This document shows, piece by piece, positions 1 to 64,000 of a stretch of 64,000 bases of DNA; the first letter of the stretch is position 1, and every line of letters starts with the position of its first letter. The notes beneath the pieces were generated by a model, which saw nothing but the letters and a program-made list of their open reading frames with translations, was not told the DNA's origin and searched no databases. Source of the DNA: Prevotella sp. Its GTDB lineage: Bacteria; Bacteroidota; Bacteroidia; Bacteroidales; Bacteroidaceae. Location: NCBI GenBank assembly GCA_017471465.1, contig JAFUTI010000039.1, positions 1-64,000 of the forward strand, written 5' to 3'. The position numbers and the translations under genes are program-made.

Positions 1-2
1 CT

Positions 3-95
3 GCTGGCTGGTATCGCAAACATCTGCTTGCCAAGTGCGAGGCCAGAAACACCGCTGAACTGGTGCGAAAAGCCTTACGCGAACACCTTATTTAA
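3..95 (+). CDS. LuxR-type HTH regulator, C-terminal fragment (5' end outside window)
   Basis: An open frame enters from the left edge and stops with TAA at 93-95, giving 30 residues. The segment WYRKHLLAKCEARNTAELV followed by RKALREHLI matches the end of the GerE/LuxR helix-turn-helix: the recognition helix, the xxRNTAELV linker and the last dimerisation helix. The parent is therefore probably a DNA-binding response regulator or orphan LuxR protein. Only about the last third of the HTH is visible, so nothing can be said of its sensor domain. Its 3' end overlaps the convergent small gene at 75-245 by 21 bases. Confidence 0.6.
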   Translation, partial: AGWYRKHLLAKCEARNTAELVRKALREHLI

Positions 96-245
96 AGAAT
101 TACAACTCCAAACCACCCTCGCTTGGTGTACGGAATTGGAAATAGCACGCTCGGTGTGAAACTTGTGACCTTCTGCCGTATAGATATCGCACTCAGTCAC
201 AATGTCCTCCACCAAGTAAGAGTATTCTTTCTTATACGTTGCCAT
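75..245 (-). CDS. Small hypothetical protein, 56 aa
   Basis: The start is taken at the ATG at 245-243 (MATYKKEYSYLVEDIV). A longer frame to 281 would run further into the upstream gene. The product is soluble-looking, acidic in its first half, with Cys-19 and Cys-48 and no signal peptide or membrane segment. It overlaps the last 14 bases of the preceding small gene, so the two are probably translationally coupled, and it shares the promoter at 460-453. I do not recognise the family. A small two-gene module is possible, but no toxin or antitoxin motif is visible. The 3' end overlaps the LuxR-like gene tail. Confidence 0.45.
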   Translation of the reverse strand: MATYKKEYSYLVEDIVTECDIYTAEGHKFHTERAISNSVHQARVVWSCNSLNKVFA

Positions 246-429
246 TGTCTGTGCTCTTGATGATTTTACTGAAAAATTCATCTTTGCTCATAAGCACAGG
301 CTTGACAGTTTTCTTCATACCCTGCGTCAGTCGTCTGACGCGGAGTGTCATGTTGTTAGCTCTCTTTGAATGGGGCTTTTCCCTTTCAAGAAGCACAGAA
401 CCATTGCTATTGACAAACTGCATCATAAC
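232..429 (-). CDS. Small hypothetical protein, 65 aa
   Basis: The start is placed at the ATG at 429 (MMQFVNSNGSVLLERE) because a TAATTTTG promoter box lies at 460-453, which excludes the longer frame that begins at 513. The product is basic (many Lys and Arg in the middle third) with a C-terminal MSKDEFFSKI segment. It has no signal peptide or membrane helix. It is the first gene of a two-gene unit and overlaps the next gene by 14 bases. No family is recognised. Its promoter and overlapping partner argue that it is real. Confidence 0.45.
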   Translation of the reverse strand, partial: VMMQFVNSNGSVLLEREKPHSKRANNMTLRVRRLTQGMKKTVKPVLMSKDEFFSKIIKSTDNGNV

Positions 430-452
430 GTTATAAGTTTGAAATTCCGCTG

Positions 453-460
453 CAAAATTA
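453..460 (-). promoter_or_regulatory. Promoter -7 box for the two small minus-strand genes
   Basis: TAATTTTG on the minus strand, 24 bases before the ATG at 429, fits the Bacteroidetes TAnnTTTG box. No good TTTG -33 element is seen at 19-21 bases. Confidence 0.5.
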
Positions 461-622
461 CGAATTATTTCTCGAATTAATGCTGATTTGGTGGAAAATC
501 TTGCATTTGCCAACTAAATTCTTTGGAATCCAAGAAATCTGTAAGGCATAATCGGGCGCACCCGGATTTTTCCGTGGCAGCCCTCCACAGACCATGCATG
601 ACTCCATAAGCAAGGGTGTTGA

Positions 623-654
623 TTTGTATATCTGCCCAAAATATTGTACCTTTG
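623..654 (+). promoter_or_regulatory. Promoter upstream of metF (TTTG-20-TACCTTTG)
   Basis: TTTG at 623-626 and TACCTTTG at 647-654 are separated by exactly 20 bases, the optimal Bacteroidetes primary-sigma layout. It lies about 165 bases before metF in the otherwise empty interval 461-818, so it would produce a long leader containing the 22-codon frame at 674-742. Confidence 0.6.
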
Positions 655-673
655 CACCATATTTTATAAAGGT

Positions 674-742
674 ATGACAGAGAAAGAGAGGACTTCCTCG
701 TATTTCCCCGTTTTGCCTTTGTTTCAGGCCGATTTGCGTTAA
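674..742 (+). other. Possible 22-residue leader peptide before metF
   Basis: The frame MTEKERTSSYFPVLPLFQAD-LR begins 20 bases after the TACCTTTG box and ends with TAA, 76 bases before metF. Its position fits a leader peptide, but it has no run of a regulatory amino acid and could be chance. The rest of the interval 461-818 shows only the two promoter boxes. Confidence 0.2.
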
Positions 743-790
743 TCTTCCAAAATATGAAGGTTTTTACAACCTTTTTCCGTAACTTTTTTG

Positions 791-798
791 TAACTTTG
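791..798 (+). promoter_or_regulatory. Second promoter -7 box, proximal to metF
   Basis: TAACTTTG followed by CACC lies 20 bases before the metF ATG. There is no TTTG at the expected -33 distance, so it is weaker by consensus than the one at 623-654. Both may serve the metF-holB-PSP1-gldH unit. Confidence 0.5.
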
Positions 799-818
799 CA
801 CCAAAATTCGTCTTTCTC

Positions 819-1778
819 ATGAGCGTAACAAAGATTATCAGCCAACATACGAGCAACAGACAGTTCTCTTTTGAGGTACTGCCGCCGCTGAAAGGAACGG
901 GTACCGACCGCCTATTTGCCGACATCGACAAACTGGCAGCACTGGAGCCCGCCTTCATCAACATCACCACCCACCACTCGGAGTATGTCTACCGCGAACT
1001 GGAGGACGGACGGTTTGAGAGGAGCCGCGTGCGCCGACGCCCCGGCACCATCGCCATTGCCGCTGCCATCCAGCAGCGCTACCACATACCTGTACAGCCC
1101 CACATCATCTGTAGCGGTGCCACGGTAGAGGATATCGAGTACGAACTGATAGACCTGCAGTTTCTCGGCATCCACGACCTGCTGCTGCTGCGCGGCGACA
1201 AGGCCAAGGAGGACAGCCGCTTCACGCCGACACCCGGCGGTCATGCCCACACGACGGACCTCATCCGCCAGGTGCAGCGCTTCAACGACGGCTTCTTTGC
1301 CGACGGCACACCCATCAAGAATCCGGGACGACGCTTCGACATCGGCGTGGCCTGCTACCCTGAGAAGCACGAGGAAGCGCCCAACCTGGAGCGCGACATG
1401 CAGTACCTCAAGGAGAAGCAGGACCTCGGTGCGCAGTACGCCGTGACGCAGCTGTTCTTCGACAACGCGAAATACTTCGAGTTTGTTGCTAAGGCAAGGG
1501 CGATGGACATCACCATACCCATCATCCCCGGCATCAAGCCCATGGCCAAGCTCTCGCAGTTGACGGTGGTCCCCAAGACGTTTCACTGCGACATACCGGA
1601 AGCGCTAGCCCGCGAGATTGTGAAGTGCAAAACCGACGAGGACGCCCGTCTGCTGGGTATTGAGTGGACGACGGAGCAATGCCATGAACTATACCAGCAC
1701 GGCGTCAACGATATCCACTTCTACACGATGTCGGCCGTAGACTCGGTAGTTGAAATCGTTAAGGAGTTAAAAAAGTGA
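819..1778 (+). CDS. metF: 5,10-methylenetetrahydrofolate reductase
   Basis: This 319-residue cytosolic flavoenzyme reduces 5,10-methylene-THF to 5-methyl-THF, the methyl donor for methionine synthesis. The TIM-barrel family start is clear (FSFEVLPPLKG near residue 17, with the catalytic-type Glu in FEVLPP). FAD-site segments follow: NITTHH, LLLLRGDKAKE and the VTQLFFDNAKYFEF stretch. The C-terminal HFYTMSA is typical. Length matches bacterial MetF (about 290-320). The GTG of holB overlaps its stop, so the two are translationally coupled. No SAM-riboswitch core was recognised upstream. Confidence 0.95.
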   Translation: MSVTKIISQHTSNRQFSFEVLPPLKGTGTDRLFADIDKLAALEPAFINITTHHSEYVYRELEDGRFERSRVRRRPGTIAIAAAIQQRYHIPVQPHIICSGATVEDIEYELIDLQFLGIHDLLLLRGDKAKEDSRFTPTPGGHAHTTDLIRQVQRFNDGFFADGTPIKNPGRRFDIGVACYPEKHEEAPNLERDMQYLKEKQDLGAQYAVTQLFFDNAKYFEFVAKARAMDITIPIIPGIKPMAKLSQLTVVPKTFHCDIPEALAREIVKCKTDEDARLLGIEWTTEQCHELYQHGVNDIHFYTMSAVDSVVEIVKELKK

Positions 1779-2878
1779 CATTCAACGACACGATAGGACA
1801 GGAAGCGTGCAAGGAGCGGCTGCTGCAGATGACCCGCGAGGGGCGGCTGCCACATGCCATCATGCTCTGCGGGCCGCAGGGTGTGGGTAAGAAGGCGCTG
1901 GCCATTGCTTTCGCCAGCTATCTGCTGGGAGAAGACAACGCGATGGTTAAACGACTGGAGCACCCCGACCTGCATTTCACCTACCCCACCATTAAACTGC
2001 CATCGATGGGTAGCGACCATAAGCCGGTGAGCGATGACTTCGCCCACGAGTGGCACGAGTTGCTGACAACCGTCGGTCCCTACTTCACGATGGACGAGTG
2101 GATGACGGCTATGGGCGGCGAGAACCAGCAGGCTGTCATCACGGCGGGCGAGAGCGAGGAACTGGTACGTAAACTCAGCCTGAAATCAAGCCAGGGTGGC
2201 TATAAGGTGAGCATCATCTGGCTACCCGAGCGTATGAATATAGAATGTGCTAACAAACTGCTGAAGCTCATCGAGGAACCTCCCCTGCAGACGGTCTTCC
2301 TAATGGTCAGCGAGGAGCCCGACAAACTACTGGAGACTATCCGCAGCCGTGTACAGCGCATCGACGTCAAGAAGCTGCCGGCAGAGACCATCCGTCAGGC
2401 GCTCGTCGAGCGGCGAGGCATCAGCGAGGAGCAGGCCCAGCGCATCAGCCGTCTGGCCAACGGCTCGTGGCTGCAAGCCCTGCAGGAGTTGCAGGTGGGC
2501 ACGGAGAACGAGCAGTTCCTCGACCTCTACATCGCACTGATGCGGCTGGCCTACCAGCGCAAAATACGCGACCTGAGGAAATGGAGTGAGACACTCGCTG
2601 CCTTTGGTCGCGAAAAACAGAAGCGATTCCTGCAGTTTTTCCTTCGCATGACGCGTGAGTGCTTCATGTACAACTTCCACAAGTCGGATCTTGTATACAT
2701 GACTGAGGAGGAAGAGAAGTTTGCACAGAACTTCGCCCGCTTTGTCAACGAAGCAAACATCCTGCCACTCTACGACCTGACGAACCGCGCCATCCGCGAC
2801 ATCGGACAGAACGCCAACGCCAAGATCGTGTTCTTCGACTTCACCCTGCAAACAATCGTGCTGCTGCTTCAGAAATAA
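1775..2878 (+). CDS. holB: DNA polymerase III subunit delta' (clamp loader)
   Basis: A 367-residue AAA+ ATPase-type subunit of the clamp loader that helps load the sliding clamp during replication. Walker A is GPQGVGKK near residue 33. An SSQGGYKVSIIWLPERMN beta-strand/Walker-B-like region and the LLKLIEEPP motif with the following IRSRVQ arginine-finger-like segment are characteristic of DnaX/HolB. The usual zinc-module cysteines are missing; the first Cys lie at 12 and 32 only. The start is GTG at 1775, overlapping the metF stop by 4 bases. It is followed after 56 bases by the PSP1 gene, an arrangement familiar in Bacteroidetes. Confidence 0.9.
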   Translation: MTFNDTIGQEACKERLLQMTREGRLPHAIMLCGPQGVGKKALAIAFASYLLGEDNAMVKRLEHPDLHFTYPTIKLPSMGSDHKPVSDDFAHEWHELLTTVGPYFTMDEWMTAMGGENQQAVITAGESEELVRKLSLKSSQGGYKVSIIWLPERMNIECANKLLKLIEEPPLQTVFLMVSEEPDKLLETIRSRVQRIDVKKLPAETIRQALVERRGISEEQAQRISRLANGSWLQALQELQVGTENEQFLDLYIALMRLAYQRKIRDLRKWSETLAAFGREKQKRFLQFFLRMTRECFMYNFHKSDLVYMTEEEEKFAQNFARFVNEANILPLYDLTNRAIRDIGQNANAKIVFFDFTLQTIVLLLQK

Positions 2879-2934
2879 CATGACAAGAACCTATAACGTC
2901 AGAACAACATAACGTCATAACGCAAAAAAGAATT

Positions 2935-4098
2935 ATGGAAAAAGAATATGAGATAAAGACTGGTTGCGACCGGGGACTCTGCCACCAGGCGATAGGACGC
3001 CAGGACCGCCAGCTGAACACCTACGACTGGCTGGCCGACGTGCCAGGCAATCTGGAGTCGACAGACTTGGTGGAGGTACAGTTCAAGCACACCCGCAAGG
3101 GCTACTTCCACAACGTCAACAACCTGCCGCTGAAGAAGGGCGACATCGTTGCCGTAGAAGCCTCACCTGGCCACGACATCGGCGTCGTCACACTCACCGG
3201 AAGGCTGGTGAAGCTGCAAATCAAGAAAGCCAACCTGAAGTCGACCGACGATATCAAGCGCATCTACCGCATAGCCCGCGAGATAGACATACAAAAATAC
3301 CGCGAAGCCAAGGCCCGCGAGCACGAGACGATGATTGAAAGTCGCCAGATAGCCAAGAGTCTGGGACTCGACATGAAGATTGGTGACGTGGAATATCAGG
3401 GCGACGGGCAGAAGGCCATCTTCTACTACATCGCCGATGAGCGCGTCGACTTCCGACAACTCATCAAAGACCTGGCGGCTGCCTTCCACGTGCGCATCGA
3501 GATGAAACAGATAGGTGCACGCCAGGAGGCAGGACGCATCGGCGGAACAGGTCCCTGCGGACGGGAGTTGTGCTGCGCCACATGGATGAAGAACTTTGTC
3601 TCGGTAGCCACCAACGCTGCCCGTTTCCAAGACATCTCGCTGAACCCGCAGAAACTGGCCGGTATGTGTGCCAAACTGAAATGCTGCCTCAACTACGAGG
3701 TCGACAACTATATCGAAGCAGGCCGACGACTGCCTAACCGTGACACTATCCTCCAGACACAGGACGCCGACTACTACCACTTCAAGAGCGACATCCTCTC
3801 GGGACTCATCACCTACAGCACCGACAAGAACATTGCCGCCAATCTGGAGACTATCACTGCCGAACGGGCTCACAAGATTATCGAAATGAACCGACAGGGC
3901 GAAAAACCGGAAACTCTCACCGAGGGAGGAAAAGCACAACCGCAGAAGACGACTGTCGACCTGGCCGGCGGCGACGTCAGCCGGTTCGACAAGGCCAAGA
4001 AGAAGCGTAAGAAGAAACCACAGGCCAAGCGCGACGAGCAGAAGAGCAAGGGCGACGAGCAGAAGAGCAAGGGCGATGGGCAGAAGAGCAAGCAATAG
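2935..4098 (+). CDS. PSP1-domain protein (RicT/YaaT-like)
   Basis: A 387-residue cytosolic protein. The PSP1 C-terminal domain occupies about residues 50-280. It carries the Cys-rich signature GPCGRELCCATW and AGMCAKLKCCLNYE that in Bacillus RicT ligates Fe-S clusters, plus an extra CDRGLCH pair at the N-terminus. RicT homologues act in RNA maturation and competence/sporulation control in Bacillus; the role in Bacteroidetes is not settled. After residue 320 the tail is charged and ends in three KRDEQKSKG-like repeats encoded by 21-bp tandem DNA repeats. The next gene, gldH, starts inside the last repeat. The leader at 2883-2925 carries several ATAACGTCA-type short repeats. Confidence 0.85.
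   Translation: MEKEYEIKTGCDRGLCHQAIGRQDRQLNTYDWLADVPGNLESTDLVEVQFKHTRKGYFHNVNNLPLKKGDIVAVEASPGHDIGVVTLTGRLVKLQIKKANLKSTDDIKRIYRIAREIDIQKYREAKAREHETMIESRQIAKSLGLDMKIGDVEYQGDGQKAIFYYIADERVDFRQLIKDLAAAFHVRIEMKQIGARQEAGRIGGTGPCGRELCCATWMKNFVSVATNAARFQDISLNPQKLAGMCAKLKCCLNYEVDNYIEAGRRLPNRDTILQTQDADYYHFKSDILSGLITYSTDKNIAANLETITAERAHKIIEMNRQGEKPETLTEGGKAQPQKTTVDLAGGDVSRFDKAKKKRKKKPQAKRDEQKSKGDEQKSKGDGQKSKQ
4030..4092 (+). repeat. 21-bp in-frame tandem repeat, three copies
   Basis: Units at 4030-4050, 4051-4071 and 4072-4092 encode the RDEQKSKG-type tail of the PSP1 protein. In unit 3 an ACG is changed to ATG, and that ATG (4076) is the start codon of gldH in another frame. Confidence 0.85.
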
Positions 4099-4549
4099 GC
4101 TGCGGCTCATTGGAATCATGGCGGCAGTGGTCATCACGAGCTGTCAACGCCGTACGCTCTACCACAATTTTGAGCACACCCCCCTATCGGGCTGGGAGCG
4201 CAATGACACGCTTCTCTTTACCACCCCACCCGCTAGCGAGGGTGCTGTACTACAGCGTGAGATAGAGTTGCGTATCTCGCAGAAATACCCCTTTCAGCGG
4301 GTCAACCTTATCGTGGAGCAGCTCACACTGCCGTCGAACATCGTCCGCCGCGACACCGTCAACTGTAGTCTTGTCGACCAGAAAGGCAACTTTTTAGGGG
4401 AAGGCATCACACTCTTCCAATACCGGTTCCGTCTGCCCGATGCTACCGTTGACAAGGGCGACTCACTCACCATTTCCATCCGACACAACATGAAACGCGA
4501 GACGCTGCCCGGCATGGCCGACATCGGTCTTCGTCTGACAGCACAATAG
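4076..4549 (+). CDS. gldH: Gliding motility lipoprotein GldH
   Basis: A 157-residue lipoprotein with signal MGRRASNRLRLIGIMAAVV and lipobox ITSC; Cys-23 would be lipidated. The body (HNFEHTPLSGWERNDTLLF, then VEQLTLPS and IRHNMKRETLPG near the end) matches the GldH family of Bacteroidetes. In Flavobacterium johnsoniae GldH is needed for gliding; in Bacteroidales that do not glide it is kept, probably as an envelope protein associated with the type IX system. The start at 4076 is chosen because the next Met leaves too short a signal. It overlaps the PSP1 gene by 23 bases and is the last gene before the terminator. Confidence 0.85.
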   Translation: MGRRASNRLRLIGIMAAVVITSCQRRTLYHNFEHTPLSGWERNDTLLFTTPPASEGAVLQREIELRISQKYPFQRVNLIVEQLTLPSNIVRRDTVNCSLVDQKGNFLGEGITLFQYRFRLPDATVDKGDSLTISIRHNMKRETLPGMADIGLRLTAQ

Positions 4550-4579
4550 CAAAATACAGAATTGATCAACTAATAGAGG

Positions 4580-4620
4580 TTCCCCTCCGAAGCACTCGCT
4601 CTGCGGAGGGGAATTCTATT
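4580..4620. terminator. Intrinsic terminator between gldH and the fimbrillin gene
   Basis: A 10-bp stem (TTCCCCTCCG with CGGAGGGGAA) around a 14-base loop is followed by a short T-rich stretch (TTCTATTTTG). The two genes converge here, so it may serve both strands. Confidence 0.75.
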
Positions 4621-4632
4621 TTGTGATGACAA

Positions 4633-6189
4633 TCAATATGCGAAGCAAGCACGGACATTAAACTGTGCTGTCTTAGAGCGTTGGACGAATACGCTTCCAT
4701 AGGTTTCTGACAAGCAGAAGGTATACGCTTGGCTTGAATCAGAGCTATACTCCGTAGCAGACCAATAAAGGGTGTTCTTTGAAATCTGACCAGTACCTTC
4801 CATATTGGCTACGCCAAGCATACTAAGCCACTGCAGAATGCTCGGCAAAAACCAATTGGTAGAACCGTTGGGTCTGCTTGTACTCCAATTGTAGGCATTA
4901 TAGGCAGCAGGGTAGCTTAAGAAGTTATGGTTATAGCAAAAATCCAGACCATTCATCTCCTCAGTACTGTTATAGGCAGACTCGCCCTCTGTATCCTCGT
5001 TCTTCCATGCACACTCTCCGGCATCAGTCAACGCCAACACTAGGATGCGCGTGTCGCTTGCGCCACTATAGGTGTCTTGAGCATAATGACCTGTGGCAGC
5101 TACACGGCCGATGTCACCTTCCACATCAGAAGGATGGATTTCCCCTGAAGAGTTGACATAATAGCCACAGTATTTTCCAACCATAAAACCAAAATTCAAA
5201 CAAGTCTTCAAGTCTGCCAACGTGGAGACTTCGCCCATTTTGACACTGATAGGATAGATTTTGCTGGCACTCAACGTCTTGCCGCTGACAGATTTGTAAT
5301 AAGGTTTGCCAGCACCATCATCGGCAGCAAGCCAGATGCTTCTGTCGCTGCTTACAGGCTGCATAGCCACCCATATGGGGTCTGCTGAAGCAGAGCGTGT
5401 AACTTTATACGTGTTGATACCATCGCCAACTACCAGTGTAGAGACCGTGCCGTTGATGTCCTCGCTGCTACCATTCTTGACGGTGAACTTGCAGATAGCT
5501 AACTGGTTAACAAGGGTGACGTTGGTAGGCAAATCGCCATCCTCAGTTGTCATACCCGTAAAGGTGCAAAGATCAATTTTTTTTGCCAACGTTGCAAGTG
5601 AACCGTCCTGCGTAGCCAAGACATCGTAGTTCACGGTGCCGTCATCATTGGCCATACCTGCGGGGTAGATGTACTTCACTTCACTATTTGGCTTCGGACG
5701 TTTTCCTAGTATCTCGATTGTAGCCTTCTTGCCATCAGTGCTGATTTTCGATGCAGTAAGATAAGCGGATGTCTTCACGATGTTGTCTGACATATCACTA
5801 TACACCACTGCAATCATGTCGCCTGCGGCAAAAGTCTTTTCACCTGTTTCCGTCAAAGCACGTGTGAAATCGCCGTCATCAAAGTTAATTATACTCTTCA
5901 AAGTGACTACATCCATTGAAGTTTGCTCTGTTTGAGAAGTCTGCAAAAGTTCTTCGTCGTTGTTGGAGCAACTCGTTATGATGCTGCTTATGATAAAGAG
6001 ACCCATCATACAAAAAAGCTCGAGAATCTTCATGGGACTCGATGTGTTCAAAGGGAGATCGCCCCATTCTTCTTCGTTCTCTACATCGTAGTTCTGCATA
6101 CCAGTAGTACTGCCTGCCAACAACTGGTTAGCAGTAGGCATATTTACTACTTTCACCGAGGGCTGTTCATAGTTGTGCTTTGTTTTCAT
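4633..6189 (-). CDS. Fimbrillin-like lipoprotein with C-terminal lectin-like domain and extra N-terminal peptide
   Basis: From the ATG at 6189 the frame gives 518 residues. The first 50 (MKTKHNYEQPSVKVVNMP, then QLLAGS and an acidic stretch) resemble a stand-alone small peptide family also present at 35491-35673. The internal Met at 6033 starts a normal lipoprotein signal (MKILELFCMMGLFIISSII, lipobox TSC, Cys codon 5970-5968). The body has fimbrillin/Mfa-like features (ALTETGEKTFAAGDMIAV, KYIYPAG, ICKFTVKN). The last 150 residues (YWSATEYSSDSSQAYTF ... VRACFAY) resemble the C-type-lectin-fold Fib_succ_major/DUF1566 type. Such domains can be adhesin tips or diversity-generating-retroelement targets, but no reverse transcriptase is in view. 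Lower GC than its neighbours suggests transfer. The true start (6189 or 6033) is uncertain. Confidence 0.7.
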   Translation of the reverse strand: MKTKHNYEQPSVKVVNMPTANQLLAGSTTGMQNYDVENEEEWGDLPLNTSSPMKILELFCMMGLFIISSIITSCSNNDEELLQTSQTEQTSMDVVTLKSIINFDDGDFTRALTETGEKTFAAGDMIAVVYSDMSDNIVKTSAYLTASKISTDGKKATIEILGKRPKPNSEVKYIYPAGMANDDGTVNYDVLATQDGSLATLAKKIDLCTFTGMTTEDGDLPTNVTLVNQLAICKFTVKNGSSEDINGTVSTLVVGDGINTYKVTRSASADPIWVAMQPVSSDRSIWLAADDGAGKPYYKSVSGKTLSASKIYPISVKMGEVSTLADLKTCLNFGFMVGKYCGYYVNSSGEIHPSDVEGDIGRVAATGHYAQDTYSGASDTRILVLALTDAGECAWKNEDTEGESAYNSTEEMNGLDFCYNHNFLSYPAAYNAYNWSTSRPNGSTNWFLPSILQWLSMLGVANMEGTGQISKNTLYWSATEYSSDSSQAYTFCLSETYGSVFVQRSKTAQFNVRACFAY

Positions 6190-6203
6190 TGTCGCTCTAT
6201 ACG

Positions 6204-6228
6204 TCGCCACACAGTCTCTACTTGGCGA
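6204..6228 (-). promoter_or_regulatory. Hairpin just before the fimbrillin start codon
   Basis: TCGCCA and TGGCGA pair across a 13-base loop on the minus-strand transcript, 14 bases before the ATG at 6189. It could affect ribosome access. Six base pairs only. Confidence 0.4.
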
Positions 6229-6253
6229 ATCTATTTTAAGGTATTTATATGTA

Positions 6254-6422
6254 GAAGCGTAAGACTGAATATCTCCAATCTCTACTCTGAGGTCCTAGGA
6301 TAACCTTTGCACAAAGATATAGTGACACCAATCTCACGCTATACACGTGAGAAATGTGATGCCATCTTGTGTGCACATGAAATTTCCTAGGTTTCAGAGT
6401 ACAAGATTAAGCATAACGCTTC
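6254..6422 (-). ncRNA. Rod-like structured leader RNA (169 nt)
   Basis: On the minus-strand transcript, segments from the two ends pair in order: AGAAGCGT with ACGCTTCT, AATCT with AGATT, ACTCTGA with TCAGAGT, CCTAGGA with TCCTAGG, then TGCAC/AGAT with ATCT/GTGCA, closing on an apical TCTCACG/CGTGAGA stem with a 7-base loop. Small internal loops separate the stems, giving a rod of the size of a 6S-like RNA or a large regulatory leader. A consensus promoter at 6554-6523 would transcribe it, and transcription could continue into the fimbrillin gene. No strong U-run follows the rod, so a leader is more likely than an independent RNA. I cannot assign a family. Confidence 0.6.
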
Positions 6423-6522
6423 TCGTTGTTTATATACAACAATGTCTTAGAGCCGTCCGCTTCGCCCCGCACCACCGTGTCTTGAACCGCGTACGCCTGC
6501 CTCAAGCAGGAAAACTCCGTTG

Positions 6523-6554
6523 CAAAGTTACAAACTTTTTTCTGAACAACCAAA
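6523..6554 (-). promoter_or_regulatory. Promoter of the rod-RNA/fimbrillin transcript
   Basis: TTTG (6554-6551), 20 bases, TAACTTTG (6530-6523) on the minus strand: a perfect Bacteroidetes promoter. The start site would be near 6516, giving a leader of roughly 330 nt before the ATG at 6189. Confidence 0.7.
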
Positions 6555-6565
6555 GAAAACGCCGG

Positions 6566-6591
6566 GAAATTTGCCTTGTCGTGCAAATTTC
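6566..6591 (-). terminator. Hairpin downstream of rodA, possible terminator
   Basis: GAAATTTGC and GCAAATTTC form a perfect 9-bp stem with an 8-base loop, 33 bases after the rodA stop and just before the next promoter. There is no clean T-run directly after, so terminator strength is uncertain. Confidence 0.45.
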
Positions 6592-6623
6592 AGGTTTGGG
6601 AAAATTTTAGGCGTGCGCTTCAC

Positions 6624-8093
6624 TTAGGTACGTACCAGATTGCGGCCGGCATCGATACGCAGGAAGATGAAAAGAAGGAAGGTGAAGCCCCAGAGCGAGG
6701 AACCACCATAGCTGAAGAAAGGCAGCGGGATACCAATGACGGGCGTCAAGCCGAGCACCATGCCGACATTGATAAAGACGTGGAAGAGGAAGATGCTCAG
6801 AACACAGTAGCCGTAGACACGCCCGAAGGCGTAAGGCTGGCGTTCCGCCAAGTGAATGAGGCGTAGGATGAGCGCCAGGAATAGCAGCAACACACCGGCA
6901 GAGCCTACGAAGCCCTCCTCCTCGCCGACGGTGCAGAAGATAAAGTCGGTGTCCTGTTCGGGCACGTACTTCAGCTTGGTCTGCGTGCCGTTCAGAAATC
7001 CCTTGCCTTCGAGTCCGCCTGAGCCGATGGCAATCTCGCTCTGGTGGACGTTGTAGCCGGCGCCGCGCAGGTCCTGCTCCAGTCCGAGGAGCACGTTGAT
7101 ACGGGTGCGCTGGTGGGGCTGCAGAACGTGGTTCAAACCATAGTCAGCCACACTGAAGAAGAGCACAGAACCTACCGCAAAAAGTGCAATCCAGAAAAAA
7201 TTACGCAGACGCGTCCCCAAACCGGTCCACAACAGATAGCCTACCATGAGCGCAAGGACGGCATACTGTACCCATACGATGTCGAACGGTATGACATAAA
7301 ACGTGAAGAGCAGGGCAAGAACGGTGGTACCAATACTGAAAAGCAGCATGCGCCAGGCGTCACGCTTATCGGGACAGTAGACATAGGTGAGGCCGACTGT
7401 GAACAGCTGAATGAGAAGCAGCACGCTGAACTTGCCCACAGACGTGGTGTCGGCGGCAATCATTACATCCTGATAGCGTATTCCCACGACAAAATAGACA
7501 ACCATAGCCACAGCTGTAAAGAGAATGCTGCCAGGCATTCCTTCGCGATAGAACATCAGAAAAAACGAGAAGTAGACCAGGGCTGAGCCCGTCTCGCGCT
7601 GTAAGACGATGAAGGACATAGGGAGCAGGATGACTGCCAGGGCGAGACCGAAGTCCTTCCACCGGTGAATGTCGTACTCGTAGACGCTCATCAGTTTGGC
7701 AAGGGCCAACGCCGTTGCAAATTTGGCGAACTCGGCAGGCTGCAGGCGCAGCGGACCGATGACAAGCCAGGAATGGGAGCCCTTGATGCTGTGGGGGTTG
7801 AAGATGGTGGCAAAGAGCAACAAAAGCAGTATCCCATATATAATGTACGCAAACATATAATAGAATCGGTCGTCGAGCATCAGCAAGACAAAGCCGATGA
7901 CGACACTGGTGGCTATCCACACGATCTGCATACCCGAGCGTGTGGACAGCGACAGCAGGTCAGGGTCGCCATAATCGAAACTGGCGCCGCACACGCTCAT
8001 CCAGCCACCGGCCAGCAGCAGGAGATAGATGACGATGGTCCAATAGTCGAGCGAGCGCAGGACACCGGGTTGTTTATCGTTCTGTGTTGCCAT
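6624..8093 (-). CDS. rodA: Rod shape-determining peptidoglycan polymerase RodA
   Basis: 489 residues from the ATG at 8093 (MATQNDKQ). A longer frame extends into the upstream PBP2 gene and is rejected. It is a multi-pass SEDS membrane protein that polymerises lipid II glycan strands with its partner PBP2. Family marks are LRLQPAEFAKFATALALAKL, the QPHQRTRINVLLG segment, GSGGLEGKGFLNGTQTKLKYVPEQDTDFIF (interrupted here only by reading) and a PLPFFSYGGSS end. It starts 20 bases inside the end of mrdA, showing translational coupling. It is the last gene of the mreBCD-mrdA-rodA unit. Confidence 0.93.
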   Translation of the reverse strand: MATQNDKQPGVLRSLDYWTIVIYLLLLAGGWMSVCGASFDYGDPDLLSLSTRSGMQIVWIATSVVIGFVLLMLDDRFYYMFAYIIYGILLLLLFATIFNPHSIKGSHSWLVIGPLRLQPAEFAKFATALALAKLMSVYEYDIHRWKDFGLALAVILLPMSFIVLQRETGSALVYFSFFLMFYREGMPGSILFTAVAMVVYFVVGIRYQDVMIAADTTSVGKFSVLLLIQLFTVGLTYVYCPDKRDAWRMLLFSIGTTVLALLFTFYVIPFDIVWVQYAVLALMVGYLLWTGLGTRLRNFFWIALFAVGSVLFFSVADYGLNHVLQPHQRTRINVLLGLEQDLRGAGYNVHQSEIAIGSGGLEGKGFLNGTQTKLKYVPEQDTDFIFCTVGEEEGFVGSAGVLLLFLALILRLIHLAERQPYAFGRVYGYCVLSIFLFHVFINVGMVLGLTPVIGIPLPFFSYGGSSLWGFTFLLFIFLRIDAGRNLVRT

Positions 8094-9930
8094 AGTTGAT
8101 GACTTTATGCTGTATGGCCTCGGCCTTCTGAAGCGAGGCTTCCGACAGCTTGCCGTTAATATACTGTTCCATGATAAGACCGCCGATAGGCACACCGAAG
8201 GTGGCTCCCCAGCCGCCATTCTCAACATAGACGGCAACGGCAATCTTGGGTTTCTGCATAGGGGCGAAGCCCATGAAGACGGAGTGATCGTGACCGCGGT
8301 TCTGGGCTGTTCCCGTCTTGCCGCAGGCCTCGAAATCGTAACGCGACAGCTCGTGGCACGTACCTCCGAGAGCCGAAGCCCTCATACCTTGAACGACATA
8401 GTCGTAAGCCTCGCGCCCTGCTTTGGAATAATGCTTACGTGTAAAAGCCGTATCGAGAGGTTCACCCTGCACTTTCTTGACAACATGAGGGACATAGTAC
8501 CACCCGCGATTGGCGATGGTGGCTCCTAGATTGGCAATCTGCAGAGGCGTCGCATTGACCTCGCCCTGACCAATAGCAATGGAGATTACGGTGAGTCCAT
8601 TCCACGAGCCCTTGTAGGCCTTGTCGTAGAACTGGGCATTAGGGATGAGACCGCGCTTCTCGCCAGGCAGGTCGATTCCGAGACGGTAGCCAAAGCCCAT
8701 ACTGACCATATAGTCGCGCCAAGTATTCATAGCATTCTGCACAGTACCATACTTCGAGAGCTTCGTGTTAATCATATAGTAGAGTCCCCAGCAGAAATAG
8801 CCATTACACGACGTAGAGAGGGCAGGAACGAGCGGCAGCGGTGAGGCATGTCCGTGACAGCCCACATGGAGTCCCCTGTAGTTGAAACCATGACCACAGG
8901 GATAGGCGGTATGAGTAGGATGGATGACGCCCTCGCTCATAAACGTCAGGCCCTGGGTTGTCTTGAACGTCGAACCTGGAGGATACTGGCCCATGATGCT
9001 GCGGTTGAGTAGCGGTTTCCACACGTTGCGACTCAGTTCAAGGTGGTTCTTCGAACGCAGACGCCCGACCATCAGGCGGGGATCGTAGGTAGGTGAGCTG
9101 ACCATACAGAGAACCTCGCCCGTGGATGGTTCGATAGCCACGATGGAGCCTATCTTGTTCTGCATGAGCCGTTCGCCAAGTGCCTGCAAATCGAAGTCGA
9201 GGGCAAGGGTAAGGTTCTTACCTGGCTTGGGACGACGGTCGAGAGCACCATTCTGATAGCTGCCTTGGATACGTCCGTGAGCATCGCGGAGCAGAATCTT
9301 CACGCCCTTCTCACCGCGCAGCTGACGCTCATAGCTACGCTCGACGCCCAGCTTTCCGATATAGTCGCCAGGCTGGTAATAGTCGTCGGCCTCAACCTCG
9401 GCAGGAGACACCTCGGCGACATCGCCAAGGACATGGGCTGCATAGGGATACTGGTATTGGCGGATACTGCGCCGCTGAACGTAGAAACCTGGGAAACGAT
9501 ACATCTTCTCCTGAAAGATAGAGAAATCCTTGTCGGACAGCTGTGTAAGAAAAAGCTGCTGGGTGAAACGCGAGTAACCGGGATTGCGATTATGGTCCTT
9601 AATGGTGGCCATACGAGTGTCGAACTCCTCACGACTGATGTTCAGTGTCTGACAGAACTCTAGCGTATCGAGATGGTCGCCTATCTCGTTCATCACCACC
9701 ATAATGTCATACGACGGCTGGTTAAACACCAGAAGTTTGCCGTGACGGTCGGTGATAACACCACGCGAAGGGAAATCGATGCGCTTGAGGAAGGCATTGG
9801 AGTCGGCGCTCTTCTTATAATCGTCAGAAGAAATCTGAAGCATAAAAAGACGGATGATATAGACGACAACTATCAGTATCGCCACTCCGCCAATAACATA
9901 GCGCCGTTTCGCAAGCTCGTAGTTCTTCAT
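8074..9930 (-). CDS. mrdA: Penicillin-binding protein 2 (peptidoglycan transpeptidase)
   Basis: 618 residues. An N-terminal membrane anchor (about 11-32) is followed by a dimerisation/pedestal domain (45-230) and the transpeptidase domain (240-600). The active-site triads are all present: STFK with Ser-320 and Lys-323, SCN at 374-376, and KTG at 538-540. It is the class B enzyme of the elongasome that cross-links glycan made by RodA. It directly abuts mreD (adjacent coordinates) and overlaps rodA by 20 bases. Confidence 0.95.
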   Translation of the reverse strand: MKNYELAKRRYVIGGVAILIVVVYIIRLFMLQISSDDYKKSADSNAFLKRIDFPSRGVITDRHGKLLVFNQPSYDIMVVMNEIGDHLDTLEFCQTLNISREEFDTRMATIKDHNRNPGYSRFTQQLFLTQLSDKDFSIFQEKMYRFPGFYVQRRSIRQYQYPYAAHVLGDVAEVSPAEVEADDYYQPGDYIGKLGVERSYERQLRGEKGVKILLRDAHGRIQGSYQNGALDRRPKPGKNLTLALDFDLQALGERLMQNKIGSIVAIEPSTGEVLCMVSSPTYDPRLMVGRLRSKNHLELSRNVWKPLLNRSIMGQYPPGSTFKTTQGLTFMSEGVIHPTHTAYPCGHGFNYRGLHVGCHGHASPLPLVPALSTSCNGYFCWGLYYMINTKLSKYGTVQNAMNTWRDYMVSMGFGYRLGIDLPGEKRGLIPNAQFYDKAYKGSWNGLTVISIAIGQGEVNATPLQIANLGATIANRGWYYVPHVVKKVQGEPLDTAFTRKHYSKAGREAYDYVVQGMRASALGGTCHELSRYDFEACGKTGTAQNRGHDHSVFMGFAPMQKPKIAVAVYVENGGWGATFGVPIGGLIMEQYINGKLSEASLQKAEAIQHKVINYGNTER

Positions 9931-10431
9931 CTACTTACGTATAGTCTCCAAAGCCAACAACAGCATGAACGTCAACAGCGTACTGCCGACAATCTTCAAG
10001 CACCACTCCAGCCAGTTGAAGAAAGTGAAAGCCTCAATCGTGAGGAACACCGTGGTATAAATGAATACCAGGATGAAGGCGTAAGGCGCAAACTTGTCAA
10101 AGCCCATACTGGCAGCAGCCGACCGCATGTTTTCAGGAGCCTCACGGGGCTCAAAGAGATAAAGCAGGTAAGGCTGGAGGAAGGCCGTCAACGTCAGCGA
10201 TGCAGCAGCCATCCCTGGCGTATTGCTAAACAAGTCGACAAAAAGTCCGAGGAAAAAGCTCCATAGGAGCAAAGCCCAGCGCGGATAGTTGCGCGGTATC
10301 ATCACGACAAAATAGACAACAAGCAGGACCGTAGCGTAGCCGAACAGGTGGATGTGATTGAACACGAGCACCTGTGTCAGCGACAACACCACGAAAAGTG
10401 CCAACCTTCGTAATTCATCTATAATAGTCAT
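9931..10431 (-). CDS. mreD: Rod shape-determining protein MreD
   Basis: A 166-residue, very hydrophobic protein with about five membrane helices (from LALFVVLSLTQVLVF to LLTFMLLLALE). Size and position between mreC and mrdA are those of MreD, an integral part of the MreBCD complex that links the actin-like cytoskeleton to wall synthesis. The sequence is weakly conserved in general, so the call leans on context and topology. It starts 7 bases after the mreC stop. Confidence 0.88.
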   Translation of the reverse strand: MTIIDELRRLALFVVLSLTQVLVFNHIHLFGYATVLLVVYFVVMIPRNYPRWALLLWSFFLGLFVDLFSNTPGMAAASLTLTAFLQPYLLYLFEPREAPENMRSAAASMGFDKFAPYAFILVFIYTTVFLTIEAFTFFNWLEWCLKIVGSTLLTFMLLLALETIRK

Positions 10432-10438
10432 AACACGC

Positions 10439-11308
10439 TTATTGTTTTGGCGACATCGTTATCGAATCCGTTACCTGTTCCACCAGCCTCTGCCGCTCGC
10501 CGATGCTCTTATCGCTGATGACACACACGTCACGAAGACACGAGAAATCGGTGGAAAGACGAACTTTCAGACGATAGGACAGACCGTCTGCAGAATTATA
10601 GATATGCTCTATACGCCCTACCAACACACCTGGCGGGAAGATAGCAGAGTAACCACTGGTCTCAACCCAGTCGCCACGCTTGAAGCGGGCATGACGAGGA
10701 ATATCCTCTACGAAAGCCTCTGACGGATCGCCACCATACCACTGCAAGTAGCCAAAATAGTCACGTCCACGGATAGCACAGCTAATACGCGACGATGACA
10801 CATTGAGCAAGGGGATGACAGCGGCATAATGTTCGGAGACAAGGTATACCACGCCGACAACACCGTTGCCGCAGACAACACCCATATCCTTCTCAACACC
10901 GTCGGCACGCCCACGATTGATGGTCATCATATTGTCAGCCTTGTCAACAGAGTTAGAGACGACCTTGGCAGGAATAACACTAAACTGGCTAAGCATTGCC
11001 AACCCCTGACGTTCAACAGCCGTCGTGTCGTGGGTAGCCTCAGCATAGAGGCGACGCAACTGTGCCAACTGCCGCTCCATATAGAAGTTACGCTGCGTCA
11101 GCTCCTCGTTGACACGAGCCAGCGAGAAATAGGAGCGCACAGAAGCATCAAGTTTGTATATGCTGCCGACAACGGCATTGGCGGAAGAGAACCACACACT
11201 AGACTGGTAGTTGTTGGAATGGAACAACAAAACCCCACTGATTACTTCCAACAGCAGGAAAAGAAACCAGTGATAATACCTCGTGACAAACGCCAACAGG
11301 TTTTTCAT
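10439..11308 (-). CDS. mreC: Rod shape-determining protein MreC
   Basis: 289 residues with one N-terminal membrane helix (YHWFLFLLLEVISGVLLF), a short coiled coil (about 65-95) and a periplasmic double beta-barrel domain. Typical segments are VVSNSVDKADNMMTINRG, GVEKDMGVVCGNGVVG and SSSRISCAIRG. MreC bridges MreB/MreD to PBP2 and activates the elongasome. It starts 8 bases after mreB. Confidence 0.93.
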   Translation of the reverse strand: MKNLLAFVTRYYHWFLFLLLEVISGVLLFHSNNYQSSVWFSSANAVVGSIYKLDASVRSYFSLARVNEELTQRNFYMERQLAQLRRLYAEATHDTTAVERQGLAMLSQFSVIPAKVVSNSVDKADNMMTINRGRADGVEKDMGVVCGNGVVGVVYLVSEHYAAVIPLLNVSSSRISCAIRGRDYFGYLQWYGGDPSEAFVEDIPRHARFKRGDWVETSGYSAIFPPGVLVGRIEHIYNSADGLSYRLKVRLSTDFSCLRDVCVISDKSIGERQRLVEQVTDSITMSPKQ

Positions 11309-11316
11309 CTACCCTC

Positions 11317-12339
11317 TTATCTCATCAGGAACGAGAAGCGGTCGACGTTCTTCAAAGCTATGCCGGCACCACGAGCCACACAGTGAAGCGGGTCCTCTGC
11401 TACGATAAAGGGAATATTGATCTTATCGGTCAGACGCTTAGCAAGACCACGAAGCAAAGCACCGCCACCAGTGAGGTAGATACCGTTATTGACGATGTCG
11501 GCATATAACTCGGGGGGTGTGTTCTCAAGGGCGGCAAGAACGGCAGCTTCGATACGGGCTACGGTCTTGTCGATACAGTGAGCAATCTCCTGATAGCACA
11601 CAGGCACCTCCATAGGCAACGCCGTAATACGGTTAGGCCCGTGGACGACATAGTCCTCAGGAGCCTCGTCGCCGAGGTCGGTCAATGCCGAACCTACATT
11701 TATCTTGATGCGCTCAGCCATACGCTCTGAGACCTTCACATTGTGCTGGCGGTTCATATACTCCTGAATGTCGGCGTTCAGGTCGTCGCCGGCCACTTTG
11801 ATACTGGTGTTGGCAACAATTCCGCCGAGCGAGATGACGGCAATCTCCGTCGTACCACCACCGATATCGACAATCATATTGCCCTCAGGGGCCTCAACAT
11901 CGATACCGATACCGATGGCAGCAGCCATAGGTTCGAAAATCAGATAAACATCACGACCGTCGGCATGTTCAGCAGAGTCGCGTACGGCACGCAGCTCAAC
12001 CTCCGTAGAACCAGAGGGAACGCCGATGACCATGCGCAGCGAGGTAGAGAACAGGCGCGAACCGGTATGTACCATCTTAATCAGTCCACGCATCATCTGC
12101 TCACAGGCCGAGAAGTCGGCAATTACACCATCGCGCAGTGGGCGGATGGTACGGATGTTGTCATGCGTCTTTTCATACATCATCTTTGCCTTCTCGCCAA
12201 CGGCAATCATCTTGTCGGTACGACGGTCGAGGGCAACAACAGAAGGCTCGTCAACAACGATCTTGTCATCACTGATAATAATCGTGTTGGCCGTGCCAAG
12301 GTCCATGGCTATCTCCTGGACAAAACTGAAAAATCCCAT
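11317..12339 (-). CDS. mreB: Rod shape-determining protein MreB (bacterial actin)
   Basis: 340 residues of actin-fold ATPase. Phosphate-binding loops are visible: DLGTANTII near residue 13, and IVDIGGGTTEIAVISLGG near 160. The VGIPSG-type segment appears as VIGVPSGSTEVE, and the C-terminal adenosine motif as GIYLTGGGALLRGL. It forms membrane filaments directing lateral wall synthesis. First gene of the shape operon. The gap to the upstream purH-type gene is only 32 bases, so the operon may also be read from the promoter at 13040-13010. Confidence 0.96.
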   Translation of the reverse strand: MGFFSFVQEIAMDLGTANTIIISDDKIVVDEPSVVALDRRTDKMIAVGEKAKMMYEKTHDNIRTIRPLRDGVIADFSACEQMMRGLIKMVHTGSRLFSTSLRMVIGVPSGSTEVELRAVRDSAEHADGRDVYLIFEPMAAAIGIGIDVEAPEGNMIVDIGGGTTEIAVISLGGIVANTSIKVAGDDLNADIQEYMNRQHNVKVSERMAERIKINVGSALTDLGDEAPEDYVVHGPNRITALPMEVPVCYQEIAHCIDKTVARIEAAVLAALENTPPELYADIVNNGIYLTGGGALLRGLAKRLTDKINIPFIVAEDPLHCVARGAGIALKNVDRFSFLMR

Positions 12340-12371
12340 TCTTGTTTACTTTTTGACGATTTACAATTGAC

Positions 12372-12968
12372 TTATTTCTTTGCGAACCAGTTGTGAATGG
12401 CAGTATCATAGTGAGAGCTGACGCCAAAAGCACGCTCAGCCAGCAGGCGACGATCCTCTATATCTGTCTTGGCACCGTCACGGTTGAGGATGTCGAGCAG
12501 AACGGGATATTCGGCCTTGGAAGGTACGATGACCACATCGCGGAAGTTCTTTGCGCCGGCACGGATCAACGAGATACCACCGATATCAATTTTCTCAATG
12601 ATATCAGTCTCTGAAGCACCGCTGGCAACAGTCTGCTCGAAAGGATAGAGGTCGACGATGACCAGGTCAATCTCGGGAATCTCGTACTTGGCCATCTGCT
12701 CACGGTCGCCTTCATTGTCACGACGCCCTAAGATACCGCCAAACACCTTCGGATGGAGCGTCTTGACACGACCGCCCAAGATAGAGGGATAGCTTGTCAG
12801 GTCTTCTACCTTCTGACACGGAATACCTAAAGACTCTATAAACTGCTGAGTACCTCCCGTACTCAGAAATTTCACGCCTTCCTCGTTCAGCTTTTTCAGC
12901 AAGTCGTCGAGACCGTCCTTGTGGAAAACCGATACCAAGGCGGTCCTAATCTGTTTTGTTTCTGCCAT
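12372..12968 (-). CDS. purH: IMP cyclohydrolase (N-terminal half of PurH as a separate protein)
   Basis: 198 residues containing only the MGS-like domain of PurH: TALVSVFHKDGLDDLLKKL, FLSTGGTQQFIESLGIP, SILGGRVKTLHPKVFGGIL and DIGGISLIRAGAKNFRDV are diagnostic. It closes FAICAR to IMP, the last purine step. Bifunctional PurH is normally about 510 residues. Here the frame ends cleanly after HYDTAIHNWFAKK, where the first domain ends, and mreB follows, so there is no remnant of the second domain. The AICAR transformylase half is encoded alone at 45437-46624. Symbol applied to the domain, not to a full PurH. Confidence 0.9.
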   Translation of the reverse strand: MAETKQIRTALVSVFHKDGLDDLLKKLNEEGVKFLSTGGTQQFIESLGIPCQKVEDLTSYPSILGGRVKTLHPKVFGGILGRRDNEGDREQMAKYEIPEIDLVIVDLYPFEQTVASGASETDIIEKIDIGGISLIRAGAKNFRDVVIVPSKAEYPVLLDILNRDGAKTDIEDRRLLAERAFGVSSHYDTAIHNWFAKK

Positions 12969-13009
12969 TTGTTATAACGTTAATATGTACATATTTTAAA
13001 AAGAGAGTG

Positions 13010-13040
13010 CAAAGGTAATAAAAAAATAACGACTATCAAA
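13010..13040 (-). promoter_or_regulatory. Promoter of the IMP cyclohydrolase gene (and perhaps mreB operon)
   Basis: TTTG (13040-13037), 19 bases, TACCTTTG (13017-13010) on the minus strand, about 40 bases before the ATG at 12968. Confidence 0.7.
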
Positions 13041-13059
13041 CGTACTCGTGCCGTTTTTT

Positions 13060-15834
13060 TTATTTTTCATCTGATAAATTAGCCAAAGTCAAGTAACGGG
13101 GAATCCAAAGCCAGAATGTAGAGCCCTTGCCCTCACCCTCACTTTCTACGCCGATGCGTCCATGACAGCGGTCGGCAATGGCCTTGCAGATAGAGAGGCC
13201 CAGACCAGTGCCCTGGACGTAATCGTTGAGCTTGACGAAACGTTCAAACACCGTGGCCTGCTTCTCATGAGGAATACCAGCGCCAGTATCCTCGCAGTAG
13301 ATATACATGCCATCGTCCTTCAAGCGGTAGCCTAATTTGATATGGCCATTATGGGTGTATTTCACCGCATTAGTAACGAAATTGATGATGACTTGCTGGA
13401 TGCGCTGCTTGTCGAAGCTGGCGGGAAGCGTATCGTAGGGGTTGTCACTTATAAACTCCACTCCTGGCTCCTCCACACGCTGGGATACTGTCTGACAAAC
13501 CTCGTCGAAGAAACGCGAGAAGTCGGTGTCCTCAGGCTCCACACGCAACGACCGTTCCTCCATGTATGATGCCTCAAGAATATCGTCAATAAGCCGCAGC
13601 AGCAAGTCGCAGTTATGGCGGATGATGCTGATGAACTCCTGACGTTCCTCAGGCGTATCTGCTGTATGCAGAAGATCGGAGAAGCCTACAATAGCGTTCA
13701 GTGGCGTGCGCACTTCATGGGTCATATTAGCCAGGAAGGCTGCCTTCTGCTGCCCCGAATACTGTGCCTGTGTCGTTTCGTGACGCAGCTCTTGCTGTGA
13801 GCGCATCAGCCTAGTGACATCGCGAACAATACCGAAGAAGCCTTTGACGTGTCCATCCCTGTCGAAATAAGGCATTCCGCTAACGGCGAACCAGCCTTCG
13901 CGCGAGGTGAGTGGCGAAAGTCTGAAATGACGTACGACATTTATATCATGGCTCTGTAGCAGAGGGTTGTTAAGGTTCTGGAAGGCATCATTATGATCTT
14001 GGGGGCCCAAACCTCCCAAATAGGCATCATAGCTGAAACAGCGCTCCGTCTTATGCAACGACCGGCCAACACTTATCGTACGTTTCTTGATATTGCTGCG
14101 CCAGATGAACATACCACTATTCGACAACAGTTCATTCAATTGCGTCTCAAACTTCAAGACCTCTCCGTTGGTCACTTTCAACTGACGCTCTGTAGCCTGC
14201 TGTTCAAGATAGAGGCTACGCTCTGCGGAAACATCCCTGACAGTGACAACGTAATAGCGTATTCTACCTTCCTCGGTAAAAACCGGCCGGATGCGGTATT
14301 CCAGATACTTATTAAGATTGATGTCAGGGTAATACATGTGCTGACAGGCATGGACAGAATTAGTCATTTCTGGCACAAGGATGTTTTGGAAAAGCAGAGC
14401 CTCAAACAAGGAGGTCTCTTTGAAGAACTGCAGGTTTTCATCGTTCAGGCCTATCACTTCCTTCATCTTGTCGTTCATCGCCAACAACTTACCTTCAGGA
14501 CTATAGAATGACATGGCTAACAAGGCAATCTCGAAAGCCTTGTTGTACTTAGCTGCCAGCTCCTGATCGACCTGCTGCTCCTCCACCTCGCCAGTAATAT
14601 CCTTAGCCACCAGAAGATAGGATGTACGGTTCGTCTCTTCATCATATTCCCTGATACAACACCCTGTCAGATACTGCCAATCAGGATTATCAACAGAGCC
14701 ACGATTGCGCCGCACCTGCATTTCCGTGTGAGTAACCCGGCGGTTAACCAGGCTATCGACATCAGCCTGCATCTTTGGCAACTCGTCAGGATGTATGGTC
14801 GCCAATGACTGGGACAGTGTCTTCCCCTCATCCATCAACTGTCCGCGCAAGTTCTTGAACTCATCACGACGTGCATGGTACTCTGACACCATATAGCCAC
14901 CCATATCAAGAGCCAAATTCATCAGGTTTGTCTCCCTGTAATAGCGTAGCGATTTTCTTTCGACACTCCTTATAGTCATACGGTTAACCAAGAAAAGCGC
15001 CAACAGCAACAGCGCACCGGCAATCGTCACATAGAGGACGAAAGGAGAGGTCGTCTCCTGCTGATAATCCGAAGAGAACCATTTATTGTAGATGTCGTCG
15101 ACAACGCCCTTTTTCCTCAGACGCGCATACTGCTCGTCTATGGCTTTGAGAAGTTCAGGGTCATGGCAAGCGATACGTATCTCAGAAACAGGCAGCGACA
15201 CATCACTAATACGCAAGGATTCAAGGTGCAACTTCCTGATTCTCCATTTCAGCATTTCCTCCCCCCACACAAAGAAATCGTTTCTGCCGGTAGCTACGCC
15301 GACGAGTGCCTCCATTGCCGGAAGGTACTGGATACGGTATCCGTAATCGGAATGAAGAAGTTTTTCCTGAATAAAATTGTCGCCCTTTCGCAGAATAAGC
15401 ACACGCGCCGAGTCGATATCTTTCAACGATTTTATCTTTGGCATATTGGACCGCTCCAGCAATTTAAGGCGATAATATCCCAACACCGATTCCGACACAC
15501 CGCAACCAAAGAGCTGCAGCATATCGTCAGGACCGACAATAACATCAGCACGACGCTGACGGAACATCTGTTCCTCCGTAAAGCTTTCACGCATCTGGAA
15601 AACATGAGGAATTTCCAATGACTGACATATCGCCTTCATCACATCGACAGAGAAACCCGCCGGAAGACCTTTGTCATCAAGGAACTCATAAGGCGGAGCA
15701 TCCCAGTCGCAGGCAATGACAAGCGGCTTTTGTTCACTATAACGACTGGACAACGCTGCAGACACCCCCTTGTAACACAACAGGGAGAGCACCAGCAACG
15801 CTGTACGCAGGTTGTATCGATAGTATCTTCTCAT
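13060..15834 (-). CDS. Sensor histidine kinase with periplasmic solute-binding domain and PAS domains
   Basis: 924 residues. After a signal/anchor (about 8-27) comes a SBP_bac_3-type periplasmic domain (35-255: PLVIACDWDAPPYEFLDDKG, GFSVDVMKAIC). A membrane helix (264-284) is followed by about three PAS/PAC units (300-415, 430-540, 560-675) and a HisKA/HATPase core. The phosphoacceptor is His-706 in FLANMTHEVRTPLN. The N-box (NFVTNAVKYT), G1 (EDTGAGIP) and G2 (GTGLGLSIC) are intact. No receiver or output domain is attached. It probably senses a small amino-acid-like ligand. It follows its paralogue by 2 bases, so the two are co-transcribed and may work together. No cognate regulator is adjacent. 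Confidence 0.88.
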   Translation of the reverse strand: MRRYYRYNLRTALLVLSLLCYKGVSAALSSRYSEQKPLVIACDWDAPPYEFLDDKGLPAGFSVDVMKAICQSLEIPHVFQMRESFTEEQMFRQRRADVIVGPDDMLQLFGCGVSESVLGYYRLKLLERSNMPKIKSLKDIDSARVLILRKGDNFIQEKLLHSDYGYRIQYLPAMEALVGVATGRNDFFVWGEEMLKWRIRKLHLESLRISDVSLPVSEIRIACHDPELLKAIDEQYARLRKKGVVDDIYNKWFSSDYQQETTSPFVLYVTIAGALLLLALFLVNRMTIRSVERKSLRYYRETNLMNLALDMGGYMVSEYHARRDEFKNLRGQLMDEGKTLSQSLATIHPDELPKMQADVDSLVNRRVTHTEMQVRRNRGSVDNPDWQYLTGCCIREYDEETNRTSYLLVAKDITGEVEEQQVDQELAAKYNKAFEIALLAMSFYSPEGKLLAMNDKMKEVIGLNDENLQFFKETSLFEALLFQNILVPEMTNSVHACQHMYYPDINLNKYLEYRIRPVFTEEGRIRYYVVTVRDVSAERSLYLEQQATERQLKVTNGEVLKFETQLNELLSNSGMFIWRSNIKKRTISVGRSLHKTERCFSYDAYLGGLGPQDHNDAFQNLNNPLLQSHDINVVRHFRLSPLTSREGWFAVSGMPYFDRDGHVKGFFGIVRDVTRLMRSQQELRHETTQAQYSGQQKAAFLANMTHEVRTPLNAIVGFSDLLHTADTPEERQEFISIIRHNCDLLLRLIDDILEASYMEERSLRVEPEDTDFSRFFDEVCQTVSQRVEEPGVEFISDNPYDTLPASFDKQRIQQVIINFVTNAVKYTHNGHIKLGYRLKDDGMYIYCEDTGAGIPHEKQATVFERFVKLNDYVQGTGLGLSICKAIADRCHGRIGVESEGEGKGSTFWLWIPRYLTLANLSDEK

Positions 15835-15836
15835 GC

Positions 15837-18635
15837 TCAGATTATTGTTTTCCGTTTCTCCACAACAGTAGCCTTACAAGGTATCTCTATCCAGACTGTC
15901 GTTCCCTTCCCCGGCGCCGAATTGACATTGATAGCTCCTCCCATCTGCTGAACGAGTTCCATACAAATAGGTAATCCTAAGTCCGTACCGCCGCCATCGG
16001 TCGGAGTCTTAAACCGCTGAAACATCATACGTTGGTCTTCTTGCGAAATACCTGGTCCATTGTCTTCGACGGTTATCAGCAGGCGGTCACCGATATAGTC
16101 GTAACGGACCCGGACTGCACCGCTGCCGGTATGTCGAGCTGCACTCTCGACGATTTTCTGTATAACGTATCCCACGTTGGATTCGTCAATCTCAACGACA
16201 AGATGCTCGTATGGGTTGACTATCTGATAATCAACTCCTGCCTTCTGCCACCTGCTCCACCCCATCTGACAACAGCCTTCGAAAGTCATGGCGAGATCCG
16301 TCGGTCCCTGTTTGAACTCAATCATCCGGGCATCAAGCCGCGAAAGGAACAGAATGTCGTTGACAAGATTGAGCAAATAGTCAGCATTTACCCTGATCTC
16401 TTCGATAAAGACATCCTCATCGGCTTGGTCGTGCTCTTCTGCGAAGAGTTCGGCAAATCCGACGACAGTCGTTATTGGGGTGCGGATCTCATAGCTCATG
16501 TTGCGCAAAAACACATTCTTGATGCTCTCCACCTCTTTAGCCTTGGCTTTCTCGCGTTCCAAATCCTCGGCAGTAGCCTTCTCCTGAGTGATATCGTGGC
16601 ACATTCCGAAATAGTTCTCCACCTCACCTTTTTCATTTAAGACAGGATTCAGATGGAACTGTAACGAAAGACAGCGCGACTGGGAACTGCGGACTGTCGT
16701 ACTGATTTCCATATCTATCGTATCGGCAACGCCCGTATCCATATTGTTCATCAGGCGTGTCACCACACGTCTCGATTTGTCATTGATTAATGACAGACAA
16801 CGCGATTGTGTCAGCGTCAACTGCACAACGTTCATCTCACGGTAAATAGTAAGGATATGAGTCTTCGGAGAATAATTCACCAGGCGGACACTACCCACAT
16901 GCATGGCATAGTTAATGTTCCGGATATATTCGGTAACATCCTTTGCGGCTTGCATCATCTGATTGATACTGCGTTTCAACTGGTGATAAGACTCAACGAA
17001 CTCCGTCACATCGCGGCCAGAACCGAAGATACCCAGAAAACGGCCCGAAGCGTCATAAACAGGCAACAACTGCTGCTCATAATACTTATCCCTTGCGAAC
17101 CGGATTGACTCGGCTAAATGTGGATTGTCAACAGCCTTTATAATATGAGTAGAATAGCTACCTTCGAAATCCTCGACCTTCAGATAGGGATCCTCCAAAG
17201 CGTAGTTGAAAGGAACGCGCTCTTCCAGCAATTGTTCACGGTTACAGCCAAATGTACCGCACGCCTTCTGGTTGATGTCGGCCATACGCCCCTCCGTGTC
17301 ATAATAGATCATATCAACCATCGAGTTGGTAAAGACACTCCGGTAGCGCAGCATGTTATCCTTTGTCTTTCGACGTGCCTGCTGGCGTTCTGATATATCA
17401 TCCGTTATACCGACAATCACCTCGGGGGCTCCTTTCTTGGAACGTTTGAATACCGACAGTCTGACCATGACATCCCGATTTTCGCGGACACCGTCTGAAA
17501 CCAGCTCTAAGACACTATTGTCACGACGTCCCTTGACGATATCCGACAAGGCCTCCTTCAGCAGAGTGGCGGACTCCGGCTTATAGTAGTGAGCATACTC
17601 GTCAATGGTGTGCTGCTGACGGTCTATTTCTCCATCGGAGTTCATCCACGACAACGTCCGGCTCTTAACATCGTAAAGCAAGATGCGTACTTTTGTCGTA
17701 CGAAGGATAAGCGCCAACCTTCGGTTATGACGGGCCACAAGCCGTGTCATACGACGCTCACGGATATTCAGTACCACCTGATAGAAAACTACCAAGAACA
17801 GCAGTACGCCAACCACAGCCAACACATACCACATCCATCTGGGAACACCCTTCTCTGCAAGTTCTGGATAGAACCATTTTGTCTGTATGGGCACCATTCG
17901 TTCTGATGCACAAAGAGAGACATAGGCACTGTCCAAGAGGTGAAGCAGCACAGAGTCCTTCGACATAAAGCGGTACTCGCCATCGGGCAAGTCTATAGGA
18001 GTCAACCGCAGGTTGTCGGTATTATAATGGTTCATCAACCACCTCAGGGAGAGAGTATTCCAAACAATCCGTCCTTCCTTCTTGTCACTCAGATTGAGGA
18101 TTGCCTCCTTCATATCGTCAGAAGGAATACTATTGGCCTGCCAACCACTGTCGATCATAAGATGATGGCTGAAGCTGCCACGGTGAACAATGACTGGTTC
18201 ACGACTCAAGTCAGAGACCACATTGACAGTCACCGGTTGTGACTTAGGCGTCACTACGCTATGAGTAAAAAGACTGATTACCTCATGGCCATAACGGGCG
18301 TACTCATCGTGGAAAGAGGCTCTCATTCCCAACATCAAGTCTGAGCGGCTGGCTTTGAGGTCTTCCAACGCCTCATGAGTGGGTTTTAGTCTGATGACAT
18401 ACGGAATATCAAGTTCACCTAGCAATAGCTTAAGCATGTCAATGTTATACCCTTCTGGCTGTCCCTTGTCATTAAGGTACACGTATGGCCACAAGTCCCA
18501 TGCATCCTCATAGACAAGCGGATGTTCACGGGTATAAGTACGTGCCGATGCTCCCGACACCGTGGCAACGCACAGGGTCAGCACGAAGGCAGCAACGACC
18601 GCCGAAAAGCTCAGTTTCCTAGATAGCATCAGCAA
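15837..18635 (-). CDS. Paralogous sensor kinase with degenerate catalytic core
   Basis: 932 residues with the same plan as the next gene: signal peptide (1-30), SBP_bac_3-like domain (35-260), membrane helix (268-290), PAS units (about 300-415, 425-545, 575-685), then a HisKA/HATPase-like core. The usual phosphoacceptor His is Tyr-715 (NMSYEIRTP; codon TAT at 16493-16491, one base from CAT). Both N-box asparagines are replaced (Lys-827 and Ser-831 in KIVESAARHT). The G1 box VEDNGPGI is kept and G2 is altered (GGGTDLGLPIC). It therefore probably cannot phosphorylate itself and may regulate its active partner. It is first in the two-gene unit, behind the promoter at 18686-18656. Confidence 0.85.
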   Translation of the reverse strand: MLMLSRKLSFSAVVAAFVLTLCVATVSGASARTYTREHPLVYEDAWDLWPYVYLNDKGQPEGYNIDMLKLLLGELDIPYVIRLKPTHEALEDLKASRSDLMLGMRASFHDEYARYGHEVISLFTHSVVTPKSQPVTVNVVSDLSREPVIVHRGSFSHHLMIDSGWQANSIPSDDMKEAILNLSDKKEGRIVWNTLSLRWLMNHYNTDNLRLTPIDLPDGEYRFMSKDSVLLHLLDSAYVSLCASERMVPIQTKWFYPELAEKGVPRWMWYVLAVVGVLLFLVVFYQVVLNIRERRMTRLVARHNRRLALILRTTKVRILLYDVKSRTLSWMNSDGEIDRQQHTIDEYAHYYKPESATLLKEALSDIVKGRRDNSVLELVSDGVRENRDVMVRLSVFKRSKKGAPEVIVGITDDISERQQARRKTKDNMLRYRSVFTNSMVDMIYYDTEGRMADINQKACGTFGCNREQLLEERVPFNYALEDPYLKVEDFEGSYSTHIIKAVDNPHLAESIRFARDKYYEQQLLPVYDASGRFLGIFGSGRDVTEFVESYHQLKRSINQMMQAAKDVTEYIRNINYAMHVGSVRLVNYSPKTHILTIYREMNVVQLTLTQSRCLSLINDKSRRVVTRLMNNMDTGVADTIDMEISTTVRSSQSRCLSLQFHLNPVLNEKGEVENYFGMCHDITQEKATAEDLEREKAKAKEVESIKNVFLRNMSYEIRTPITTVVGFAELFAEEHDQADEDVFIEEIRVNADYLLNLVNDILFLSRLDARMIEFKQGPTDLAMTFEGCCQMGWSRWQKAGVDYQIVNPYEHLVVEIDESNVGYVIQKIVESAARHTGSGAVRVRYDYIGDRLLITVEDNGPGISQEDQRMMFQRFKTPTDGGGTDLGLPICMELVQQMGGAINVNSAPGKGTTVWIEIPCKATVVEKRKTII

Positions 18636-18655
18636 CTCATTGAGTAGTCTCGGCG

Positions 18656-18686
18656 CAAAGATACAAAAAAAATATTATCCAACAAA
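18656..18686 (-). promoter_or_regulatory. Promoter of the tandem sensor kinase operon
   Basis: TTTG (18686-18683), 19 bases, TATCTTTG (18663-18656), 21 bases before the ATG at 18635. Confidence 0.65.
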
Positions 18687-18724
18687 CTTTTTGGCACCGT
18701 TTTTTCCTTTCTCGACCAAAACAA

Positions 18725-18750
18725 AAAGCAGCCAGTAATCCTGACTGCTT
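18725..18750 (-). terminator. Terminator after tRNA-Met
   Basis: AAGCAGTCAG and CTGGCTGCTT pair around a 5-base loop with one G-T pair, followed by TTTTGTTTTGG on the minus strand. It lies directly after the tRNA. Confidence 0.8.
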
Positions 18751-18752
18751 TG

Positions 18753-18826
18753 TAGCGGGAGCCGGGATTGAACCGGCGACCTCATGATTATGAATCATGC
18801 GCTCTAACCAGCTGAGCTATCCCGCC
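18753..18826 (-). tRNA. tRNA-Met (anticodon CAT)
   Basis: A 74-nt cloverleaf: acceptor GGCGGGA/TCCCGCT with discriminator A, D-arm GCTC/GAGC, anticodon stem CATGA/TCATG with loop TTCATAA (anticodon CAT), T-arm GCCGG/CCGGC with loop TTCAATC. CCA is not encoded. The first pair is G-C, so it is not an obvious initiator. It is probably elongator Met; the tRNA-Ile2 alternative (CAT modified to lysidine) cannot be fully excluded by eye. Confidence 0.93.
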
Positions 18827-18848
18827 ATCATTTTGCGTTTTGCAGGTG

Positions 18849-18880
18849 CAAAGGTAACACTTATTTTTGAAATAGCAAAA
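18849..18880 (-). promoter_or_regulatory. Promoter of tRNA-Met
   Basis: TTTG (18880-18877), exactly 20 bases, TACCTTTG (18856-18849), 22 bases before the mature tRNA 5' end. Confidence 0.75.
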
Positions 18881-18957
18881 TTTCTTTAGAAAATATTTTT
18901 GTTTTTGCCGAAAAAGTTGTAATTTTGCACAAATAAAATACTCTTACTAACCTGACG

Positions 18958-19365
18958 ATGAACACAAAAAAGCAGAAACTTAAAATAGAATACCCTCTAG
19001 CAACTAAATCACACAGCCTTGTCTGGGAGCAAATCAGTACTGTCCACGGACTGGAGCGATGGTTGGCTGACCACGTAGAGAAAGTCGATGACGACATTTT
19101 CGCACTGACCTGGGGAGAGGCTTGGACAGACCACCACACGCTGGAGGCTAAAATCGTCGACCAGCAGAAGAATAGCTACATCCGCCTGCAATGGGTGAAC
19201 GACGACGATCCTGAAGCCTATTGGGAGATGCGCATCGGACGCAGCGAGTTGACAGACGAGCTTTGTCTGTATGTTGCCGACTACGCGCTGCCCGAAGACA
19301 TTGATGACTTACATGACCTGTGGGATGGGAATATGGAGCGACTGCATCAGGTCAGCGGCTTGTAG
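18958..19365 (+). CDS. START-like (SRPBCC superfamily) domain protein
   Basis: 135 residues, cytosolic and acidic. The pattern fits the small START-like family found in Bacteroidetes: an N-terminal strand KIEYPLATKSHSLVWEQIS, then GLERWLADHVEKVDDDIFALTWG, a central ARIVDQQKNSYIRLQW-like segment and a C-terminal helix ending in RLHQVSGL. These proteins form a helix-grip cavity that may bind a hydrophobic ligand; the ligand is unknown. A TAATTTTG box lies at 18920-18927. It is followed by its own spacer and a further TAATTTTG box (19413-19420) before the next gene. Confidence 0.75.
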   Translation: MNTKKQKLKIEYPLATKSHSLVWEQISTVHGLERWLADHVEKVDDDIFALTWGEAWTDHHTLEAKIVDQQKNSYIRLQWVNDDDPEAYWEMRIGRSELTDELCLYVADYALPEDIDDLHDLWDGNMERLHQVSGL

Positions 19366-19444
19366 AATCATTAAAAAACTAAAAATTTTAGCGAACTCTG
19401 TGTTTTTTATTGTAATTTTGCAGGTTGAATCGATATAAGACACA

Positions 19445-21388
19445 ATGTTCCGCATAAAAAAGCTCGACATATTTATTGCCAAACAGTTCCTGCAATTGTT
19501 CGCCGGAGCCTTTTTTATATGCCAGTTTGTACTGATGATGCAGTTCTTATGGCGATATGTCAACGAACTGATTGGCAAGGGACTGTCGCTGGAAATCATG
19601 GCGCAATTTTTCTGGTACATGGGTCTGATGCTCATGCCCCAGGCTTTCCCGCTGGCAATCCTTCTGTCGTCGCTAATAGTTTTCGGCAACTTAGGCGAGA
19701 GTTCCGAGCTGACAGCCATCAAAGCGGCCGGTATATCGCTGATGCAAGCCTCACGCTCACTCATCACCCTTGTCGTCATCATAGCCGGACTTTCCTTCTA
19801 TTTTCAGGATGTGGTAGGCCCTTCAGCCGACAAGTCATTCTACCAGCTGTTGCTTTCGGTCAAGCAGAAAAGTCCTGAGGTGGAGATTCCAGAAGGCATC
19901 TTCTACGACGGCATTCCCAACGCCAACCTCTACGTCCAGAAGAAAAACATGGAGACGGGCATGCTCTACGGTATCATGATTTACCGCCGCACTAACAGCT
20001 ACGAAGACCAGGCCATCATCCTGGCCGACTCGGGCACCATGCAGACGACAGCGGAGAAGAAACACCTGCTGCTGACACTGCATAACGGCGAATGGTTTGA
20101 GAACATGCAGTCGCAAGACCTGGCCGGTTCGGCCAGCGTACCCTACCGCCGCGAGACGTTCTCGTTGAAACGTATCATACTCGACTTTGACAGCGACTTT
20201 AACCTAGCTGACGAGACGGGTATTGCCGCTGATGCCCGGTCGAAGAGTCTTGACCACATACTGACCGACCTTGACTCCATTGTCATCTTCAACGACTCCG
20301 TTGGCCGACAATTTGAACGAGACGCACGCTACAGGACCTTTTATATCCCGGAAATCGGAAAGAAAGACTCCCTCAAAGCATTCACCCAGGCAGCTACCGG
20401 CAAAGTCAATTTCGACAGTGTCTACGCTAAGCTTTCAGACAACGAGAAACGTGCTGCCATGCAGCAGGCAATGGAAAGAGCCCAGTCCGAGTCATACGAT
20501 TTGAACATGAAGAGCGACTATTCGTTCAATATTAACCGCCACGAGCGTATGCATCGCATGGAAGCCATCAACCGTTTTACTCTGGCCTTCTCGTGCATTA
20601 TCTTCTTCTTTATCGGCGCACCTTTAGGCGCCATCATCCGAAAGGGCGGCATGGGCGTACCTGTCATCATCTCGGTACTGGTATTCATCATCTACTACAT
20701 CTTCGAGAACTCCGGCATGCGTATGGCACGAGCCGACGAATGGACGATTTGGTTCGGAAAGCTCATATCGACATTGGCCTTGGCTCCTGTAGCGATATTC
20801 TTTTCATACAAGGCAAACAACGACTCCGTTGTCTTCAACATCGACCTATATAAAGAGTTATTCCGCCGCATGTTAGGCCTGCGCGTCAAACGCAATATCA
20901 CCCGTAAGGAGGTTATCATCGAAGACCCGAAATATCCCGCCGACGTTCTGATGCTTGCAGACATCAACAGCCGTATCGTCAGTTATTCCGAAGAGCACAA
21001 ACTGATGCACCTGCCAAACCCCATCAACGTATTCTTCAACAGCAGCGACGACCACGAGATAGAAGATATCAGCCAGAAGCTGGAAATGGCCATCGAAGAC
21101 CTTGGCTACACAAAAGACCGTATTATCCTGGGCGAGCTGAACCACTACCCTGTTCTGGTGACTCATGCCCATACGAGACCTTTTGAGAAGAAATGGATGA
21201 ACATCATTTCCGGCCTGATACTGCCGTTAGGTGTGTTCTTCTACCTACGAATGTGCCGTTTCCGTCTACGTCTGTACAAAGACCTGCACGACATCAGGCA
21301 GACGAGCGAAAAAGTCATTCCACGAATTATCGAATACGCTAAGATAGAAAACGACGAAACAATCAAACATATATATAATAAGGTGTAG
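19445..21388 (+). CDS. LptF/LptG family lipopolysaccharide export permease
   Basis: 647 residues. Three N-terminal membrane helices (about 15-35, 55-75, 98-120) are followed by a periplasmic beta-jellyroll region (130-270), then three more helices (about 385-470: [37 protein letters not shown]). This is the YjgP/YjgQ pattern of the LptB2FG complex that extracts LPS from the inner membrane. It is nearly twice the length of E. coli LptG. The extra C-terminal part (480-647) includes another hydrophobic helix near 590, seen in Bacteroidetes homologues. It cannot be assigned to F or G by eye. It precedes ribBA by 7 bases. Confidence 0.88.
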
Positions 21389-21395
21389 TCTGACT

Positions 21396-22607
21396 ATGGA
21401 GAAATTCAAACTGAACACAATAGAGGAGGCGATAGAGGACTTCCGACAAGGAAAATTCATTATTGTCGTCGACGACGAGGACCGTGAGAACGAGGGTGAC
21501 CTGATCTGTGCCGCAGAGAAGATCACGCCAGAGATGGTCAACTTCATGCTGAAATATGCCCGCGGCGTACTCTGCGCCCCTATCACCATCAGCCGCAGCG
21601 AGGAGCTTGACCTTCCCAGGCAGGTCGTGGAGAACACGTCCGTACTGGGCACGCCATTCACCGTCACCGTCGACAAACTCGAAGGCTGTACCACCGGCGT
21701 CTCTGCCTACGACCGTGCTGCCACCATCCGTGCCTTGGCCGACCCTACATCGACACCGCAGACCTTCGGCCGTCCAGGACACATCAACCCCTTGTATGCT
21801 CAGGACAACGGTGTCTTGCGCCGCAGCGGTCACACAGAGGCAGCCGTCGACCTGTGCAAACTGGCCGGACTGTTTCCTGCCGGTGCACTCATGGAGATTA
21901 TGAACGACGACGGCACGATGGCACGGATGCCTGAGCTCCAGGCATTTGCCGTCGAGCACGAACTGAAAATCATCACCATCAAGGACCTCATTGCATACCG
22001 GCTTCGACAGGAGTCACTCATAGAAGTGGGTGTGGAAGCCGACATGCCCACCGAGTACGGCCACTTCCGCATCGTTCCTTTCCGCCAGAAGAGTAACGGC
22101 CAGGAGCACTTTGCCCTTATCAAGGGGGAATGGCAGGAAAACGAGCCTATCCTCGTGCGCGTCCACTCTTCCTGCATGACGGGCGACATCCTCGGTTCAC
22201 GGCGCTGCGACTGTGGTGAGCAGCTGCACCGTGCCATGAAGCGGATAGAAGAAGAGGGCAAGGGCGTCGTCGTCTACATGCAGCAGGAAGGCAGGGGTAT
22301 CGGTCTGATGAACAAACTTGCCGCCTACAAACTGCAGGAGGAGGGCTACGACACCGTTGATGCCAACCTCTGCCTCGGCTTTAAGGCCGACGAGCGCGAC
22401 TACGGCTGCGGCGCCCAGATGCTACGCCACCTCGGCGTTCACAAGATGCGCCTCATGACCAATAACCCCGTCAAGCGCGTCGGTCTCGAAGCCTATGGAC
22501 TGGAGATTGTCGAGAACGTGCCTATCGAGGTGACGCCCAATGAATATAACCTGCGCTATCTGAAGACTAAGCAGGACCGCATGGGGCACACTCTGCACCT
22601 GAAATAA
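21396..22607 (+). CDS. ribBA: Bifunctional DHBP synthase / GTP cyclohydrolase II
   Basis: 403 residues making both early riboflavin precursors. The N-terminal RibB domain (1-200) shows [32 protein letters not shown]-like [20 protein letters not shown] and [10 protein letters not shown]. The C-terminal RibA domain (205-400) has the zinc site [29 protein letters not shown] and [16 protein letters not shown]. Length is standard for RibBA. No FMN riboswitch is present. It is 7 bases from the LPS permease gene, an arrangement shared by several Bacteroidales. Confidence 0.96.
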
Positions 22608-22657
22608 ACGCATGGCGTCACAATTTCGCCCAACAAAACGAAAAAGTGGCGCAAATC

Positions 22658-22689
22658 TTTGCATAGAAAGAAGTTTTTGATTAATTTTG
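22658..22689 (+). promoter_or_regulatory. Promoter of the aminotransferase gene
   Basis: TTTG (22658-22661), 20 bases, TAATTTTG (22682-22689), 27 bases before the ATG at 22717. Confidence 0.75.
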
Positions 22690-22716
22690 CGCGGAAATTC
22701 AAGCACTAAGAAAAAT

Positions 22717-23913
22717 ATGGCACAACTATCCAACCGACTGCAAAGGCTCGCGCCTTCGGCCACACTGGCTATGTCGCAGAAGAGTTCTGAAATGAAGGCT
22801 CAGGGCATTGACGTTATTAACATGAGTGTCGGCGAGCCCGACTTCAACACCCCTGACCACATCAAACAAGCCGCCAAGCTGGCCATCGATGAGAACTACT
22901 CACGCTATTCGCCAGTCCCCGGCTACCCGAACCTGCGCCAGGCCATTGCCCGCAAGCTGGAACGCGAGAACCAGCTGCGCTACCAGCCCAGCGAGATTCT
23001 CGTCTCTAACGGTGCCAAGCAGAGCGTCACCAACACCATCATGGCGCTGGTGAACGACGGCGAGGAGGTCATCATACCCGCCCCTTACTGGGTGAGCTAT
23101 CCACAGATGGTGAAGCTTGCCGGCGGAACCCCCGTCATCGTCGAAGCCACGTTTGACCAGAACTTCAAAATGACACCCAGTCAACTTGAGGCAGCCATTA
23201 CGCCTAAGACACGCATGGTGATTCTCTGTTCGCCAAGCAACCCTACCGGCTCGGTCTACAACAAGGAGGAGTTGCGCGCCCTGGCTGATGTCATCCTTAA
23301 ACACGAAGACCTGTTCGTTCTTGCAGATGAGATTTACGAGCACATCAACTACGTGGGCCACCACGAGTCCATTGCTCAGTTCCCCGGCATGAAAGAGCGT
23401 GCCATCATTGTCAACGGCGTTTCCAAGGCATACGCCATGACCGGTTGGCGTATCGGCTATATTGCCGCACCCGAATGGATTGTCAAGGGCTGCAACAAGC
23501 TGCAGGGACAATACACCAGCGGCCCCTGTTCCGTCAGCCAGATGGCAGCATTGGCCGCCTACACCGAGAACCAGCAGTGCGTTGAGGATATGCGCCAGGC
23601 CTTTGAGCGTCGCCGCGACCTCATTGTACGCCTTGCCAAGGACATCCCCGGTTTGGAAGTCAATGTCCCCGAGGGGGCTTTCTACCTATTCCCTAAATGC
23701 TCAAGTTTTTACGGCAAGACAGCGCCCAATGGTTCTACCATTGGAAACAGTACCGACCTGGCCATGTACCTTCTGGAAGAGGGTCACGTCGCCACTGTCG
23801 GCGGCGATGCTTTCGGCGACCCCGACTGTTTCCGCATGAGCTATGCCACAAGCGACGAGAACATCGTCGAGGCCATGCGCCGCATCAAGGAAGTACTGGC
23901 AAAATTGAGCTAA
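22717..23913 (+). CDS. aspC: Aspartate/aromatic-type aminotransferase (class I PLP enzyme)
   Basis: 398 residues from the ATG at 22717 (MAQLSNRLQRL). An upstream in-frame ATG at 22687 overlaps the promoter and is rejected. Class I fold markers: VGEPDFNTPDHIKQAA, YSPVPGYPNLRQAIA, SNGAKQSVTN, CSPSNPTGSVYNKEEL, DEIYEHI, and the PLP-lysine motif NGVSKAYAMTGWRIGY. The final arginine lies in FRMSYATS. It transfers amino groups between aspartate (or similar) and 2-oxoglutarate; exact substrate range cannot be told from sequence. It stands as a single gene. Confidence 0.9.
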   Translation: MAQLSNRLQRLAPSATLAMSQKSSEMKAQGIDVINMSVGEPDFNTPDHIKQAAKLAIDENYSRYSPVPGYPNLRQAIARKLERENQLRYQPSEILVSNGAKQSVTNTIMALVNDGEEVIIPAPYWVSYPQMVKLAGGTPVIVEATFDQNFKMTPSQLEAAITPKTRMVILCSPSNPTGSVYNKEELRALADVILKHEDLFVLADEIYEHINYVGHHESIAQFPGMKERAIIVNGVSKAYAMTGWRIGYIAAPEWIVKGCNKLQGQYTSGPCSVSQMAALAAYTENQQCVEDMRQAFERRRDLIVRLAKDIPGLEVNVPEGAFYLFPKCSSFYGKTAPNGSTIGNSTDLAMYLLEEGHVATVGGDAFGDPDCFRMSYATSDENIVEAMRRIKEVLAKLS

Positions 23914-23969
23914 AATGGTTTTTTCAAGTTAAAAGTTATTAATTCGGCAGGAAGTACGCCATAAATTAT

Positions 23970-23977
23970 TATCTTTG
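23970..23977 (+). promoter_or_regulatory. Promoter -7 box of the ExbB-TonB cluster
   Basis: TATCTTTG followed by CGC, 70 bases before the ExbB-type ATG. No TTTG at -33. Confidence 0.55.
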
Positions 23978-24047
23978 CGCTTGATTAACATTAAATCGGA
24001 ATTTTTCAACTTCAATTATTTAATAACTAAAAATTAAAATCAAAATT

Positions 24048-24878
24048 ATGGCAACAACAACAAAGGCTGCAGCCCCGGCCAAAAAATCATCGGGCTTCAA
24101 AGGCGTAAAGGATGCATGGATCATTCTCGTTATCTGCTGTATTCTCGCTTACTGCTTCTACTTCTTCGTTCTCGGTGACCCCAGCCACTTCGTTGGTGGC
24201 GATCGTAGCGGCCATCCCGCCGACCTGATGGGTACTGTCTATAAGGGCGGTTTCGTGGTAGGTCTGATTATCACCCTGCTGCTCACCGTTGTCGTTCTCG
24301 GCGTAGAGCGTTTCTTCGCTATCAAGTCTGCCTCTGGCAAGATCAACCTGGCTAAGTTCACCGCACAGGTGAAGGAGGCTATCAAGGCTCAGGACTTCGC
24401 TAAGGCCAAGGATCTTTGCAACAAGATGCAGGGTTCTGTAGCAAACGTTGTGCTGGCTTCTATCACAATGTACGAGACTGTTGAGAAGGACGAGACCCTG
24501 AAGAAGTCGCAGAAGATTTCTAAGATCCAGCAGGCTCACGAAGAGGCCACTCAGCTGGAGATGCCTACCCTGACCATGAACCTCCCGATGATTGCTACCA
24601 TCGTATCTCTGGGTACCCTGACCGCTCTGTTCGGTACTGTGCTCGGTATGATTGGTTCGTTCCAGGCTCTGTCTGCCGGTGGCGGTGCTGACTCAATGGC
24701 TCTGTCTGCAGGTATTTCTGAGGCCCTTGTGAACACGGCTTCTGGTATCTTAACATCATGGGTTGCTACCGTTGTTTATAACTTCTTCTCAAATAAGATT
24801 GACAAGCTGACGTTTGCTCTCGACGAGGTTGGTTACACCATCGCCGCTACATACGACTCTAACCACCACGAGGCATAA
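24048..24878 (+). CDS. exbB: MotA/TolQ/ExbB proton channel family protein
   Basis: 276 residues. Membrane helices lie at about 25-43 (DAWIILVICCILAYCFYFFV), 70-90 (GFVVGLIITLLLTVVVLGVE), 175-205 and 220-245. The signature GTLTALFGTVLGMIGSFQAL and the following AGISEALVNTASGI are diagnostic of ExbB/TolQ/MotA. It forms the pentameric proton channel that drives TonB with ExbD. It has an Ala/Lys-rich N-terminal extension. The genes that follow (two ExbD-type, TonB) complete the energy-transducing unit. Confidence 0.93.
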   Translation: MATTTKAAAPAKKSSGFKGVKDAWIILVICCILAYCFYFFVLGDPSHFVGGDRSGHPADLMGTVYKGGFVVGLIITLLLTVVVLGVERFFAIKSASGKINLAKFTAQVKEAIKAQDFAKAKDLCNKMQGSVANVVLASITMYETVEKDETLKKSQKISKIQQAHEEATQLEMPTLTMNLPMIATIVSLGTLTALFGTVLGMIGSFQALSAGGGADSMALSAGISEALVNTASGILTSWVATVVYNFFSNKIDKLTFALDEVGYTIAATYDSNHHEA

Positions 24879-24909
24879 GCTGTTTTACCTTTTAACTCCT
24901 TAGCAGATT

Positions 24910-25530
24910 ATGGGTAAAATTAAAATTGAGAAAAAAGACATCTGGATCGACATGACTCCTATGTCGGACGTGATGACCCTGCTGCTCTGCTTCTTTATGT
25001 TGACATCAACATTCCTGACGCCAGAGCCGGTAAAGGTCAACACTCCGGGATCTGTGTCCGAGGTCAAGGTGCCCGAAAACGATGTGCTCAATATTCTGGT
25101 GTCACCAGAGGGCAACATCTACGTGGGCTCCGAGAACAAGAACACCATGTTGGACATGATGCAGACGGTGACCGACAAGTTCGGCATCTCACTGACCGGT
25201 GAGAAGCTGAAGCACTTCCGCGAGGATGCTATGATCGGTGCACCAATGGCCATGTTCGAAGCCTATTATGCTCTTGACACAGAGAAGATGGGCGAGGAGA
25301 TCCAGAAGCTGTCTATCCCCCTCGATAGTATCGAAGGCGGAAAGAGTGAGTTCCAGGAGTGGGTGACTGCCGCTCGTGAGTCCAATCCCGACATTCGTCT
25401 GGCCATTAAGGCCGATGCCAAGACTTCTTACGCTGTTATTAAGAAGATGATGTCAGAACTTCAGGACATGAACGAGAACCGTTACCAGCTGATTACTAAT
25501 CTTGACACTAAAAAACAGGCGGAGATCTAA
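24910..25530 (+). CDS. exbD: ExbD/TolR-family biopolymer transport protein (first copy)
   Basis: 206 residues. One membrane helix near the N-terminus carries the channel aspartate (Asp-20 in MTPMSDVMTLLLCFFML). The periplasmic part is longer than E. coli ExbD (141 aa) and ends with IKADAKTSYAVIKKMMSELQDMN, typical of the family. It works with the ExbB-type protein to convert proton flow into force on TonB. Two divergent ExbD copies in a row are usual in Bacteroidetes. Confidence 0.92.
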   Translation: MGKIKIEKKDIWIDMTPMSDVMTLLLCFFMLTSTFLTPEPVKVNTPGSVSEVKVPENDVLNILVSPEGNIYVGSENKNTMLDMMQTVTDKFGISLTGEKLKHFREDAMIGAPMAMFEAYYALDTEKMGEEIQKLSIPLDSIEGGKSEFQEWVTAARESNPDIRLAIKADAKTSYAVIKKMMSELQDMNENRYQLITNLDTKKQAEI

Positions 25531-25533
25531 GAT

Positions 25534-26211
25534 ATGGCAAAGAAGAAAGCAAGTAAGCAGAAAAAAATGGATACCCGCGTGAACTTCACGCCGATGGTAG
25601 ACATGATGATGCTTCTGATCACGTTCTTCATGCTCTGTACGACGCTGAGCAAGCCTCAGGCTATGCAGCTGACCATGCCGAGTAACGATGAGAACATGAG
25701 TAAGGAAGATAAGTCGGTGACGAAAGCTTCGTACACCATTACGCTGTACCTTGGTGGCGACGACAAGATTTACTATGTCGAAGGTCTGCCTGAGTACGAG
25801 AACCCTGAGTGTCTGAAAGAGACAACATGGGGTAAGGACGGTGTCCGCAAGTTGCTCATTGAGCACATCACTGAAGACGGTTTCAGCCCTGTGGCCAAGG
25901 TTATGATGGCCAAGAAGAAGCTGGATGAGAAACGCGCCCAGATGGGTGACAAGATGAAGAAGGAGGACTATGAGAAGATGCTCTCTGACATCCGTAACGG
26001 TAAGAGCGACGAGTTCATCGCCGAATACGGTGATCAGGGTATGCAGACTCTGACCGTCATCATCAAGCCCATGGACGTATCCACTTACGACAACATGGTG
26101 CAGGCTCTCGACGAGATGCTGGTATGTAGTATTGGTAAGTATGTCATTGACAAGGTGAACGAAGACGACCAGAAGCTCCTTGAGCTGAAGGGCATCAAGT
26201 ACGCCAACTAA
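25534..26211 (+). CDS. exbD: ExbD/TolR-family biopolymer transport protein (second copy)
   Basis: 225 residues, starting 3 bases after the first copy. A Lys-rich cytosolic start (MAKKKASKQKK) leads into the helix with Asp-23 (NFTPMVDMMMLLITFFML). The periplasmic part contains a 40-residue charged insert (KKKLDEKRAQMGDKMKKEDY) absent from the first copy, then the usual TVIIKPMDVSTYDNMVQALDEM. The two copies are clearly divergent and may form a heteromeric channel core. Confidence 0.92.
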   Translation: MAKKKASKQKKMDTRVNFTPMVDMMMLLITFFMLCTTLSKPQAMQLTMPSNDENMSKEDKSVTKASYTITLYLGGDDKIYYVEGLPEYENPECLKETTWGKDGVRKLLIEHITEDGFSPVAKVMMAKKKLDEKRAQMGDKMKKEDYEKMLSDIRNGKSDEFIAEYGDQGMQTLTVIIKPMDVSTYDNMVQALDEMLVCSIGKYVIDKVNEDDQKLLELKGIKYAN

Positions 26212-26230
26212 AAAAGAAAGGAAATAGACT

Positions 26231-27064
26231 ATGGCAAAAGTAGATCTTATTGACAATAGTTGGGTCGACCTCGTCTTTGAAGGAAAGAACCATGAATATG
26301 GCGCTTACGTTCTCCGCAAGGAGACCGGCAAGCGTAACGTGAAAGCACTCGTCTGGGTACTCATAGCCATCGCCGCCATCTTCGCAATAGCGTATGCTAA
26401 TCTGGCCATCCAGAACGCCATGAAACAGAACGTCTCTGTGGAGACCGATGTGGAGTTGTCGAAACTGGCCCAGAAGAAGGAGGCAAAGGTTGAGCGTAAG
26501 GAACCGGTCAAGGTTGAGATGGAACAGAAGGTCGTTGAGAAGGTTAAGTCATCGGTGAAGTTCACCGCTCCCGAAATCAAGAAGGACGACGAGGTGAAGC
26601 CCGAGGACGAGATTAAGTCTCAGGACGATCTGTCGAAGACCAACACCGCCATCGGTACCTTCGACGTGAAAGGTAATGATGAAGCTGAAGGTGAAGTGCT
26701 GAAGGCAAAGGAAGTCGTTGTCGACGAGAAGCCGAAGGAAGAAGAGACCAAGGTGTTCGACGTTGTCGAGCAGATGCCTTCGTTCCCCGGTGGTGACGCC
26801 GAACTGATGAAGTACCTTAGCACCCACATCAAGTATCCTGTAGTAGCTGAGGAGAACGGCATCCAGGGTCGTGTTATCGCCACCTTCGTGGTCGAGCGCG
26901 ACGGCTCTATCAGCGACGTGAAGGTCATCAAGTCGGTAGACCCGTCTCTCGACAAGGAGGCCATCCGCGTGCTGAAGTCGATGCCGAAGTGGATTCCCGG
27001 TAAGCAGAACGGTTCGGCTGTACGCGTGAAGTACACCGTGCCTGTAACCTTCAGACTGCAGTAA
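26231..27064 (+). CDS. tonB: TonB energy transducer
   Basis: 277 residues. A short cytosolic region with NHEYGAYVLRKETGKR is followed by a membrane helix (about 35-58) and a charged Lys/Glu-rich periplasmic linker (70-180, in place of the Pro-rich linker). The C-terminal TonB domain (185-277) is clear: FPGGDAELMKYLSTHIKYP, VIATFVVERDGSISDVKVI, IRVLKSMPKWIPGKQNG, VKYTVPVTFRLQ. It delivers force to outer-membrane TonB-dependent receptors such as SusC types. Its stop touches the start of the next gene. Confidence 0.95.
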   Translation: MAKVDLIDNSWVDLVFEGKNHEYGAYVLRKETGKRNVKALVWVLIAIAAIFAIAYANLAIQNAMKQNVSVETDVELSKLAQKKEAKVERKEPVKVEMEQKVVEKVKSSVKFTAPEIKKDDEVKPEDEIKSQDDLSKTNTAIGTFDVKGNDEAEGEVLKAKEVVVDEKPKEEETKVFDVVEQMPSFPGGDAELMKYLSTHIKYPVVAEENGIQGRVIATFVVERDGSISDVKVIKSVDPSLDKEAIRVLKSMPKWIPGKQNGSAVRVKYTVPVTFRLQ

Positions 27065-28018
27065 ATGAAAATGAACACATTCAACAAACTTGTTGGATTA
27101 ACACTATCTTTAGGCTTGTTCCTCGCATGTGGGAACAAGCCTAAATCGCTGCCTTACGACTACGAGGCAGCAGCCCGTGCCTTCACCTCCGATGAGAGTT
27201 TCTATCCTATTCTCGACGAGGAGCTGGAGGTTTTTGCCCTTCATGCCGAGGGCGAGTTGGAGGCCATCTACACCGACCAGGAGGACGCTATCCGTCGCCT
27301 GATGAAGAACGAGGTGTGGCTTGCCTTCGCCACGCGTCAGCTGTCACAGAAAGAGATGGACGGTCTGAAGTCGAAGAATTTCCTGCCGCGTGTCATCCCC
27401 ATAGCCTACGACGGTCTGGCCATTATCGTCAACAATGCAAACCCCGACACCTGTATCTCCGTCAAAGACTTTGCACGCATACTGAGTGGTGAGGTCAGCA
27501 ACTGGAAAGACCTCTATCCCAACTCCAAGCTAGGTGAGATAGACGTTGTCTTCGACAACCCCAAGTCGAGCACCGTCACATGGTGCGTCGACTCCATCCT
27601 TGGCGGCAAGCCTATCGACAGCCACAACATTGGTGCTGTGAAGAAGAGTGCCGAAGTCATCGACTGGGTTGAGAAACACGAGAATGCCCTTGGCATCATC
27701 GGTTCTAACTGGCTTAACGACAAGCACGACACCACCAATGTCACGTTCAAGAAGAACATCACGGTCATGAAAGTATCACGCCTTGATAGCGCCACCGTCC
27801 GCAACAGTTGGCGGCCCTATCAGTACTATCTATATAACGGCAACTATCCCTTGGTACGCACCATCTATGCTATCCTTAACGAACCGCGTAGTGGCGTACC
27901 CTCAAACTTTGCCCACTTCTGTCGCCTGCCCAAGGGTCAGCTCATCTTCCTGCGCGCTGGTCTGCTGCCCGTACAAGCAGGTGTCGAAGTCCGCGACGTG
28001 CACGTTAGGAAACAGTAA
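27065..28018 (+). CDS. PstS-like substrate-binding lipoprotein
   Basis: 317 residues, lipoprotein signal with lipobox LFLACG (Cys-22). The body is of the PBP-like/PstS family: an F-ALHAEGELEAI strand, PIAYDGLAIIVNNANPD, ILSGEVSNWKDL, and SSTVTWCVDSIL for the anion-binding loop. In this conserved ExbB-ExbD-ExbD-TonB context it may be an accessory to TonB-linked transport rather than a phosphate ABC component, since no pstCAB genes are near. Ligand unknown. It begins directly after the tonB stop. Confidence 0.82.
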   Translation: MKMNTFNKLVGLTLSLGLFLACGNKPKSLPYDYEAAARAFTSDESFYPILDEELEVFALHAEGELEAIYTDQEDAIRRLMKNEVWLAFATRQLSQKEMDGLKSKNFLPRVIPIAYDGLAIIVNNANPDTCISVKDFARILSGEVSNWKDLYPNSKLGEIDVVFDNPKSSTVTWCVDSILGGKPIDSHNIGAVKKSAEVIDWVEKHENALGIIGSNWLNDKHDTTNVTFKKNITVMKVSRLDSATVRNSWRPYQYYLYNGNYPLVRTIYAILNEPRSGVPSNFAHFCRLPKGQLIFLRAGLLPVQAGVEVRDVHVRKQ

Positions 28019-28042
28019 ATTAAACTTTTCATTCGAATTAAC

Positions 28043-28084
28043 GTCATAACGACATAACGAGATACCGTCATAACGACATAACGA
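28043..28084. repeat. Two 18-bp direct repeats in intergenic leader
   Basis: GTCATAACGACATAACGA occurs at 28043-28060 and again at 28067-28084. Related ATAACGTC units lie before the PSP1 gene (2890-2925). No coding capacity in 28019-28135. Confidence 0.8.
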
Positions 28085-28135
28085 CTTAATAAGATTACGA
28101 GAAAAAGAAAAAAAAGTATAACCCTTAAAAAGATT

Positions 28136-29563
28136 ATGAGTATGAAAACATTCAAATATTTCGTTTTAGGCGTCGTGCTGGCAGGTTTCAGCACCACCGC
28201 CATGGCACAGGACGGCACAAAGGCCGACGTTGATGCCGTCAAGAAGATTATCAGTAGCAAACCCGCCGACCTGGACGACCAGATGAAGGCCTTCTTCAAG
28301 AAGAACAAGAAGAATGCCGAAAACCTTGTCGCTTTCGGACGTGCCTTCTACGAGGCAAAGGACACTGCCAATGCCAACGCCTATGCCGAGCATGCATTGA
28401 AGGCAAACAAGAGCTATGCCCCGGCATACATCCTCAAGGGCGACCTCCGTGCACTGGCAGAGGACGGCGGTGGTGCTGCCGCTTTCTACGACCAGGCCAT
28501 CTACTTCGACCCGAAGAATCCTGACGGCTATCGTAAGTATGCGTCTGTCTATCGTAAGATTAGCCCGCAGGGAGCCATTGCCAAGCTGAACGACCTGCGC
28601 GTCCAGCTGCCCGACTACCCTGTCGATGCCGTCATCGGTCATATCAACTACATCTCCAACAACTTCGACGAGGCCATCGCTGCCTACGAGAAGGTCGACC
28701 GCTCAAAGCTGGAGAAGATGGACATGATTGAGTACACCACCTCCTGCTACTTCACACAGAAGTATGACAAGGGTCTCAGCATGGCTACCTTCGGTCTGCA
28801 GAAAGAGCCACGCAACTCGACACTGAATCGTATGGCGATGTTCTGCAACACTGAGAAGGGCGACTTCGAGCAAGCCCTTGACTTTGCCGACCGGCTGTTT
28901 AACAAGTCCGATTCTGCCAACATCTCCTACATGGACTACGTCTATTACGGCAACGCCCTCAACGGTGTCAAGCGTCACGACGAAGCCATCGCCATGTTCC
29001 AGAAAGCTCTTGACCAGCAGTTCGACAACAAGGACAAGCGCGCCGGTGTTGTCCAGACACTTGCCAATGCCTATAAAGGCATGGGCGACTACCCCAACGC
29101 CCTGAAGTACTACGAGCAGTACCTCAATGAGGTGTCGAAGGCCAGCGCTTCCGACTATCACAGTTTCGCACAGCTCTATGTCAAGCAGTCGAACACTCAG
29201 GAGGGAGACGCCAAGATGGAGACGCTGAAAAAGGCTGACGGTATCTACGAGAGCATGCAGAGCAAGTACGCCGACATCGACGACTTCATCGCCTTCCAGC
29301 GTGCCCATATCGGTCTGTTCATGGATCCCGACTTCAAGCAGGCACTTGCCAATCCCCACTACGCAAAGCTCATTGAGGTGCTGAACGCCAAAGAGGAGAA
29401 AGAAGCAGCTGACAAGAAGAAGCTGACCGAGGCTTGCGGCTATTTCATCAACTACTATGTACATGTTGCTCCTGACAACGCTAAGGCCAAGGAGTATGCC
29501 GCCATCCTGCTGACCATCGACCCCGAGAACGAGGCTGCCAACGCTGTGATGCAGTTGAAATAA
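28136..29563 (+). CDS. Secreted/periplasmic TPR-repeat protein
   Basis: 475 residues with a signal peptide (MSMKTFKYFVLGVVLAGFST, cut near AMA-QDG). The rest is helical with tetratricopeptide repeats, for instance AFYEAKDTANANAYAEHALKAN, AFYDQAIYFDPKNPDGYRKY, and ANAYKGMGDYPNALKYYEQYL. It probably acts as a scaffold in the periplasm. It closes the ExbB-TonB-PstS-like cluster and is followed by a strong terminator, so it belongs to the same unit although a 117-base repeat-containing gap precedes it. No enzymatic motif. Confidence 0.85.
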   Translation: MSMKTFKYFVLGVVLAGFSTTAMAQDGTKADVDAVKKIISSKPADLDDQMKAFFKKNKKNAENLVAFGRAFYEAKDTANANAYAEHALKANKSYAPAYILKGDLRALAEDGGGAAAFYDQAIYFDPKNPDGYRKYASVYRKISPQGAIAKLNDLRVQLPDYPVDAVIGHINYISNNFDEAIAAYEKVDRSKLEKMDMIEYTTSCYFTQKYDKGLSMATFGLQKEPRNSTLNRMAMFCNTEKGDFEQALDFADRLFNKSDSANISYMDYVYYGNALNGVKRHDEAIAMFQKALDQQFDNKDKRAGVVQTLANAYKGMGDYPNALKYYEQYLNEVSKASASDYHSFAQLYVKQSNTQEGDAKMETLKKADGIYESMQSKYADIDDFIAFQRAHIGLFMDPDFKQALANPHYAKLIEVLNAKEEKEAADKKKLTEACGYFINYYVHVAPDNAKAKEYAAILLTIDPENEAANAVMQLK

Positions 29564-29580
29564 CTATCTACCCCACCAAA

Positions 29581-29613
29581 AGACCCCGAGAAATCCTCGG
29601 GGTCTTCTTTTAT
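29581..29613 (+). terminator. Terminator after the TPR gene
   Basis: AGACCCCGAG and CTCGGGGTCT pair around a 5-base loop, followed by TCTTTTA. It closes the 24048-29563 cluster. Confidence 0.9.
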
Positions 29614-29630
29614 CAAACAATAACAAAGCA

Positions 29631-31271
29631 ATGTTTAAGAAACCGTTTTTAAAGACCTGCTGCATGGCGTTGATGCTGATGTACACCATCGGAAGCCAAG
29701 CACAAGAATTCAAGTATGAAAACATCACATACTATGTCAATTCAGAAGAGGACCAGACCTGCGTCCTTTCGAAAGTGACGACAAAATTCGCTGAGTACAC
29801 CATACCTGAAAAGGTAAGATACAACAACAAAGACTATACGGTGGTAGCCATCGGCAGCAGTGCATTCTACATTCACAAGAACGTGAAGAAGGTGACGCTG
29901 CCCTCTACCATCAAAGAAATCAGACAGGCGGCTTTCTCGGGCGATGATCTTCTGGAAGAGATTAACCTGCCAGAAGGCCTCGAGACCATTGGCCACGGCG
30001 CTTTCGACGGATGTCAGAGTCTGAAGAGTATCCGCATACCGAAATCGGTCACCCTGATAGAGACACGCGCCTTCTTCCTGAATAAAGGATTGAAGGACAT
30101 TGTTGTAGAGGAAGGCAACCCCGTCTACGACTCGCGCAACAACTGTAACGCCATCATCGAGACAGCCACCGACAAGCTGCTGTTTGCCAGCCAGCAGACG
30201 GTCATTCCGGTCGAAATCACAGAGATTGGCGACGGGGCCTTCAGTGGACGTCTGAACATTAAAAATCTCGAGATTCCCGGCAATGTGATAGCCATCGGCG
30301 AACAGGCTTTCTATGGCTGTGAAGACCTGGAAACAGTTGTCCTGCCGCAAGGCATCCAAAAACTTGGTTACGAATGTTTCGTCTACTGCCAAAAACTGCA
30401 GTCCATCAATCTGCCGGAATCGTTGACGACCTTCGGCGATCGCGCCTTGTCAGGTTGCAAGACACTGACGACCGTCACACTGCCCAAGACCATGAAGACT
30501 ATTAGCTACGGCTTATTCTCAAGCTGTGAACTGCTGGCCTACATCGAGATTCCCGATAGCGTCACGGTGATAGAGAGCAACGCTTTCTACGAATGTAAGA
30601 GCCTCCAACAGATTACAATTCCCACTTACGTCAGAGAAGTGGGTGACAGGATCTTCACGAAATGCGAAAACCTGACAGACATCTACAATCTTAGCCCTAT
30701 ACCGCAGAAGTCAGACTACAACGAGTCCGTCTTCGGAAGTCTCGACGGCAAGGATGGGGTGAAACTACATGTCTACAACGGTTTTAAGAGCGACTATGAG
30801 GCCAGCGAGCGTTGGAACAAGGTAACGATTGTCGACGACATCCCCCTGGTGCCCATCACTTCGATAGAGATGGCGAGCGACCTCTACGTGCCGTATGTCA
30901 GCTATGGATTGGGGTATCTCTATCCCGTTATCAAACCCGAGAATGCATCTATCAAGCGCTTGAACTGGACCTATCCCAACGGCAACTACCATGCCGTGCC
31001 TTTCTCTTACTATACGGGCTGCCGCTATACGATTTACTCTAAAGGCGACACCGAATTCACGGCCACTGCACTCGACAAGGGCGGTGCATCAGCAACCATC
31101 AAGGTACATGTCGGCGGCGAAGCGCCATCGGCTATCAGCAATACCGTCAGCCTGTCTGAGGGACAGTCCTCAGCTATCTACAGTCTGAATGGCACCAGGA
31201 TACATAGCAATGGCCGCGGCATTGTAATAAAGCGTATGACTGACGGCACGGTACGCAAGATTATCCGCTAA
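29631..31271 (+). CDS. BspA-like leucine-rich repeat surface protein with C-terminal sorting tail
   Basis: 546 residues. A signal peptide (ends IGSQA-QEF) precedes about nine LRR_5/BspA-type units from residue 60 to 370, such as AIGSSAFYIHKNVKKVTLPS and TIGHGAFDGCQSLKSIRIP. A bacterial-Ig-like segment (about 400-500) follows. The end, IYSLNGTRIHSNGRGIVIK and a KIIR terminus, matches the tail shared by five other proteins in this window. BspA-type proteins of oral bacteria bind fibronectin and fibrinogen; here an adhesive role is inferred only. Monocistronic, between two terminators. Confidence 0.85.
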   Translation: MFKKPFLKTCCMALMLMYTIGSQAQEFKYENITYYVNSEEDQTCVLSKVTTKFAEYTIPEKVRYNNKDYTVVAIGSSAFYIHKNVKKVTLPSTIKEIRQAAFSGDDLLEEINLPEGLETIGHGAFDGCQSLKSIRIPKSVTLIETRAFFLNKGLKDIVVEEGNPVYDSRNNCNAIIETATDKLLFASQQTVIPVEITEIGDGAFSGRLNIKNLEIPGNVIAIGEQAFYGCEDLETVVLPQGIQKLGYECFVYCQKLQSINLPESLTTFGDRALSGCKTLTTVTLPKTMKTISYGLFSSCELLAYIEIPDSVTVIESNAFYECKSLQQITIPTYVREVGDRIFTKCENLTDIYNLSPIPQKSDYNESVFGSLDGKDGVKLHVYNGFKSDYEASERWNKVTIVDDIPLVPITSIEMASDLYVPYVSYGLGYLYPVIKPENASIKRLNWTYPNGNYHAVPFSYYTGCRYTIYSKGDTEFTATALDKGGASATIKVHVGGEAPSAISNTVSLSEGQSSAIYSLNGTRIHSNGRGIVIKRMTDGTVRKIIR

Positions 31272-31327
31272 TCATCATTGTTCGTACGCGAATATAATAA
31301 AGACACCGGACACGTGCGCCTGATAAC

Positions 31328-31362
31328 AAAAAAAACGGGAACCTCCTGATGGAGATTCCCGC
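31328..31362 (-). terminator. Terminator after the ferredoxin gene
   Basis: GCGGGAATCTCC and GGAGGTTCCCGT pair with one mismatch around a 5-base loop, followed by eight T on the minus strand. Confidence 0.88.
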
Positions 31363-31389
31363 TTTGGTTTATAAAGCTCAATAGGAATA

Positions 31390-31560
31390 TTAAGCCGGAA
31401 GAGAGATTGCCTCTGACGGGCAAACAGAAGCGCAGGTACCGCACTCTGTACAAGCGTCAGCGTCAATTACATACTTCTCACCCTCAGAGATAGCCTCAAC
31501 GGGGCACTCACCTGCACATGTTCCACATGCGATGCAGTCGTCACCAATTACATAAGCCAT
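31390..31560 (-). CDS. 2[4Fe-4S] ferredoxin, 56 aa
   Basis: A short frame from ATG at 31560 to TAA at 31392-31390. It carries two canonical cluster motifs, CIACGTCAGECP and CTECGTCASVCP, each CxxCxxCxxxCP, as in clostridial-type 2[4Fe-4S] ferredoxins. The protein is an acidic cytosolic electron carrier, for example for pyruvate:ferredoxin oxidoreductase or hydrogenase in anaerobes. It has its own TACCTTTG box (31619-31612) and terminator, so it is a single-gene unit. Length is normal for the family. Confidence 0.96.
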   Translation of the reverse strand: MAYVIGDDCIACGTCAGECPVEAISEGEKYVIDADACTECGTCASVCPSEAISLPA

Positions 31561-31611
31561 AATTGTACTAAATTTGATTTGTTAATAATTAAATACTTAT
31601 TGTTTGTGATG

Positions 31612-31619
31612 CAAAGGTA
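31612..31619 (-). promoter_or_regulatory. Promoter -7 box of the ferredoxin gene
   Basis: TACCTTTG then CATC, 51 bases before the ATG. TTGG (one base off TTTG) lies 20 bases upstream. Confidence 0.6.
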
Positions 31620-31735
31620 CATAATTATTTGGTAAAATACCAACATTTAGGTAGTTTTTTTGGGTCAACACGTCAATTTATACGCTGTCGAAATTGAAAC
31701 TAGCATAATAAACTGGCTCTTTCTACGTTATTTCT

Positions 31736-32482
31736 ATGATGAAACGACTGCTCACAATTATCTATATGACAACCGTCGTCCTGACAGTCTTTGCCCAGGA
31801 GCGACGCCCGCAGAACAAGCCCTATATCGACTTGCGACCTTTGCATTTCGGCATCAGCGTGGGATTTCATATACAGGACATTGAGATGCAAAACGTCGGG
31901 CCACAGGTGGTGACCCTCGATGACGGCACGACGGCCACAGAGACCGTTGTCTGCGACCAGGACAACTGGAACCCGGGCTTCAGCGTGGGTGTACTGGCCG
32001 ACCAGCGTCTGTCGAAGCATTTCTCGTTGCGGCTCCAGCCCACGATGCACTTTGGTGCGAAGCATCTGGTGTTTCGCCATCTGAACCGTACTGATGCTGA
32101 CGGGCGCATCGTTGAGAAGACACAAGACATGAAGAACACCTACATCGCCTTCCCCCTTGACCTGAAGTTTGCTGCTGAACGCTTCAACAACTACCGGCCC
32201 TACATCACGGCCGGCATCAACCCCATGGTGAACCTCACGTCGAAGTCGCAGGACCAGATTCAGCTGAAACGCTACGACACGATGGTGGAGATAGGTTTAG
32301 GGTGCGACCTCTATCTGCCGTTCTTCAAGCTCATCCCAGAACTGAAGTTCAGCTATAGCCTGATGGACGCCATCGACCACAGTCATGCCGACGAACTCAC
32401 CGACAAGTCACAACGCGTCTATACCACCAGCGTCTCGTCAGGTCACGCCAAGATGATTACCCTCACCTTTTACTTCGAGTAA
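31736..32482 (+). CDS. PorT-family outer-membrane beta-barrel protein
   Basis: 248 residues with a signal peptide (MMKRLLTIIYMTTVVLTVFA-QER). Alternating hydrophobic strands and a C-terminal aromatic ending (ITLTFYFE) indicate an outer-membrane barrel. LHFGISVGFHIQDIEM near residue 35 and the later YIAFPLDLKFAAERFNNYRPYI resemble PorT, an outer-membrane protein of the type IX secretion system. This agrees with the sorting tails on several proteins in the window. The barrel fold is secure; PorT itself versus a general PorT-like barrel is less so. It stands alone, convergent with the nucleotidase genes. Confidence 0.72.
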   Translation: MMKRLLTIIYMTTVVLTVFAQERRPQNKPYIDLRPLHFGISVGFHIQDIEMQNVGPQVVTLDDGTTATETVVCDQDNWNPGFSVGVLADQRLSKHFSLRLQPTMHFGAKHLVFRHLNRTDADGRIVEKTQDMKNTYIAFPLDLKFAAERFNNYRPYITAGINPMVNLTSKSQDQIQLKRYDTMVEIGLGCDLYLPFFKLIPELKFSYSLMDAIDHSHADELTDKSQRVYTTSVSSGHAKMITLTFYFE

Positions 32483-32490
32483 GCTTCCGT

Positions 32491-33342
32491 CTACTTCTTT
32501 TTCTCCATATCCAGCACAAGCCGTCCGATGAAGGCACCGTGCTTGCCGTTCTGGTCGACACCGACAGGTCGGCCACTCTTATCGTCGACGACCTCCAGTT
32601 GCTTCAGGTAGGTATGGGAGTGTCCGCCCAGGACAAGATCGATGCCTGTGGTGTTCTTGATGACGCGGTCGTCCGGAAAGTCAGTAACCTCCCACCCCAG
32701 ATGGCTGATGCAGATGACGAGGTCGCACTTCTCTTGTCCGCGCAGCAGGTCTACCATCTTCTGGGCCGCTGCAACAGGGTCGAGATACTTCAGGGGTTCG
32801 TAGTTCTTCTTCGACACCAGCCCCTCCATCTTCGGACAGAGAGCGAAGACACCTATCTTGATGCCCTGGCGCTTCAGTGTGATATAGGGTTTGACGATAT
32901 CCTTCAGCTCCGTGTCGACAAAGTCGTAGTTGGAGCAGACGATGGGAAAGTTGGCATTGCGGAAAAGACGCGCCATATTGTCGAGACCGAAGTCAAACTC
33001 ATGGTTGCCGATAGTGGCGGCGTCGTAGCCCATCTGGTTCATCAAGCCTATCTCGACATCGCCTTTGAACATGGTGTAGTAGCTGCTGCCTTGCGAAAAG
33101 TCGCCGCTGTCGAAGAGCAGCAGGTCGGGATTCTTCCTACGTTCCTCCTTCAGCATCGCTATGCGACGCAGGTATCCGCCACGTCCGGCCAGCGAGGTGT
33201 CGGCGAGCGACTCCTTCAGCGGCAGTATGCACGAATGGGTATCGTTGGTATGCAGAATCACAAGCTGCTTCTGCTTCTTGGCTCCGGCGGTCATTGCCGT
33301 CGTCAAACCTATGATAATAATTAATAATGTACGTCTCATCAT
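32491..33342 (-). CDS. 5'-nucleotidase/UDP-sugar hydrolase, metallophosphatase half
   Basis: 283 residues, signal peptide (ends TAGA-KKQ). The metallophosphoesterase motifs are VILHTNDTHS, LFDSGDFSQGSSY, IGNHEFDFGLDNMA and DLVLGGHSHTYL, covering the two-metal site. It is the N-terminal catalytic half of a UshA-type nucleotidase. The C-terminal substrate domain is encoded separately by the preceding gene (33361-34122), 18 bases upstream. The pair should assemble or act in sequence in the periplasm on extracellular nucleotides. Confidence 0.88.
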   Translation of the reverse strand: MMRRTLLIIIIGLTTAMTAGAKKQKQLVILHTNDTHSCILPLKESLADTSLAGRGGYLRRIAMLKEERRKNPDLLLFDSGDFSQGSSYYTMFKGDVEIGLMNQMGYDAATIGNHEFDFGLDNMARLFRNANFPIVCSNYDFVDTELKDIVKPYITLKRQGIKIGVFALCPKMEGLVSKKNYEPLKYLDPVAAAQKMVDLLRGQEKCDLVICISHLGWEVTDFPDDRVIKNTTGIDLVLGGHSHTYLKQLEVVDDKSGRPVGVDQNGKHGAFIGRLVLDMEKKK

Positions 33343-33360
33343 CTTACCTTTTTTTCTTTT

Positions 33361-34122
33361 TCACCTTTTCACCTTTATCCTTCCTTCAACCTGGGCGTCG
33401 ACGGGCTCGCCACGAGCAGCCTTCTGCTTGAAGTAGTTCATGATGATAAAGCGTGTGTTGTTACGCGACTCCTGCGGTGAGTTCACATCGCGTCCCTCCT
33501 TGAAAGCGCTCATGCCGTCGTTGCCACCCAACAGGTAGTCGATGGTGGTCACGCGGTAGTCGGCCTGCGGGTCTATCTCTTGACCGTGGAGGCGGGCCGA
33601 CACCAGTTCACCGCTGGTGGTGATGACCAGTTCGCACCCCCGACTGACGCCTTCGCCGCCGCGGTGTGCTATCTGCCGGAACAGCTTCAGCAGTTGTTCG
33701 CCTGTCAGTGTCGTGAAGGCTATCTTGTTCTCAAACGGTGCAATGTCAAGCACATCGCCGTAGGTCACCTGCCCCTTCGTGAGCTCGGCGCGGATGCCAC
33801 CCATATTGTAGACGCCCAGCACCGGTTTCTCGCCGTATTCGTCAGCAGCCCAGACAAGGATGTCACTCAGCAAGTTCGACAGGTTACTCTCCGGACGCTC
33901 CACAGCCATATTACGCGCCACGACGCCCATAACAGGTCCCATAACGGAGTCCACCTTGTGCTTGAATGGTGACAGAAACCTGGCTGCCGCCTCATCCGGC
34001 TGACGGTCGTAGCGGCTGTCTATCACGATACGAGTCCGTTCCACGCTGGCCAACTGATAATGGGAGCGGCATGATGCCAGCAGCATCCCAACAGACAATA
34101 ATAACAGTAGTTTCTTATTCAT
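33361..34122 (-). CDS. 5'-nucleotidase C-terminal domain lipoprotein
   Basis: 253 residues, lipoprotein signal MNKKLLLLLSVGMLLASC (Cys-18). The 5_nucleotid_C domain fills the rest: RPESNLSNLLSDILVWAADE, VYNMGGIRAELTKGQVTYGDV, PFENKIAFTTLTGEQLLKLF, and DYLLGGNDGMSAFK, which provides the base-stacking region. No phosphoesterase metal site is present, so it needs the partner encoded just downstream. First gene of the pair, with a TATCTTTG box at 34150-34143. Confidence 0.88.
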   Translation of the reverse strand: MNKKLLLLLSVGMLLASCRSHYQLASVERTRIVIDSRYDRQPDEAAARFLSPFKHKVDSVMGPVMGVVARNMAVERPESNLSNLLSDILVWAADEYGEKPVLGVYNMGGIRAELTKGQVTYGDVLDIAPFENKIAFTTLTGEQLLKLFRQIAHRGGEGVSRGCELVITTSGELVSARLHGQEIDPQADYRVTTIDYLLGGNDGMSAFKEGRDVNSPQESRNNTRFIIMNYFKQKAARGEPVDAQVEGRIKVKR

Positions 34123-34142
34123 ACATGTAGGTTTTTCGGTGG

Positions 34143-34150
34143 CAAAGATA
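34143..34150 (-). promoter_or_regulatory. Promoter -7 box of the 5'-nucleotidase pair
   Basis: TATCTTTG then CC, 21 bases before the ATG at 34122. No clear TTTG upstream. Confidence 0.5.
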
Positions 34151-34251
34151 CGAAACTTTTTGGAATTATAGTGCGATTGCCTTTATCTTTTTGAATATAT
34201 TAAGGCAAGAGCGGGAACCTTCACTGACAATCTAATCATAAATTTACAATT

Positions 34252-34669
34252 ATCCGCTTATCCTACACCCGCTACTGAGTATCAGACGCTTAGCACGAAA
34301 TTATCCGCTCATTATCCGCTAATTATCCTACACCACATCAGGAGACAATGGCTTAAGGTATACCGTCCGAAGGGCCTGGACAAAAAAATCTCAAAGCCCC
34401 AGACAAAAATCTCAAAGCCCCGGACAAAAATCTCAAAGCCCCAGACAAAAGTCCCAAAGCCCCAGACAAAAGTCCCAAAGCCCGGGACAAAAGTCCCAAA
34501 GCCCGGGACAAAAGTCCGAAGGGGGGCGGACTCCCACCAAACGACAGAAAGAGCGCAAATGACAACAAGCACACTCCGTTCCATTTGGTGACGGATAATT
34601 GGCGGATAATGAGCGGATAATTTCGCGCTAAGCGTCTGATACTCAGTAGCGGGTGTAGGATAAGCGGAT
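34252..34669. mobile_element. 418-bp MITE-like element with 77-bp inverted repeats
   Basis: Arms at 34252-34328 and 34593-34669 are inverted copies, 77 bases each with two mismatches by eye. Inside the arms the motif TTATCCGCT recurs. The core has seven 21-bp tandem repeats and no real gene. It lies between the divergent nucleotidase and rplS promoters. No clear target duplication was found (ATTACA-like bases flank the right arm, TTACAA the left). It could be a non-autonomous transposon or a large hairpin element. No transposase is in the window. Confidence 0.65.
34378..34519. repeat. 21-bp tandem repeats, about seven copies, each a small palindrome
   Basis: The consensus is RGACAAAARTCYCAAAGCCCS. 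Each unit contains a short dyad around AAAA (GGGAC with GTCCC in units 6-7, AGA with TCT in units 1-3), with changes on the two sides that partly keep pairing. Frames through it on the minus strand give repeated GFGTFV or LGLLSGA peptides that are artefacts of the repeat. Confidence 0.85.
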
Positions 34670-34746
34670 CATTACATTTTTCAGAGTAGCAGAGACTATG
34701 TTTCATGAGTGGATTGGTCCGACGAAGAAAAAAAAGTGTCGAAAAG

Positions 34747-34778
34747 TTTGGTATTTCAGACAAATCTTCGTACCTTTG
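34747..34778 (+). promoter_or_regulatory. Promoter of rplS
   Basis: TTTG (34747-34750), 20 bases, TACCTTTG (34771-34778). The leader of about 105 bases ends in a run of GTTAAAA repeats (34856-34887) in place of a Shine-Dalgarno site. Confidence 0.8.
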
Positions 34779-34887
34779 CAGCCGCTTTCCGCGTAATCGC
34801 TGGCAGGAAGATAGGAGAGTTGCCTGTTATGTTGCGTAGGAACGATACAGTAACAAGTTAAAAGTTAAAAGTTAAGAGTTAAAAGTT

Positions 34888-35250
34888 ATGGACTTAATCA
34901 AAGTTGCTGAAGAAGCATTTGCAACCGGCAAGAAGTTCCCGGAGTTTAAGGCCGGTGACACGATTACTGTCGCTTACAAAATTATCGAGGGTTCCAAGGA
35001 GCGCATCCAGCTCTACCGTGGTGTCGTCATCAAGATATGCGGCCATGGTGACAAAAAGCGCTTCACCGTTCGCAAGATGTCAGGCACCGTTGGTGTGGAG
35101 CGTATCTTCCCCATCGAGTCGCCCAACATCGACTCTATCGAGGTGAACAAGGTTGGTAAGGTTCGTCGCGCTAAGCTTTACTATCTGCGCAAGCTCACTG
35201 GTAAGGCTGCCCGTATCAAGGAGAAGCGTCGTTCCGTTACTGCTGAATAA
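34888..35250 (+). CDS. rplS: 50S ribosomal protein L19
   Basis: 120 residues, standard length. Family segments are [32 protein letters not shown] (read in parts), [22 protein letters not shown] and [24 protein letters not shown]19 sits at the interface of the two ribosomal subunits. It is transcribed alone here: a consensus promoter before and a bidirectional terminator after. In many bacteria it follows trmD and rimM, which are absent here. Confidence 0.97.
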
Positions 35251-35265
35251 GCACGAAAAAAAAAT

Positions 35266-35295
35266 GAGGCTCACACGAAACACGTTGTGAGCCTC
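35266..35295. terminator. Bidirectional terminator between rplS and the 35309-45261 operon
   Basis: GAGGCTCACA and TGTGAGCCTC form a 10-bp stem. Nine A precede and eight T follow on the plus strand, so it works both ways. Confidence 0.93.
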
Positions 35296-35308
35296 TTTTT
35301 TTGTATTG

Positions 35309-35485
35309 TCATTTGTAGTTCTCATCGGCACTGGCGTCGCCGTGCAACGCATCCTGGAAGGAGTCCCAATCCTGGAACCCTGCCAGAAGCGACAGGTGAT
35401 CCAGGGTTTTACGGTCGGGTTTCTTCAGAAGCTCGTGTTCCACTGCCTGCAGCAGTTTCTTCAGAGCAGCACGTTTTCCTTCCAT
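35309..35485 (-). CDS. Small helical protein, 58 aa
   Basis: A short frame from ATG 35485 to TGA 35309 (MEGKRAALKKLLQAVEHELL, then KTLDHLSLLAGFQDWDSFQD). It is predicted helical: a basic amphipathic first helix and an acidic second half ending DENYK. It has no signal peptide, so it is cytosolic. It starts 5 bases after the previous small gene stops and is the last member of the long minus-strand gene run, ending just before the terminator. Family unknown to me; the regular codon use and tight packing support it. Confidence 0.65.
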   Translation of the reverse strand: MEGKRAALKKLLQAVEHELLKKPDRKTLDHLSLLAGFQDWDSFQDALHGDASADENYK

Positions 35486-35490
35486 ACGCT

Positions 35491-35673
35491 CTACTGGCCA
35501 AGTAACTTGTCGAAGCCAGACAACTCATCAAGCGTCTCATCAAACTCCGTGGCGTCGCCGGGACGTGAGCCGAGCTCACCCCCGTAGACATCGCTGGCGG
35601 TAAGCAGATGAGAGGCTATCATGATGGTCTCCACAGAGACATGCGGTGCTATATAATCTTGTCTTTTTTTCAT
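35491..35673 (-). CDS. Small peptide of the YxxPxVxV...LLxxS type, 60 aa
   Basis: The start is taken at ATG 35673 (MKKRQDYIAPHVSVETIMIA); another in-frame ATG at 35682 overlaps the stop of the preceding gene. The sequence has a basic start, a YIAPHVSVE segment, then SHLLTAS and an acidic C-terminal half (GDATEFDETLDELSGFDKLL). The same layout is seen at the N-terminus of the fimbrillin-like protein (HNYEQPSVKVV, QLLAGS, acidic). It is not a normal signal peptide. Function unknown; it could be a small secreted or regulatory peptide whose gene accompanies surface-protein genes. Confidence 0.7.
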   Translation of the reverse strand: MKKRQDYIAPHVSVETIMIASHLLTASDVYGGELGSRPGDATEFDETLDELSGFDKLLGQ

Positions 35674-35681
35674 AACGCGCA

Positions 35682-38006
35682 TTACTTGTTGATGATCTTC
35701 TTACCATTGTGAATGTAGAGACCGGGCTGGACGGGAGCACCCTGCAGGCGTGAGCCGCTGATGGTGTACCACCCGTCGGCGGTCGGTGCAGCACCTACGC
35801 TGACGATACCCGTCGGCTGGTCGTCGCCGAAGGAGACGGCCAGACGAGAGCCTGCGTAGCTGACCAGCAGATAAGCACGGTAGGGCTTGATGGTGGCTCC
35901 GGCACCCACCTGCACGAACTCACCGGCATCGACGCCGTCCTGAGCCGTAGCAGCATAGCCGAAGTAGTATTTACCACTGGCTTTGGCTTCGTCGATCATC
36001 TCACTGGTGAAGGTCAGAGGCTTGTAAGTGCCTATCAGCTGTGAAGCCACAGGACCGCCGGTCTTCTTCACCGTGACGTTCTTGACCGACACTTGTCCGG
36101 CAGCCGTCTTACGGAAGATATACGGTGTGTTAGCCACCAGTCCGTCAGTAACTTCCTCCAACACAGCCTCGCCGTTTGTTATACCCGCGAAGGTGTAGAA
36201 CGTACCCAGGGCAGCGGCAGCGGCCTTGTCGAGGTCGAAAGGCAGGTAGACGGTCGACGTCTGACCGGCAACGAAGTCGCGACCCAGCGTGGTATTGACG
36301 GCACCGAAGTTCAGGGATGGTGCAAACTGCTGGTCGTCCTCTGTGAGCTGCATGTCGTTGCAGACGCCACCGATGATGACATTCTTTTCTGTTCCGGCAT
36401 CATTGCCGGCAGGCAGATAGATAAACGTTTTGGAGTCAACACCGTTGAAGGGTCCACTGCTACGGCTAACGGTAATACCAGTAATCGACGTCTTGGTCAG
36501 GTCGATGCTCTTCAGGTCTTTGCCGCTGAAGACGTTATCGGCCAGCGTCGTGATGGTCTCATCGTCAAGCGCAAACGCGCCTTCGGTGACGTTTTCATCC
36601 TTCACCTCCGTCAGCGGTTTCTCGGGCACAGCCTCAATCTCAGGCGGCGCCGCTTCAGCGACCACCTCGGGAGCCACCGAGACAGAGAACATACGGACAG
36701 GTGCCGTCTTGATCTTGGCACGGAAGCCACGAGCCATTGCCGGTGTAGCATTATAGATGTAGACGTATGTGGCCTCGGTCAGCACGTAAGGTACGGTAAC
36801 CTTGCCGGTAACGTTCGTGAACGACACAGGCTCAGCATCGCCAATCTTCACATTCAGCACAGCGCCTGCATCGACTTCCACGTCGAGCACGATGACACCT
36901 GCACCGGCTGCCAGCTTGAAGGTGACACCCTCGAAGGCCTTGGCGAAATCTGCCGTACCAGGCTCCTCGTTCATGGCAGTGGTAATGCCTGCTTCATCCA
37001 CAGCGGTGTTCAGCACGATAGCCGTCTTTTCGTCTTTCGTGACGAGCACGTCGACCGCATTACCAGCTTCATCCTGCACCTCGACGGTGTAGAGCACTTC
37101 GTCTACCACCTTATTAATAATAATAGTCTTATCCGTCTCAGGATTGGCTGTCTCAACCTTTTCTGACTCATCTACCTTGGCGGGGTTCAAGTCATCTGCC
37201 TTAGGCTGATCAACGGTCTTCTCCTCAGTAATTGGTTTGATATAGACGCCGATAAGCGCATTGGCGGCCGTAGCATCACCGCTGCGCCATACCAGGCCCT
37301 CTAGCTCCACTTCCGTAAAGTTGCTGATGACCGGTGAGGTTCCAGTCGACTGCAGCGTCAGCATACCTGGGTTGTTGGGGTCTGTTGTGATGAAGAGTTT
37401 CTCGCCACTGCCCGTCGTCGTCACCGACTGCAGCTTGTTGTTCACACCTTTGATGTAGATTGTCAGGTCCTGTCCCAGTGAACTCGACACAGTGACAGAA
37501 CCGTCACCATCATTCTGGTTCAGGATCAGCACACCCTTACCGTTGTAGGCCAAGGTAGAGTCGGCGTCGGCCGTTCCCAGGATATCCAGCATATTGTCGC
37601 CCGTTACGGCAATGCCGTTCACCGTCAGAGAGAACGCGCGATAGTCGAAGTCGACCGTCACCTCCACGTCGCAGGCCTCGGCCGGCATCGCGAACGTGTA
37701 GACATCATTGCCCTGCGCTGTCACCTCAATAGGCTGGCTCATGCCAGGCGCCTTCTTACGACTCTGCGCATTACCAGCATCGATGACTTTCACGGCCGTC
37801 ACCTCTTTTATTTTATATGGCGTGCTGATGTCCGTTACGGTCAGCGTACACGTCCCGTTGTTGATTTCCGGCACGATGCTCTGCGCACACATAGCCGGTT
37901 CACCGTTCAGCTGTTGTATGATGTTCACCGTCCCGGCAGCTCCTGCCTCGGAAACCCACAGCAGCAGTGCGACGGCAGCAAATATATTTCTTGTCAGTCT
38001 GTTCAT
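35682..38006 (-). CDS. Secreted surface protein with C-terminal sorting tail
   Basis: 774 residues; signal peptide (ends SEAGA-AGT). N-terminal InlB-type beta-repeat-like region (25-110), a domain LTVNGIAVTGDNMLDILGTA shared with the next upstream protein (about 115-230), and an acidic linker (260-300). Two beta-rich stretches follow, then a 500-540 region with LADNVFSGKDLKSIDLTKTS resembling an LRR_5 unit. The C-terminus (WYTISGSRLQGAPVQPGLYI, then HNGKKIINK) is of the type IX tail kind. Function unknown; probably a surface-exposed binding protein. It follows the 1148-aa gene by 12 bases. Confidence 0.72.
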   Translation of the reverse strand: MNRLTRNIFAAVALLLWVSEAGAAGTVNIIQQLNGEPAMCAQSIVPEINNGTCTLTVTDISTPYKIKEVTAVKVIDAGNAQSRKKAPGMSQPIEVTAQGNDVYTFAMPAEACDVEVTVDFDYRAFSLTVNGIAVTGDNMLDILGTADADSTLAYNGKGVLILNQNDGDGSVTVSSSLGQDLTIYIKGVNNKLQSVTTTGSGEKLFITTDPNNPGMLTLQSTGTSPVISNFTEVELEGLVWRSGDATAANALIGVYIKPITEEKTVDQPKADDLNPAKVDESEKVETANPETDKTIIINKVVDEVLYTVEVQDEAGNAVDVLVTKDEKTAIVLNTAVDEAGITTAMNEEPGTADFAKAFEGVTFKLAAGAGVIVLDVEVDAGAVLNVKIGDAEPVSFTNVTGKVTVPYVLTEATYVYIYNATPAMARGFRAKIKTAPVRMFSVSVAPEVVAEAAPPEIEAVPEKPLTEVKDENVTEGAFALDDETITTLADNVFSGKDLKSIDLTKTSITGITVSRSSGPFNGVDSKTFIYLPAGNDAGTEKNVIIGGVCNDMQLTEDDQQFAPSLNFGAVNTTLGRDFVAGQTSTVYLPFDLDKAAAAALGTFYTFAGITNGEAVLEEVTDGLVANTPYIFRKTAAGQVSVKNVTVKKTGGPVASQLIGTYKPLTFTSEMIDEAKASGKYYFGYAATAQDGVDAGEFVQVGAGATIKPYRAYLLVSYAGSRLAVSFGDDQPTGIVSVGAAPTADGWYTISGSRLQGAPVQPGLYIHNGKKIINK

Positions 38007-38018
38007 ATCACATTTGCT

Positions 38019-41000
38019 TTATTTGATGAATACTTTTTTGCCGTCGACAATGTTCAGGCCCCTACGGGGACTGCCCATGCGCTGGCCTTGCAGGTTGTAG
38101 ACCGCCTTATTCATTGTCTCTTTATTCATTAGTGTAGCGCTAATGCCGGTAGCGTCGCCGACGACTATCGACAGCGAGCGTGCGCCTAGGGCGGCGACAG
38201 CGCCTGACACTACCAGATAGCCGCGACCGGCGGGGATGGTGCCGGCGGTGGTCTTCACGAATTCGCCGTTGTAGAGCACGTAGACCGTACCGTCGATACC
38301 GCTGACGTCAGTAGCCGATGACGTGCCAATCAGAAGCGAGTTAATGCCCGTCATGTTATTCACAACATTTTCTGGCACCGTTGTGCTCTGCTCTAACAGC
38401 ACAGGCGTATCCTGCGGTACATAGCTGATGGCCTGCACAAAGACCGTCGTTTCATTGACATCGGTCACCACATACGCATTGACGCCTTCTGGCAAATCCA
38501 TTCTTTCCTCAGCGTTATAATATGTGGCCCATGTCTGGCCCTGTGCGAATTCAACGTTGAGTGTAGGATAAACGACGGTGAACTCGCGCGTCACGGTCTT
38601 CGTACCGCCCCAAGTGTCACCAGTGCCTGTTATGGTGATGACGTATGTGCCAACCTCAACTATAGCATCAACATCCTCCAAATGAGTGCTGGCACTCTTC
38701 TGGTAGCTGACGGTGTAGTTGCTTGCAGGAATCTCCTCCATGGTCTTTTCTGAATCATATACCGTGAACGCCGGTACGATGGCCTCGCCAGTATACGTCG
38801 CCGTTGTCGTGAACTCAGGAATATAGGCCTCGCTAATGTTCGACTTCACGGTGAACACCTGCGACACCCGCTCGCTGTAGACGGCATCGTCGGCAGTTGT
38901 TCCATTATATCTCACCCAGGCATACAGTGTACCTGTGCCTGCTGTCAGCGTTACCTTCGAATTGTCGCTGTATGTGGTGCCGTTACCGTCCTGGCAGTCC
39001 TCCACCCAACTATACATGATAACAGCATTCTCGTCCTCGGCCAGCGTCTCCGGCAGCGTGATGCTCACCACGTCGGTGTTCAAGTATTCTTTCGTCTCGT
39101 CGAAGACGATGGTGGGAGCAGGGGGCACAACCTCAAAGTTCATCGTAAAGTAGTTGTTCAGTATCGTCGTCTTGCCCTCGGAGGCACTCATGGCTACTGG
39201 TCCACCAAAACTTCCTAGAGTCGATGACGAGATTTTCCCTGTTTCTGAATTATAGGTAACATTAGCCTCGATGCCATTAATACTGATACCATCGTCCTCC
39301 TCAATAGCCGGTGCCAATACGAGGTCTACGGGGTCGGCGCCATAAACCAGCCTGAACGGGCTTGGATTAGAACCAAAGAGCTTTGCCTTGTTACTGCCAA
39401 TGATGTTGCCGTTCATTTTAGCATATGCAGTGATTGTGCAAGGACCAGCTAAACCTGAGATATTTAAAGTTGCACCAGAAAAATTGTGGTTCGTTTCATC
39501 GAGAGGCAAGTCTACCTCAACGCCATTGCCTTCAATTGTCGTGTCAACATAATCAATCTTATAATGATATGTAGCATTTAACAAAAGACCATTTCCAGCA
39601 GTCCAATTGTTGACTCCATCACTTATATAAAATACAGGCGCTTCGCCAGTGATTGTCTTTACATACTTAGTGCCCGCTAGATTGAATAATCCCAAATCAT
39701 CTTCGAAATTCACTTTAGTGAATCCGTCACAGAAGCCTATATAATCTCCTACAGAATATTCAGAATTTGAACTAAGATTGCCTGTGCCTTTAATTGTCAG
39801 CTCCCCTGTAGAACTATTATTCTTAAAGTTATATGTGGCATAACTACCATTGAAATATGTATTATTATTTCCCACCAGTTCCACCGTCAAATCGCCGTTG
39901 CAGACAATAAGAGGTATCGTCTTGCTCGTAGATAAGGAAGCATTATTCAGCGTCAAGACACCATCATTGTATGTTACTGTACCAGTAATACCTGTGCCCG
40001 TAATCTCTCCTCCTGTTGACATGTTACCAGCAACCCATATTGCATTTGAAGGCGTGATAGAGAAGGTTACATGGGCAATTTCTCCACCATAATAGGATTG
40101 CATCGTGCCTCCCTCACCATCATAATGCTCATAGTGTACATCTATACTTGCACCTTGGCCATTTTGAGCAGAAAGATACAAGTCATTGTCCCATGTGCAA
40201 CTTGTAAAACCTTCAACATTAGTTACTGTAAGACTAGCAGATTCCGCACTACTTGCCTTGTTAATTTGGATGTTAGAGGACTGATAGTTGGAACCATTAT
40301 ACGTGATATTTCCATATATCGTGTTTGTACCACTGATTTCTATGGTTAAATCATCTACTAACACTTGGATGTCGGTACTTGTTCCTGCTCCTTGTTCGCC
40401 TATCGTAGCATCAGTTAACGTAAGAGTATTGGAAGTTGCATCGAAATGTGCAGTGCCTTCTCCAAATGTAACATTTCCCGTTTCGCTGAAAGAAGTATCC
40501 CCTATCTTGACATAAGTGCCAGTAGTGGAAATGGTTTCCTGATAAGGCTTGTCAGCGTCATAAAAAGCCCTAAGTCCGTTTTCACAAGCAATACTGGGAA
40601 CGACTTCACCATTACATGTGGCCATCTGACCATCAGTTAATTGAAAAGAACCAGGAGTCTGACCTGTAGTGAAAGTCAGCGTAGCATCGTTACTGACGAA
40701 ATAAAAACCATTACCCATAATAATGGCATTAGTTCCAATGAGGTTTACTATCAAATCATCCACCTCTTGTCCAATATAGAATGCAGGACCTCCATCTGTT
40801 GTAGTACACTCGAAGCTTGTTAAAGTCAATGTGCTTCCATTATAGTTTGCAGTACCACTAGTTCCATTAACCGAAGGAGCGTCAGCAGTTAATTGGGTAT
40901 ATCCAGTATGTTCATCACCAGTGTAAACCCAAACTGGATATGTTTCATTAGTACTGATAGTTATACTGGTCACAGCATTACCATCAGCCGCCCTTAATGA

Positions 41001-41465
41001 ACCATCATCACAATAAGGAGCAGGTGAATAAGAAGCCAGATAAAGGCCACTGGCAAGTTCATATGAGTCAACATGATTGAATACGCCTTCATCATTGGTT
41101 ATTCCTAACGAACCCTCTCCTGTAAACGACAGCGATGTGTATTCTTGTCCGTTAGTAATACAACCATTCAGCGTATTTGATTCCACCAAATTGATTGTCA
41201 GGTTTTCTAATGTAGTAGAGATATCACCGTTAATCGTAGCATTAGTAAGCGTCAGCGTGTTCGTTGTTGCATCGAAGACAACGGTTGGTGTCTCTTGATT
41301 GCCCAACACGTTCAACGCATTGGCATCTGTCACCTGCGTTTCACCTATCCACAGGTCATAATTTTCTGCCCACACTCCTATCGGCAGGAGCAATAACGCA
41401 AGCAACAAGGAAAGCTTTCTCAGCTTTCTTGTAAGGTTCGATTGATGAACTAATCGTTCTTTCAT
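38019..41465 (-). CDS. Large secreted beta-repeat protein with C-terminal sorting tail
   Basis: 1148 residues with a signal peptide (core LLLALLLLPIGVWA). From residue 35 to about 600 it has repeated units of the form LWIGETQVTDANALNVLG, TPTVVFDATTNTLTLTNATI, LTIxLxGxNxI, GxGSL, read as a beta-helix or solenoid. Ig-like segments follow near 650-1000, including a YTGEAIVPAFTVYDSEKTM MBG-type unit. It ends VYNLQGQRMGSPRRGLNIVD with GKKVFIK. The 5' two thirds of the gene (39,230-41,465) are visibly AT-richer than the 3' third, as if modules of different origin were joined. It starts 29 bases after the HATPase gene. Ligand unknown. Confidence 0.75.
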   Translation of the reverse strand: MKERLVHQSNLTRKLRKLSLLLALLLLPIGVWAENYDLWIGETQVTDANALNVLGNQETPTVVFDATTNTLTLTNATINGDISTTLENLTINLVESNTLNGCITNGQEYTSLSFTGEGSLGITNDEGVFNHVDSYELASGLYLASYSPAPYCDDGSLRAADGNAVTSITISTNETYPVWVYTGDEHTGYTQLTADAPSVNGTSGTANYNGSTLTLTSFECTTTDGGPAFYIGQEVDDLIVNLIGTNAIIMGNGFYFVSNDATLTFTTGQTPGSFQLTDGQMATCNGEVVPSIACENGLRAFYDADKPYQETISTTGTYVKIGDTSFSETGNVTFGEGTAHFDATSNTLTLTDATIGEQGAGTSTDIQVLVDDLTIEISGTNTIYGNITYNGSNYQSSNIQINKASSAESASLTVTNVEGFTSCTWDNDLYLSAQNGQGASIDVHYEHYDGEGGTMQSYYGGEIAHVTFSITPSNAIWVAGNMSTGGEITGTGITGTVTYNDGVLTLNNASLSTSKTIPLIVCNGDLTVELVGNNNTYFNGSYATYNFKNNSSTGELTIKGTGNLSSNSEYSVGDYIGFCDGFTKVNFEDDLGLFNLAGTKYVKTITGEAPVFYISDGVNNWTAGNGLLLNATYHYKIDYVDTTIEGNGVEVDLPLDETNHNFSGATLNISGLAGPCTITAYAKMNGNIIGSNKAKLFGSNPSPFRLVYGADPVDLVLAPAIEEDDGISINGIEANVTYNSETGKISSSTLGSFGGPVAMSASEGKTTILNNYFTMNFEVVPPAPTIVFDETKEYLNTDVVSITLPETLAEDENAVIMYSWVEDCQDGNGTTYSDNSKVTLTAGTGTLYAWVRYNGTTADDAVYSERVSQVFTVKSNISEAYIPEFTTTATYTGEAIVPAFTVYDSEKTMEEIPASNYTVSYQKSASTHLEDVDAIVEVGTYVITITGTGDTWGGTKTVTREFTVVYPTLNVEFAQGQTWATYYNAEERMDLPEGVNAYVVTDVNETTVFVQAISYVPQDTPVLLEQSTTVPENVVNNMTGINSLLIGTSSATDVSGIDGTVYVLYNGEFVKTTAGTIPAGRGYLVVSGAVAALGARSLSIVVGDATGISATLMNKETMNKAVYNLQGQRMGSPRRGLNIVDGKKVFIK

Positions 41466-41494
41466 AATGGTTAAAGTTTATGATTGTACTTTTC

Positions 41495-42403
41495 TTATTT
41501 CGCTAACGGAAGCGTAAACACGAAACGGGCACCGGGACCGGCATAGGTCGTGTCGAGAACGACGTCGCCACCCAGGCGGCGGGCAATGGAACGGGCTACA
41601 GAGAGACCGACACCGTTGCCGTCGAAATAGCTGTTCAGCTTGACATAGGGTTCAAAAATATGCTCGGCCTCTTCTGCCGGCACACCCATACCCGTATCCT
41701 CGACAGCGAAACGGACATTGCCGTCAGCCTGATCAACAAAGAGAGTCACCTTACCTTCGGTGGTGAACTTCGCAGCATTCTCCAACAGCAGGGCAATGAC
41801 ACGCGAAGCCTTGGCGGGAGTGGTGTGGAACTCAGCCTCGTTGGCATCGTCAGCCACCATGATACCAAACTGCACATACTTGGCGTTGAGAATACCCGAC
41901 TGTGCTACAGCCTCATCGGCAATCTGACGGGGAACACCGCGCTTGCCAACGTTGATGGGAGCCAGAGAGCCCAGTTCCGACAAGTCCTGCAACTTGCGGA
42001 CAATGGACAACAGCTTAGCGCTGCTTTCGGGCTTGCCTGCCTCATCCTCTGCCTGCTGTGCCAGCTGACCGATGATGTCGTAGTTCTGCTGGGCAGCCTG
42101 GAAGGCCCCTTTCATCTTCTGGACCTCTTGTTCCAGCTGACCGCTAGTGGCGAGCATCTTCTGCTTCTCCTCCTCCATCTTGTCGAAGGCCAGCAGCGCC
42201 TGTTCGTAGCCCTCGCCGACATTGTCGAAGTTCTTCTCCAGCGCACGATAGTCGTCCAGCAGTTTCTGCTGCTCGTCCACGCGCTTCTGATAGTCACTCA
42301 ACAGGTTGTTCGTCTCATCGGTTTTCTTGTTCGACGATTTGATTTCGTACAGTAGTGCAACGAAAAGCACCACGATGACCAGGATTAATATACCGTACCA
42401 CAT
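41495..42403 (-). CDS. Membrane-anchored HATPase (GHKL) protein without obvious phosphoacceptor His
   Basis: 302 residues: an N-terminal helix (MWYGILILVIVVLFVALLY), a long coiled coil (22-115, ending near LEQEVQKMKGAFQAAQQNY), then an ATPase core. N-box LLLENAAKFT, G1 EDTGMGVP and G2 GNGVGLSVA are intact. In the position of the dimerisation helix (SIVRKLQDLSELGSLAPI) no H-E/D-x-P motif is present. It could be a kinase of Ser/Thr targets, a histidine kinase with an atypical DHp, or an ATPase regulator. It lies 6 bases after the STAS gene, so it probably acts within that signalling module. Confidence 0.75.
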   Translation of the reverse strand: MWYGILILVIVVLFVALLYEIKSSNKKTDETNNLLSDYQKRVDEQQKLLDDYRALEKNFDNVGEGYEQALLAFDKMEEEKQKMLATSGQLEQEVQKMKGAFQAAQQNYDIIGQLAQQAEDEAGKPESSAKLLSIVRKLQDLSELGSLAPINVGKRGVPRQIADEAVAQSGILNAKYVQFGIMVADDANEAEFHTTPAKASRVIALLLENAAKFTTEGKVTLFVDQADGNVRFAVEDTGMGVPAEEAEHIFEPYVKLNSYFDGNGVGLSVARSIARRLGGDVVLDTTYAGPGARFVFTLPLAK

Positions 42404-42409
42404 AAGCTG

Positions 42410-42721
42410 TTACTCCTTCTTCTTCTCTACGGTCATAAACTTTGTGAAGCCTGTCATCTGCAGCACCTTGTAGATCTCTGCATTAACGTTTGTAATCTTA
42501 AACTGTCCCTTCTGCTGCATCACCGTGCGCATCGTCTTCTGAATAACACGAAGTCCGGAGCTGGCCATATAGACCAAATCAGAGCAGTCAAGTTCCAGGT
42601 CCAGGCCACCGTCGACCAAGACGGGCTGGATATCCTTTTCAAACTCACCCGCATTCATCGTGTCAATACGTTCACCTGTCTTAATGATGGTCTTACCACC
42701 TTCTTTCACAATCTTTGTCAT
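42410..42721 (-). CDS. STAS-domain anti-sigma-factor-antagonist-like protein
   Basis: 103 residues, single STAS domain. The conserved phosphorylation-site loop reads DLVYMASSGLRVIQ, with Ser-54 or Ser-55 as the likely target. The N-terminal IIKTGERIDTMNAGEFE and C-terminal FKITNVNAEIYKVLQMTGF segments are typical of SpoIIAA/RsbV relatives. In partner switching the dephosphorylated form binds the kinase and frees the latter's client. Its neighbours supply the kinase (42747-43154) and the phosphatase (43138-45261). Confidence 0.9.
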   Translation of the reverse strand: MTKIVKEGGKTIIKTGERIDTMNAGEFEKDIQPVLVDGGLDLELDCSDLVYMASSGLRVIQKTMRTVMQQKGQFKITNVNAEIYKVLQMTGFTKFMTVEKKKE

Positions 42722-42746
42722 AATGCATTATTTTTATTATTAGTTA

Positions 42747-43154
42747 CTAAATTTCTTTCTTCATCGTCAGCAGGTTCTTACCGTCCAGTCGCTGATAGGT
42801 CACCTTGTTCATGATATTCTTCACAATCAAGATGCCCATACCGCCAATCTCCCTGTCGATGGGGTTCACGTCAATATCGGCATCCTCCTTAAGGGTAGGA
42901 TCAAACTCGCGGCCTTGGTCGCTCAGCACGAAGGTCAGCTCCTTGCCTGAGCTCTCCACCATCAGTCCTATCTCGGCATCAGTTCCCTCAGGGTAAGCAT
43001 AGAAGATGACGTTCGACACCATCTCCTCCATCACCAGGTTCAGGTTCATCTGCAACTCCATACTGAGTCCCAGCTCCTCACTGATTTCCTCGATGAACGT
43101 GGCGACACGCTCCAGTTCGCCGACCTGATTTTTCAGTTTAATCTCCTTTTTCAT
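42747..43154 (-). CDS. RsbW-like serine kinase (HATPase_c_2 anti-sigma family)
   Basis: 135 residues. The N-box (LVMEEMVSNVIFYAYP; Glu-44 and Asn-48) and the following DQGREFDP and REIGGMGILIVKNI motifs define the RsbW/SpoIIAB-type GHKL kinase. It should phosphorylate the STAS protein encoded next. In Firmicutes such kinases sequester sigma-B or sigma-F; Bacteroidetes lack these, so the client protein is unknown. Its start overlaps the last 17 bases of the phosphatase gene, so the two are translationally coupled. Confidence 0.9.
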   Translation of the reverse strand: MKKEIKLKNQVGELERVATFIEEISEELGLSMELQMNLNLVMEEMVSNVIFYAYPEGTDAEIGLMVESSGKELTFVLSDQGREFDPTLKEDADIDVNPIDREIGGMGILIVKNIMNKVTYQRLDGKNLLTMKKEI

Positions 43155-45261
43155 CGTTTTTAGTATCTATTGTTTTTTTCGTTACCTTAAAGCACAGCAT
43201 CGTCAGGTCATCGTTGGGTTCGGCACCGTCGCGATGCTTCTCTACCTCCTCGCGCAGCATCTCCACCGTCTGTTGTGCATTCTCGAACGGACGTGTCTCG
43301 AGCAGCTCAAGCAGACGCTCGTCAGTAAACTGCTGCTGCTGGCGGTTCTCTGCCTCATTCAATCCGTCGGTATAGATAAACAGCGGCTGGTCCCTGACAC
43401 AGTCAATCTCTTCACCCTCATACTCCAGACCGGGCCACAGCCCGATAGGGGCATTGGGAATCATCTCAAGGAACCGGCAGCCGTCGTCGGCCAACAGCAC
43501 CGGCGGGTTATGTCCGGCATTACAGAAGCAGAGATGACCGTTAGTCAGGTCCACGAAGCCCAGGAACATGGTCACGAACATACCCTGTTCATTATCGGCT
43601 CCTAGCTCATCGTTCAGACGTGTGGCAATCTCGGCCGGCTGCATCTTCAGCTTGGCCAGCGTGTGGAACAGACGGGTGGCCTGAGCCATAAAGAGCGACG
43701 CGGGAACGCCCTTGCCGCTGACATCGCCTAAGCAGAAATACAGATAGTCGTCAAGGAGGAGGAAGTCGTAAAGGTCGCCGCCAACAGCCTTCGCCGGCGT
43801 CATCGAAGCATAGATGTCAAGGTCGGGACGGCTGGGGAACACACTGGGCACCATCGACATCTGGATGTCACGGGCAATACGCAGGTCGCTCTCTATACGC
43901 TCCTTGGCTGCGGTCGTCTCCTCCAGATTGTCGTAAGCCACCAGCAAGTCGTTATGGGTCTTCTCCAGTTTGTCGTGAGCCACCTTCAGCCGCTTGGCCG
44001 CCTTGATGCGGAACACCAGGAAGATGGCAAGTGCCAAAAGGACGACCGAAACCACCACGATGGTGAATGTGAACTGTGCACGCTCCTTCTCCATCTCTAT
44101 CTCGTTGACATGGAACAGCGTGTTCATCTCGCTCAGTTGGTTCTTGATGTCACTGGCATTGATGGAGTCGTTGATGACATACATCTCACGATACAGGCGG
44201 GCGGCCTCAGCATACAGTCCAAGCTTCTCGAGAATCTCTGCACGCTGCTGACGCACCATGATGAGCACCGACTTGTCGTCAGTTTCCTCCATCTGCTGCA
44301 TACGCCGTTTGTTCAAGGCCAGCGCCTCGATGTATTTGCCTTGTTTGAAACTCAGCTGGGCACGGTAGAACAGGTATTTCTGGCCGATGTAGTCGTCTTC
44401 CGAGACAAGGCGCTGGTGAACTTCGTCTAATGCCTCGGCAGCCTCGGAGAGTTCCTCCTTACCCAGAAAAGCCTGGGCTCGGGCCAGGTAGTAGTAAGAC
44501 CAATAGGTGGTCACCTGATAGCCGTCTTCCGACAGCTCTCCCTCACGCGATTTCAAGAAACGCTTCAGGAATCCGCTCCACTCGTCGGTCAGCCGTTCCA
44601 GCTTGTCATAGCTGTGCTGGTCGTTCAGCACGTCGGCATAGTTGGGATACACCTCAGTAATGACGGCTGGCAACAAGTCCATTTTCAATAGAATGTCAAG
44701 TCCCTTACGGTAGGCATCCACACACTCATCGAGACTGCCAAGCACCATATAGGCATTTCCCATGCCGATATAGGCCAGTCCCATGCCATAGTTATCGTGA
44801 AGCTGGGTAGCCTCCTCAAACATCGAATGTACTTCACGTAGTCCGATGTTTGCCTGGCCTGAGTAAATATAAGTGTTGCCCAAGTAGGCCCACATCTCGA
44901 AATAGCCTTTCCATATCTTGTGACGCTTCAGGAACCCCAAATCCTCTGGAACATGAGCATAGATGGAGTCGTTCATGTCGTTATTATAGAAGAAAGACGT
45001 CCTACACAGATAGACAAATCCCTCGTGGGCGACCTCATGCTGACGGCGTGCCTCACCCAACCAATCATAAAGCGCCTTCATCTGCTGATCTGTGTCATCA
45101 GTCATCAGGCTCAGGTTGTAAAGCCGCTCGTAGGCTGCCAGCCTCACCGTGTCCTGCAACTGGGGCAGTTTTTTGCGCAATTCAGCAGCCTCGTCAGCGA
45201 AGGCGCTGACGACTCCTACCAAAAGGGAAACGACGACCAAGGCCAGCTTTCTACTCATCAT
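43138..45261 (-). CDS. SpoIIE/RsbU-type PP2C phosphatase with periplasmic TPR sensor
   Basis: 707 residues: a signal peptide or first helix (LALVVVSLLVGVVSAFA), a TPR-like periplasmic domain (25-370), a membrane helix (about 393-415), a coiled coil (420-470), then the PP2C-like domain. Catalytic segments are AVGGDLYDFLLLDD, FCLGDVSGKGVPASLFMAQ, FCNAGHNPPVLL, IYTDGLNEAEN and PNDDLTMLCF, so the metal-binding Asp set is intact. It would dephosphorylate the STAS protein in response to an envelope signal sensed by the TPR part. First gene of the run, with a TATCTTTG box at 45308-45301. Confidence 0.9.
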   Translation of the reverse strand: MMSRKLALVVVSLLVGVVSAFADEAAELRKKLPQLQDTVRLAAYERLYNLSLMTDDTDQQMKALYDWLGEARRQHEVAHEGFVYLCRTSFFYNNDMNDSIYAHVPEDLGFLKRHKIWKGYFEMWAYLGNTYIYSGQANIGLREVHSMFEEATQLHDNYGMGLAYIGMGNAYMVLGSLDECVDAYRKGLDILLKMDLLPAVITEVYPNYADVLNDQHSYDKLERLTDEWSGFLKRFLKSREGELSEDGYQVTTYWSYYYLARAQAFLGKEELSEAAEALDEVHQRLVSEDDYIGQKYLFYRAQLSFKQGKYIEALALNKRRMQQMEETDDKSVLIMVRQQRAEILEKLGLYAEAARLYREMYVINDSINASDIKNQLSEMNTLFHVNEIEMEKERAQFTFTIVVVSVVLLALAIFLVFRIKAAKRLKVAHDKLEKTHNDLLVAYDNLEETTAAKERIESDLRIARDIQMSMVPSVFPSRPDLDIYASMTPAKAVGGDLYDFLLLDDYLYFCLGDVSGKGVPASLFMAQATRLFHTLAKLKMQPAEIATRLNDELGADNEQGMFVTMFLGFVDLTNGHLCFCNAGHNPPVLLADDGCRFLEMIPNAPIGLWPGLEYEGEEIDCVRDQPLFIYTDGLNEAENRQQQQFTDERLLELLETRPFENAQQTVEMLREEVEKHRDGAEPNDDLTMLCFKVTKKTIDTKNDEKGD

Positions 45262-45300
45262 TTTTGGAAAAAGAGTGTAGTTTTATCACTTTTTAGGCCA

Positions 45301-45308
45301 CAAAGATA
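45301..45308 (-). promoter_or_regulatory. Promoter -7 box of the phosphatase-led operon
   Basis: TATCTTTG then TGG, 40 bases before the ATG at 45261. A second promoter for the surface genes was not seen in the short gaps downstream. Confidence 0.55.
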
Positions 45309-45402
45309 CAAATATTTCTTCAAACAGCCATCATAATTCGAAATATTTTACGCTTTAGCCTAATTATTTATCTGCGAAAGCCCGATTCTCAATTATTTTC
45401 AC

Positions 45403-45410
45403 TATCTTTG
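45403..45410 (+). promoter_or_regulatory. Promoter -7 box of the AICAR transformylase gene
   Basis: TATCTTTG then CACC, 27 bases before the ATG at 45437. The 175-base divergent region 45262-45436 otherwise shows nothing. Confidence 0.6.
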
Positions 45411-45436
45411 CACCCTGCAACAAAATATTTTCAAGA

Positions 45437-46624
45437 ATGAAAGAATTAGCACTCAAGTACGGATGTAATCCCAACCAGAAGCCCTCGCGCATCTTTATGC
45501 AGGAGGGCGAGTTGCCCATCGAAGTCATTAACGGCCGTCCGGGCTACATCAACTTCCTCGACGCCTTCAACGCCTGGCAGCTGGTCAGCGAGCTGAAAGC
45601 CGCCACGGGCCTGCCCGCCGCCGCGTCGTTCAAGCACGTCAGCCCCGCCGGCGCTGCCATCGGTCTGCCCTTGAGCGACACACTGAAGAAGATCTATTTC
45701 GTCGACGACATCAAGGGTCTCGACGACAGTCCCATCGCCTGTGCTTATGCCCGTGCCCGCGGTGCCGACCGCATGTCGAGCTATGGCGACTTCGTGGCCC
45801 TGAGCGACACCTGCGACGCCACGACGGCCCTGCTGCTGAAGCGCGAGGTGAGCGACGGCGTCATCGCCCCCGACTTCACCCCCGAGGCTATCGAGATACT
45901 GAAGGACAAACGCAAGGGTACGTACAACGTCATCAAGATGGACCCGACGTACAAGCCCGCCCCTGTTGAGACGAAGCAGGTGTTTGGCGTGACCTTCGAA
46001 CAGGGACGTAACGAGATACGTCTCGACGACCCTGCACTGTTTGAGAATATCCCCACGCAGAACAAGACGTTTACCGCCGAGGCCAAACGCGACCTGATCA
46101 TCGCCCTCATCACGCTGAAGTATACGCAGTCGAACTCCGTCTGCTACGTCAAGGACGGACAGGCCATCGGCATCGGTGCCGGACAGCAGAGCCGCATCCA
46201 CTGTACACGTCTGGCAGGCAACAAGGCCGACATCTGGTGGCTGCGTCAGCATCCGAAGGTACTGGCACTGCCCTTCAAGGAGGGTATCCGTCGTGCCGAC
46301 CGCGACAACACCATCGACGTCTACATCTCAGAGGATGAGCACGACGACGTGCTGCGCGACGGCGCCTGGCAGCAGTTCTTCACGGAGCAGCCTGCCGTGC
46401 TGACCTTGGAAGAGAAAAAAGCCTGGATTGCACAGAACACGAAGGTAGCACTGGGCTCAGACGCCTTCTTCCCCTTCGGCGACAACATCGAGCGTGCCCA
46501 CAAGAGCGGCGTCGAGTTCATTGCCCAGGCCGGCGGCAGCGTGCGCGATGACCATGTCATCATGACCTGCGACAAGTACGGTATCGCCATGACGTTCACC
46601 GGTGTACGCTTATTCCACCATTGA
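45437..46624 (+). CDS. purH: AICAR transformylase (C-terminal half of PurH as a separate protein)
   Basis: 395 residues corresponding to the AICARFT domain only: ALKYGCNPNQKPSRIFM, PGYINFLDAFNAWQLV, the catalytic KHVSPAGAAIG (Lys-His pair), ALSDTCDATTALLLKREVSD, YTQSNSVCYVKDGQAIGIGAGQQSR, and GDNIERAHKSGVEFIAQAGGSVRDD. It formylates AICAR with 10-formyl-THF to FAICAR. The cyclohydrolase domain is at 12372-12968. Length and clean start (own promoter) show a true stand-alone gene, not a fragment. Confidence 0.93.
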   Translation: MKELALKYGCNPNQKPSRIFMQEGELPIEVINGRPGYINFLDAFNAWQLVSELKAATGLPAAASFKHVSPAGAAIGLPLSDTLKKIYFVDDIKGLDDSPIACAYARARGADRMSSYGDFVALSDTCDATTALLLKREVSDGVIAPDFTPEAIEILKDKRKGTYNVIKMDPTYKPAPVETKQVFGVTFEQGRNEIRLDDPALFENIPTQNKTFTAEAKRDLIIALITLKYTQSNSVCYVKDGQAIGIGAGQQSRIHCTRLAGNKADIWWLRQHPKVLALPFKEGIRRADRDNTIDVYISEDEHDDVLRDGAWQQFFTEQPAVLTLEEKKAWIAQNTKVALGSDAFFPFGDNIERAHKSGVEFIAQAGGSVRDDHVIMTCDKYGIAMTFTGVRLFHH

Positions 46625-46626
46625 TT

Positions 46627-46827
46627 ATGACAGGAGAAGACGATTTCCAGAAGATACTCGAGAGTGGCATCTCGTTCGGTCGCGGCGGTGAACGCCGCGA
46701 CCCTAACGAGGGTAAGGTGAAGACTAAAGCCAAGAAGAAGAAATACATCACCGGGGCCCACGGCTCAGGCTCGGCCCGTCAGAAGGCCAAGTACCGCGAA
46801 CAGCGTGCCAACCGGAGACACAGATAG
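46627..46827 (+). CDS. Small basic protein, 66 aa
   Basis: Starts 2 bases after the transformylase stop at ATG 46627 (MTGEDDFQKILESGISFGRG). An acidic N-terminus leads into a long Lys/Arg-rich, Gly/Ser-containing, probably disordered part (KTKAKKKKYITGAHGSGSAR) ending NRRHR. The charge and size are those of a nucleic-acid- or ribosome-associated protein, but no domain is recognised. Its tight coupling to the upstream gene supports translation. Confidence 0.6.
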   Translation: MTGEDDFQKILESGISFGRGGERRDPNEGKVKTKAKKKKYITGAHGSGSARQKAKYREQRANRRHR

Positions 46828-46900
46828 GGAAAAATCAGCTTTTATAGTCCTACGACAAAAATCAAAGTCTTTTCTTTATCCAACTAATTATTCTTTTTCG

Positions 46901-46908
46901 TACCTTTG
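46901..46908 (+). promoter_or_regulatory. Promoter -7 box before the secreted-protein gene at 46944
   Basis: TACCTTTG then CAGCC, 35 bases before the ATG. No TTTG at -33. Confidence 0.55.
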
Positions 46909-46943
46909 CAGCCGAAAACTATTACATAACTAAACACTATCTT

Positions 46944-49517
46944 ATGAAGAAATTTTTTACTTTAACCATTATGGCTCTGCTCATGGCAGTGGGGGCCAAC
47001 GCACAAGAGAAAAAGACTTGGGACTTCAGTAAGGGATGGAGCGATGAGACCATTGCCAATTTGACGGCAGGCTCGGAATGGACCCTTGAAGGAACTTCAT
47101 GGAAAGAGACAGGAAAATTCGGATCTGGCGGCTTTGTTGCCAATGGCAAGCCAATCAAGGAATTGGAAGGTCTGGAACGTAGTTCGGCAGGACTCTCGGG
47201 TTCCAACAATTACCTTCTGACTCCTACAACCTTCCGTTTGAACAGGGCAAAGCAGGAATTGAAATTCCCCAGCCTTAAGAATGGTCAGAAGTTGACTGTC
47301 GTTGGACGTTCTGCCAATGGCACGGCCCCAAACCGTGGCGTCTTGCCAATGTATGATTACATGGTGCGTGTTGATGATGACCCGACGAACGAGATCATGC
47401 TGGGTGGTAACGTCGAAGGCTCTAAGGGAACCTATACCTTCATCTACGAGATTCGTACTAATGAAGCAGGGGAAGTGCCCGTAGGCATTAAGATGAACAG
47501 TGCATCTGGCGGCATCGACTTCACGCTGTTTATGATTGACGAAGGCGACGAGATTAAGACTGCCAATGTAGCCTATCTCTATAATGGCACAGAGGACGTG
47601 GTGCTGAATTACCTGAATGCTCGCGAATACACCAAGACGACTCCCGTCAATGTCACCACGGCAACCGTTACTGCCGACGAGCTGCGAGGCTATGACGTGG
47701 TCGTTGTCGGTGCCAGCGTACCTGCTGACAACGCTGCAGTTGCCGCTGTCAAGGAAGCCATGCCCTGGACTCCTGTGCTCAATCTCAACGGCAACCTCTA
47801 TGCCGCATGGGGATATGGAGAGGCTGTCGGCAGCCTTGGCTACGTAAAAATCAAGTCAACCAAGAATGTCCTTTTCAGCGGTGTGGAATACACTGCTGCC
47901 GACGAAGGCAATGTGCTGGTACTCGCAAACACGTCTGAAGACGTTGAGGCACAAGCTGTTAACTTAGGCGAATACTTTGCCGGCGACGAAATCCTGGGAA
48001 CCACACTGGACGAAGAGGCTACTACCTTTATCCACACTCACAACATCAAGCACAACGGCTACCTCTATCTGCCTTATGTAGACAACTATAGCGATGCTGC
48101 CCTGCAGGCACTCAACAACGCCATCACCATGCTGTTCGAGTCAAAGAGCGACATCACGGCCGCTCCCGCTCCCAGCATCTCTCAGGAGTTCAAGGACCAG
48201 GCGACCATCGTCACGTTAACACCGGGCCGCACACTTCCGAAGACTCAGATTTACTATACGACCGACGGTTCCGCCCCGACCTTGGAAGCCGCAACGTTGT
48301 ATACCGAACCGTTCACGCTGACAGCCACCGGCACCGTCAAGGCTATTGCCATTGCTGAGGGCTACACCGTCAGCGATGCTGCATCGGCTGACATTGCTAT
48401 CTACTCACAGCCAAAAACGCCATCTATCAGCTATGAGCAGGAAGACGGCAAGACCACTATCACACTGGCCTGCGAGACGCCGGATGCACAGATATGGTAT
48501 AACTTCGAGACCACGGCAAGCACCGACACTACCAAGTCGTCAAAATACACGGAGCCCTTTGTCATCACCATGCCCCAGAACGTCAACGTATTTGCCGTTG
48601 CCGGAGAAACCGTATGGTCAGAGATTGCCTCACAGCGCATCCTGGTTAAGAACCCACGCGTCGTCATCGACGTAGCTGCCCACTTCTCTGCTCCCGCATG
48701 GGATGGTATCGGTAACGGCAGTGGTCTTTTCACGGGCGCTAAGAACGCAACATCAATGTACGTGGAAGGTACAGGTGAGCAGCAGACAGTCAACGACCCT
48801 GAGACAGGTGACGAGAAAACCATCTGGGTTAACCAGGAGGAAGTGGAGTACGAGACCAAAGACGAGCCGGGTGAGAATCCTCAGTGGACCGTCATGACCA
48901 AGGGCCAGGCAGTACTCTGGCAGAACAATGGTGCCAGCACTGACAAAATTGGTACCGACTATGGTGGATACTATCCGGAAACTTCTGCAGACATCAGCAG
49001 CACTTTTGCTGCAACAAAGAACGACATTCAGTTCTCCAAGACTTATAGCGGCGAACATGCCAATGCAGCCATCCAGTCGAAGAACAGATATCAAGCACCA
49101 CTGGACGTCATCGTACTGGCCAACATGCAGGGAGGTCCACTGCTGGCACAGGTATCTGCCGACGGCGAGAACTGGACAACTATCGGCGACGAAATTGCTA
49201 AGACAGGATGGACTCGTATGTGGAAGATGTACACCCGTAGTTACAACGGCACTGATGAAGTTTATGTCCGCGTAACACAACAGACAGGTGACGCATCGGC
49301 CAAGATCTTCGACATCTACATTGCCAACCAGGGCGAGCAGTCGCTGGCTCTGCTGCAGCAACTGAACGAAGAGTTGACGGGCATAGCCGACGTGAAGCAG
49401 GCTGTCAACGTTGCTGAGGGTATCTACAATCTTAGCGGTATGCGCCAGAATGGTCTGAAGACCGGCTTGAACATCGTCGTCAAGGACGGTGTCGTACGCA
49501 AGATTATCGTCAAGTAA
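46944..49517 (+). CDS. Large secreted protein with chitobiase-type C-domain repeat and sorting tail
   Basis: 857 residues; signal peptide (MKKFFTLTIMALLMAVGANA-QEK). An N-terminal beta domain (WDFSKGWSDETIANLTAGS) is followed by a Rossmann-like middle segment (about 200-400: VAYLYNGTEDVVLNYLN, DELRGYDVVVVGASV). CHB_HEX_C-type units follow (about 410-560: IYYTTDGSAPTLEAATLYTE), then a beta-sandwich (600-820) and the shared tail (YNLSGMRQNGLKTGLNIVV, KIIVK). It is paralogous to the next gene. No catalytic site is recognised. The pectin lyase two genes on suggests a role in polysaccharide or plant-material binding. Confidence 0.75.
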   Translation: MKKFFTLTIMALLMAVGANAQEKKTWDFSKGWSDETIANLTAGSEWTLEGTSWKETGKFGSGGFVANGKPIKELEGLERSSAGLSGSNNYLLTPTTFRLNRAKQELKFPSLKNGQKLTVVGRSANGTAPNRGVLPMYDYMVRVDDDPTNEIMLGGNVEGSKGTYTFIYEIRTNEAGEVPVGIKMNSASGGIDFTLFMIDEGDEIKTANVAYLYNGTEDVVLNYLNAREYTKTTPVNVTTATVTADELRGYDVVVVGASVPADNAAVAAVKEAMPWTPVLNLNGNLYAAWGYGEAVGSLGYVKIKSTKNVLFSGVEYTAADEGNVLVLANTSEDVEAQAVNLGEYFAGDEILGTTLDEEATTFIHTHNIKHNGYLYLPYVDNYSDAALQALNNAITMLFESKSDITAAPAPSISQEFKDQATIVTLTPGRTLPKTQIYYTTDGSAPTLEAATLYTEPFTLTATGTVKAIAIAEGYTVSDAASADIAIYSQPKTPSISYEQEDGKTTITLACETPDAQIWYNFETTASTDTTKSSKYTEPFVITMPQNVNVFAVAGETVWSEIASQRILVKNPRVVIDVAAHFSAPAWDGIGNGSGLFTGAKNATSMYVEGTGEQQTVNDPETGDEKTIWVNQEEVEYETKDEPGENPQWTVMTKGQAVLWQNNGASTDKIGTDYGGYYPETSADISSTFAATKNDIQFSKTYSGEHANAAIQSKNRYQAPLDVIVLANMQGGPLLAQVSADGENWTTIGDEIAKTGWTRMWKMYTRSYNGTDEVYVRVTQQTGDASAKIFDIYIANQGEQSLALLQQLNEELTGIADVKQAVNVAEGIYNLSGMRQNGLKTGLNIVVKDGVVRKIIVK

Positions 49518-49540
49518 CCCCTATATTTATAAAAGAGGTG

Positions 49541-49580
49541 AAAAAAGTCGGGGTTCCTTTGGGGAGTCCGACTTTTTTTT
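49541..49580 (+). terminator. Terminator between the two paralogous secreted-protein genes
   Basis: AAAAAAGTCGG and CCGACTTTTTT form an 11-bp stem with an internal GG-rich loop, ending in a T-run. Confidence 0.8.
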
Positions 49581-49589
49581 GTACTTTTG
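49558..49589 (+). promoter_or_regulatory. Promoter before the gene at 49627
   Basis: TTTG (49558-49561), 20 bases, TACTTTTG (49582-49589). Its -33 box lies inside the loop of the preceding terminator. Confidence 0.65.
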
Positions 49590-49626
49590 CACACAAACAA
49601 CTATTTAGCAACTAAAACTATATTTT

Positions 49627-52290
49627 ATGAAAAGATTTTTTACCCTGAGTGTTGTGGCACTGCTCCTCTCAATGTTTGGAGCTGATGCCCAGAACTATCG
49701 CAAATGGGACTTCACCTCGTGGAGTTCAACAACCATTGCCAATCTGCAAGCCGAAGATGCCGCTGGCGGCGTCAGCGGTGCCGGATGGTCGAGTACAGAA
49801 AAAGCTGACGGCACTAACCCACAGCCCAACAAATGCTACTGGTCTTACAAAGAAGCTAACGTTGTCAACGGCGCTCTGTCAGCCAACGGTGCTTCTATTG
49901 CCGAGACCGATGGTCTGGTTTTCAATCCCTCTTATGCTGTAAAGCGCAATTTAGCCATTGCTGTGGACTACCCATCGACATCTTTGGGCGATTATGCCGG
50001 TTCGCAGTACCTGTGGCTGGGTGGTGGCAATGCCAAGTCGGCCTCTGCCCGTATTGTGTGTTTCACCATCCCCAAGGTTAAGATCGGACAAAAGATAACC
50101 ATGGTTGTTGAATCGCACAAACCCACTGACGCCCGCGGTGTGGCACTCTATGTAGGTAGCGCTACCGACGATGCCAACCAGATTGGCGAGGCGTTTAAGC
50201 CTACCACCCAAGACACCTACACCTGGGAGAACTGGACGGTGCCCGAAGGGGCTGCCACTAACGATGACGGTACGATCGACATTTTGGTCGTCAACACCCA
50301 CGGCTGCCACATCTACAGCATCGAAGTAGGCACTGCCGACCAGAAGTCGAAGATTGCCTATCTGTATCAGGGAGAGGCTGATGCCACGAAAGCCGTGGCC
50401 GAAGGCATCGGTAACTACGAGGTAGAGGCTATTGACATCGCAGCCGCCACGAAGACGTCCACCGAACTACAGGAGTATGATGCCGTCGTCATTGCCTCTA
50501 ATGTCAACAGCGCCGAATATGCCGCCGAGCTTAAGAAAGCCTTGGGCTGGACACCTATCGTCAACACCAGCGCCGCACTGTACGAGCTATGGGGACTGGG
50601 CACGGCCACCAAGTCGACAGAATCTATCATCTTTGCCAAGAAGAAGAACAGCACCATCTTTGCAGGCGCTACGCAGGAAGACCCGGAATCCGGTATCAGC
50701 TACGTGGAACTCGAAGGTGACGTCTATGGTATTCAAGACTTTGGTGAATATTTCGCCAATGACGACACGCTGGGTGTCGACGTCAGCGAGACACTGGTTA
50801 CCACCCACATCCACAATGCGGGTCACAACACCTACATCTACATTCCTGCCGGCAATGCCCAACTGACAGCCAACGCCATCAAGACAGCTGTCAATTCCAA
50901 GGCGAAGGTGTCGGCTGCTCCGAAGCCAGTCATCAGTCTGGAATATAAAGACCAGAACACTAACGTGACCATCACCAGCAGCGTGCCCTCCGCAGAGATA
51001 TTCTACACCACCGACGGCACGACGCCCACGGAGAGCAGCACACCGTACACAGGAACCTTCAACGTGACGTCTGAACTCACCGTCAAGGCTGTTGCCAAGG
51101 GCGACGGCTACACACTGAGTGAGGTGGCCGAGAAGGCTGTCGACCTGAAGAGCCAGGTCACTGCTCCCGTCATCAGCACAGAGCAGACCGACGGTCAGAC
51201 CATCGTCACCATTACCGGCGATGGCGACCTCTGGTACAACTACACCAATACTTCCGACACGGTGAAGTCGACCAAATACACAGAACCCTTCGTGATAAAG
51301 ATTCCTCGCACGCTCTATGCTTTCACAACCGCTGAGGGTAAGGTTCCTTCAGAGACCGCATCGGCCAGCATCAGCATCAGCAACTTCCAGCCACGCATCG
51401 ACATACTAGCTCACATGGACGCCAATTCTGCAGAATACAATGGCGGCAGTACCTCTACTGCCTACTACTTCTCGTGGGGCAAGAACAAGAGTGGAGAGAA
51501 CGGCTATCCCTACTACAACGTAAACGGCGAAGTGACCGAGGAGACCGTCGTTGATCCTGAGACGGGCGACGAGAATGTCGTCAGGACCTACAAGGAGTTG
51601 AATCCCGAAGAGTCAAAGGACTTCGAGAATGGCTGGATGGTACGCTCCCGCGGCCAGCTCACTATCTGGGAGAACGAGAATACAGGTAGCAGCTATGGCA
51701 ACACCAGAGGCTACAACTTCGCTACGGTGAACGACGAGAATCCGTACTTCCCCGCTACTAGATGCTATATCAATCTGGCCGACAAGAACACGCTGCCCTC
51801 TGACGCTACGTTCCCCTACAACAGCTACATCGTCAGTACCAAGAAGTTCCAGGGGCCGTTCGACATCGTCGTCAACATGGCCAGCATCACCAAGCCGGAA
51901 AATGCGTCGAAGCACCAGGTGGTACTGCAGGTGGCTACCGACGGCAACGTGTGGGAGAGCGGCTGGCAGACTGTCGGCGACACAATCGTCGTTGACAACA
52001 GTGCCCGCCTGACCCACAACATCACGCGCAGCTACGAGAGCAGTGACGAGGTGTACGTCCGCGCCTACCTCTGCGGCGATAACTCCAAGGTGGGCTTCTA
52101 CGACATCTACATCGCCAACTATGGTGAGAAGTCGCAAGAACTCATTACTGGCATCACAGAGCAGAAGGCTGCCTCTGTCCAGAAGACAGCTGCTGTCTAC
52201 AACCTCAATGGCGTCCGTCAGCAGGGTATGAAGCGTGGCCTGAACATCGTTGTCGAGGACGGCGTAGCAAAGAAAGTCATAATTAAATAA
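49627..52290 (+). CDS. Large secreted protein, paralogue of the preceding one
   Basis: 887 residues with signal peptide (ends MFGADA-QNY) and the same domain order as 46944-49517: YRKWDFTSWSSTTIANLQA, an additional sandwich domain (about 90-240), KIAYLYQGEADATK, CHB_HEX_C-type units (IFYTTDGTTPTESSTPYTG), a YSWGKNKSGENG-like beta domain, and the tail VYNLNGVRQQGMKRGLNIVV with KKVIIK. Both copies read VYVR and DIYIANxGE(K/Q)S before the tail. The PL11 gene starts 1 base after its stop, so it is co-transcribed with this copy. No catalytic residues recognised. Confidence 0.75.
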   Translation: MKRFFTLSVVALLLSMFGADAQNYRKWDFTSWSSTTIANLQAEDAAGGVSGAGWSSTEKADGTNPQPNKCYWSYKEANVVNGALSANGASIAETDGLVFNPSYAVKRNLAIAVDYPSTSLGDYAGSQYLWLGGGNAKSASARIVCFTIPKVKIGQKITMVVESHKPTDARGVALYVGSATDDANQIGEAFKPTTQDTYTWENWTVPEGAATNDDGTIDILVVNTHGCHIYSIEVGTADQKSKIAYLYQGEADATKAVAEGIGNYEVEAIDIAAATKTSTELQEYDAVVIASNVNSAEYAAELKKALGWTPIVNTSAALYELWGLGTATKSTESIIFAKKKNSTIFAGATQEDPESGISYVELEGDVYGIQDFGEYFANDDTLGVDVSETLVTTHIHNAGHNTYIYIPAGNAQLTANAIKTAVNSKAKVSAAPKPVISLEYKDQNTNVTITSSVPSAEIFYTTDGTTPTESSTPYTGTFNVTSELTVKAVAKGDGYTLSEVAEKAVDLKSQVTAPVISTEQTDGQTIVTITGDGDLWYNYTNTSDTVKSTKYTEPFVIKIPRTLYAFTTAEGKVPSETASASISISNFQPRIDILAHMDANSAEYNGGSTSTAYYFSWGKNKSGENGYPYYNVNGEVTEETVVDPETGDENVVRTYKELNPEESKDFENGWMVRSRGQLTIWENENTGSSYGNTRGYNFATVNDENPYFPATRCYINLADKNTLPSDATFPYNSYIVSTKKFQGPFDIVVNMASITKPENASKHQVVLQVATDGNVWESGWQTVGDTIVVDNSARLTHNITRSYESSDEVYVRAYLCGDNSKVGFYDIYIANYGEKSQELITGITEQKAASVQKTAAVYNLNGVRQQGMKRGLNIVVEDGVAKKVIIK

Positions 52291-52291
52291 T

Positions 52292-54616
52292 ATGAAATTA
52301 ACGAGACTATATATGATGGCGCTGGTGTGCATAGCTATGCACGCCAGCGCTCAAGTGACTCCATCCAGCCAGATGGAGAAGTTGGACCGCGGCCTCGTAG
52401 CCATCCCCACATTAGGCACCTCCAGCTGCTTTGTCAGCTGGCGACTCTTGGGTACTGACGACAAGGCCAGTACCACCTTCGACCTGCTGAGGAACGGCGA
52501 GGTGATAGCCAGCGACCTGACGGTGACCAACTACAAAGACGCGAAAGGAACTGTCAACGACAAGTATAGCGTCGTCACCAAAGTGAACGGCACTGTCGCA
52601 GAGACTTCGGAAACCGTGGCCCCGTGGCCTGCAAGAATTCTGAAAATGAAGCTCGACCGCCCAGCCGGCGGCATACACGCCAGCTGGAACGGCAGTACGA
52701 ACGTGCCCTATGCCTACTACCCCAACGACATGAGTGTCGGCGACGTTGACGGTGATGGACAGTACGAGCTATTCCTGAAATGGGAGTCTACTCACGCCCA
52801 GGACAACAGCTATAGCAAAGGCTATACCGGCAACACGTACATAGACTGCTACCGTCTGGACGGCACCCGTCTGTGGCGCATCGACCTGGGACAGAATATC
52901 CGCGACGGTGCACATTACACACAGTTTATGGTCTACGACTTCGATGGCGACGGAAAGTCAGAGATGATATGCAAGACAGCCACCGGGTCGAAAGACGGCC
53001 TTGGGAACTATGTCAACCAGGCAGCCACGGATGCTACCATCAAAGGACACGGCAACACCACCAACTACCGCAACTCCGGCGGTCACATCCTCAAAGGGCC
53101 GGAATATCTGACGGTCTTTGACGGACAGACGGGACGTGCCATCCATACCACATGGTATCTCCCCGGTCGTGCCGGGACGGGCAGCAAGAACGTCAAGACG
53201 GGCAACAGCGCCACAGAAGGCGGTTCTGAGCTTGGAAAGGTCAGCGACTTCCCCAGCGGTTTCTGGGGCGACAACTACGGTAATCGCTCCGAGCGTTTCC
53301 TCGCTGCAGTGGCCTACATCAACGGTGCCGACAAGCCCGCCTGCGGTATCTTCAGTCGCGGCTATTACACACAGGCCTATGTCTGGGCTGTCAGTTTCGA
53401 CGGCACACGCCTGCGTACAGAATGGCTCCACTGCTCGCCCTCGGCTACACAGTGGCTCGTCTACACACCTATTGACGACAATGCAGAGGTCACTTATCCT
53501 GTAGCCACCGTTGACGGTCAGCGGCTGATGCGTAATCCCATCAAGGCAGCACCTGCCAATACCGGAAGTGTGAAGAGTACTGACTCAAACGGCGGCATCG
53601 CCGGCAGCAATACCCTCTATGGCAACGGCAACCACAATCTGTCGGTAGCCGATGTCGACGGTGACGGCTGCGACGAGATTCTATGGGGCGCCGGAGCGCT
53701 GAACAACGACGGCACACTGCTCTATGCCACTGGCTACGGTCACGGCGATGCTATCCACGTGGGCAAGATGATTCCCGACCGCGAAGGTCTGCAGGTTTTC
53801 GACGTCCATGAGGAAAAGCTGACCGCCGCCCGCGGTTCATGGGATCTTCACGATGCCAGGACAGGCGAGATTATCTACCACGGCGGCAGCGCCGACAAGG
53901 ACAACGGGCGCGGTATGGCCGGCGACCTGACAGGTAAGGACGGTTATGAATTCTGGTCGGGCGACGAACGTCAGCCCCGCTCGGCAGCAACAGGCAATAC
54001 CGTTATCCAGAAGTCATGCTCAGTCAACTTCCGTATTTACTGGGACGGCTCGTACCAAGACCAGCTGCTCGACGGCTCTTACCAATACGACAAGAATCTG
54101 GGTGACGACGTTGCCATGTGGGACCAGTCAAGCTATGCCAACCCCTACATCCAGAAATGGAACGGCTCCAGTTTCTCGGACGTCATTAAGTTCTACTCTG
54201 CCACCTATAACTACGCACAGACAGCCAACTACACCAAGGCAACACCTTGTCTGCAGGCCGACATCCTGGGTGACTGGCGCGAGGAGCTGATTATGTGGAA
54301 CAAGAAGGACTCGGCTGAGGTGATGATCTTCACCACATGGACGCCAACAGAGTATGCTGTACCCACACTGATGCACGACCACGTCTACCGCATGGGCATA
54401 GCCTGGCAGAACACAGCCTACAACCAGCCGCCCCATCTGGGCTACTACCTGCCCGACTACATTTCAGGAAAAGAGCTGACAGGTATTGCCGATGTCACAA
54501 ACAATAAGGCGACAAAGACCATCATCGACCTGACGGGACGCCGCCGACAGGAATTTCGCCGCGGTCTGAACATCGTCGTCGAGAACGGTGTTGCCAAGAA
54601 GATTCTGGTGAAATAA
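52292..54616 (+). CDS. Rhamnogalacturonan lyase, PL11-type, with sorting tail
   Basis: 774 residues; signal peptide (ends MHASA-QVT). The family marks of PL11 (YesW/YesX) are an N-terminal Ig-like domain (MEKLDRGLVAIPT, FVSWRLLGTDD) and an eight-bladed propeller with repeated DxDGDGxxE calcium loops (GDVDGDGQYELFLKW, DFDGDGKSEMICK, DVDGDGCDEILWG). The lyase cleaves the rhamnogalacturonan-I backbone of pectin. It ends GRRRQEFRRGLNIVVENG with KKILVK, so it is predicted to be a type IX cargo and to act outside or on the cell. It is the third gene of the small surface locus; no SusC/SusD pair is nearby. Confidence 0.92.
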   Translation: MKLTRLYMMALVCIAMHASAQVTPSSQMEKLDRGLVAIPTLGTSSCFVSWRLLGTDDKASTTFDLLRNGEVIASDLTVTNYKDAKGTVNDKYSVVTKVNGTVAETSETVAPWPARILKMKLDRPAGGIHASWNGSTNVPYAYYPNDMSVGDVDGDGQYELFLKWESTHAQDNSYSKGYTGNTYIDCYRLDGTRLWRIDLGQNIRDGAHYTQFMVYDFDGDGKSEMICKTATGSKDGLGNYVNQAATDATIKGHGNTTNYRNSGGHILKGPEYLTVFDGQTGRAIHTTWYLPGRAGTGSKNVKTGNSATEGGSELGKVSDFPSGFWGDNYGNRSERFLAAVAYINGADKPACGIFSRGYYTQAYVWAVSFDGTRLRTEWLHCSPSATQWLVYTPIDDNAEVTYPVATVDGQRLMRNPIKAAPANTGSVKSTDSNGGIAGSNTLYGNGNHNLSVADVDGDGCDEILWGAGALNNDGTLLYATGYGHGDAIHVGKMIPDREGLQVFDVHEEKLTAARGSWDLHDARTGEIIYHGGSADKDNGRGMAGDLTGKDGYEFWSGDERQPRSAATGNTVIQKSCSVNFRIYWDGSYQDQLLDGSYQYDKNLGDDVAMWDQSSYANPYIQKWNGSSFSDVIKFYSATYNYAQTANYTKATPCLQADILGDWREELIMWNKKDSAEVMIFTTWTPTEYAVPTLMHDHVYRMGIAWQNTAYNQPPHLGYYLPDYISGKELTGIADVTNNKATKTIIDLTGRRRQEFRRGLNIVVENGVAKKILVK

Positions 54617-54620
54617 ACAT

Positions 54621-56303
54621 TTACTCCACACGCAGCACCTGGTCGCAGTAGTCGACCACGGCAGGACGGTGAGTGATGAAGATGATGGTCTTCTGACGGT
54701 CGGACAGGATATTTTCCAACAGCTGGCGCTCAGTGTCGGGATCCAAGGCCGAGGTGGCCTCGTCGAAGAGCACCACGCTACGGTCGCGCAGCAGGGCACG
54801 GGCAATGGCGATGCGCTGGGCCTGTCCCTCAGAGAGTCCGCCACCAGATTCGGTGCAGACGGTGTCAAGGCCTTGCGGCAAGGTGGTGACGAAATCGCCA
54901 CATACGGTATGGAGGACACGCCAGAGTTCGTCGTCAGTAGCATCGGGACGCCCCATCAACAAATTCTCGCGGATGGTACCGCTGAGCAGGGTGTTCCCCT
55001 GTGGAACATAGACGAAGTTGCAACGGCAGAGCGGCGACACCGTCTCTGTACGACCGTCGGCATACACCTCTACCCTGCCCTGTTGCGGATATACCAAGGC
55101 CAGTATCAGGCGGATAAGTGTTGTCTTACCTGCTCCCGTCTCACCAAGAACAGCCGTACAGGTGCCGGGGCGGAAGTCGAACGACAGGTGACTGAGAACC
55201 GGTTCATCATTCTTCTCGTAGGCATAGGTGACATCCTCAAGCCGCACACCGCAGGGCGATGGCATCAGCACGCCCTCTCCCTGCTGTTCCTGCGGAGCCT
55301 CCTCCAGTTCCATCAGTCGCTCGGCAGCTGTGAACACCCCGACGAAGGCTGGTGCCAGCCGCGTCAGGTCGCGTGCCGGTCCCTGTATACGGAACACCAA
55401 CTGCAGGAAGGCGGTCATCTGACCAAAGGTAATGGTGTTGGCACTCATGCGGACGGCGCCCCATAGAAAAGCGACGAGATAGCCTAGCGAAAAGCCGCCA
55501 TTGACGAAAAGGTTACTCGCAATGGAAAACTTCGTCCGCTGGCGCACATGCTGGCGCAGTTCGGTCTGCGTATCGCCAAGACGGTCTACCATCCGGTCGC
55601 CGGCTTCCAGGGTCTTGATGAGCATCCTGTTCTGAACGGTTTCCGTCAGCAGGCTCTGCACCTGACTGTCGCTGTTTCGGACACGCCGTGTGTACTTTCG
55701 CATCTGGGCGACATAGATACGGCTGACAAGGATGAACAGGGGCAGGATGGCCACCGTGACGAAGGCCAGCCAGAAGTCCATCTGCATCAGGTAGAAGAAG
55801 GCACCGACAAAGAGTGCCAGCGTCGACAAGGTTGTGGGCAGCGTCTCGGTGATGAATGTCACCACTGTCTGTACATCCTGCTCCAGGCGGTTGATGATGT
55901 CACCGCTGTGGTATCGGTCCTTGCCACGCCACTCTGCACGAAGCAGACGGTCGAGCATCTGCCGCTGCATACGGTTCTGAGCCTTCACACCGAGGATATT
56001 CTTCAGCCACACCTTTGAGATGTTCAGTGCAAATTCACAGACGATGATTCCGCCCATCAGCGCCACGCCCCAGTAGAGCGAACCGCTACGGTTGCCGGCA
56101 GCGATGTCGATGGCCCGCTGCATAGCCCACACCATGAGCAGACTGCACGCCACGCCCATCAACCCCAGCGAGGCGTTAAGTACCACCTGACGACGGTTAC
56201 CTCGTAGCACTGTCCACAGCCAGCCGAGCAAGATACCGACAGTGTATTTACTCTCAGGATTATGCAGTTTATTTGACAATCGTTTAAGCACGGTCACTCT
56301 CAA
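54621..56303 (-). CDS. ABC transporter, fused permease-ATPase (exporter type)
   Basis: 560 residues. Six membrane helices (about 25-320) form an exporter-type transmembrane domain, and the ATPase (335-560) has Walker A GETGAGKTT, signature LSEGQAQRIAIARAL (LSEGQ for LSGGQ), Walker B SVVLFDEATSALD and H-loop IFITHRP. Substrate is not evident; homologues include lipid/peptide exporters and CydCD-like subunits. The reading frame has no ATG near its start. The assigned start is TTG at 56303, or a GTG a few codons later, so the exact N-terminus is uncertain. It follows nadK after 13 bases. It may form a homodimer. Confidence 0.85.
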   Translation of the reverse strand: MRVTVLKRLSNKLHNPESKYTVGILLGWLWTVLRGNRRQVVLNASLGLMGVACSLLMVWAMQRAIDIAAGNRSGSLYWGVALMGGIIVCEFALNISKVWLKNILGVKAQNRMQRQMLDRLLRAEWRGKDRYHSGDIINRLEQDVQTVVTFITETLPTTLSTLALFVGAFFYLMQMDFWLAFVTVAILPLFILVSRIYVAQMRKYTRRVRNSDSQVQSLLTETVQNRMLIKTLEAGDRMVDRLGDTQTELRQHVRQRTKFSIASNLFVNGGFSLGYLVAFLWGAVRMSANTITFGQMTAFLQLVFRIQGPARDLTRLAPAFVGVFTAAERLMELEEAPQEQQGEGVLMPSPCGVRLEDVTYAYEKNDEPVLSHLSFDFRPGTCTAVLGETGAGKTTLIRLILALVYPQQGRVEVYADGRTETVSPLCRCNFVYVPQGNTLLSGTIRENLLMGRPDATDDELWRVLHTVCGDFVTTLPQGLDTVCTESGGGLSEGQAQRIAIARALLRDRSVVLFDEATSALDPDTERQLLENILSDRQKTIIFITHRPAVVDYCDQVLRVE

Positions 56304-56316
56304 TAACTCATCATTC

Positions 56317-57204
56317 TTAACTTCTCCCGTCGGCTCCCCACATCATCTTCTCGCGCAACGTCGAGAAGTACTGTTTACCACTGCGCTTCACCACACTAAT
56401 ATGATAAGGTGCACGGCGCAGGGTGAGGCGCGTTCCCTCGCTACACTTCACGGAGCGTCCGTCAACGGCCACGAGGAAGGAGTGTGAGCGGCTCTCAACG
56501 TCAAGGGTTATCACGGCCGTATCAGGAATGACGATAGGACGGATGTTCAGCGAGTGGGGGGCTACTGCCGTCATCACCAACACGCCCGTGCCCGGCACGA
56601 TAATCGGTCCGCCGTTGGACAGCGAATAAGCGGTTGACCCCGTGGGTGTTGAGATGATCAGTCCGTCAGCCTGATAGGTCGTCAGGTAGACACCGTCGAT
56701 GCTGGCGCGGATGCTGATCATCGAGGCGGTGTCACGTTTCAGGATAGCCACATCGTTCAAGGCGCTGCTGACACCTTCCTGGGCCTCACCCTCGGCACTT
56801 ACCAGTATCACGCGCCTGTTCTCGACGGCATAGTTGTCATCGTACAACGCCCGCAGGCAATTCTCTATCTCGTCAGGAACTATATCGGCCAGGAAACCCA
56901 GGCGCCCCATGTTGACGCCCAAGATAGGGATATTCCGGTCGCCCACCTTGGCTGCCGTCTGCAGAAAAGTGCCGTCGCCACCCATCGAGATAGCGAAGTC
57001 GACCTCGAAGTTCGTGCCAGTAAAGACCTTTGCCGCCGGCACGTCGAGATGCTGACCTTCCTTGAGAAATTCATAATACTCCTGGTCTATCGACAATTCT
57101 GCACCAAACTCAGAGAGCATCGACAGTACCTTCTGGATGCTTGCCGACTTCTTAACCTGATAGACATTGCCGAAAAGAGCAAACTTTAGCTTCGGTTGTG
57201 ACAT
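56317..57204 (-). CDS. nadK: NAD kinase
   Basis: 295 residues. Phosphorylates NAD to NADP. Typical motifs: FALFGNVYQ, the GGDGTFL loop (ISMGGDGTFLQTA), NMGRLGFLADI, the NDVAILKRD segment, and TPTGSTAYSLSNGGPII that holds the substrate. Length is average. It faces away from the DJ-1-like gene with overlapping promoters. It precedes the ABC exporter gene on the same strand. Confidence 0.96.
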   Translation of the reverse strand: MSQPKLKFALFGNVYQVKKSASIQKVLSMLSEFGAELSIDQEYYEFLKEGQHLDVPAAKVFTGTNFEVDFAISMGGDGTFLQTAAKVGDRNIPILGVNMGRLGFLADIVPDEIENCLRALYDDNYAVENRRVILVSAEGEAQEGVSSALNDVAILKRDTASMISIRASIDGVYLTTYQADGLIISTPTGSTAYSLSNGGPIIVPGTGVLVMTAVAPHSLNIRPIVIPDTAVITLDVESRSHSFLVAVDGRSVKCSEGTRLTLRRAPYHISVVKRSGKQYFSTLREKMMWGADGRS

Positions 57205-57242
57205 TTTTTGATGTGTTTTGCCGTTGTTTAGCGAAAAATTCG

Positions 57243-57261
57243 TAAATTTGCTGCAAAATTA
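57243..57261. promoter_or_regulatory. Face-to-face promoter boxes of nadK and the DJ-1-like gene
   Basis: TAAATTTG (57243-57250, plus) and TAATTTTG (57261-57254, minus) lie only 3 bases apart and point toward each other. Their start sites would overlap, so polymerase binding at the two could interfere. Confidence 0.55.
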
Positions 57262-57290
57262 ATGATTTTCCATGAAAAGAAGAAAATATT

Positions 57291-57860
57291 ATGGCAAAAG
57301 TTTATGTATTCTTAGCTGACGGCTTCGAGGATGTCGAAGCCCTCATCCCTGTCGACGTACTGCGCCGTGGCGGCGTAGAGGTAGTAACGGTGAGCACCAC
57401 CGACTTCCCCCTGGTAGAGTCGGCTCACGGTGTGAACATCGAGGCCGACCTGCAATTCGAACAGTGCGACTTCTCCGATGCCGACCTGCTGATGCTGCCC
57501 GGCGGCATGCCTGGCGCCAGCAATCTCTATGCCCATGAAGGCGTGTGCCAGGCGGTGATGGCGCAGTATGCCGCCGGCAAGAAGGTCGCTGCCATCTGTG
57601 CCGCACCCGCCGTAGTACTGGCTCAGCTGGGTGTGCTCGACGGGAAGAAGGCCACGTGCTATCCCGGCTTCGAGAAAGCACTCGCCGAGGCTGGTGCCAG
57701 CTATACGGGCGACTTAGTAACCGTCGACGGCAACGTCACCACCGGCGAGGGTCCTGCCGCCGCTTTCCCCTACGCCTACGAACTGCTGAGCCAGCTCGTC
57801 GACCGGCAGACCAGCGACCAGATAGCCGAGGGAATGCGCTATAAGCACTTGATGGCCTGA
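57291..57860 (+). CDS. DJ-1/PfpI/ThiJ family protein
   Basis: 189 residues with the DJ-1 fold: [40 protein letters not shown], and the nucleophile elbow [13 protein letters not shown] with its active-site Cys. Family members include deglycases, chaperones and amidases; the precise activity is not determinable from sequence. The stop codon overlaps the ispD start (TGATG), so the two are translationally coupled. Confidence 0.88.
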
Positions 57861-58516
57861 TGGATTACGTCATCATCGTGGCAGGCGGTAAGGGCCTGCG
57901 TATGGGCAGCGATATTCCTAAGCAGTTTCTGCCCATTGGCGGACGGCCGGTACTGATGCGAACCCTGGAGCGGTTCCGCGAGTATTCCGCCGACCTGCAG
58001 ATCATCCTGGTGCTACCGGAAGCACAACAGGCATATTGGCGTCAGCTGTGCCAGCAGTATGATTTCGCGGTTAAGTACCGTTTAGCCAACGGCGGCAAAA
58101 CGCGTTTCCATTCAGTGCAGAACGGCCTTGCCCTTATTCCCGATGACGCCGAGGGTGTCGTCGGCGTGCACGACGGCGTACGTCCCTTCCCTGCGGTCGA
58201 CGTCATCCACCGCTGCTACGATACCGCCCGAAAGACAGGAACTGCCATCCCCGTCATCCCCGTCGTCGAGACCCTACGCCACATCAACGAAGGCACCAAA
58301 CCTCGCGACGACTACCGTCTGGTGCAGACGCCGCAGTGCTTTGACATCCAACTGCTAAAACGGGCTAACCGCCAGCCCTACGATGACGGCTTTACCGATG
58401 ACGCCAGTGTGGTCGAAGCTTCTGGCTTCGGCATCACCCTCGTCGACGGCAACCGCGAGAACATCAAAATTACCACACCATACGACCTGAAGATAGCTGA
58501 AGTGCTGATAGGATGA
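57860..58516 (+). CDS. ispD: 2-C-methyl-D-erythritol 4-phosphate cytidylyltransferase
   Basis: 218 residues. Joins CTP and MEP in the non-mevalonate isoprenoid pathway. Nucleotide-binding motif [25 protein letters not shown], the GVHDGVRPF metal site, and QTPQCFD near the C-terminus. Length is normal. It overlaps the recG start by 4 bases (ATGA), giving a coupled DJ-1-like/ispD/recG unit. Confidence 0.93.
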
Positions 58517-60615
58517 CAGACATACTGAGTCAAGATCTACAATTCCTGCCGGGCGTAGGCCCCAACCGCAAGAAGATGCTGAGCAAAGAGCTCGGCATCG
58601 AGACTTACGGCGACCTGCTGGAATACTACCCCTACAAATATGTCGACCGTTCGAAGGTGTACACCGTCCACGAGCTGACGGGCGACATGCCGTTTGTGCA
58701 GGTGGTGGGCACCATCCTAAGCTTCGAGACCTTCCAGATGGGTCCTCGGAAGGAGCGTGTGGTAGGCCATTTCAGCGACGGTACCGGCATCATGGACCTG
58801 GTGTGGTTCGGCGCCGGCGGGAAATACGCCAAGCAGAACTACCGCATCGGCACGGAATACCTGGTCTTCGGCAAGCCCACCGTCTTCAACAACCGCATCA
58901 ACATCACCCATCCAGACATAGACGAGGCCTCGCGGGTAGACACCTCGGCCATGGGTATGCAGCCTTACTACAACACGACGGAGAAGATGAAGAACGCCGG
59001 ACTTACCACGCGGGCCGTCGAGCGACTGACCAAGACGCTCGTCACCACGCTGAAAGAGCCACTGGCGGAGACACTGCCTGACTTCATCACCCAGCGGCTG
59101 CATCTGATGAGTCGCGACGAAGCCCTGCGCACCGTCCACTACCCACAAAATGTCAAGGACTTAGAACGGGCGCGCGTCCGTTTGAAGTTCGAAGAGCTGT
59201 TCTACGTACAACTTAATATATTAAGGTACGCCAGCGACCAGCGCCGCAAGTACCGTGGCTACGTGTTCAGCCACGTCGGCGACACGTTCAACACCTTCTA
59301 CCACAAACACCTGCCCTTCCAGCTGACCGAAGCCCAGAAGCGTGTCATCCGCGAGATACGCAAGGACATGGGCAGCGGCCGACAGATGAACCGCCTGCTG
59401 CAAGGTGACGTCGGAAGCGGCAAGACGCTGGTGGCACTGATGTCGATGCTTATAGCCATCGACAACGGGTTCCAGGCCTGTATCATGGCACCGACGGAAA
59501 TCCTTGCCGAACAACACCTGCACACCATCATGCAGTTTCTGGGCGATATGCCCGTCCGCGTAGCCCTGCTCACGGGTATCGTCAAGGGGCGCCGCCGCCA
59601 GGAGGTGCTCGACGGTCTGATGGACGGTAGCATCAACATCCTCGTCGGCACCCACGCCGTCATTGAGGACACCGTACAGTTTGCCCGACTCGGATTCGTC
59701 GTCGTCGACGAGCAGCACCGCTTCGGCGTCGCCCAGCGCGCCAAACTGTGGAGCAAGAGTGTGAACCCGCCCCACGTCCTCGTGATGACTGCCACCCCCA
59801 TCCCACGCACCTTGGCCATGACCCTCTATGGCGACCTTGACGTCTCCGTCATCGACGAGCTGCCGCCGGGACGCAAGCCCGTGGTGACGCAGCACTACTT
59901 CGACTCGCGCATCACGTCGCTCTACGATGGTATCCGCCGCCAGATCAACCTCGGACGCCAGGTCTACATCGTCTTCCCCCTCATCGAGGAGAGTGAGAAG
60001 ATCGACCTGAAAAACCTGGAGCAGGGCTTCGAGGTGTTGCAGCAGGCATTCCCTGAGTTCCGGCTCAGTAAGGTGCACGGCCGCATGAAGCCTGCCGACA
60101 AGGAGGCTGAGATGCAACGGTTTGTCAGCGGCGAGACACAGATATTGGTTGCCACAACAGTCATCGAAGTAGGCGTCAACGTGCCCAACGCCTCAGTCAT
60201 GGTCATCATGGACGCCCAGCGCTTCGGACTCTCGCAGCTACACCAGCTGCGCGGGCGTGTGGGCCGCGGTGCCGACCAGTCATTCTGTCTGTTGGTGACG
60301 CCCTACAAACTGTCGGAGGAGACCCGCAAGCGCATCGACATCATGTGCGACACCAACGACGGCTTCCGTATTGCCGAAGCCGACCTGAAGCTGCGTGGCC
60401 CCGGCGACCTGGAGGGAACGGCACAGAGTGGTATGGCCTTCGATCTGAAGATAGCCGACATAGCCCGCGACGGACAGCTGGTACAGATGGCCCGCGACGA
60501 GGCGCAGGCTGTCATCGATGACGACCCGACATGCAGCAGCGAGCGCTACCGGATGCTATGGCGACGACTCAGCGAACTAAAGAAAACAAACATTAACTGG
60601 GGTGTTATTTCTTAA
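58513..60615 (+). CDS. recG: ATP-dependent DNA helicase RecG
   Basis: 700 residues. An OB-like wedge domain lies in the first 280 ([33 protein letters not shown]). Helicase motifs follow: [24 protein letters not shown] (DEQH), [58 protein letters not shown], and the C-terminal [18 protein letters not shown]. RecG regresses stalled replication forks and processes Holliday junctions. Length is typical. Confidence 0.96.
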
Positions 60616-60700
60616 CACAGCGTAAACGTTTGAGTGTTAAATTACGCCAAAACAATGTTAACAAATAGCAGCAACCTACTTTTTTCTGAATTATTATTCG

Positions 60701-60708
60701 TATCTTTG
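60701..60708 (+). promoter_or_regulatory. Promoter -7 box of the wall-hydrolase genes
   Basis: TATCTTTG then CAACC, about 60 bases before the M23 peptidase gene at 60771. No TTTG at -33. Confidence 0.6.
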
Positions 60709-60770
60709 CAACCGAGTTTTCTACTCTTGCAGAAAATGACAAACATCTATAACCGAAAATAAGAGACCAG

Positions 60771-61721
60771 ATGATTAAGAAACTAAAGAAGATTTTTGCT
60801 ATAGCTATGGTGTCCGTTGTCGCCGTCCACTCACAGGGACAAGACCTGCTGGCAAACCAAGCACCCATCGACCGCAAGATGAAGGCCGTAGACTCTGTGG
60901 CCCTGAACCGCCTAATCCAGATTGAGCAGATGGCATCGCCCGCTGCCGACCTGTACCAGGACTGGGAGAACCACTACGCCCACCGCGAGACGGCTCTGCC
61001 CGACTCCTTCCGCATCGACCTGCGCGACTTCTGCATGCCTACCGACAGCCGCGTGCTGACCTCAAACTTCGGCGCACGCTGGGGACGCCAGCACAAAGGT
61101 CTTGACATCAAGGTGTACATCGGCGATACCATCCGTGCCGCCTTCTCAGGAAAGGTACGCGTCGTCCGCTATGAGCCGGGAGGCTACGGCAACTTCGTCG
61201 TCATCCGCCACTACAACGGACTGGAGACCATCTACGGTCACATGTCGAAGCACTTGGTGAAGCCTGACCAGGAGATTCGCGCCGGAGAACCCGTCGGACT
61301 CGGTGGCAACACCGGCCGCTCCACAGGTTCACACCTGCACTTCGAGACGCGCCTCTGTGGTGTAGCCCTGAACCCTGCACTGATGTTCGACTTCCGCAAT
61401 CAGGACGTGGTAGGCGACTTCTACACCTTCAACCGCTCTACATACCCGCGTGAGTCGGCACAGGCCACCCGTCTGCGTGGCGTCGGTGGTTCGGCATCTG
61501 CCAACAGCGGTGAAGACCAGCTCTACACCACCAATGCCAACAGCAAGCGCAACACCGCCGCTGCCACGCGCTCAAACACCCGTTTCCACAAGGTGCAGCG
61601 CGGCGAGACCCTGTCGTCTATCGCCCGCAAGCGCAACACCACCGTCAGCGCTATCTGCAAGCTGAATCGCATCAGCAAGAACATGCGTCTGCGCCCGGGA
61701 CAGATCTTGAAGTACAACTAA
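60771..61721 (+). CDS. M23-family metallopeptidase with LysM domain
   Basis: 316 residues; a signal peptide (residues 5-25 or so) and an M23 peptidase domain (about 90-205) with the zinc ligands HKGLDIKV, GHMSKHL and GSHLHFET. A linker rich in Ser/Thr leads to a C-terminal LysM (about 270-316: FHKVQRGETLSSIARKRNTT, NMRLRPGQILKYN), which binds peptidoglycan. It would cleave stem-peptide cross-links in the periplasm during wall growth. It is followed by an NlpC/P60 hydrolase gene after 29 bases. Confidence 0.93.
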   Translation: MIKKLKKIFAIAMVSVVAVHSQGQDLLANQAPIDRKMKAVDSVALNRLIQIEQMASPAADLYQDWENHYAHRETALPDSFRIDLRDFCMPTDSRVLTSNFGARWGRQHKGLDIKVYIGDTIRAAFSGKVRVVRYEPGGYGNFVVIRHYNGLETIYGHMSKHLVKPDQEIRAGEPVGLGGNTGRSTGSHLHFETRLCGVALNPALMFDFRNQDVVGDFYTFNRSTYPRESAQATRLRGVGGSASANSGEDQLYTTNANSKRNTAAATRSNTRFHKVQRGETLSSIARKRNTTVSAICKLNRISKNMRLRPGQILKYN

Positions 61722-61750
61722 ATCAACCAACCATAAAAGAACCTTAATAC

Positions 61751-62335
61751 ATGAGTCGGAAAATCATTCTTTGCGCACTGCTCATCCTCTTTGCTTCTGG
61801 CGACATCGCCAATGGCAAGGTGAGAAAGGGTGCCAAGAAGACTGCCAAGACTACCGTAGTAGAAAAACAACAAACCGAGGAGATCGACAACTACGACTTC
61901 CTCTATGAAGGGAGCGACGACCTGAACCTTGAATACGACGACATGGCCATCAACGGTCTGCTGGACGAGGCTATGTCGCACATCGGCGCCCGCTACCGCA
62001 GTGGCAGCAAAGGTCCGTACGCCTTCGACTGCTCAGGCTTCACAAGCTACGTCTTCCGCCAGCTTGGCGTTGCCAACATCGGTGCATCATCACGCGACCA
62101 GTATGCGCGCAACATGCCCGTCAGCCGCAGTGAGATGCAGCGCGGCGACCTGGTGTTCTTCACCAGTCCCCGCTCCGGTCGCGGCGTAGGTCACGTAGGC
62201 ATCGTTGTCGATGTCGACCCCATCACCAATAGCTTCAGATTCATCCACGCCAGCAGCAGTGAGGGTGTGAAGATCTCTAACTCTAACGACGGATTCTATG
62301 CCCGCCGCTTCATTGGTGTCAGACGTGTTCAATAA
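61751..62335 (+). CDS. NlpC/P60 family cysteine peptidase
   Basis: 194 residues; signal peptide (CALLILFASGDIANG). The NlpC/P60 domain covers about 75-194: active-site Cys in PYAFDCSGFTSYVFRQLG, RGDLVFFTSPR, and His in GHVGIVVDVD followed by a second polar residue in FIHASSSEGVKISN. It hydrolyses D-Glu-meso-DAP bonds in wall peptides. Together with the M23 gene upstream it forms a small wall-remodelling pair. Confidence 0.93.
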   Translation: MSRKIILCALLILFASGDIANGKVRKGAKKTAKTTVVEKQQTEEIDNYDFLYEGSDDLNLEYDDMAINGLLDEAMSHIGARYRSGSKGPYAFDCSGFTSYVFRQLGVANIGASSRDQYARNMPVSRSEMQRGDLVFFTSPRSGRGVGHVGIVVDVDPITNSFRFIHASSSEGVKISNSNDGFYARRFIGVRRVQ

Positions 62336-62347
62336 ACAACAAACAAT

Positions 62348-63382
62348 ATGAAAAAGCGCATCGCTTTACTTCTCCTAATAGGTAGCTACACGATAGCTAC
62401 CTATTCTGTTTCCAAGGATACCCTGACCGTCGCCATGGTGGGCGACATCATGATGGGTACCACGTTTCCAACCACACAGCTGCCGCCACACAACGGGGCA
62501 GAACTGTTCAAGGACGCAGCACCCATCCTGCAGCGTGCCGACCTAGCCGTAGGCAATCTGGAGGGGACACTCTGCGACGGCGGCACCAGCACCAAAGATA
62601 CCGGCCCTAACAGCTACGCTTTCCGCACACCCACCAGCTATGCACCGTGGCTTACCCAGGCTGGCTTCGACTTCCTCAGCATGGCCAACAACCATGCCAA
62701 CGACTTCGGCATAGAGGGCATCATGTCGACAGAACAGTGCCTGCGCGAACAAGGCATCAAATACTGTGGCATCCAGGGACGCACCGAGACAGCCGTCATC
62801 GAGCGCAAAGGGCTCAGAATAGGCATCTGCGCCTTCGGTCACAACAGCTACACGCTGAAACATACCGACCTGGGTACCGTCAGCCGTATCCTCAGCGACC
62901 TGAAGAGCCGTACCGACTTCATCATCGTCTCGTTCCACGGAGGCGCTGAAGGCCGCACGAAGAGCCACCTGCCATACGGCACGGAGACCTTCCTCGGCGA
63001 GAACCGCGGTTCCCTGCGCGAGCTGGCCCACTACTGCATCGACAACGGTGCCGACATCGTCTATGGCCACGGACCTCACGTCGTACGCGCCATAGAGGTC
63101 TACGGCGGCCGCTTCATCGTCTACAGCCTCGGCAACTTCTGTACGCCTTACGGTATGAGCCTGACCGACATCTCTGCCTACGCTCCTATCATCGAGGTAA
63201 AGATGGCCCGTGACGGCCGGTTCCTCAGCGGACAGATTCACTCGCTGAAACAGCAGAAAGGCATCGGTCCACGTAACGACAGCCAGCACAGCGCCGCCCG
63301 ACAGATGAAGCTGCTCAGCGAAGAGGATATCCCCCAGAGCGAGGCTGCCATCAGCACGTCAGGCCTCATCACACTGAAATAA
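62348..63382 (+). CDS. CapA-family (PGA_cap) metallophosphatase-like protein
   Basis: 344 residues with a signal-like N-terminus (IALLLLIGSYTIATYS). Motifs of PGA_cap: VAMVGDIMMGT, ADLAVGNLEGTL, FLSMANNHANDFGIEG, IVSFHGGAEGRT, and GADIVYGHGPHVVRAIEVYGGRFIVYSLGNF (the metal-binding His pair). CapA was named for poly-gamma-glutamate capsule synthesis, but most Bacteroidetes copies lack the other cap genes, as here, so it may be an envelope polysaccharide/peptide hydrolase. Last in the wall-hydrolase group, before the terminator. Confidence 0.85.
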   Translation: MKKRIALLLLIGSYTIATYSVSKDTLTVAMVGDIMMGTTFPTTQLPPHNGAELFKDAAPILQRADLAVGNLEGTLCDGGTSTKDTGPNSYAFRTPTSYAPWLTQAGFDFLSMANNHANDFGIEGIMSTEQCLREQGIKYCGIQGRTETAVIERKGLRIGICAFGHNSYTLKHTDLGTVSRILSDLKSRTDFIIVSFHGGAEGRTKSHLPYGTETFLGENRGSLRELAHYCIDNGADIVYGHGPHVVRAIEVYGGRFIVYSLGNFCTPYGMSLTDISAYAPIIEVKMARDGRFLSGQIHSLKQQKGIGPRNDSQHSAARQMKLLSEEDIPQSEAAISTSGLITLK

Positions 63383-63404
63383 CCCCTTAGGGAAACATAA
63401 AGTA

Positions 63405-63440
63405 AAAAACTCCCGATGCGACAGCGCACCGGGAGTTTTT
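63405..63440. terminator. Bidirectional terminator between the CapA-like gene and the OB-fold gene
   Basis: AAAAACTCCCG and CGGGAGTTTTT form an 11-bp stem with a loop of about 14 bases. Confidence 0.9.
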
Positions 63441-63461
63441 ACTATGTATGAGATGTTATCT

Positions 63462-64000
63462 TTACTCAGTCTTACCGTTCAAGGAGTAGATATACACGTT
63501 TCCAGAGAATTCTGGTGTGTAAACATCATTCTTAAAGTAGTTCACCAACTTACCGGTGATGATGACCTCGTCACCAACCTTGATCTTATTTTCATCTGTG
63601 AACTTCTGGTTGCCCAAGTCAAGAGAACGGAAGACGGTCAGGGCATTGCTATCATTGCCATCGTCAGAGATGTTAAACGTGGCACTGCCATAACTGGTAG
63701 AAACCTCCTTGATAGACGAGATCTTACCCTTGGCATAGTAGATAACGCCATCGGTGGTAGCGCCAATCTCCTGACACTTGGCAATAGCCTCAGCAACAGT
63801 GAAGGGATTTTCCTCGGTGCCCTTGGCGGCAGGCGCATCAGCCTTTTTGATAGAATAGATATAGACGTTGCCAGAGAACTCGGGCGTCACGACACCATCC
63901 TTGGTATAGTTGACTAGCTTACCGGTAATAACGACTTCGTCGCCGACACCAATCTCGTCTTCAGCAACAAACTTCTTATTGTCAAGACTGTATGAACGGA
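63462..64000 (-). CDS. Tandem OB-fold-like domain protein, 3' part (5' end outside window)
   Basis: The frame runs in from the right edge; the part seen ends at 63462 with the terminus YIYSLNGKTE. Two similar units are visible: IGVGDEVVITGKLVNYTKDG and TPEFSGNVYIYSIKKADAP in the first, IKVGDEVIITGKLVNYFKND and TPEFSGNVYIYSLNGKTE in the second. Between them is a GTEENPFTVAEAIAKCQEIG, VIYYAKGKISSI segment. This is the nucleic-acid-binding OB-fold type found in secreted Bacteroidetes proteins (DUF5689/DUF6359-like). More copies may lie beyond the edge. Function unknown. It shares the terminator with the CapA-like gene. Confidence 0.7.
   Translation of the reverse strand, partial: RSYSLDNKKFVAEDEIGVGDEVVITGKLVNYTKDGVVTPEFSGNVYIYSIKKADAPAAKGTEENPFTVAEAIAKCQEIGATTDGVIYYAKGKISSIKEVSTSYGSATFNISDDGNDSNALTVFRSLDLGNQKFTDENKIKVGDEVIITGKLVNYFKNDVYTPEFSGNVYIYSLNGKTE

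Follow-up and report, generated by a model that had tools for sequence, protein, structure and literature searches.

Partner switching is best known for the release of sigma factors. SypE, BtrU, SiaA/B/C/D and HsbR/HsbA are further components of non-canonical partner-switching systems. SypA of Vibrio and BtrV/BtrW of the Bordetella T3SS are described as such non-canonical switches, and one account has SypA acting via unknown partners (PMC8256260). In the literature searched, no Bacteroidota case of non-canonical partner switching was found. Stressosome modules (rsbRSTX), which combine STAS, GHKL kinase and PP2C genes, are reported in Bacteroidetes too (PMC9237108).

Gene order and core proteins

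The window, by which we mean the whole 64,000-nucleotide stretch of Prevotella DNA that was analysed, belongs to a draft genome that is 63% complete. As an initial annotation of the 64-kb sequence had stated, eight minus-strand ORFs are present at 45261-35309. Their close packing was borne out by successive intergenic gaps of -17, 25, 6, 29, 12, -1 and 5 bases (the last gene being taken from its ATG start). The genes for the phosphatase, kinase, STAS and HATPase proteins run into two genes for large secreted proteins, with gaps of 29 bases at most. The features are:

45262..45436, no strand: divergent gap to purH; retains the -7 element TATCTTTG, start 47 nt before the phosphatase ATG
43138..45261, minus strand: SpoIIE-type (PPM) phosphatase, 707 aa (PF07228 166.1 bits, TPR_2 33.5 bits)
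42747..43154, minus strand: RsbW-type serine kinase, 135 aa (PF13581, HATPase_c_2, 76.9 bits)
42410..42721, minus strand: STAS-only protein, 103 aa (PF01740 57.8 bits)
41495..42403, minus strand: fourth component, 302 aa (PF02518, HATPase_c, 73.6 bits)
38019..41465, minus strand: secreted surface protein A (surfA), 1148 aa, with C-terminal tail (tail HMM 45.5 bits)
35682..38006, minus strand: secreted surface protein B, 774 aa, with C-terminal tail (above the 18-bit threshold)
35491..35682, minus strand: 63-aa protein, last cassette gene (homologues in the same place in L034, L091 and L154)
35309..35494, minus strand: 61-aa protein, old neighbour of purH and rplS (genus matches, undisturbed loci)
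35257..35300, no strand: terminator-like hairpin, common to rplS (T-runs on both strands; minus strand -22.8 kcal/mol, z -4.9)

The SpoIIE/TPR, RsbW-like, STAS and HATPase identities proposed earlier agree with the Pfam domain scores, and the hairpin fits the bidirectional terminator that had been claimed. It also holds that the operon has no cognate sigma factor gene, none being found among the window proteins scanned with Pfam and NCBIfam. The same two libraries detect no rsbR/rsbS/rsbT-like set in the 64-kb window. A defence-system identity was rejected: PADLOC, run on six proteins, returned nothing except a weak TPR match.

The phosphatase is laid out as a signal peptide, a predicted periplasmic TPR region, one TM segment, a coil and the phosphatase domain, the signal peptide and TM segment being read off the sequence itself rather than from a topology program. 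Its PF07228 score, against a cut-off of 25, places it with the SpoIIE/RsbU-type PPM enzymes, and it has PPM structure matches to 3ke6 and 3eq2. The kinase profile matches B. subtilis RsbW (6m36, E 3.8e-6), and this protein is the sole PF13581 match above cut-off in the 63% complete genome. By PF13581 and 6m36 it is an RsbW-type GHKL kinase, yet it scores under the NCBIfam RsbW and SpoIIAB equivalog cut-offs. The STAS protein exceeds the NCBIfam cut-off for TIGR00377. Its Ser54, the predicted phospho-acceptor, is invariant in 17 aligned sequences and coincides in the alignment with the first serine of the DS(S/T)G motif found in RsbV and SpoIIAA.

The fourth component and the surface proteins

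The fourth protein consists of a TM anchor, a conserved coil (residues 34-78), a former DHp region devoid of histidine, and a HATPase_c domain with N, G1 and G2 boxes. Across 28 sequences, the invariant positions number 23 of 45 in the coil, none of 86 in the former DHp region and 38 of 138 in the HATPase domain; N209, D236, G238, G240, G262, G264 and G266 are invariant. The structure model has a pLDDT of 86.7. H-box and TM segment were checked as sequence patterns. On these patterns, HK-like orthologues carry the H-box and lack the TM segment (24 of 24). The window's pseudo-histidine-kinase form has the TM segment and no phospho-acceptor His in an H-box (61 of 61). 'Short' forms show TM plus coil in 12 of 14, a class in which L115 and L127 are atypical. 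The fourth gene thus appears to be derived from a histidine kinase and, in some lineages, to have been reduced to a membrane-coil stub; the His-less form is, we infer, the derived state.

The two large secreted proteins and the 63-aa protein have no Pfam match, and the two large ones match no Pfam or NCBIfam family at E 0.05. SurfA has a signal-like N-terminus by a crude pattern, signal-peptide checks here being sequence patterns. Its first 899 aa have matches in 12 of 150 genomes. The module is present in 9 of these, where the match lies beside it in four and on another contig in five. Homologues of surface protein B stand behind the module in L034, L044, L046, L047 and L091. Surface-protein sequences differ strongly from locus to locus.

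The last 230 aa of surfA were modelled as a beta domain followed by a separate short tail; the best PDB match of this segment is at E 0.44 and is not a close one. Pfam and NCBIfam libraries hold T9SS tail models. An identity of the tails with the known T9SS C-terminal domain was rejected on the lack of a curated family match and on that PDB result. The T9SS translocon was searched through SprA, which the genome encodes (SprA_N 712.4 bits). The 'sorting tails' of the initial annotation stand as a recurrent C-terminal motif, but at about 30 residues and with no Pfam or NCBIfam family they are not supported as proven T9SS signals; PorU-processed T9SS domains of P. gingivalis are given as 67-88 residues (PMC11285876).

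Recurrence, joint absence and promoters

Surface genes were scored behind the module at 45 of the 118 related loci, 36 by a recognised tail and 9 by homology; of the 110 loci that can be read on the downstream side, 65 have none scored there. For these counts, genes were called with a simple longest-ORF script. The settings with surface genes are dapA (16), tig/clp (6), purH/rplS (3/3), fba (4/5), tsf (2) and others (14); the dapA site has no match in the window's own 63% complete draft. Not counted among the fetched loci are L051, whose contig has no STAS match, and L052 and L053, which have SpoIIE paralogues of their own; L049 is without STAS. Many of the Prevotella with the cassette come from ruminants, and cultured carriers include Prevotella sp. 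tf2-5 and khp7.

Could the place behind the cassette simply be one where abundant tail-bearing genes can land without harm, with no functional coupling? Such genes are indeed common (the surfA query has 32 matches in the window's own draft, itself included), and the divergence of the surface sequences between loci would suit this explanation. However, a tail occurs in the run in 36 of the 75 module loci whose next same-strand gene is complete, against 6 of 423 control neighbour pairs (p 1e-27). On the module side, a tail or a homologous gene was accepted at any of the first four positions of the same-strand run; the control, drawn from the same loci, considers the adjacent same-strand gene, up to 1000 bases away. 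In 31 of the 36 the tail falls within the control's limit. The settings are several and the module is their constant. Because the association holds in 45 of 118 loci, at five named settings and others, against 6 of 423 controls, the link is not a matter of local chance. Mere parking is also opposed by the joint absence, described below, of the surface genes and the phosphatase, which is encoded on the other side of the core; we consider it quite unlikely.

The junction between module and surface genes recurs in relatives. The last member of the unit in the initial annotation did not hold up. The 61-aa gene is matched in 75 of 150 genus genomes and adjoins purH with no cassette between in 15 of 30 fetched loci, with rplS there too in 12 of those 15; the protein, scanned against NCBIfam only, has no match. 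As 15 loci of other genomes keep this neighbourhood unbroken, the eighth gene is a long-standing neighbour outside the system, and its membership was rejected. Judged against these loci, the cassette in the window splits an older purH-small gene neighbourhood, and L091 retains the order purH-cassette-small gene-rplS. ORFs resembling the 63-aa protein ('K..Y.xP') occur in L044, L047 and L058 (by the strict pattern, 3 of 45 loci).

The phosphatase gene lies on one side of the core and the surface genes on the other, yet they are missing together. Surface genes occur at 42 of 64 loci with a phosphatase and at 2 of 27 without (cells 42, 22, 2 and 25; p 1.7e-7 by Fisher's test, which ignores kinship), 8 of the 118 loci being left out as unreadable downstream and 6 as unreadable upstream. 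The direction is the same in each setting with both classes, some of which hold one phosphatase-less locus only. Restricted to its supported branches, the tree gives about four independent pairs that differ in both traits, and all are concordant (median p 0.125); the tree itself is a quick, unrooted one with many open forks, on which 'lost' and 'never gained' are not separable.

Such a pattern might also arise if the surface proteins were the input, their export or assembly being monitored by the TPR sensor-phosphatase while RsbW, STAS and the fourth protein report elsewhere in the cell. The sensor is predicted to be periplasmic, and the genes for RsbW, STAS and the fourth protein persist where both the phosphatase and the surface genes are missing, both of which speak for this reading. 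On the other hand, an output gene would vanish with the phosphatase too, and in the window the surface genes seem to share a transcript with the module ahead of them, the usual arrangement of output genes. We therefore hold the input reading to be possible but doubtful.

We lean, if only slightly, towards a Prevotella partner-switching cassette that occupies several chromosomal sites, contains a variable slot for surface proteins and has these linked proteins as its output. Its repeated position ahead of fast-changing surface genes at different sites suggests that an envelope signal and surface proteins are coupled. This is built on gene order, key residues, repeated linkage, joint absence and the block inside the purH-small gene neighbourhood, all of them features of the sequences themselves. 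The coupling claimed at the outset is in part supported, by recurrent linkage and joint absence, but not in its inclusion of the eighth gene or of the tails as proven T9SS signals.

In the window, no promoter motif is seen in the 29-base gap before surfA, although the fourth gene contains one -7-like element 166 bases upstream of its end. The purH-side gap lacks a -33 TTG at the spacing examined. In other genomes, a -7 element like that of the purH-side gap stands before the small gene, and L091 has TAACTTTG in the same gap. Tight module-surface junctions (n=18) contain no promoter motif. In the wide ones (n=27) there are 17 hits, spread over 14 loci, whereas single-base shuffles predict 0.67. 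The initial annotation had set separate promoters, together with an unconserved junction, against its link: separate promoters seem present in relatives, at those 14 of 27 wide gaps, but the junction recurs.

An RsbW-STAS pair is the usual anti-sigma pair, and 11 ORFs of 169-204 aa in the draft (ECF-sized) contain sigma-70 region 2. RsbW might accordingly hold a sigma factor, of the ECF or another type, whose gene lies elsewhere and which reads the surface genes. A private surface-gene promoter, TTGGnnRTTTC..TAnnTTTG, was rejected: this pattern fits 9 of 13 surface promoters and also 16 of 119 control promoters, and is a general genus pattern, not a regulon motif. That the surface promoters fit it argues against a dedicated sigma factor, as does the general TAnnTTTG element at relatives' surface promoters and in the gap before the window operon. 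No group-3-sized sigma was found, but no primary-sigma-sized ORF was either, so the list from this 63% complete genome is incomplete. A classical anti-sigma circuit seems unlikely to us; it overlaps our preferred explanation, and the probabilities of the several readings do not sum to one.

Under the cassette model with surface proteins as output, the TPR sensor would detect the envelope state and the phosphatase would dephosphorylate Ser54 of STAS. The dephosphorylated STAS would bind RsbW, which would then release another client; the nearest candidate is the coil of the membrane-anchored pseudo-histidine-kinase. The linked surface proteins would be the output, through their expression or display; in the window their genes would probably be transcribed by read-through from the purH-side promoter, and in many relatives from promoters of their own. 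A bolder version, which strikes us as rather doubtful, makes this coil, and not a transcription factor, the client of the kinase, the fourth protein being a former histidine kinase that would have lost its phospho-acceptor and acquired a TM anchor. An inner-membrane switch would then decide the making or export of the neighbouring, quickly changing surface proteins, in a mobile 'signal plus surface coat' cassette. Since L118 and L125 carry surface genes and no fourth gene, that gene cannot be the sole client.

Comparison with known systems

In this cassette, partner switching goes with polymorphic secreted surface proteins in many Prevotella, and the fourth part is often a degenerate histidine kinase. 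If the model is true, common gut and rumen bacteria would have a testable route for matching their surface to an envelope signal, and the natural series of histidine kinase, pseudokinase and coil stub would represent a two-component part recast beside a partner switch.

Like T9SS substrates, the surface proteins combine a signal peptide with a conserved C-terminal tail in a genome encoding SprA, but the tail is short, unmatched by curated families and without a fold match to solved structures. The stressosome shares the STAS, GHKL kinase and PP2C gene set, whereas the cassette has a single STAS gene and its phosphatase is a TPR membrane protein. The PPM phosphatase, the GHKL serine kinase and the STAS protein with a phospho-serine position are those of the B. 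subtilis Rsb/SpoIIA systems (RsbU-RsbW-RsbV-SigB and SpoIIE-SpoIIAB-SpoIIAA-SigF), in keeping with profile matches of the cassette to 6m36 and 1th8. Unlike these, its operon has no sigma gene, its fourth gene encodes a membrane-anchored pseudo-histidine-kinase, and surface-protein genes follow. With SypA and BtrV/BtrW it shares a switch tied to surface or secretion traits, but it comes from another phylum and has other further components.

Architecture and distribution of the module

The eight minus-strand ORFs described in the initial annotation are all present as it stated, spaced by -17, 25, 6, 29, 12, -1 and 5 bases. The first encodes a SpoIIE-type phosphatase that carries a signal peptide, TPR repeats and a single transmembrane (TM) segment. 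It is followed by an RsbW-type kinase, a STAS protein and a TM-anchored HATPase protein, which complete the module, and then by two large secreted proteins, surfA (1148 aa) and surfB (774 aa), and two small proteins:

35491-35682, minus strand: 63-aa protein, seventh gene
35309-35494, minus strand: 61-aa small gene, eighth gene

A hairpin lies between the operon and the convergent rplS. Short GC-rich tandem units of the GTCCCGGGCTTTGGGAC type, at 34434-34509 between rplS and the gene at 33361-34122, appear as repeated terminator-like hits. In an alignment, Ser54 of the STAS protein falls on the phosphorylated serine of RsbV and SpoIIAA.

The window, contig C23, comes from a draft genome of 2.4 Mb (63% complete) that encodes a single RsbW-type kinase above the cut-off and three SpoIIE domains. 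A second SpoIIE protein of this genome (L052, G000:C28:1-5765) precedes an HATPase protein and a permease-like gene, and that stretch showed no match to an RsbW or STAS of the type in the module. This protein may also feed the module's STAS protein.

Of 398 genus genomes, 106 have a STAS orthologue (E 1e-30 or better); among the 175 more complete genomes the number is 33. At 1e-20, a family-wide draw gave matches in 11 of 301 genomes, namely the window's own, one of the same genus and nine from other genera (9e-50 to 1e-20). An order-wide draw of 295 genomes, in whose listing three other genomes of the window's family appear, gave the window's own genome only. Of 169 STAS relatives in named genomes, the best 80 are all from records titled as Prevotella, Prevotellaceae or Bacteroidales, and ruminant gut samples are named in many of these titles. 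Across 16 aligned relatives for each protein, identity to the window is 73-93% for RsbW and 73-98% for STAS.

The fourth protein resembles a histidine kinase that has lost its histidine. HK-like orthologues keep the H-box and lack the N-terminal TM (24/24), genes of the window's type have the TM and lack the H-box (61/61), and short forms retain TM plus coil in 12 of 14 cases. Among 28 window-type sequences the coil (residues 34-78) is the best-kept part, with 23 of 45 positions invariant; the ATPase domain is moderately kept (38/138) and the former phospho-acceptor region is free (0/86). The predicted structure (pLDDT 86.7) consists of a single long helix reaching residue 122, followed by a second helix and then the ATPase fold. 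Since the coil is common to the fourth-gene forms, it is the closest candidate for the part that would touch RsbW, STAS or the phosphatase. The fourth gene is not indispensable, since none lies between STAS and the surface gene at L118 and L125.

Linkage to surface protein genes

The proposed junction between module and surface genes does recur in relatives. Gene order was compared at 118 loci: one stretch for each of 117 contigs, which carry 118 STAS places, plus L049, which has the fourth gene and no STAS. A surface gene stands in the same-strand run behind the module at 45 of them, in differing settings; 36 were recognised by their C-terminal tail and nine by homology. At these loci, the tail profile, built from the surface proteins, is matched by 9 of the 719 other genes that encode 250 aa or more; for same-strand neighbour pairs, used as control, the figure is 6 of 423.

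Settings of the loci with a surface gene behind the module
Behind dapA or an AraC-like gene: 16 loci
Behind tig/clp with an ABC gene: 6 loci
Between purH and rplS, or beside rplS: 3 of 3 loci
Behind fba: 4 of 5 loci
Behind tsf: 2 loci
Others: 14 loci

A quick RsbW-plus-STAS tree requires at least 20 changes of the surface-gene trait and at least 15 of the setting. The first surface genes encode 399 to 2944 aa, with poor alignment over the last 230 residues. L034 is a close relative whose STAS is 98% identical to that of the window, yet its surfA aligns over 97 residues only; its surfB aligns at 47%. Twelve of 150 genus genomes contain a match to the first 899 aa of surfA, and nine of the twelve (the window's included) belong to the 33 with the module (p 6e-5); the match adjoins the module on its contig in four of the nine and is on another contig in five. 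Tandem clusters of surfA/surfB type stand apart from the module in module-bearing genomes (L234, L235, L236). Small 'K..Y.xP'-type proteins with variable ends follow the surface genes in a few loci (window 35491-35682, L044, L047, L058).

A crude pattern finds a signal-like N-terminus in the products of all 45 first surface genes, and the window's genome encodes the T9SS protein SprA. Neither surfA nor surfB matches curated families, and a Pfam scan of six relatives gave one match (L042, MBG_2 and Big_2). The end of surfA is predicted to fold as a beta domain, with a short tail set apart from it, and has no solved structural relative. The tails are putative sorting signals.

The phosphatase lies upstream of RsbW-STAS-fourth gene and the surface genes downstream, yet the two tend to be absent together. 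Surface genes are found at 42 of 64 loci with a phosphatase versus 2 of 27 without (p 1.7e-7, kinship ignored), or 42 of 67 versus 2 of 37 over all scoreable loci (p 4.8e-9, kinship again ignored). The direction is the same in each setting holding both classes, fba and tsf having one phosphatase-less locus each. Independent pairs on supported branches number about 4.2 concordant and 0 discordant (median p 0.125). At four tig/clp loci (L095, L097, L098, L100) the phosphatase gene is downstream of the fourth gene instead.

We modestly favour a partner switch that senses the envelope and is coupled to the surface proteins linked to it. The main rival, that the surface proteins are themselves what is sensed, is clearly less probable. 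That surface genes are merely parked behind the module, without function, is unlikely.

Probable cassette insertion and promoters

Matches to the 61-aa small gene occur in 75 of 150 genus genomes. In 15 of 30 fetched loci no cassette separates it from the divergent purH, which is 66-225 bases from its start, and 12 of these have rplS on the far side. A TAnnTTTG element precedes the small gene in all 15 cassette-free loci. In the window, the purH side keeps an element of this type, TATCTTTG, starting 47 bases before the phosphatase ATG and with no TTG at the tested -33 spacing; the 9.8 kb cassette separates it from the small gene. This arrangement is also seen at L091. The cassette-free loci and the retained element thus suggest that a promoter and its gene were split by a single block, the cassette, which either entered or was assembled at this site. 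Expression of the small gene would then rely on read-through or an undetected promoter.

Surface junctions of 100 bases or less (18/45) never contain a promoter motif; the wider ones (27/45) hold 17 hits, in 14 of the 27, versus 0.67 expected from base shuffles. The general genus promoter pattern fits 9 of 13 surface promoters versus 16 of 119 other promoters (p 3.5e-5). This points to ordinary promoters for the surface genes and disfavours a private sigma factor. A hidden sigma factor as the kinase's client, which overlaps with the favoured coupling of switch and surface proteins, is rated rather improbable; the draft genome holds 11 ECF-sized sigma ORFs.

Comparison with known systems

At nine loci (L138-L142, L144-L146, L149) a related RsbW-STAS pair lies directly ahead of an exporter operon with three shared genes. 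At L142, the sole locus tested, the first ABC protein passes TIGR03796 (NHLP bacteriocin export; 887.9 bits vs 853.3), and the second ABC and a short HlyD-like protein score under the cut-off of the NHLP models they match. These loci are a second instance of this kinase pair adjoining an export machine.

Among the titles listed by full-text searches of open-licence papers, none deals with partner switching linked to surface genes of Bacteroidota. By word search, 'bacteroid' and 'prevotella' are absent from PMC8256260 and 'bacteroid' from PMC11418112; in the excerpted text of PMC7807042, 'partner-switching' appears in a reference title only. Excerpts of PMC9237108 place rsbRSTX stressosomes in Bacteroidetes, and the stressosome they describe is a different module from the Prevotella cassette.
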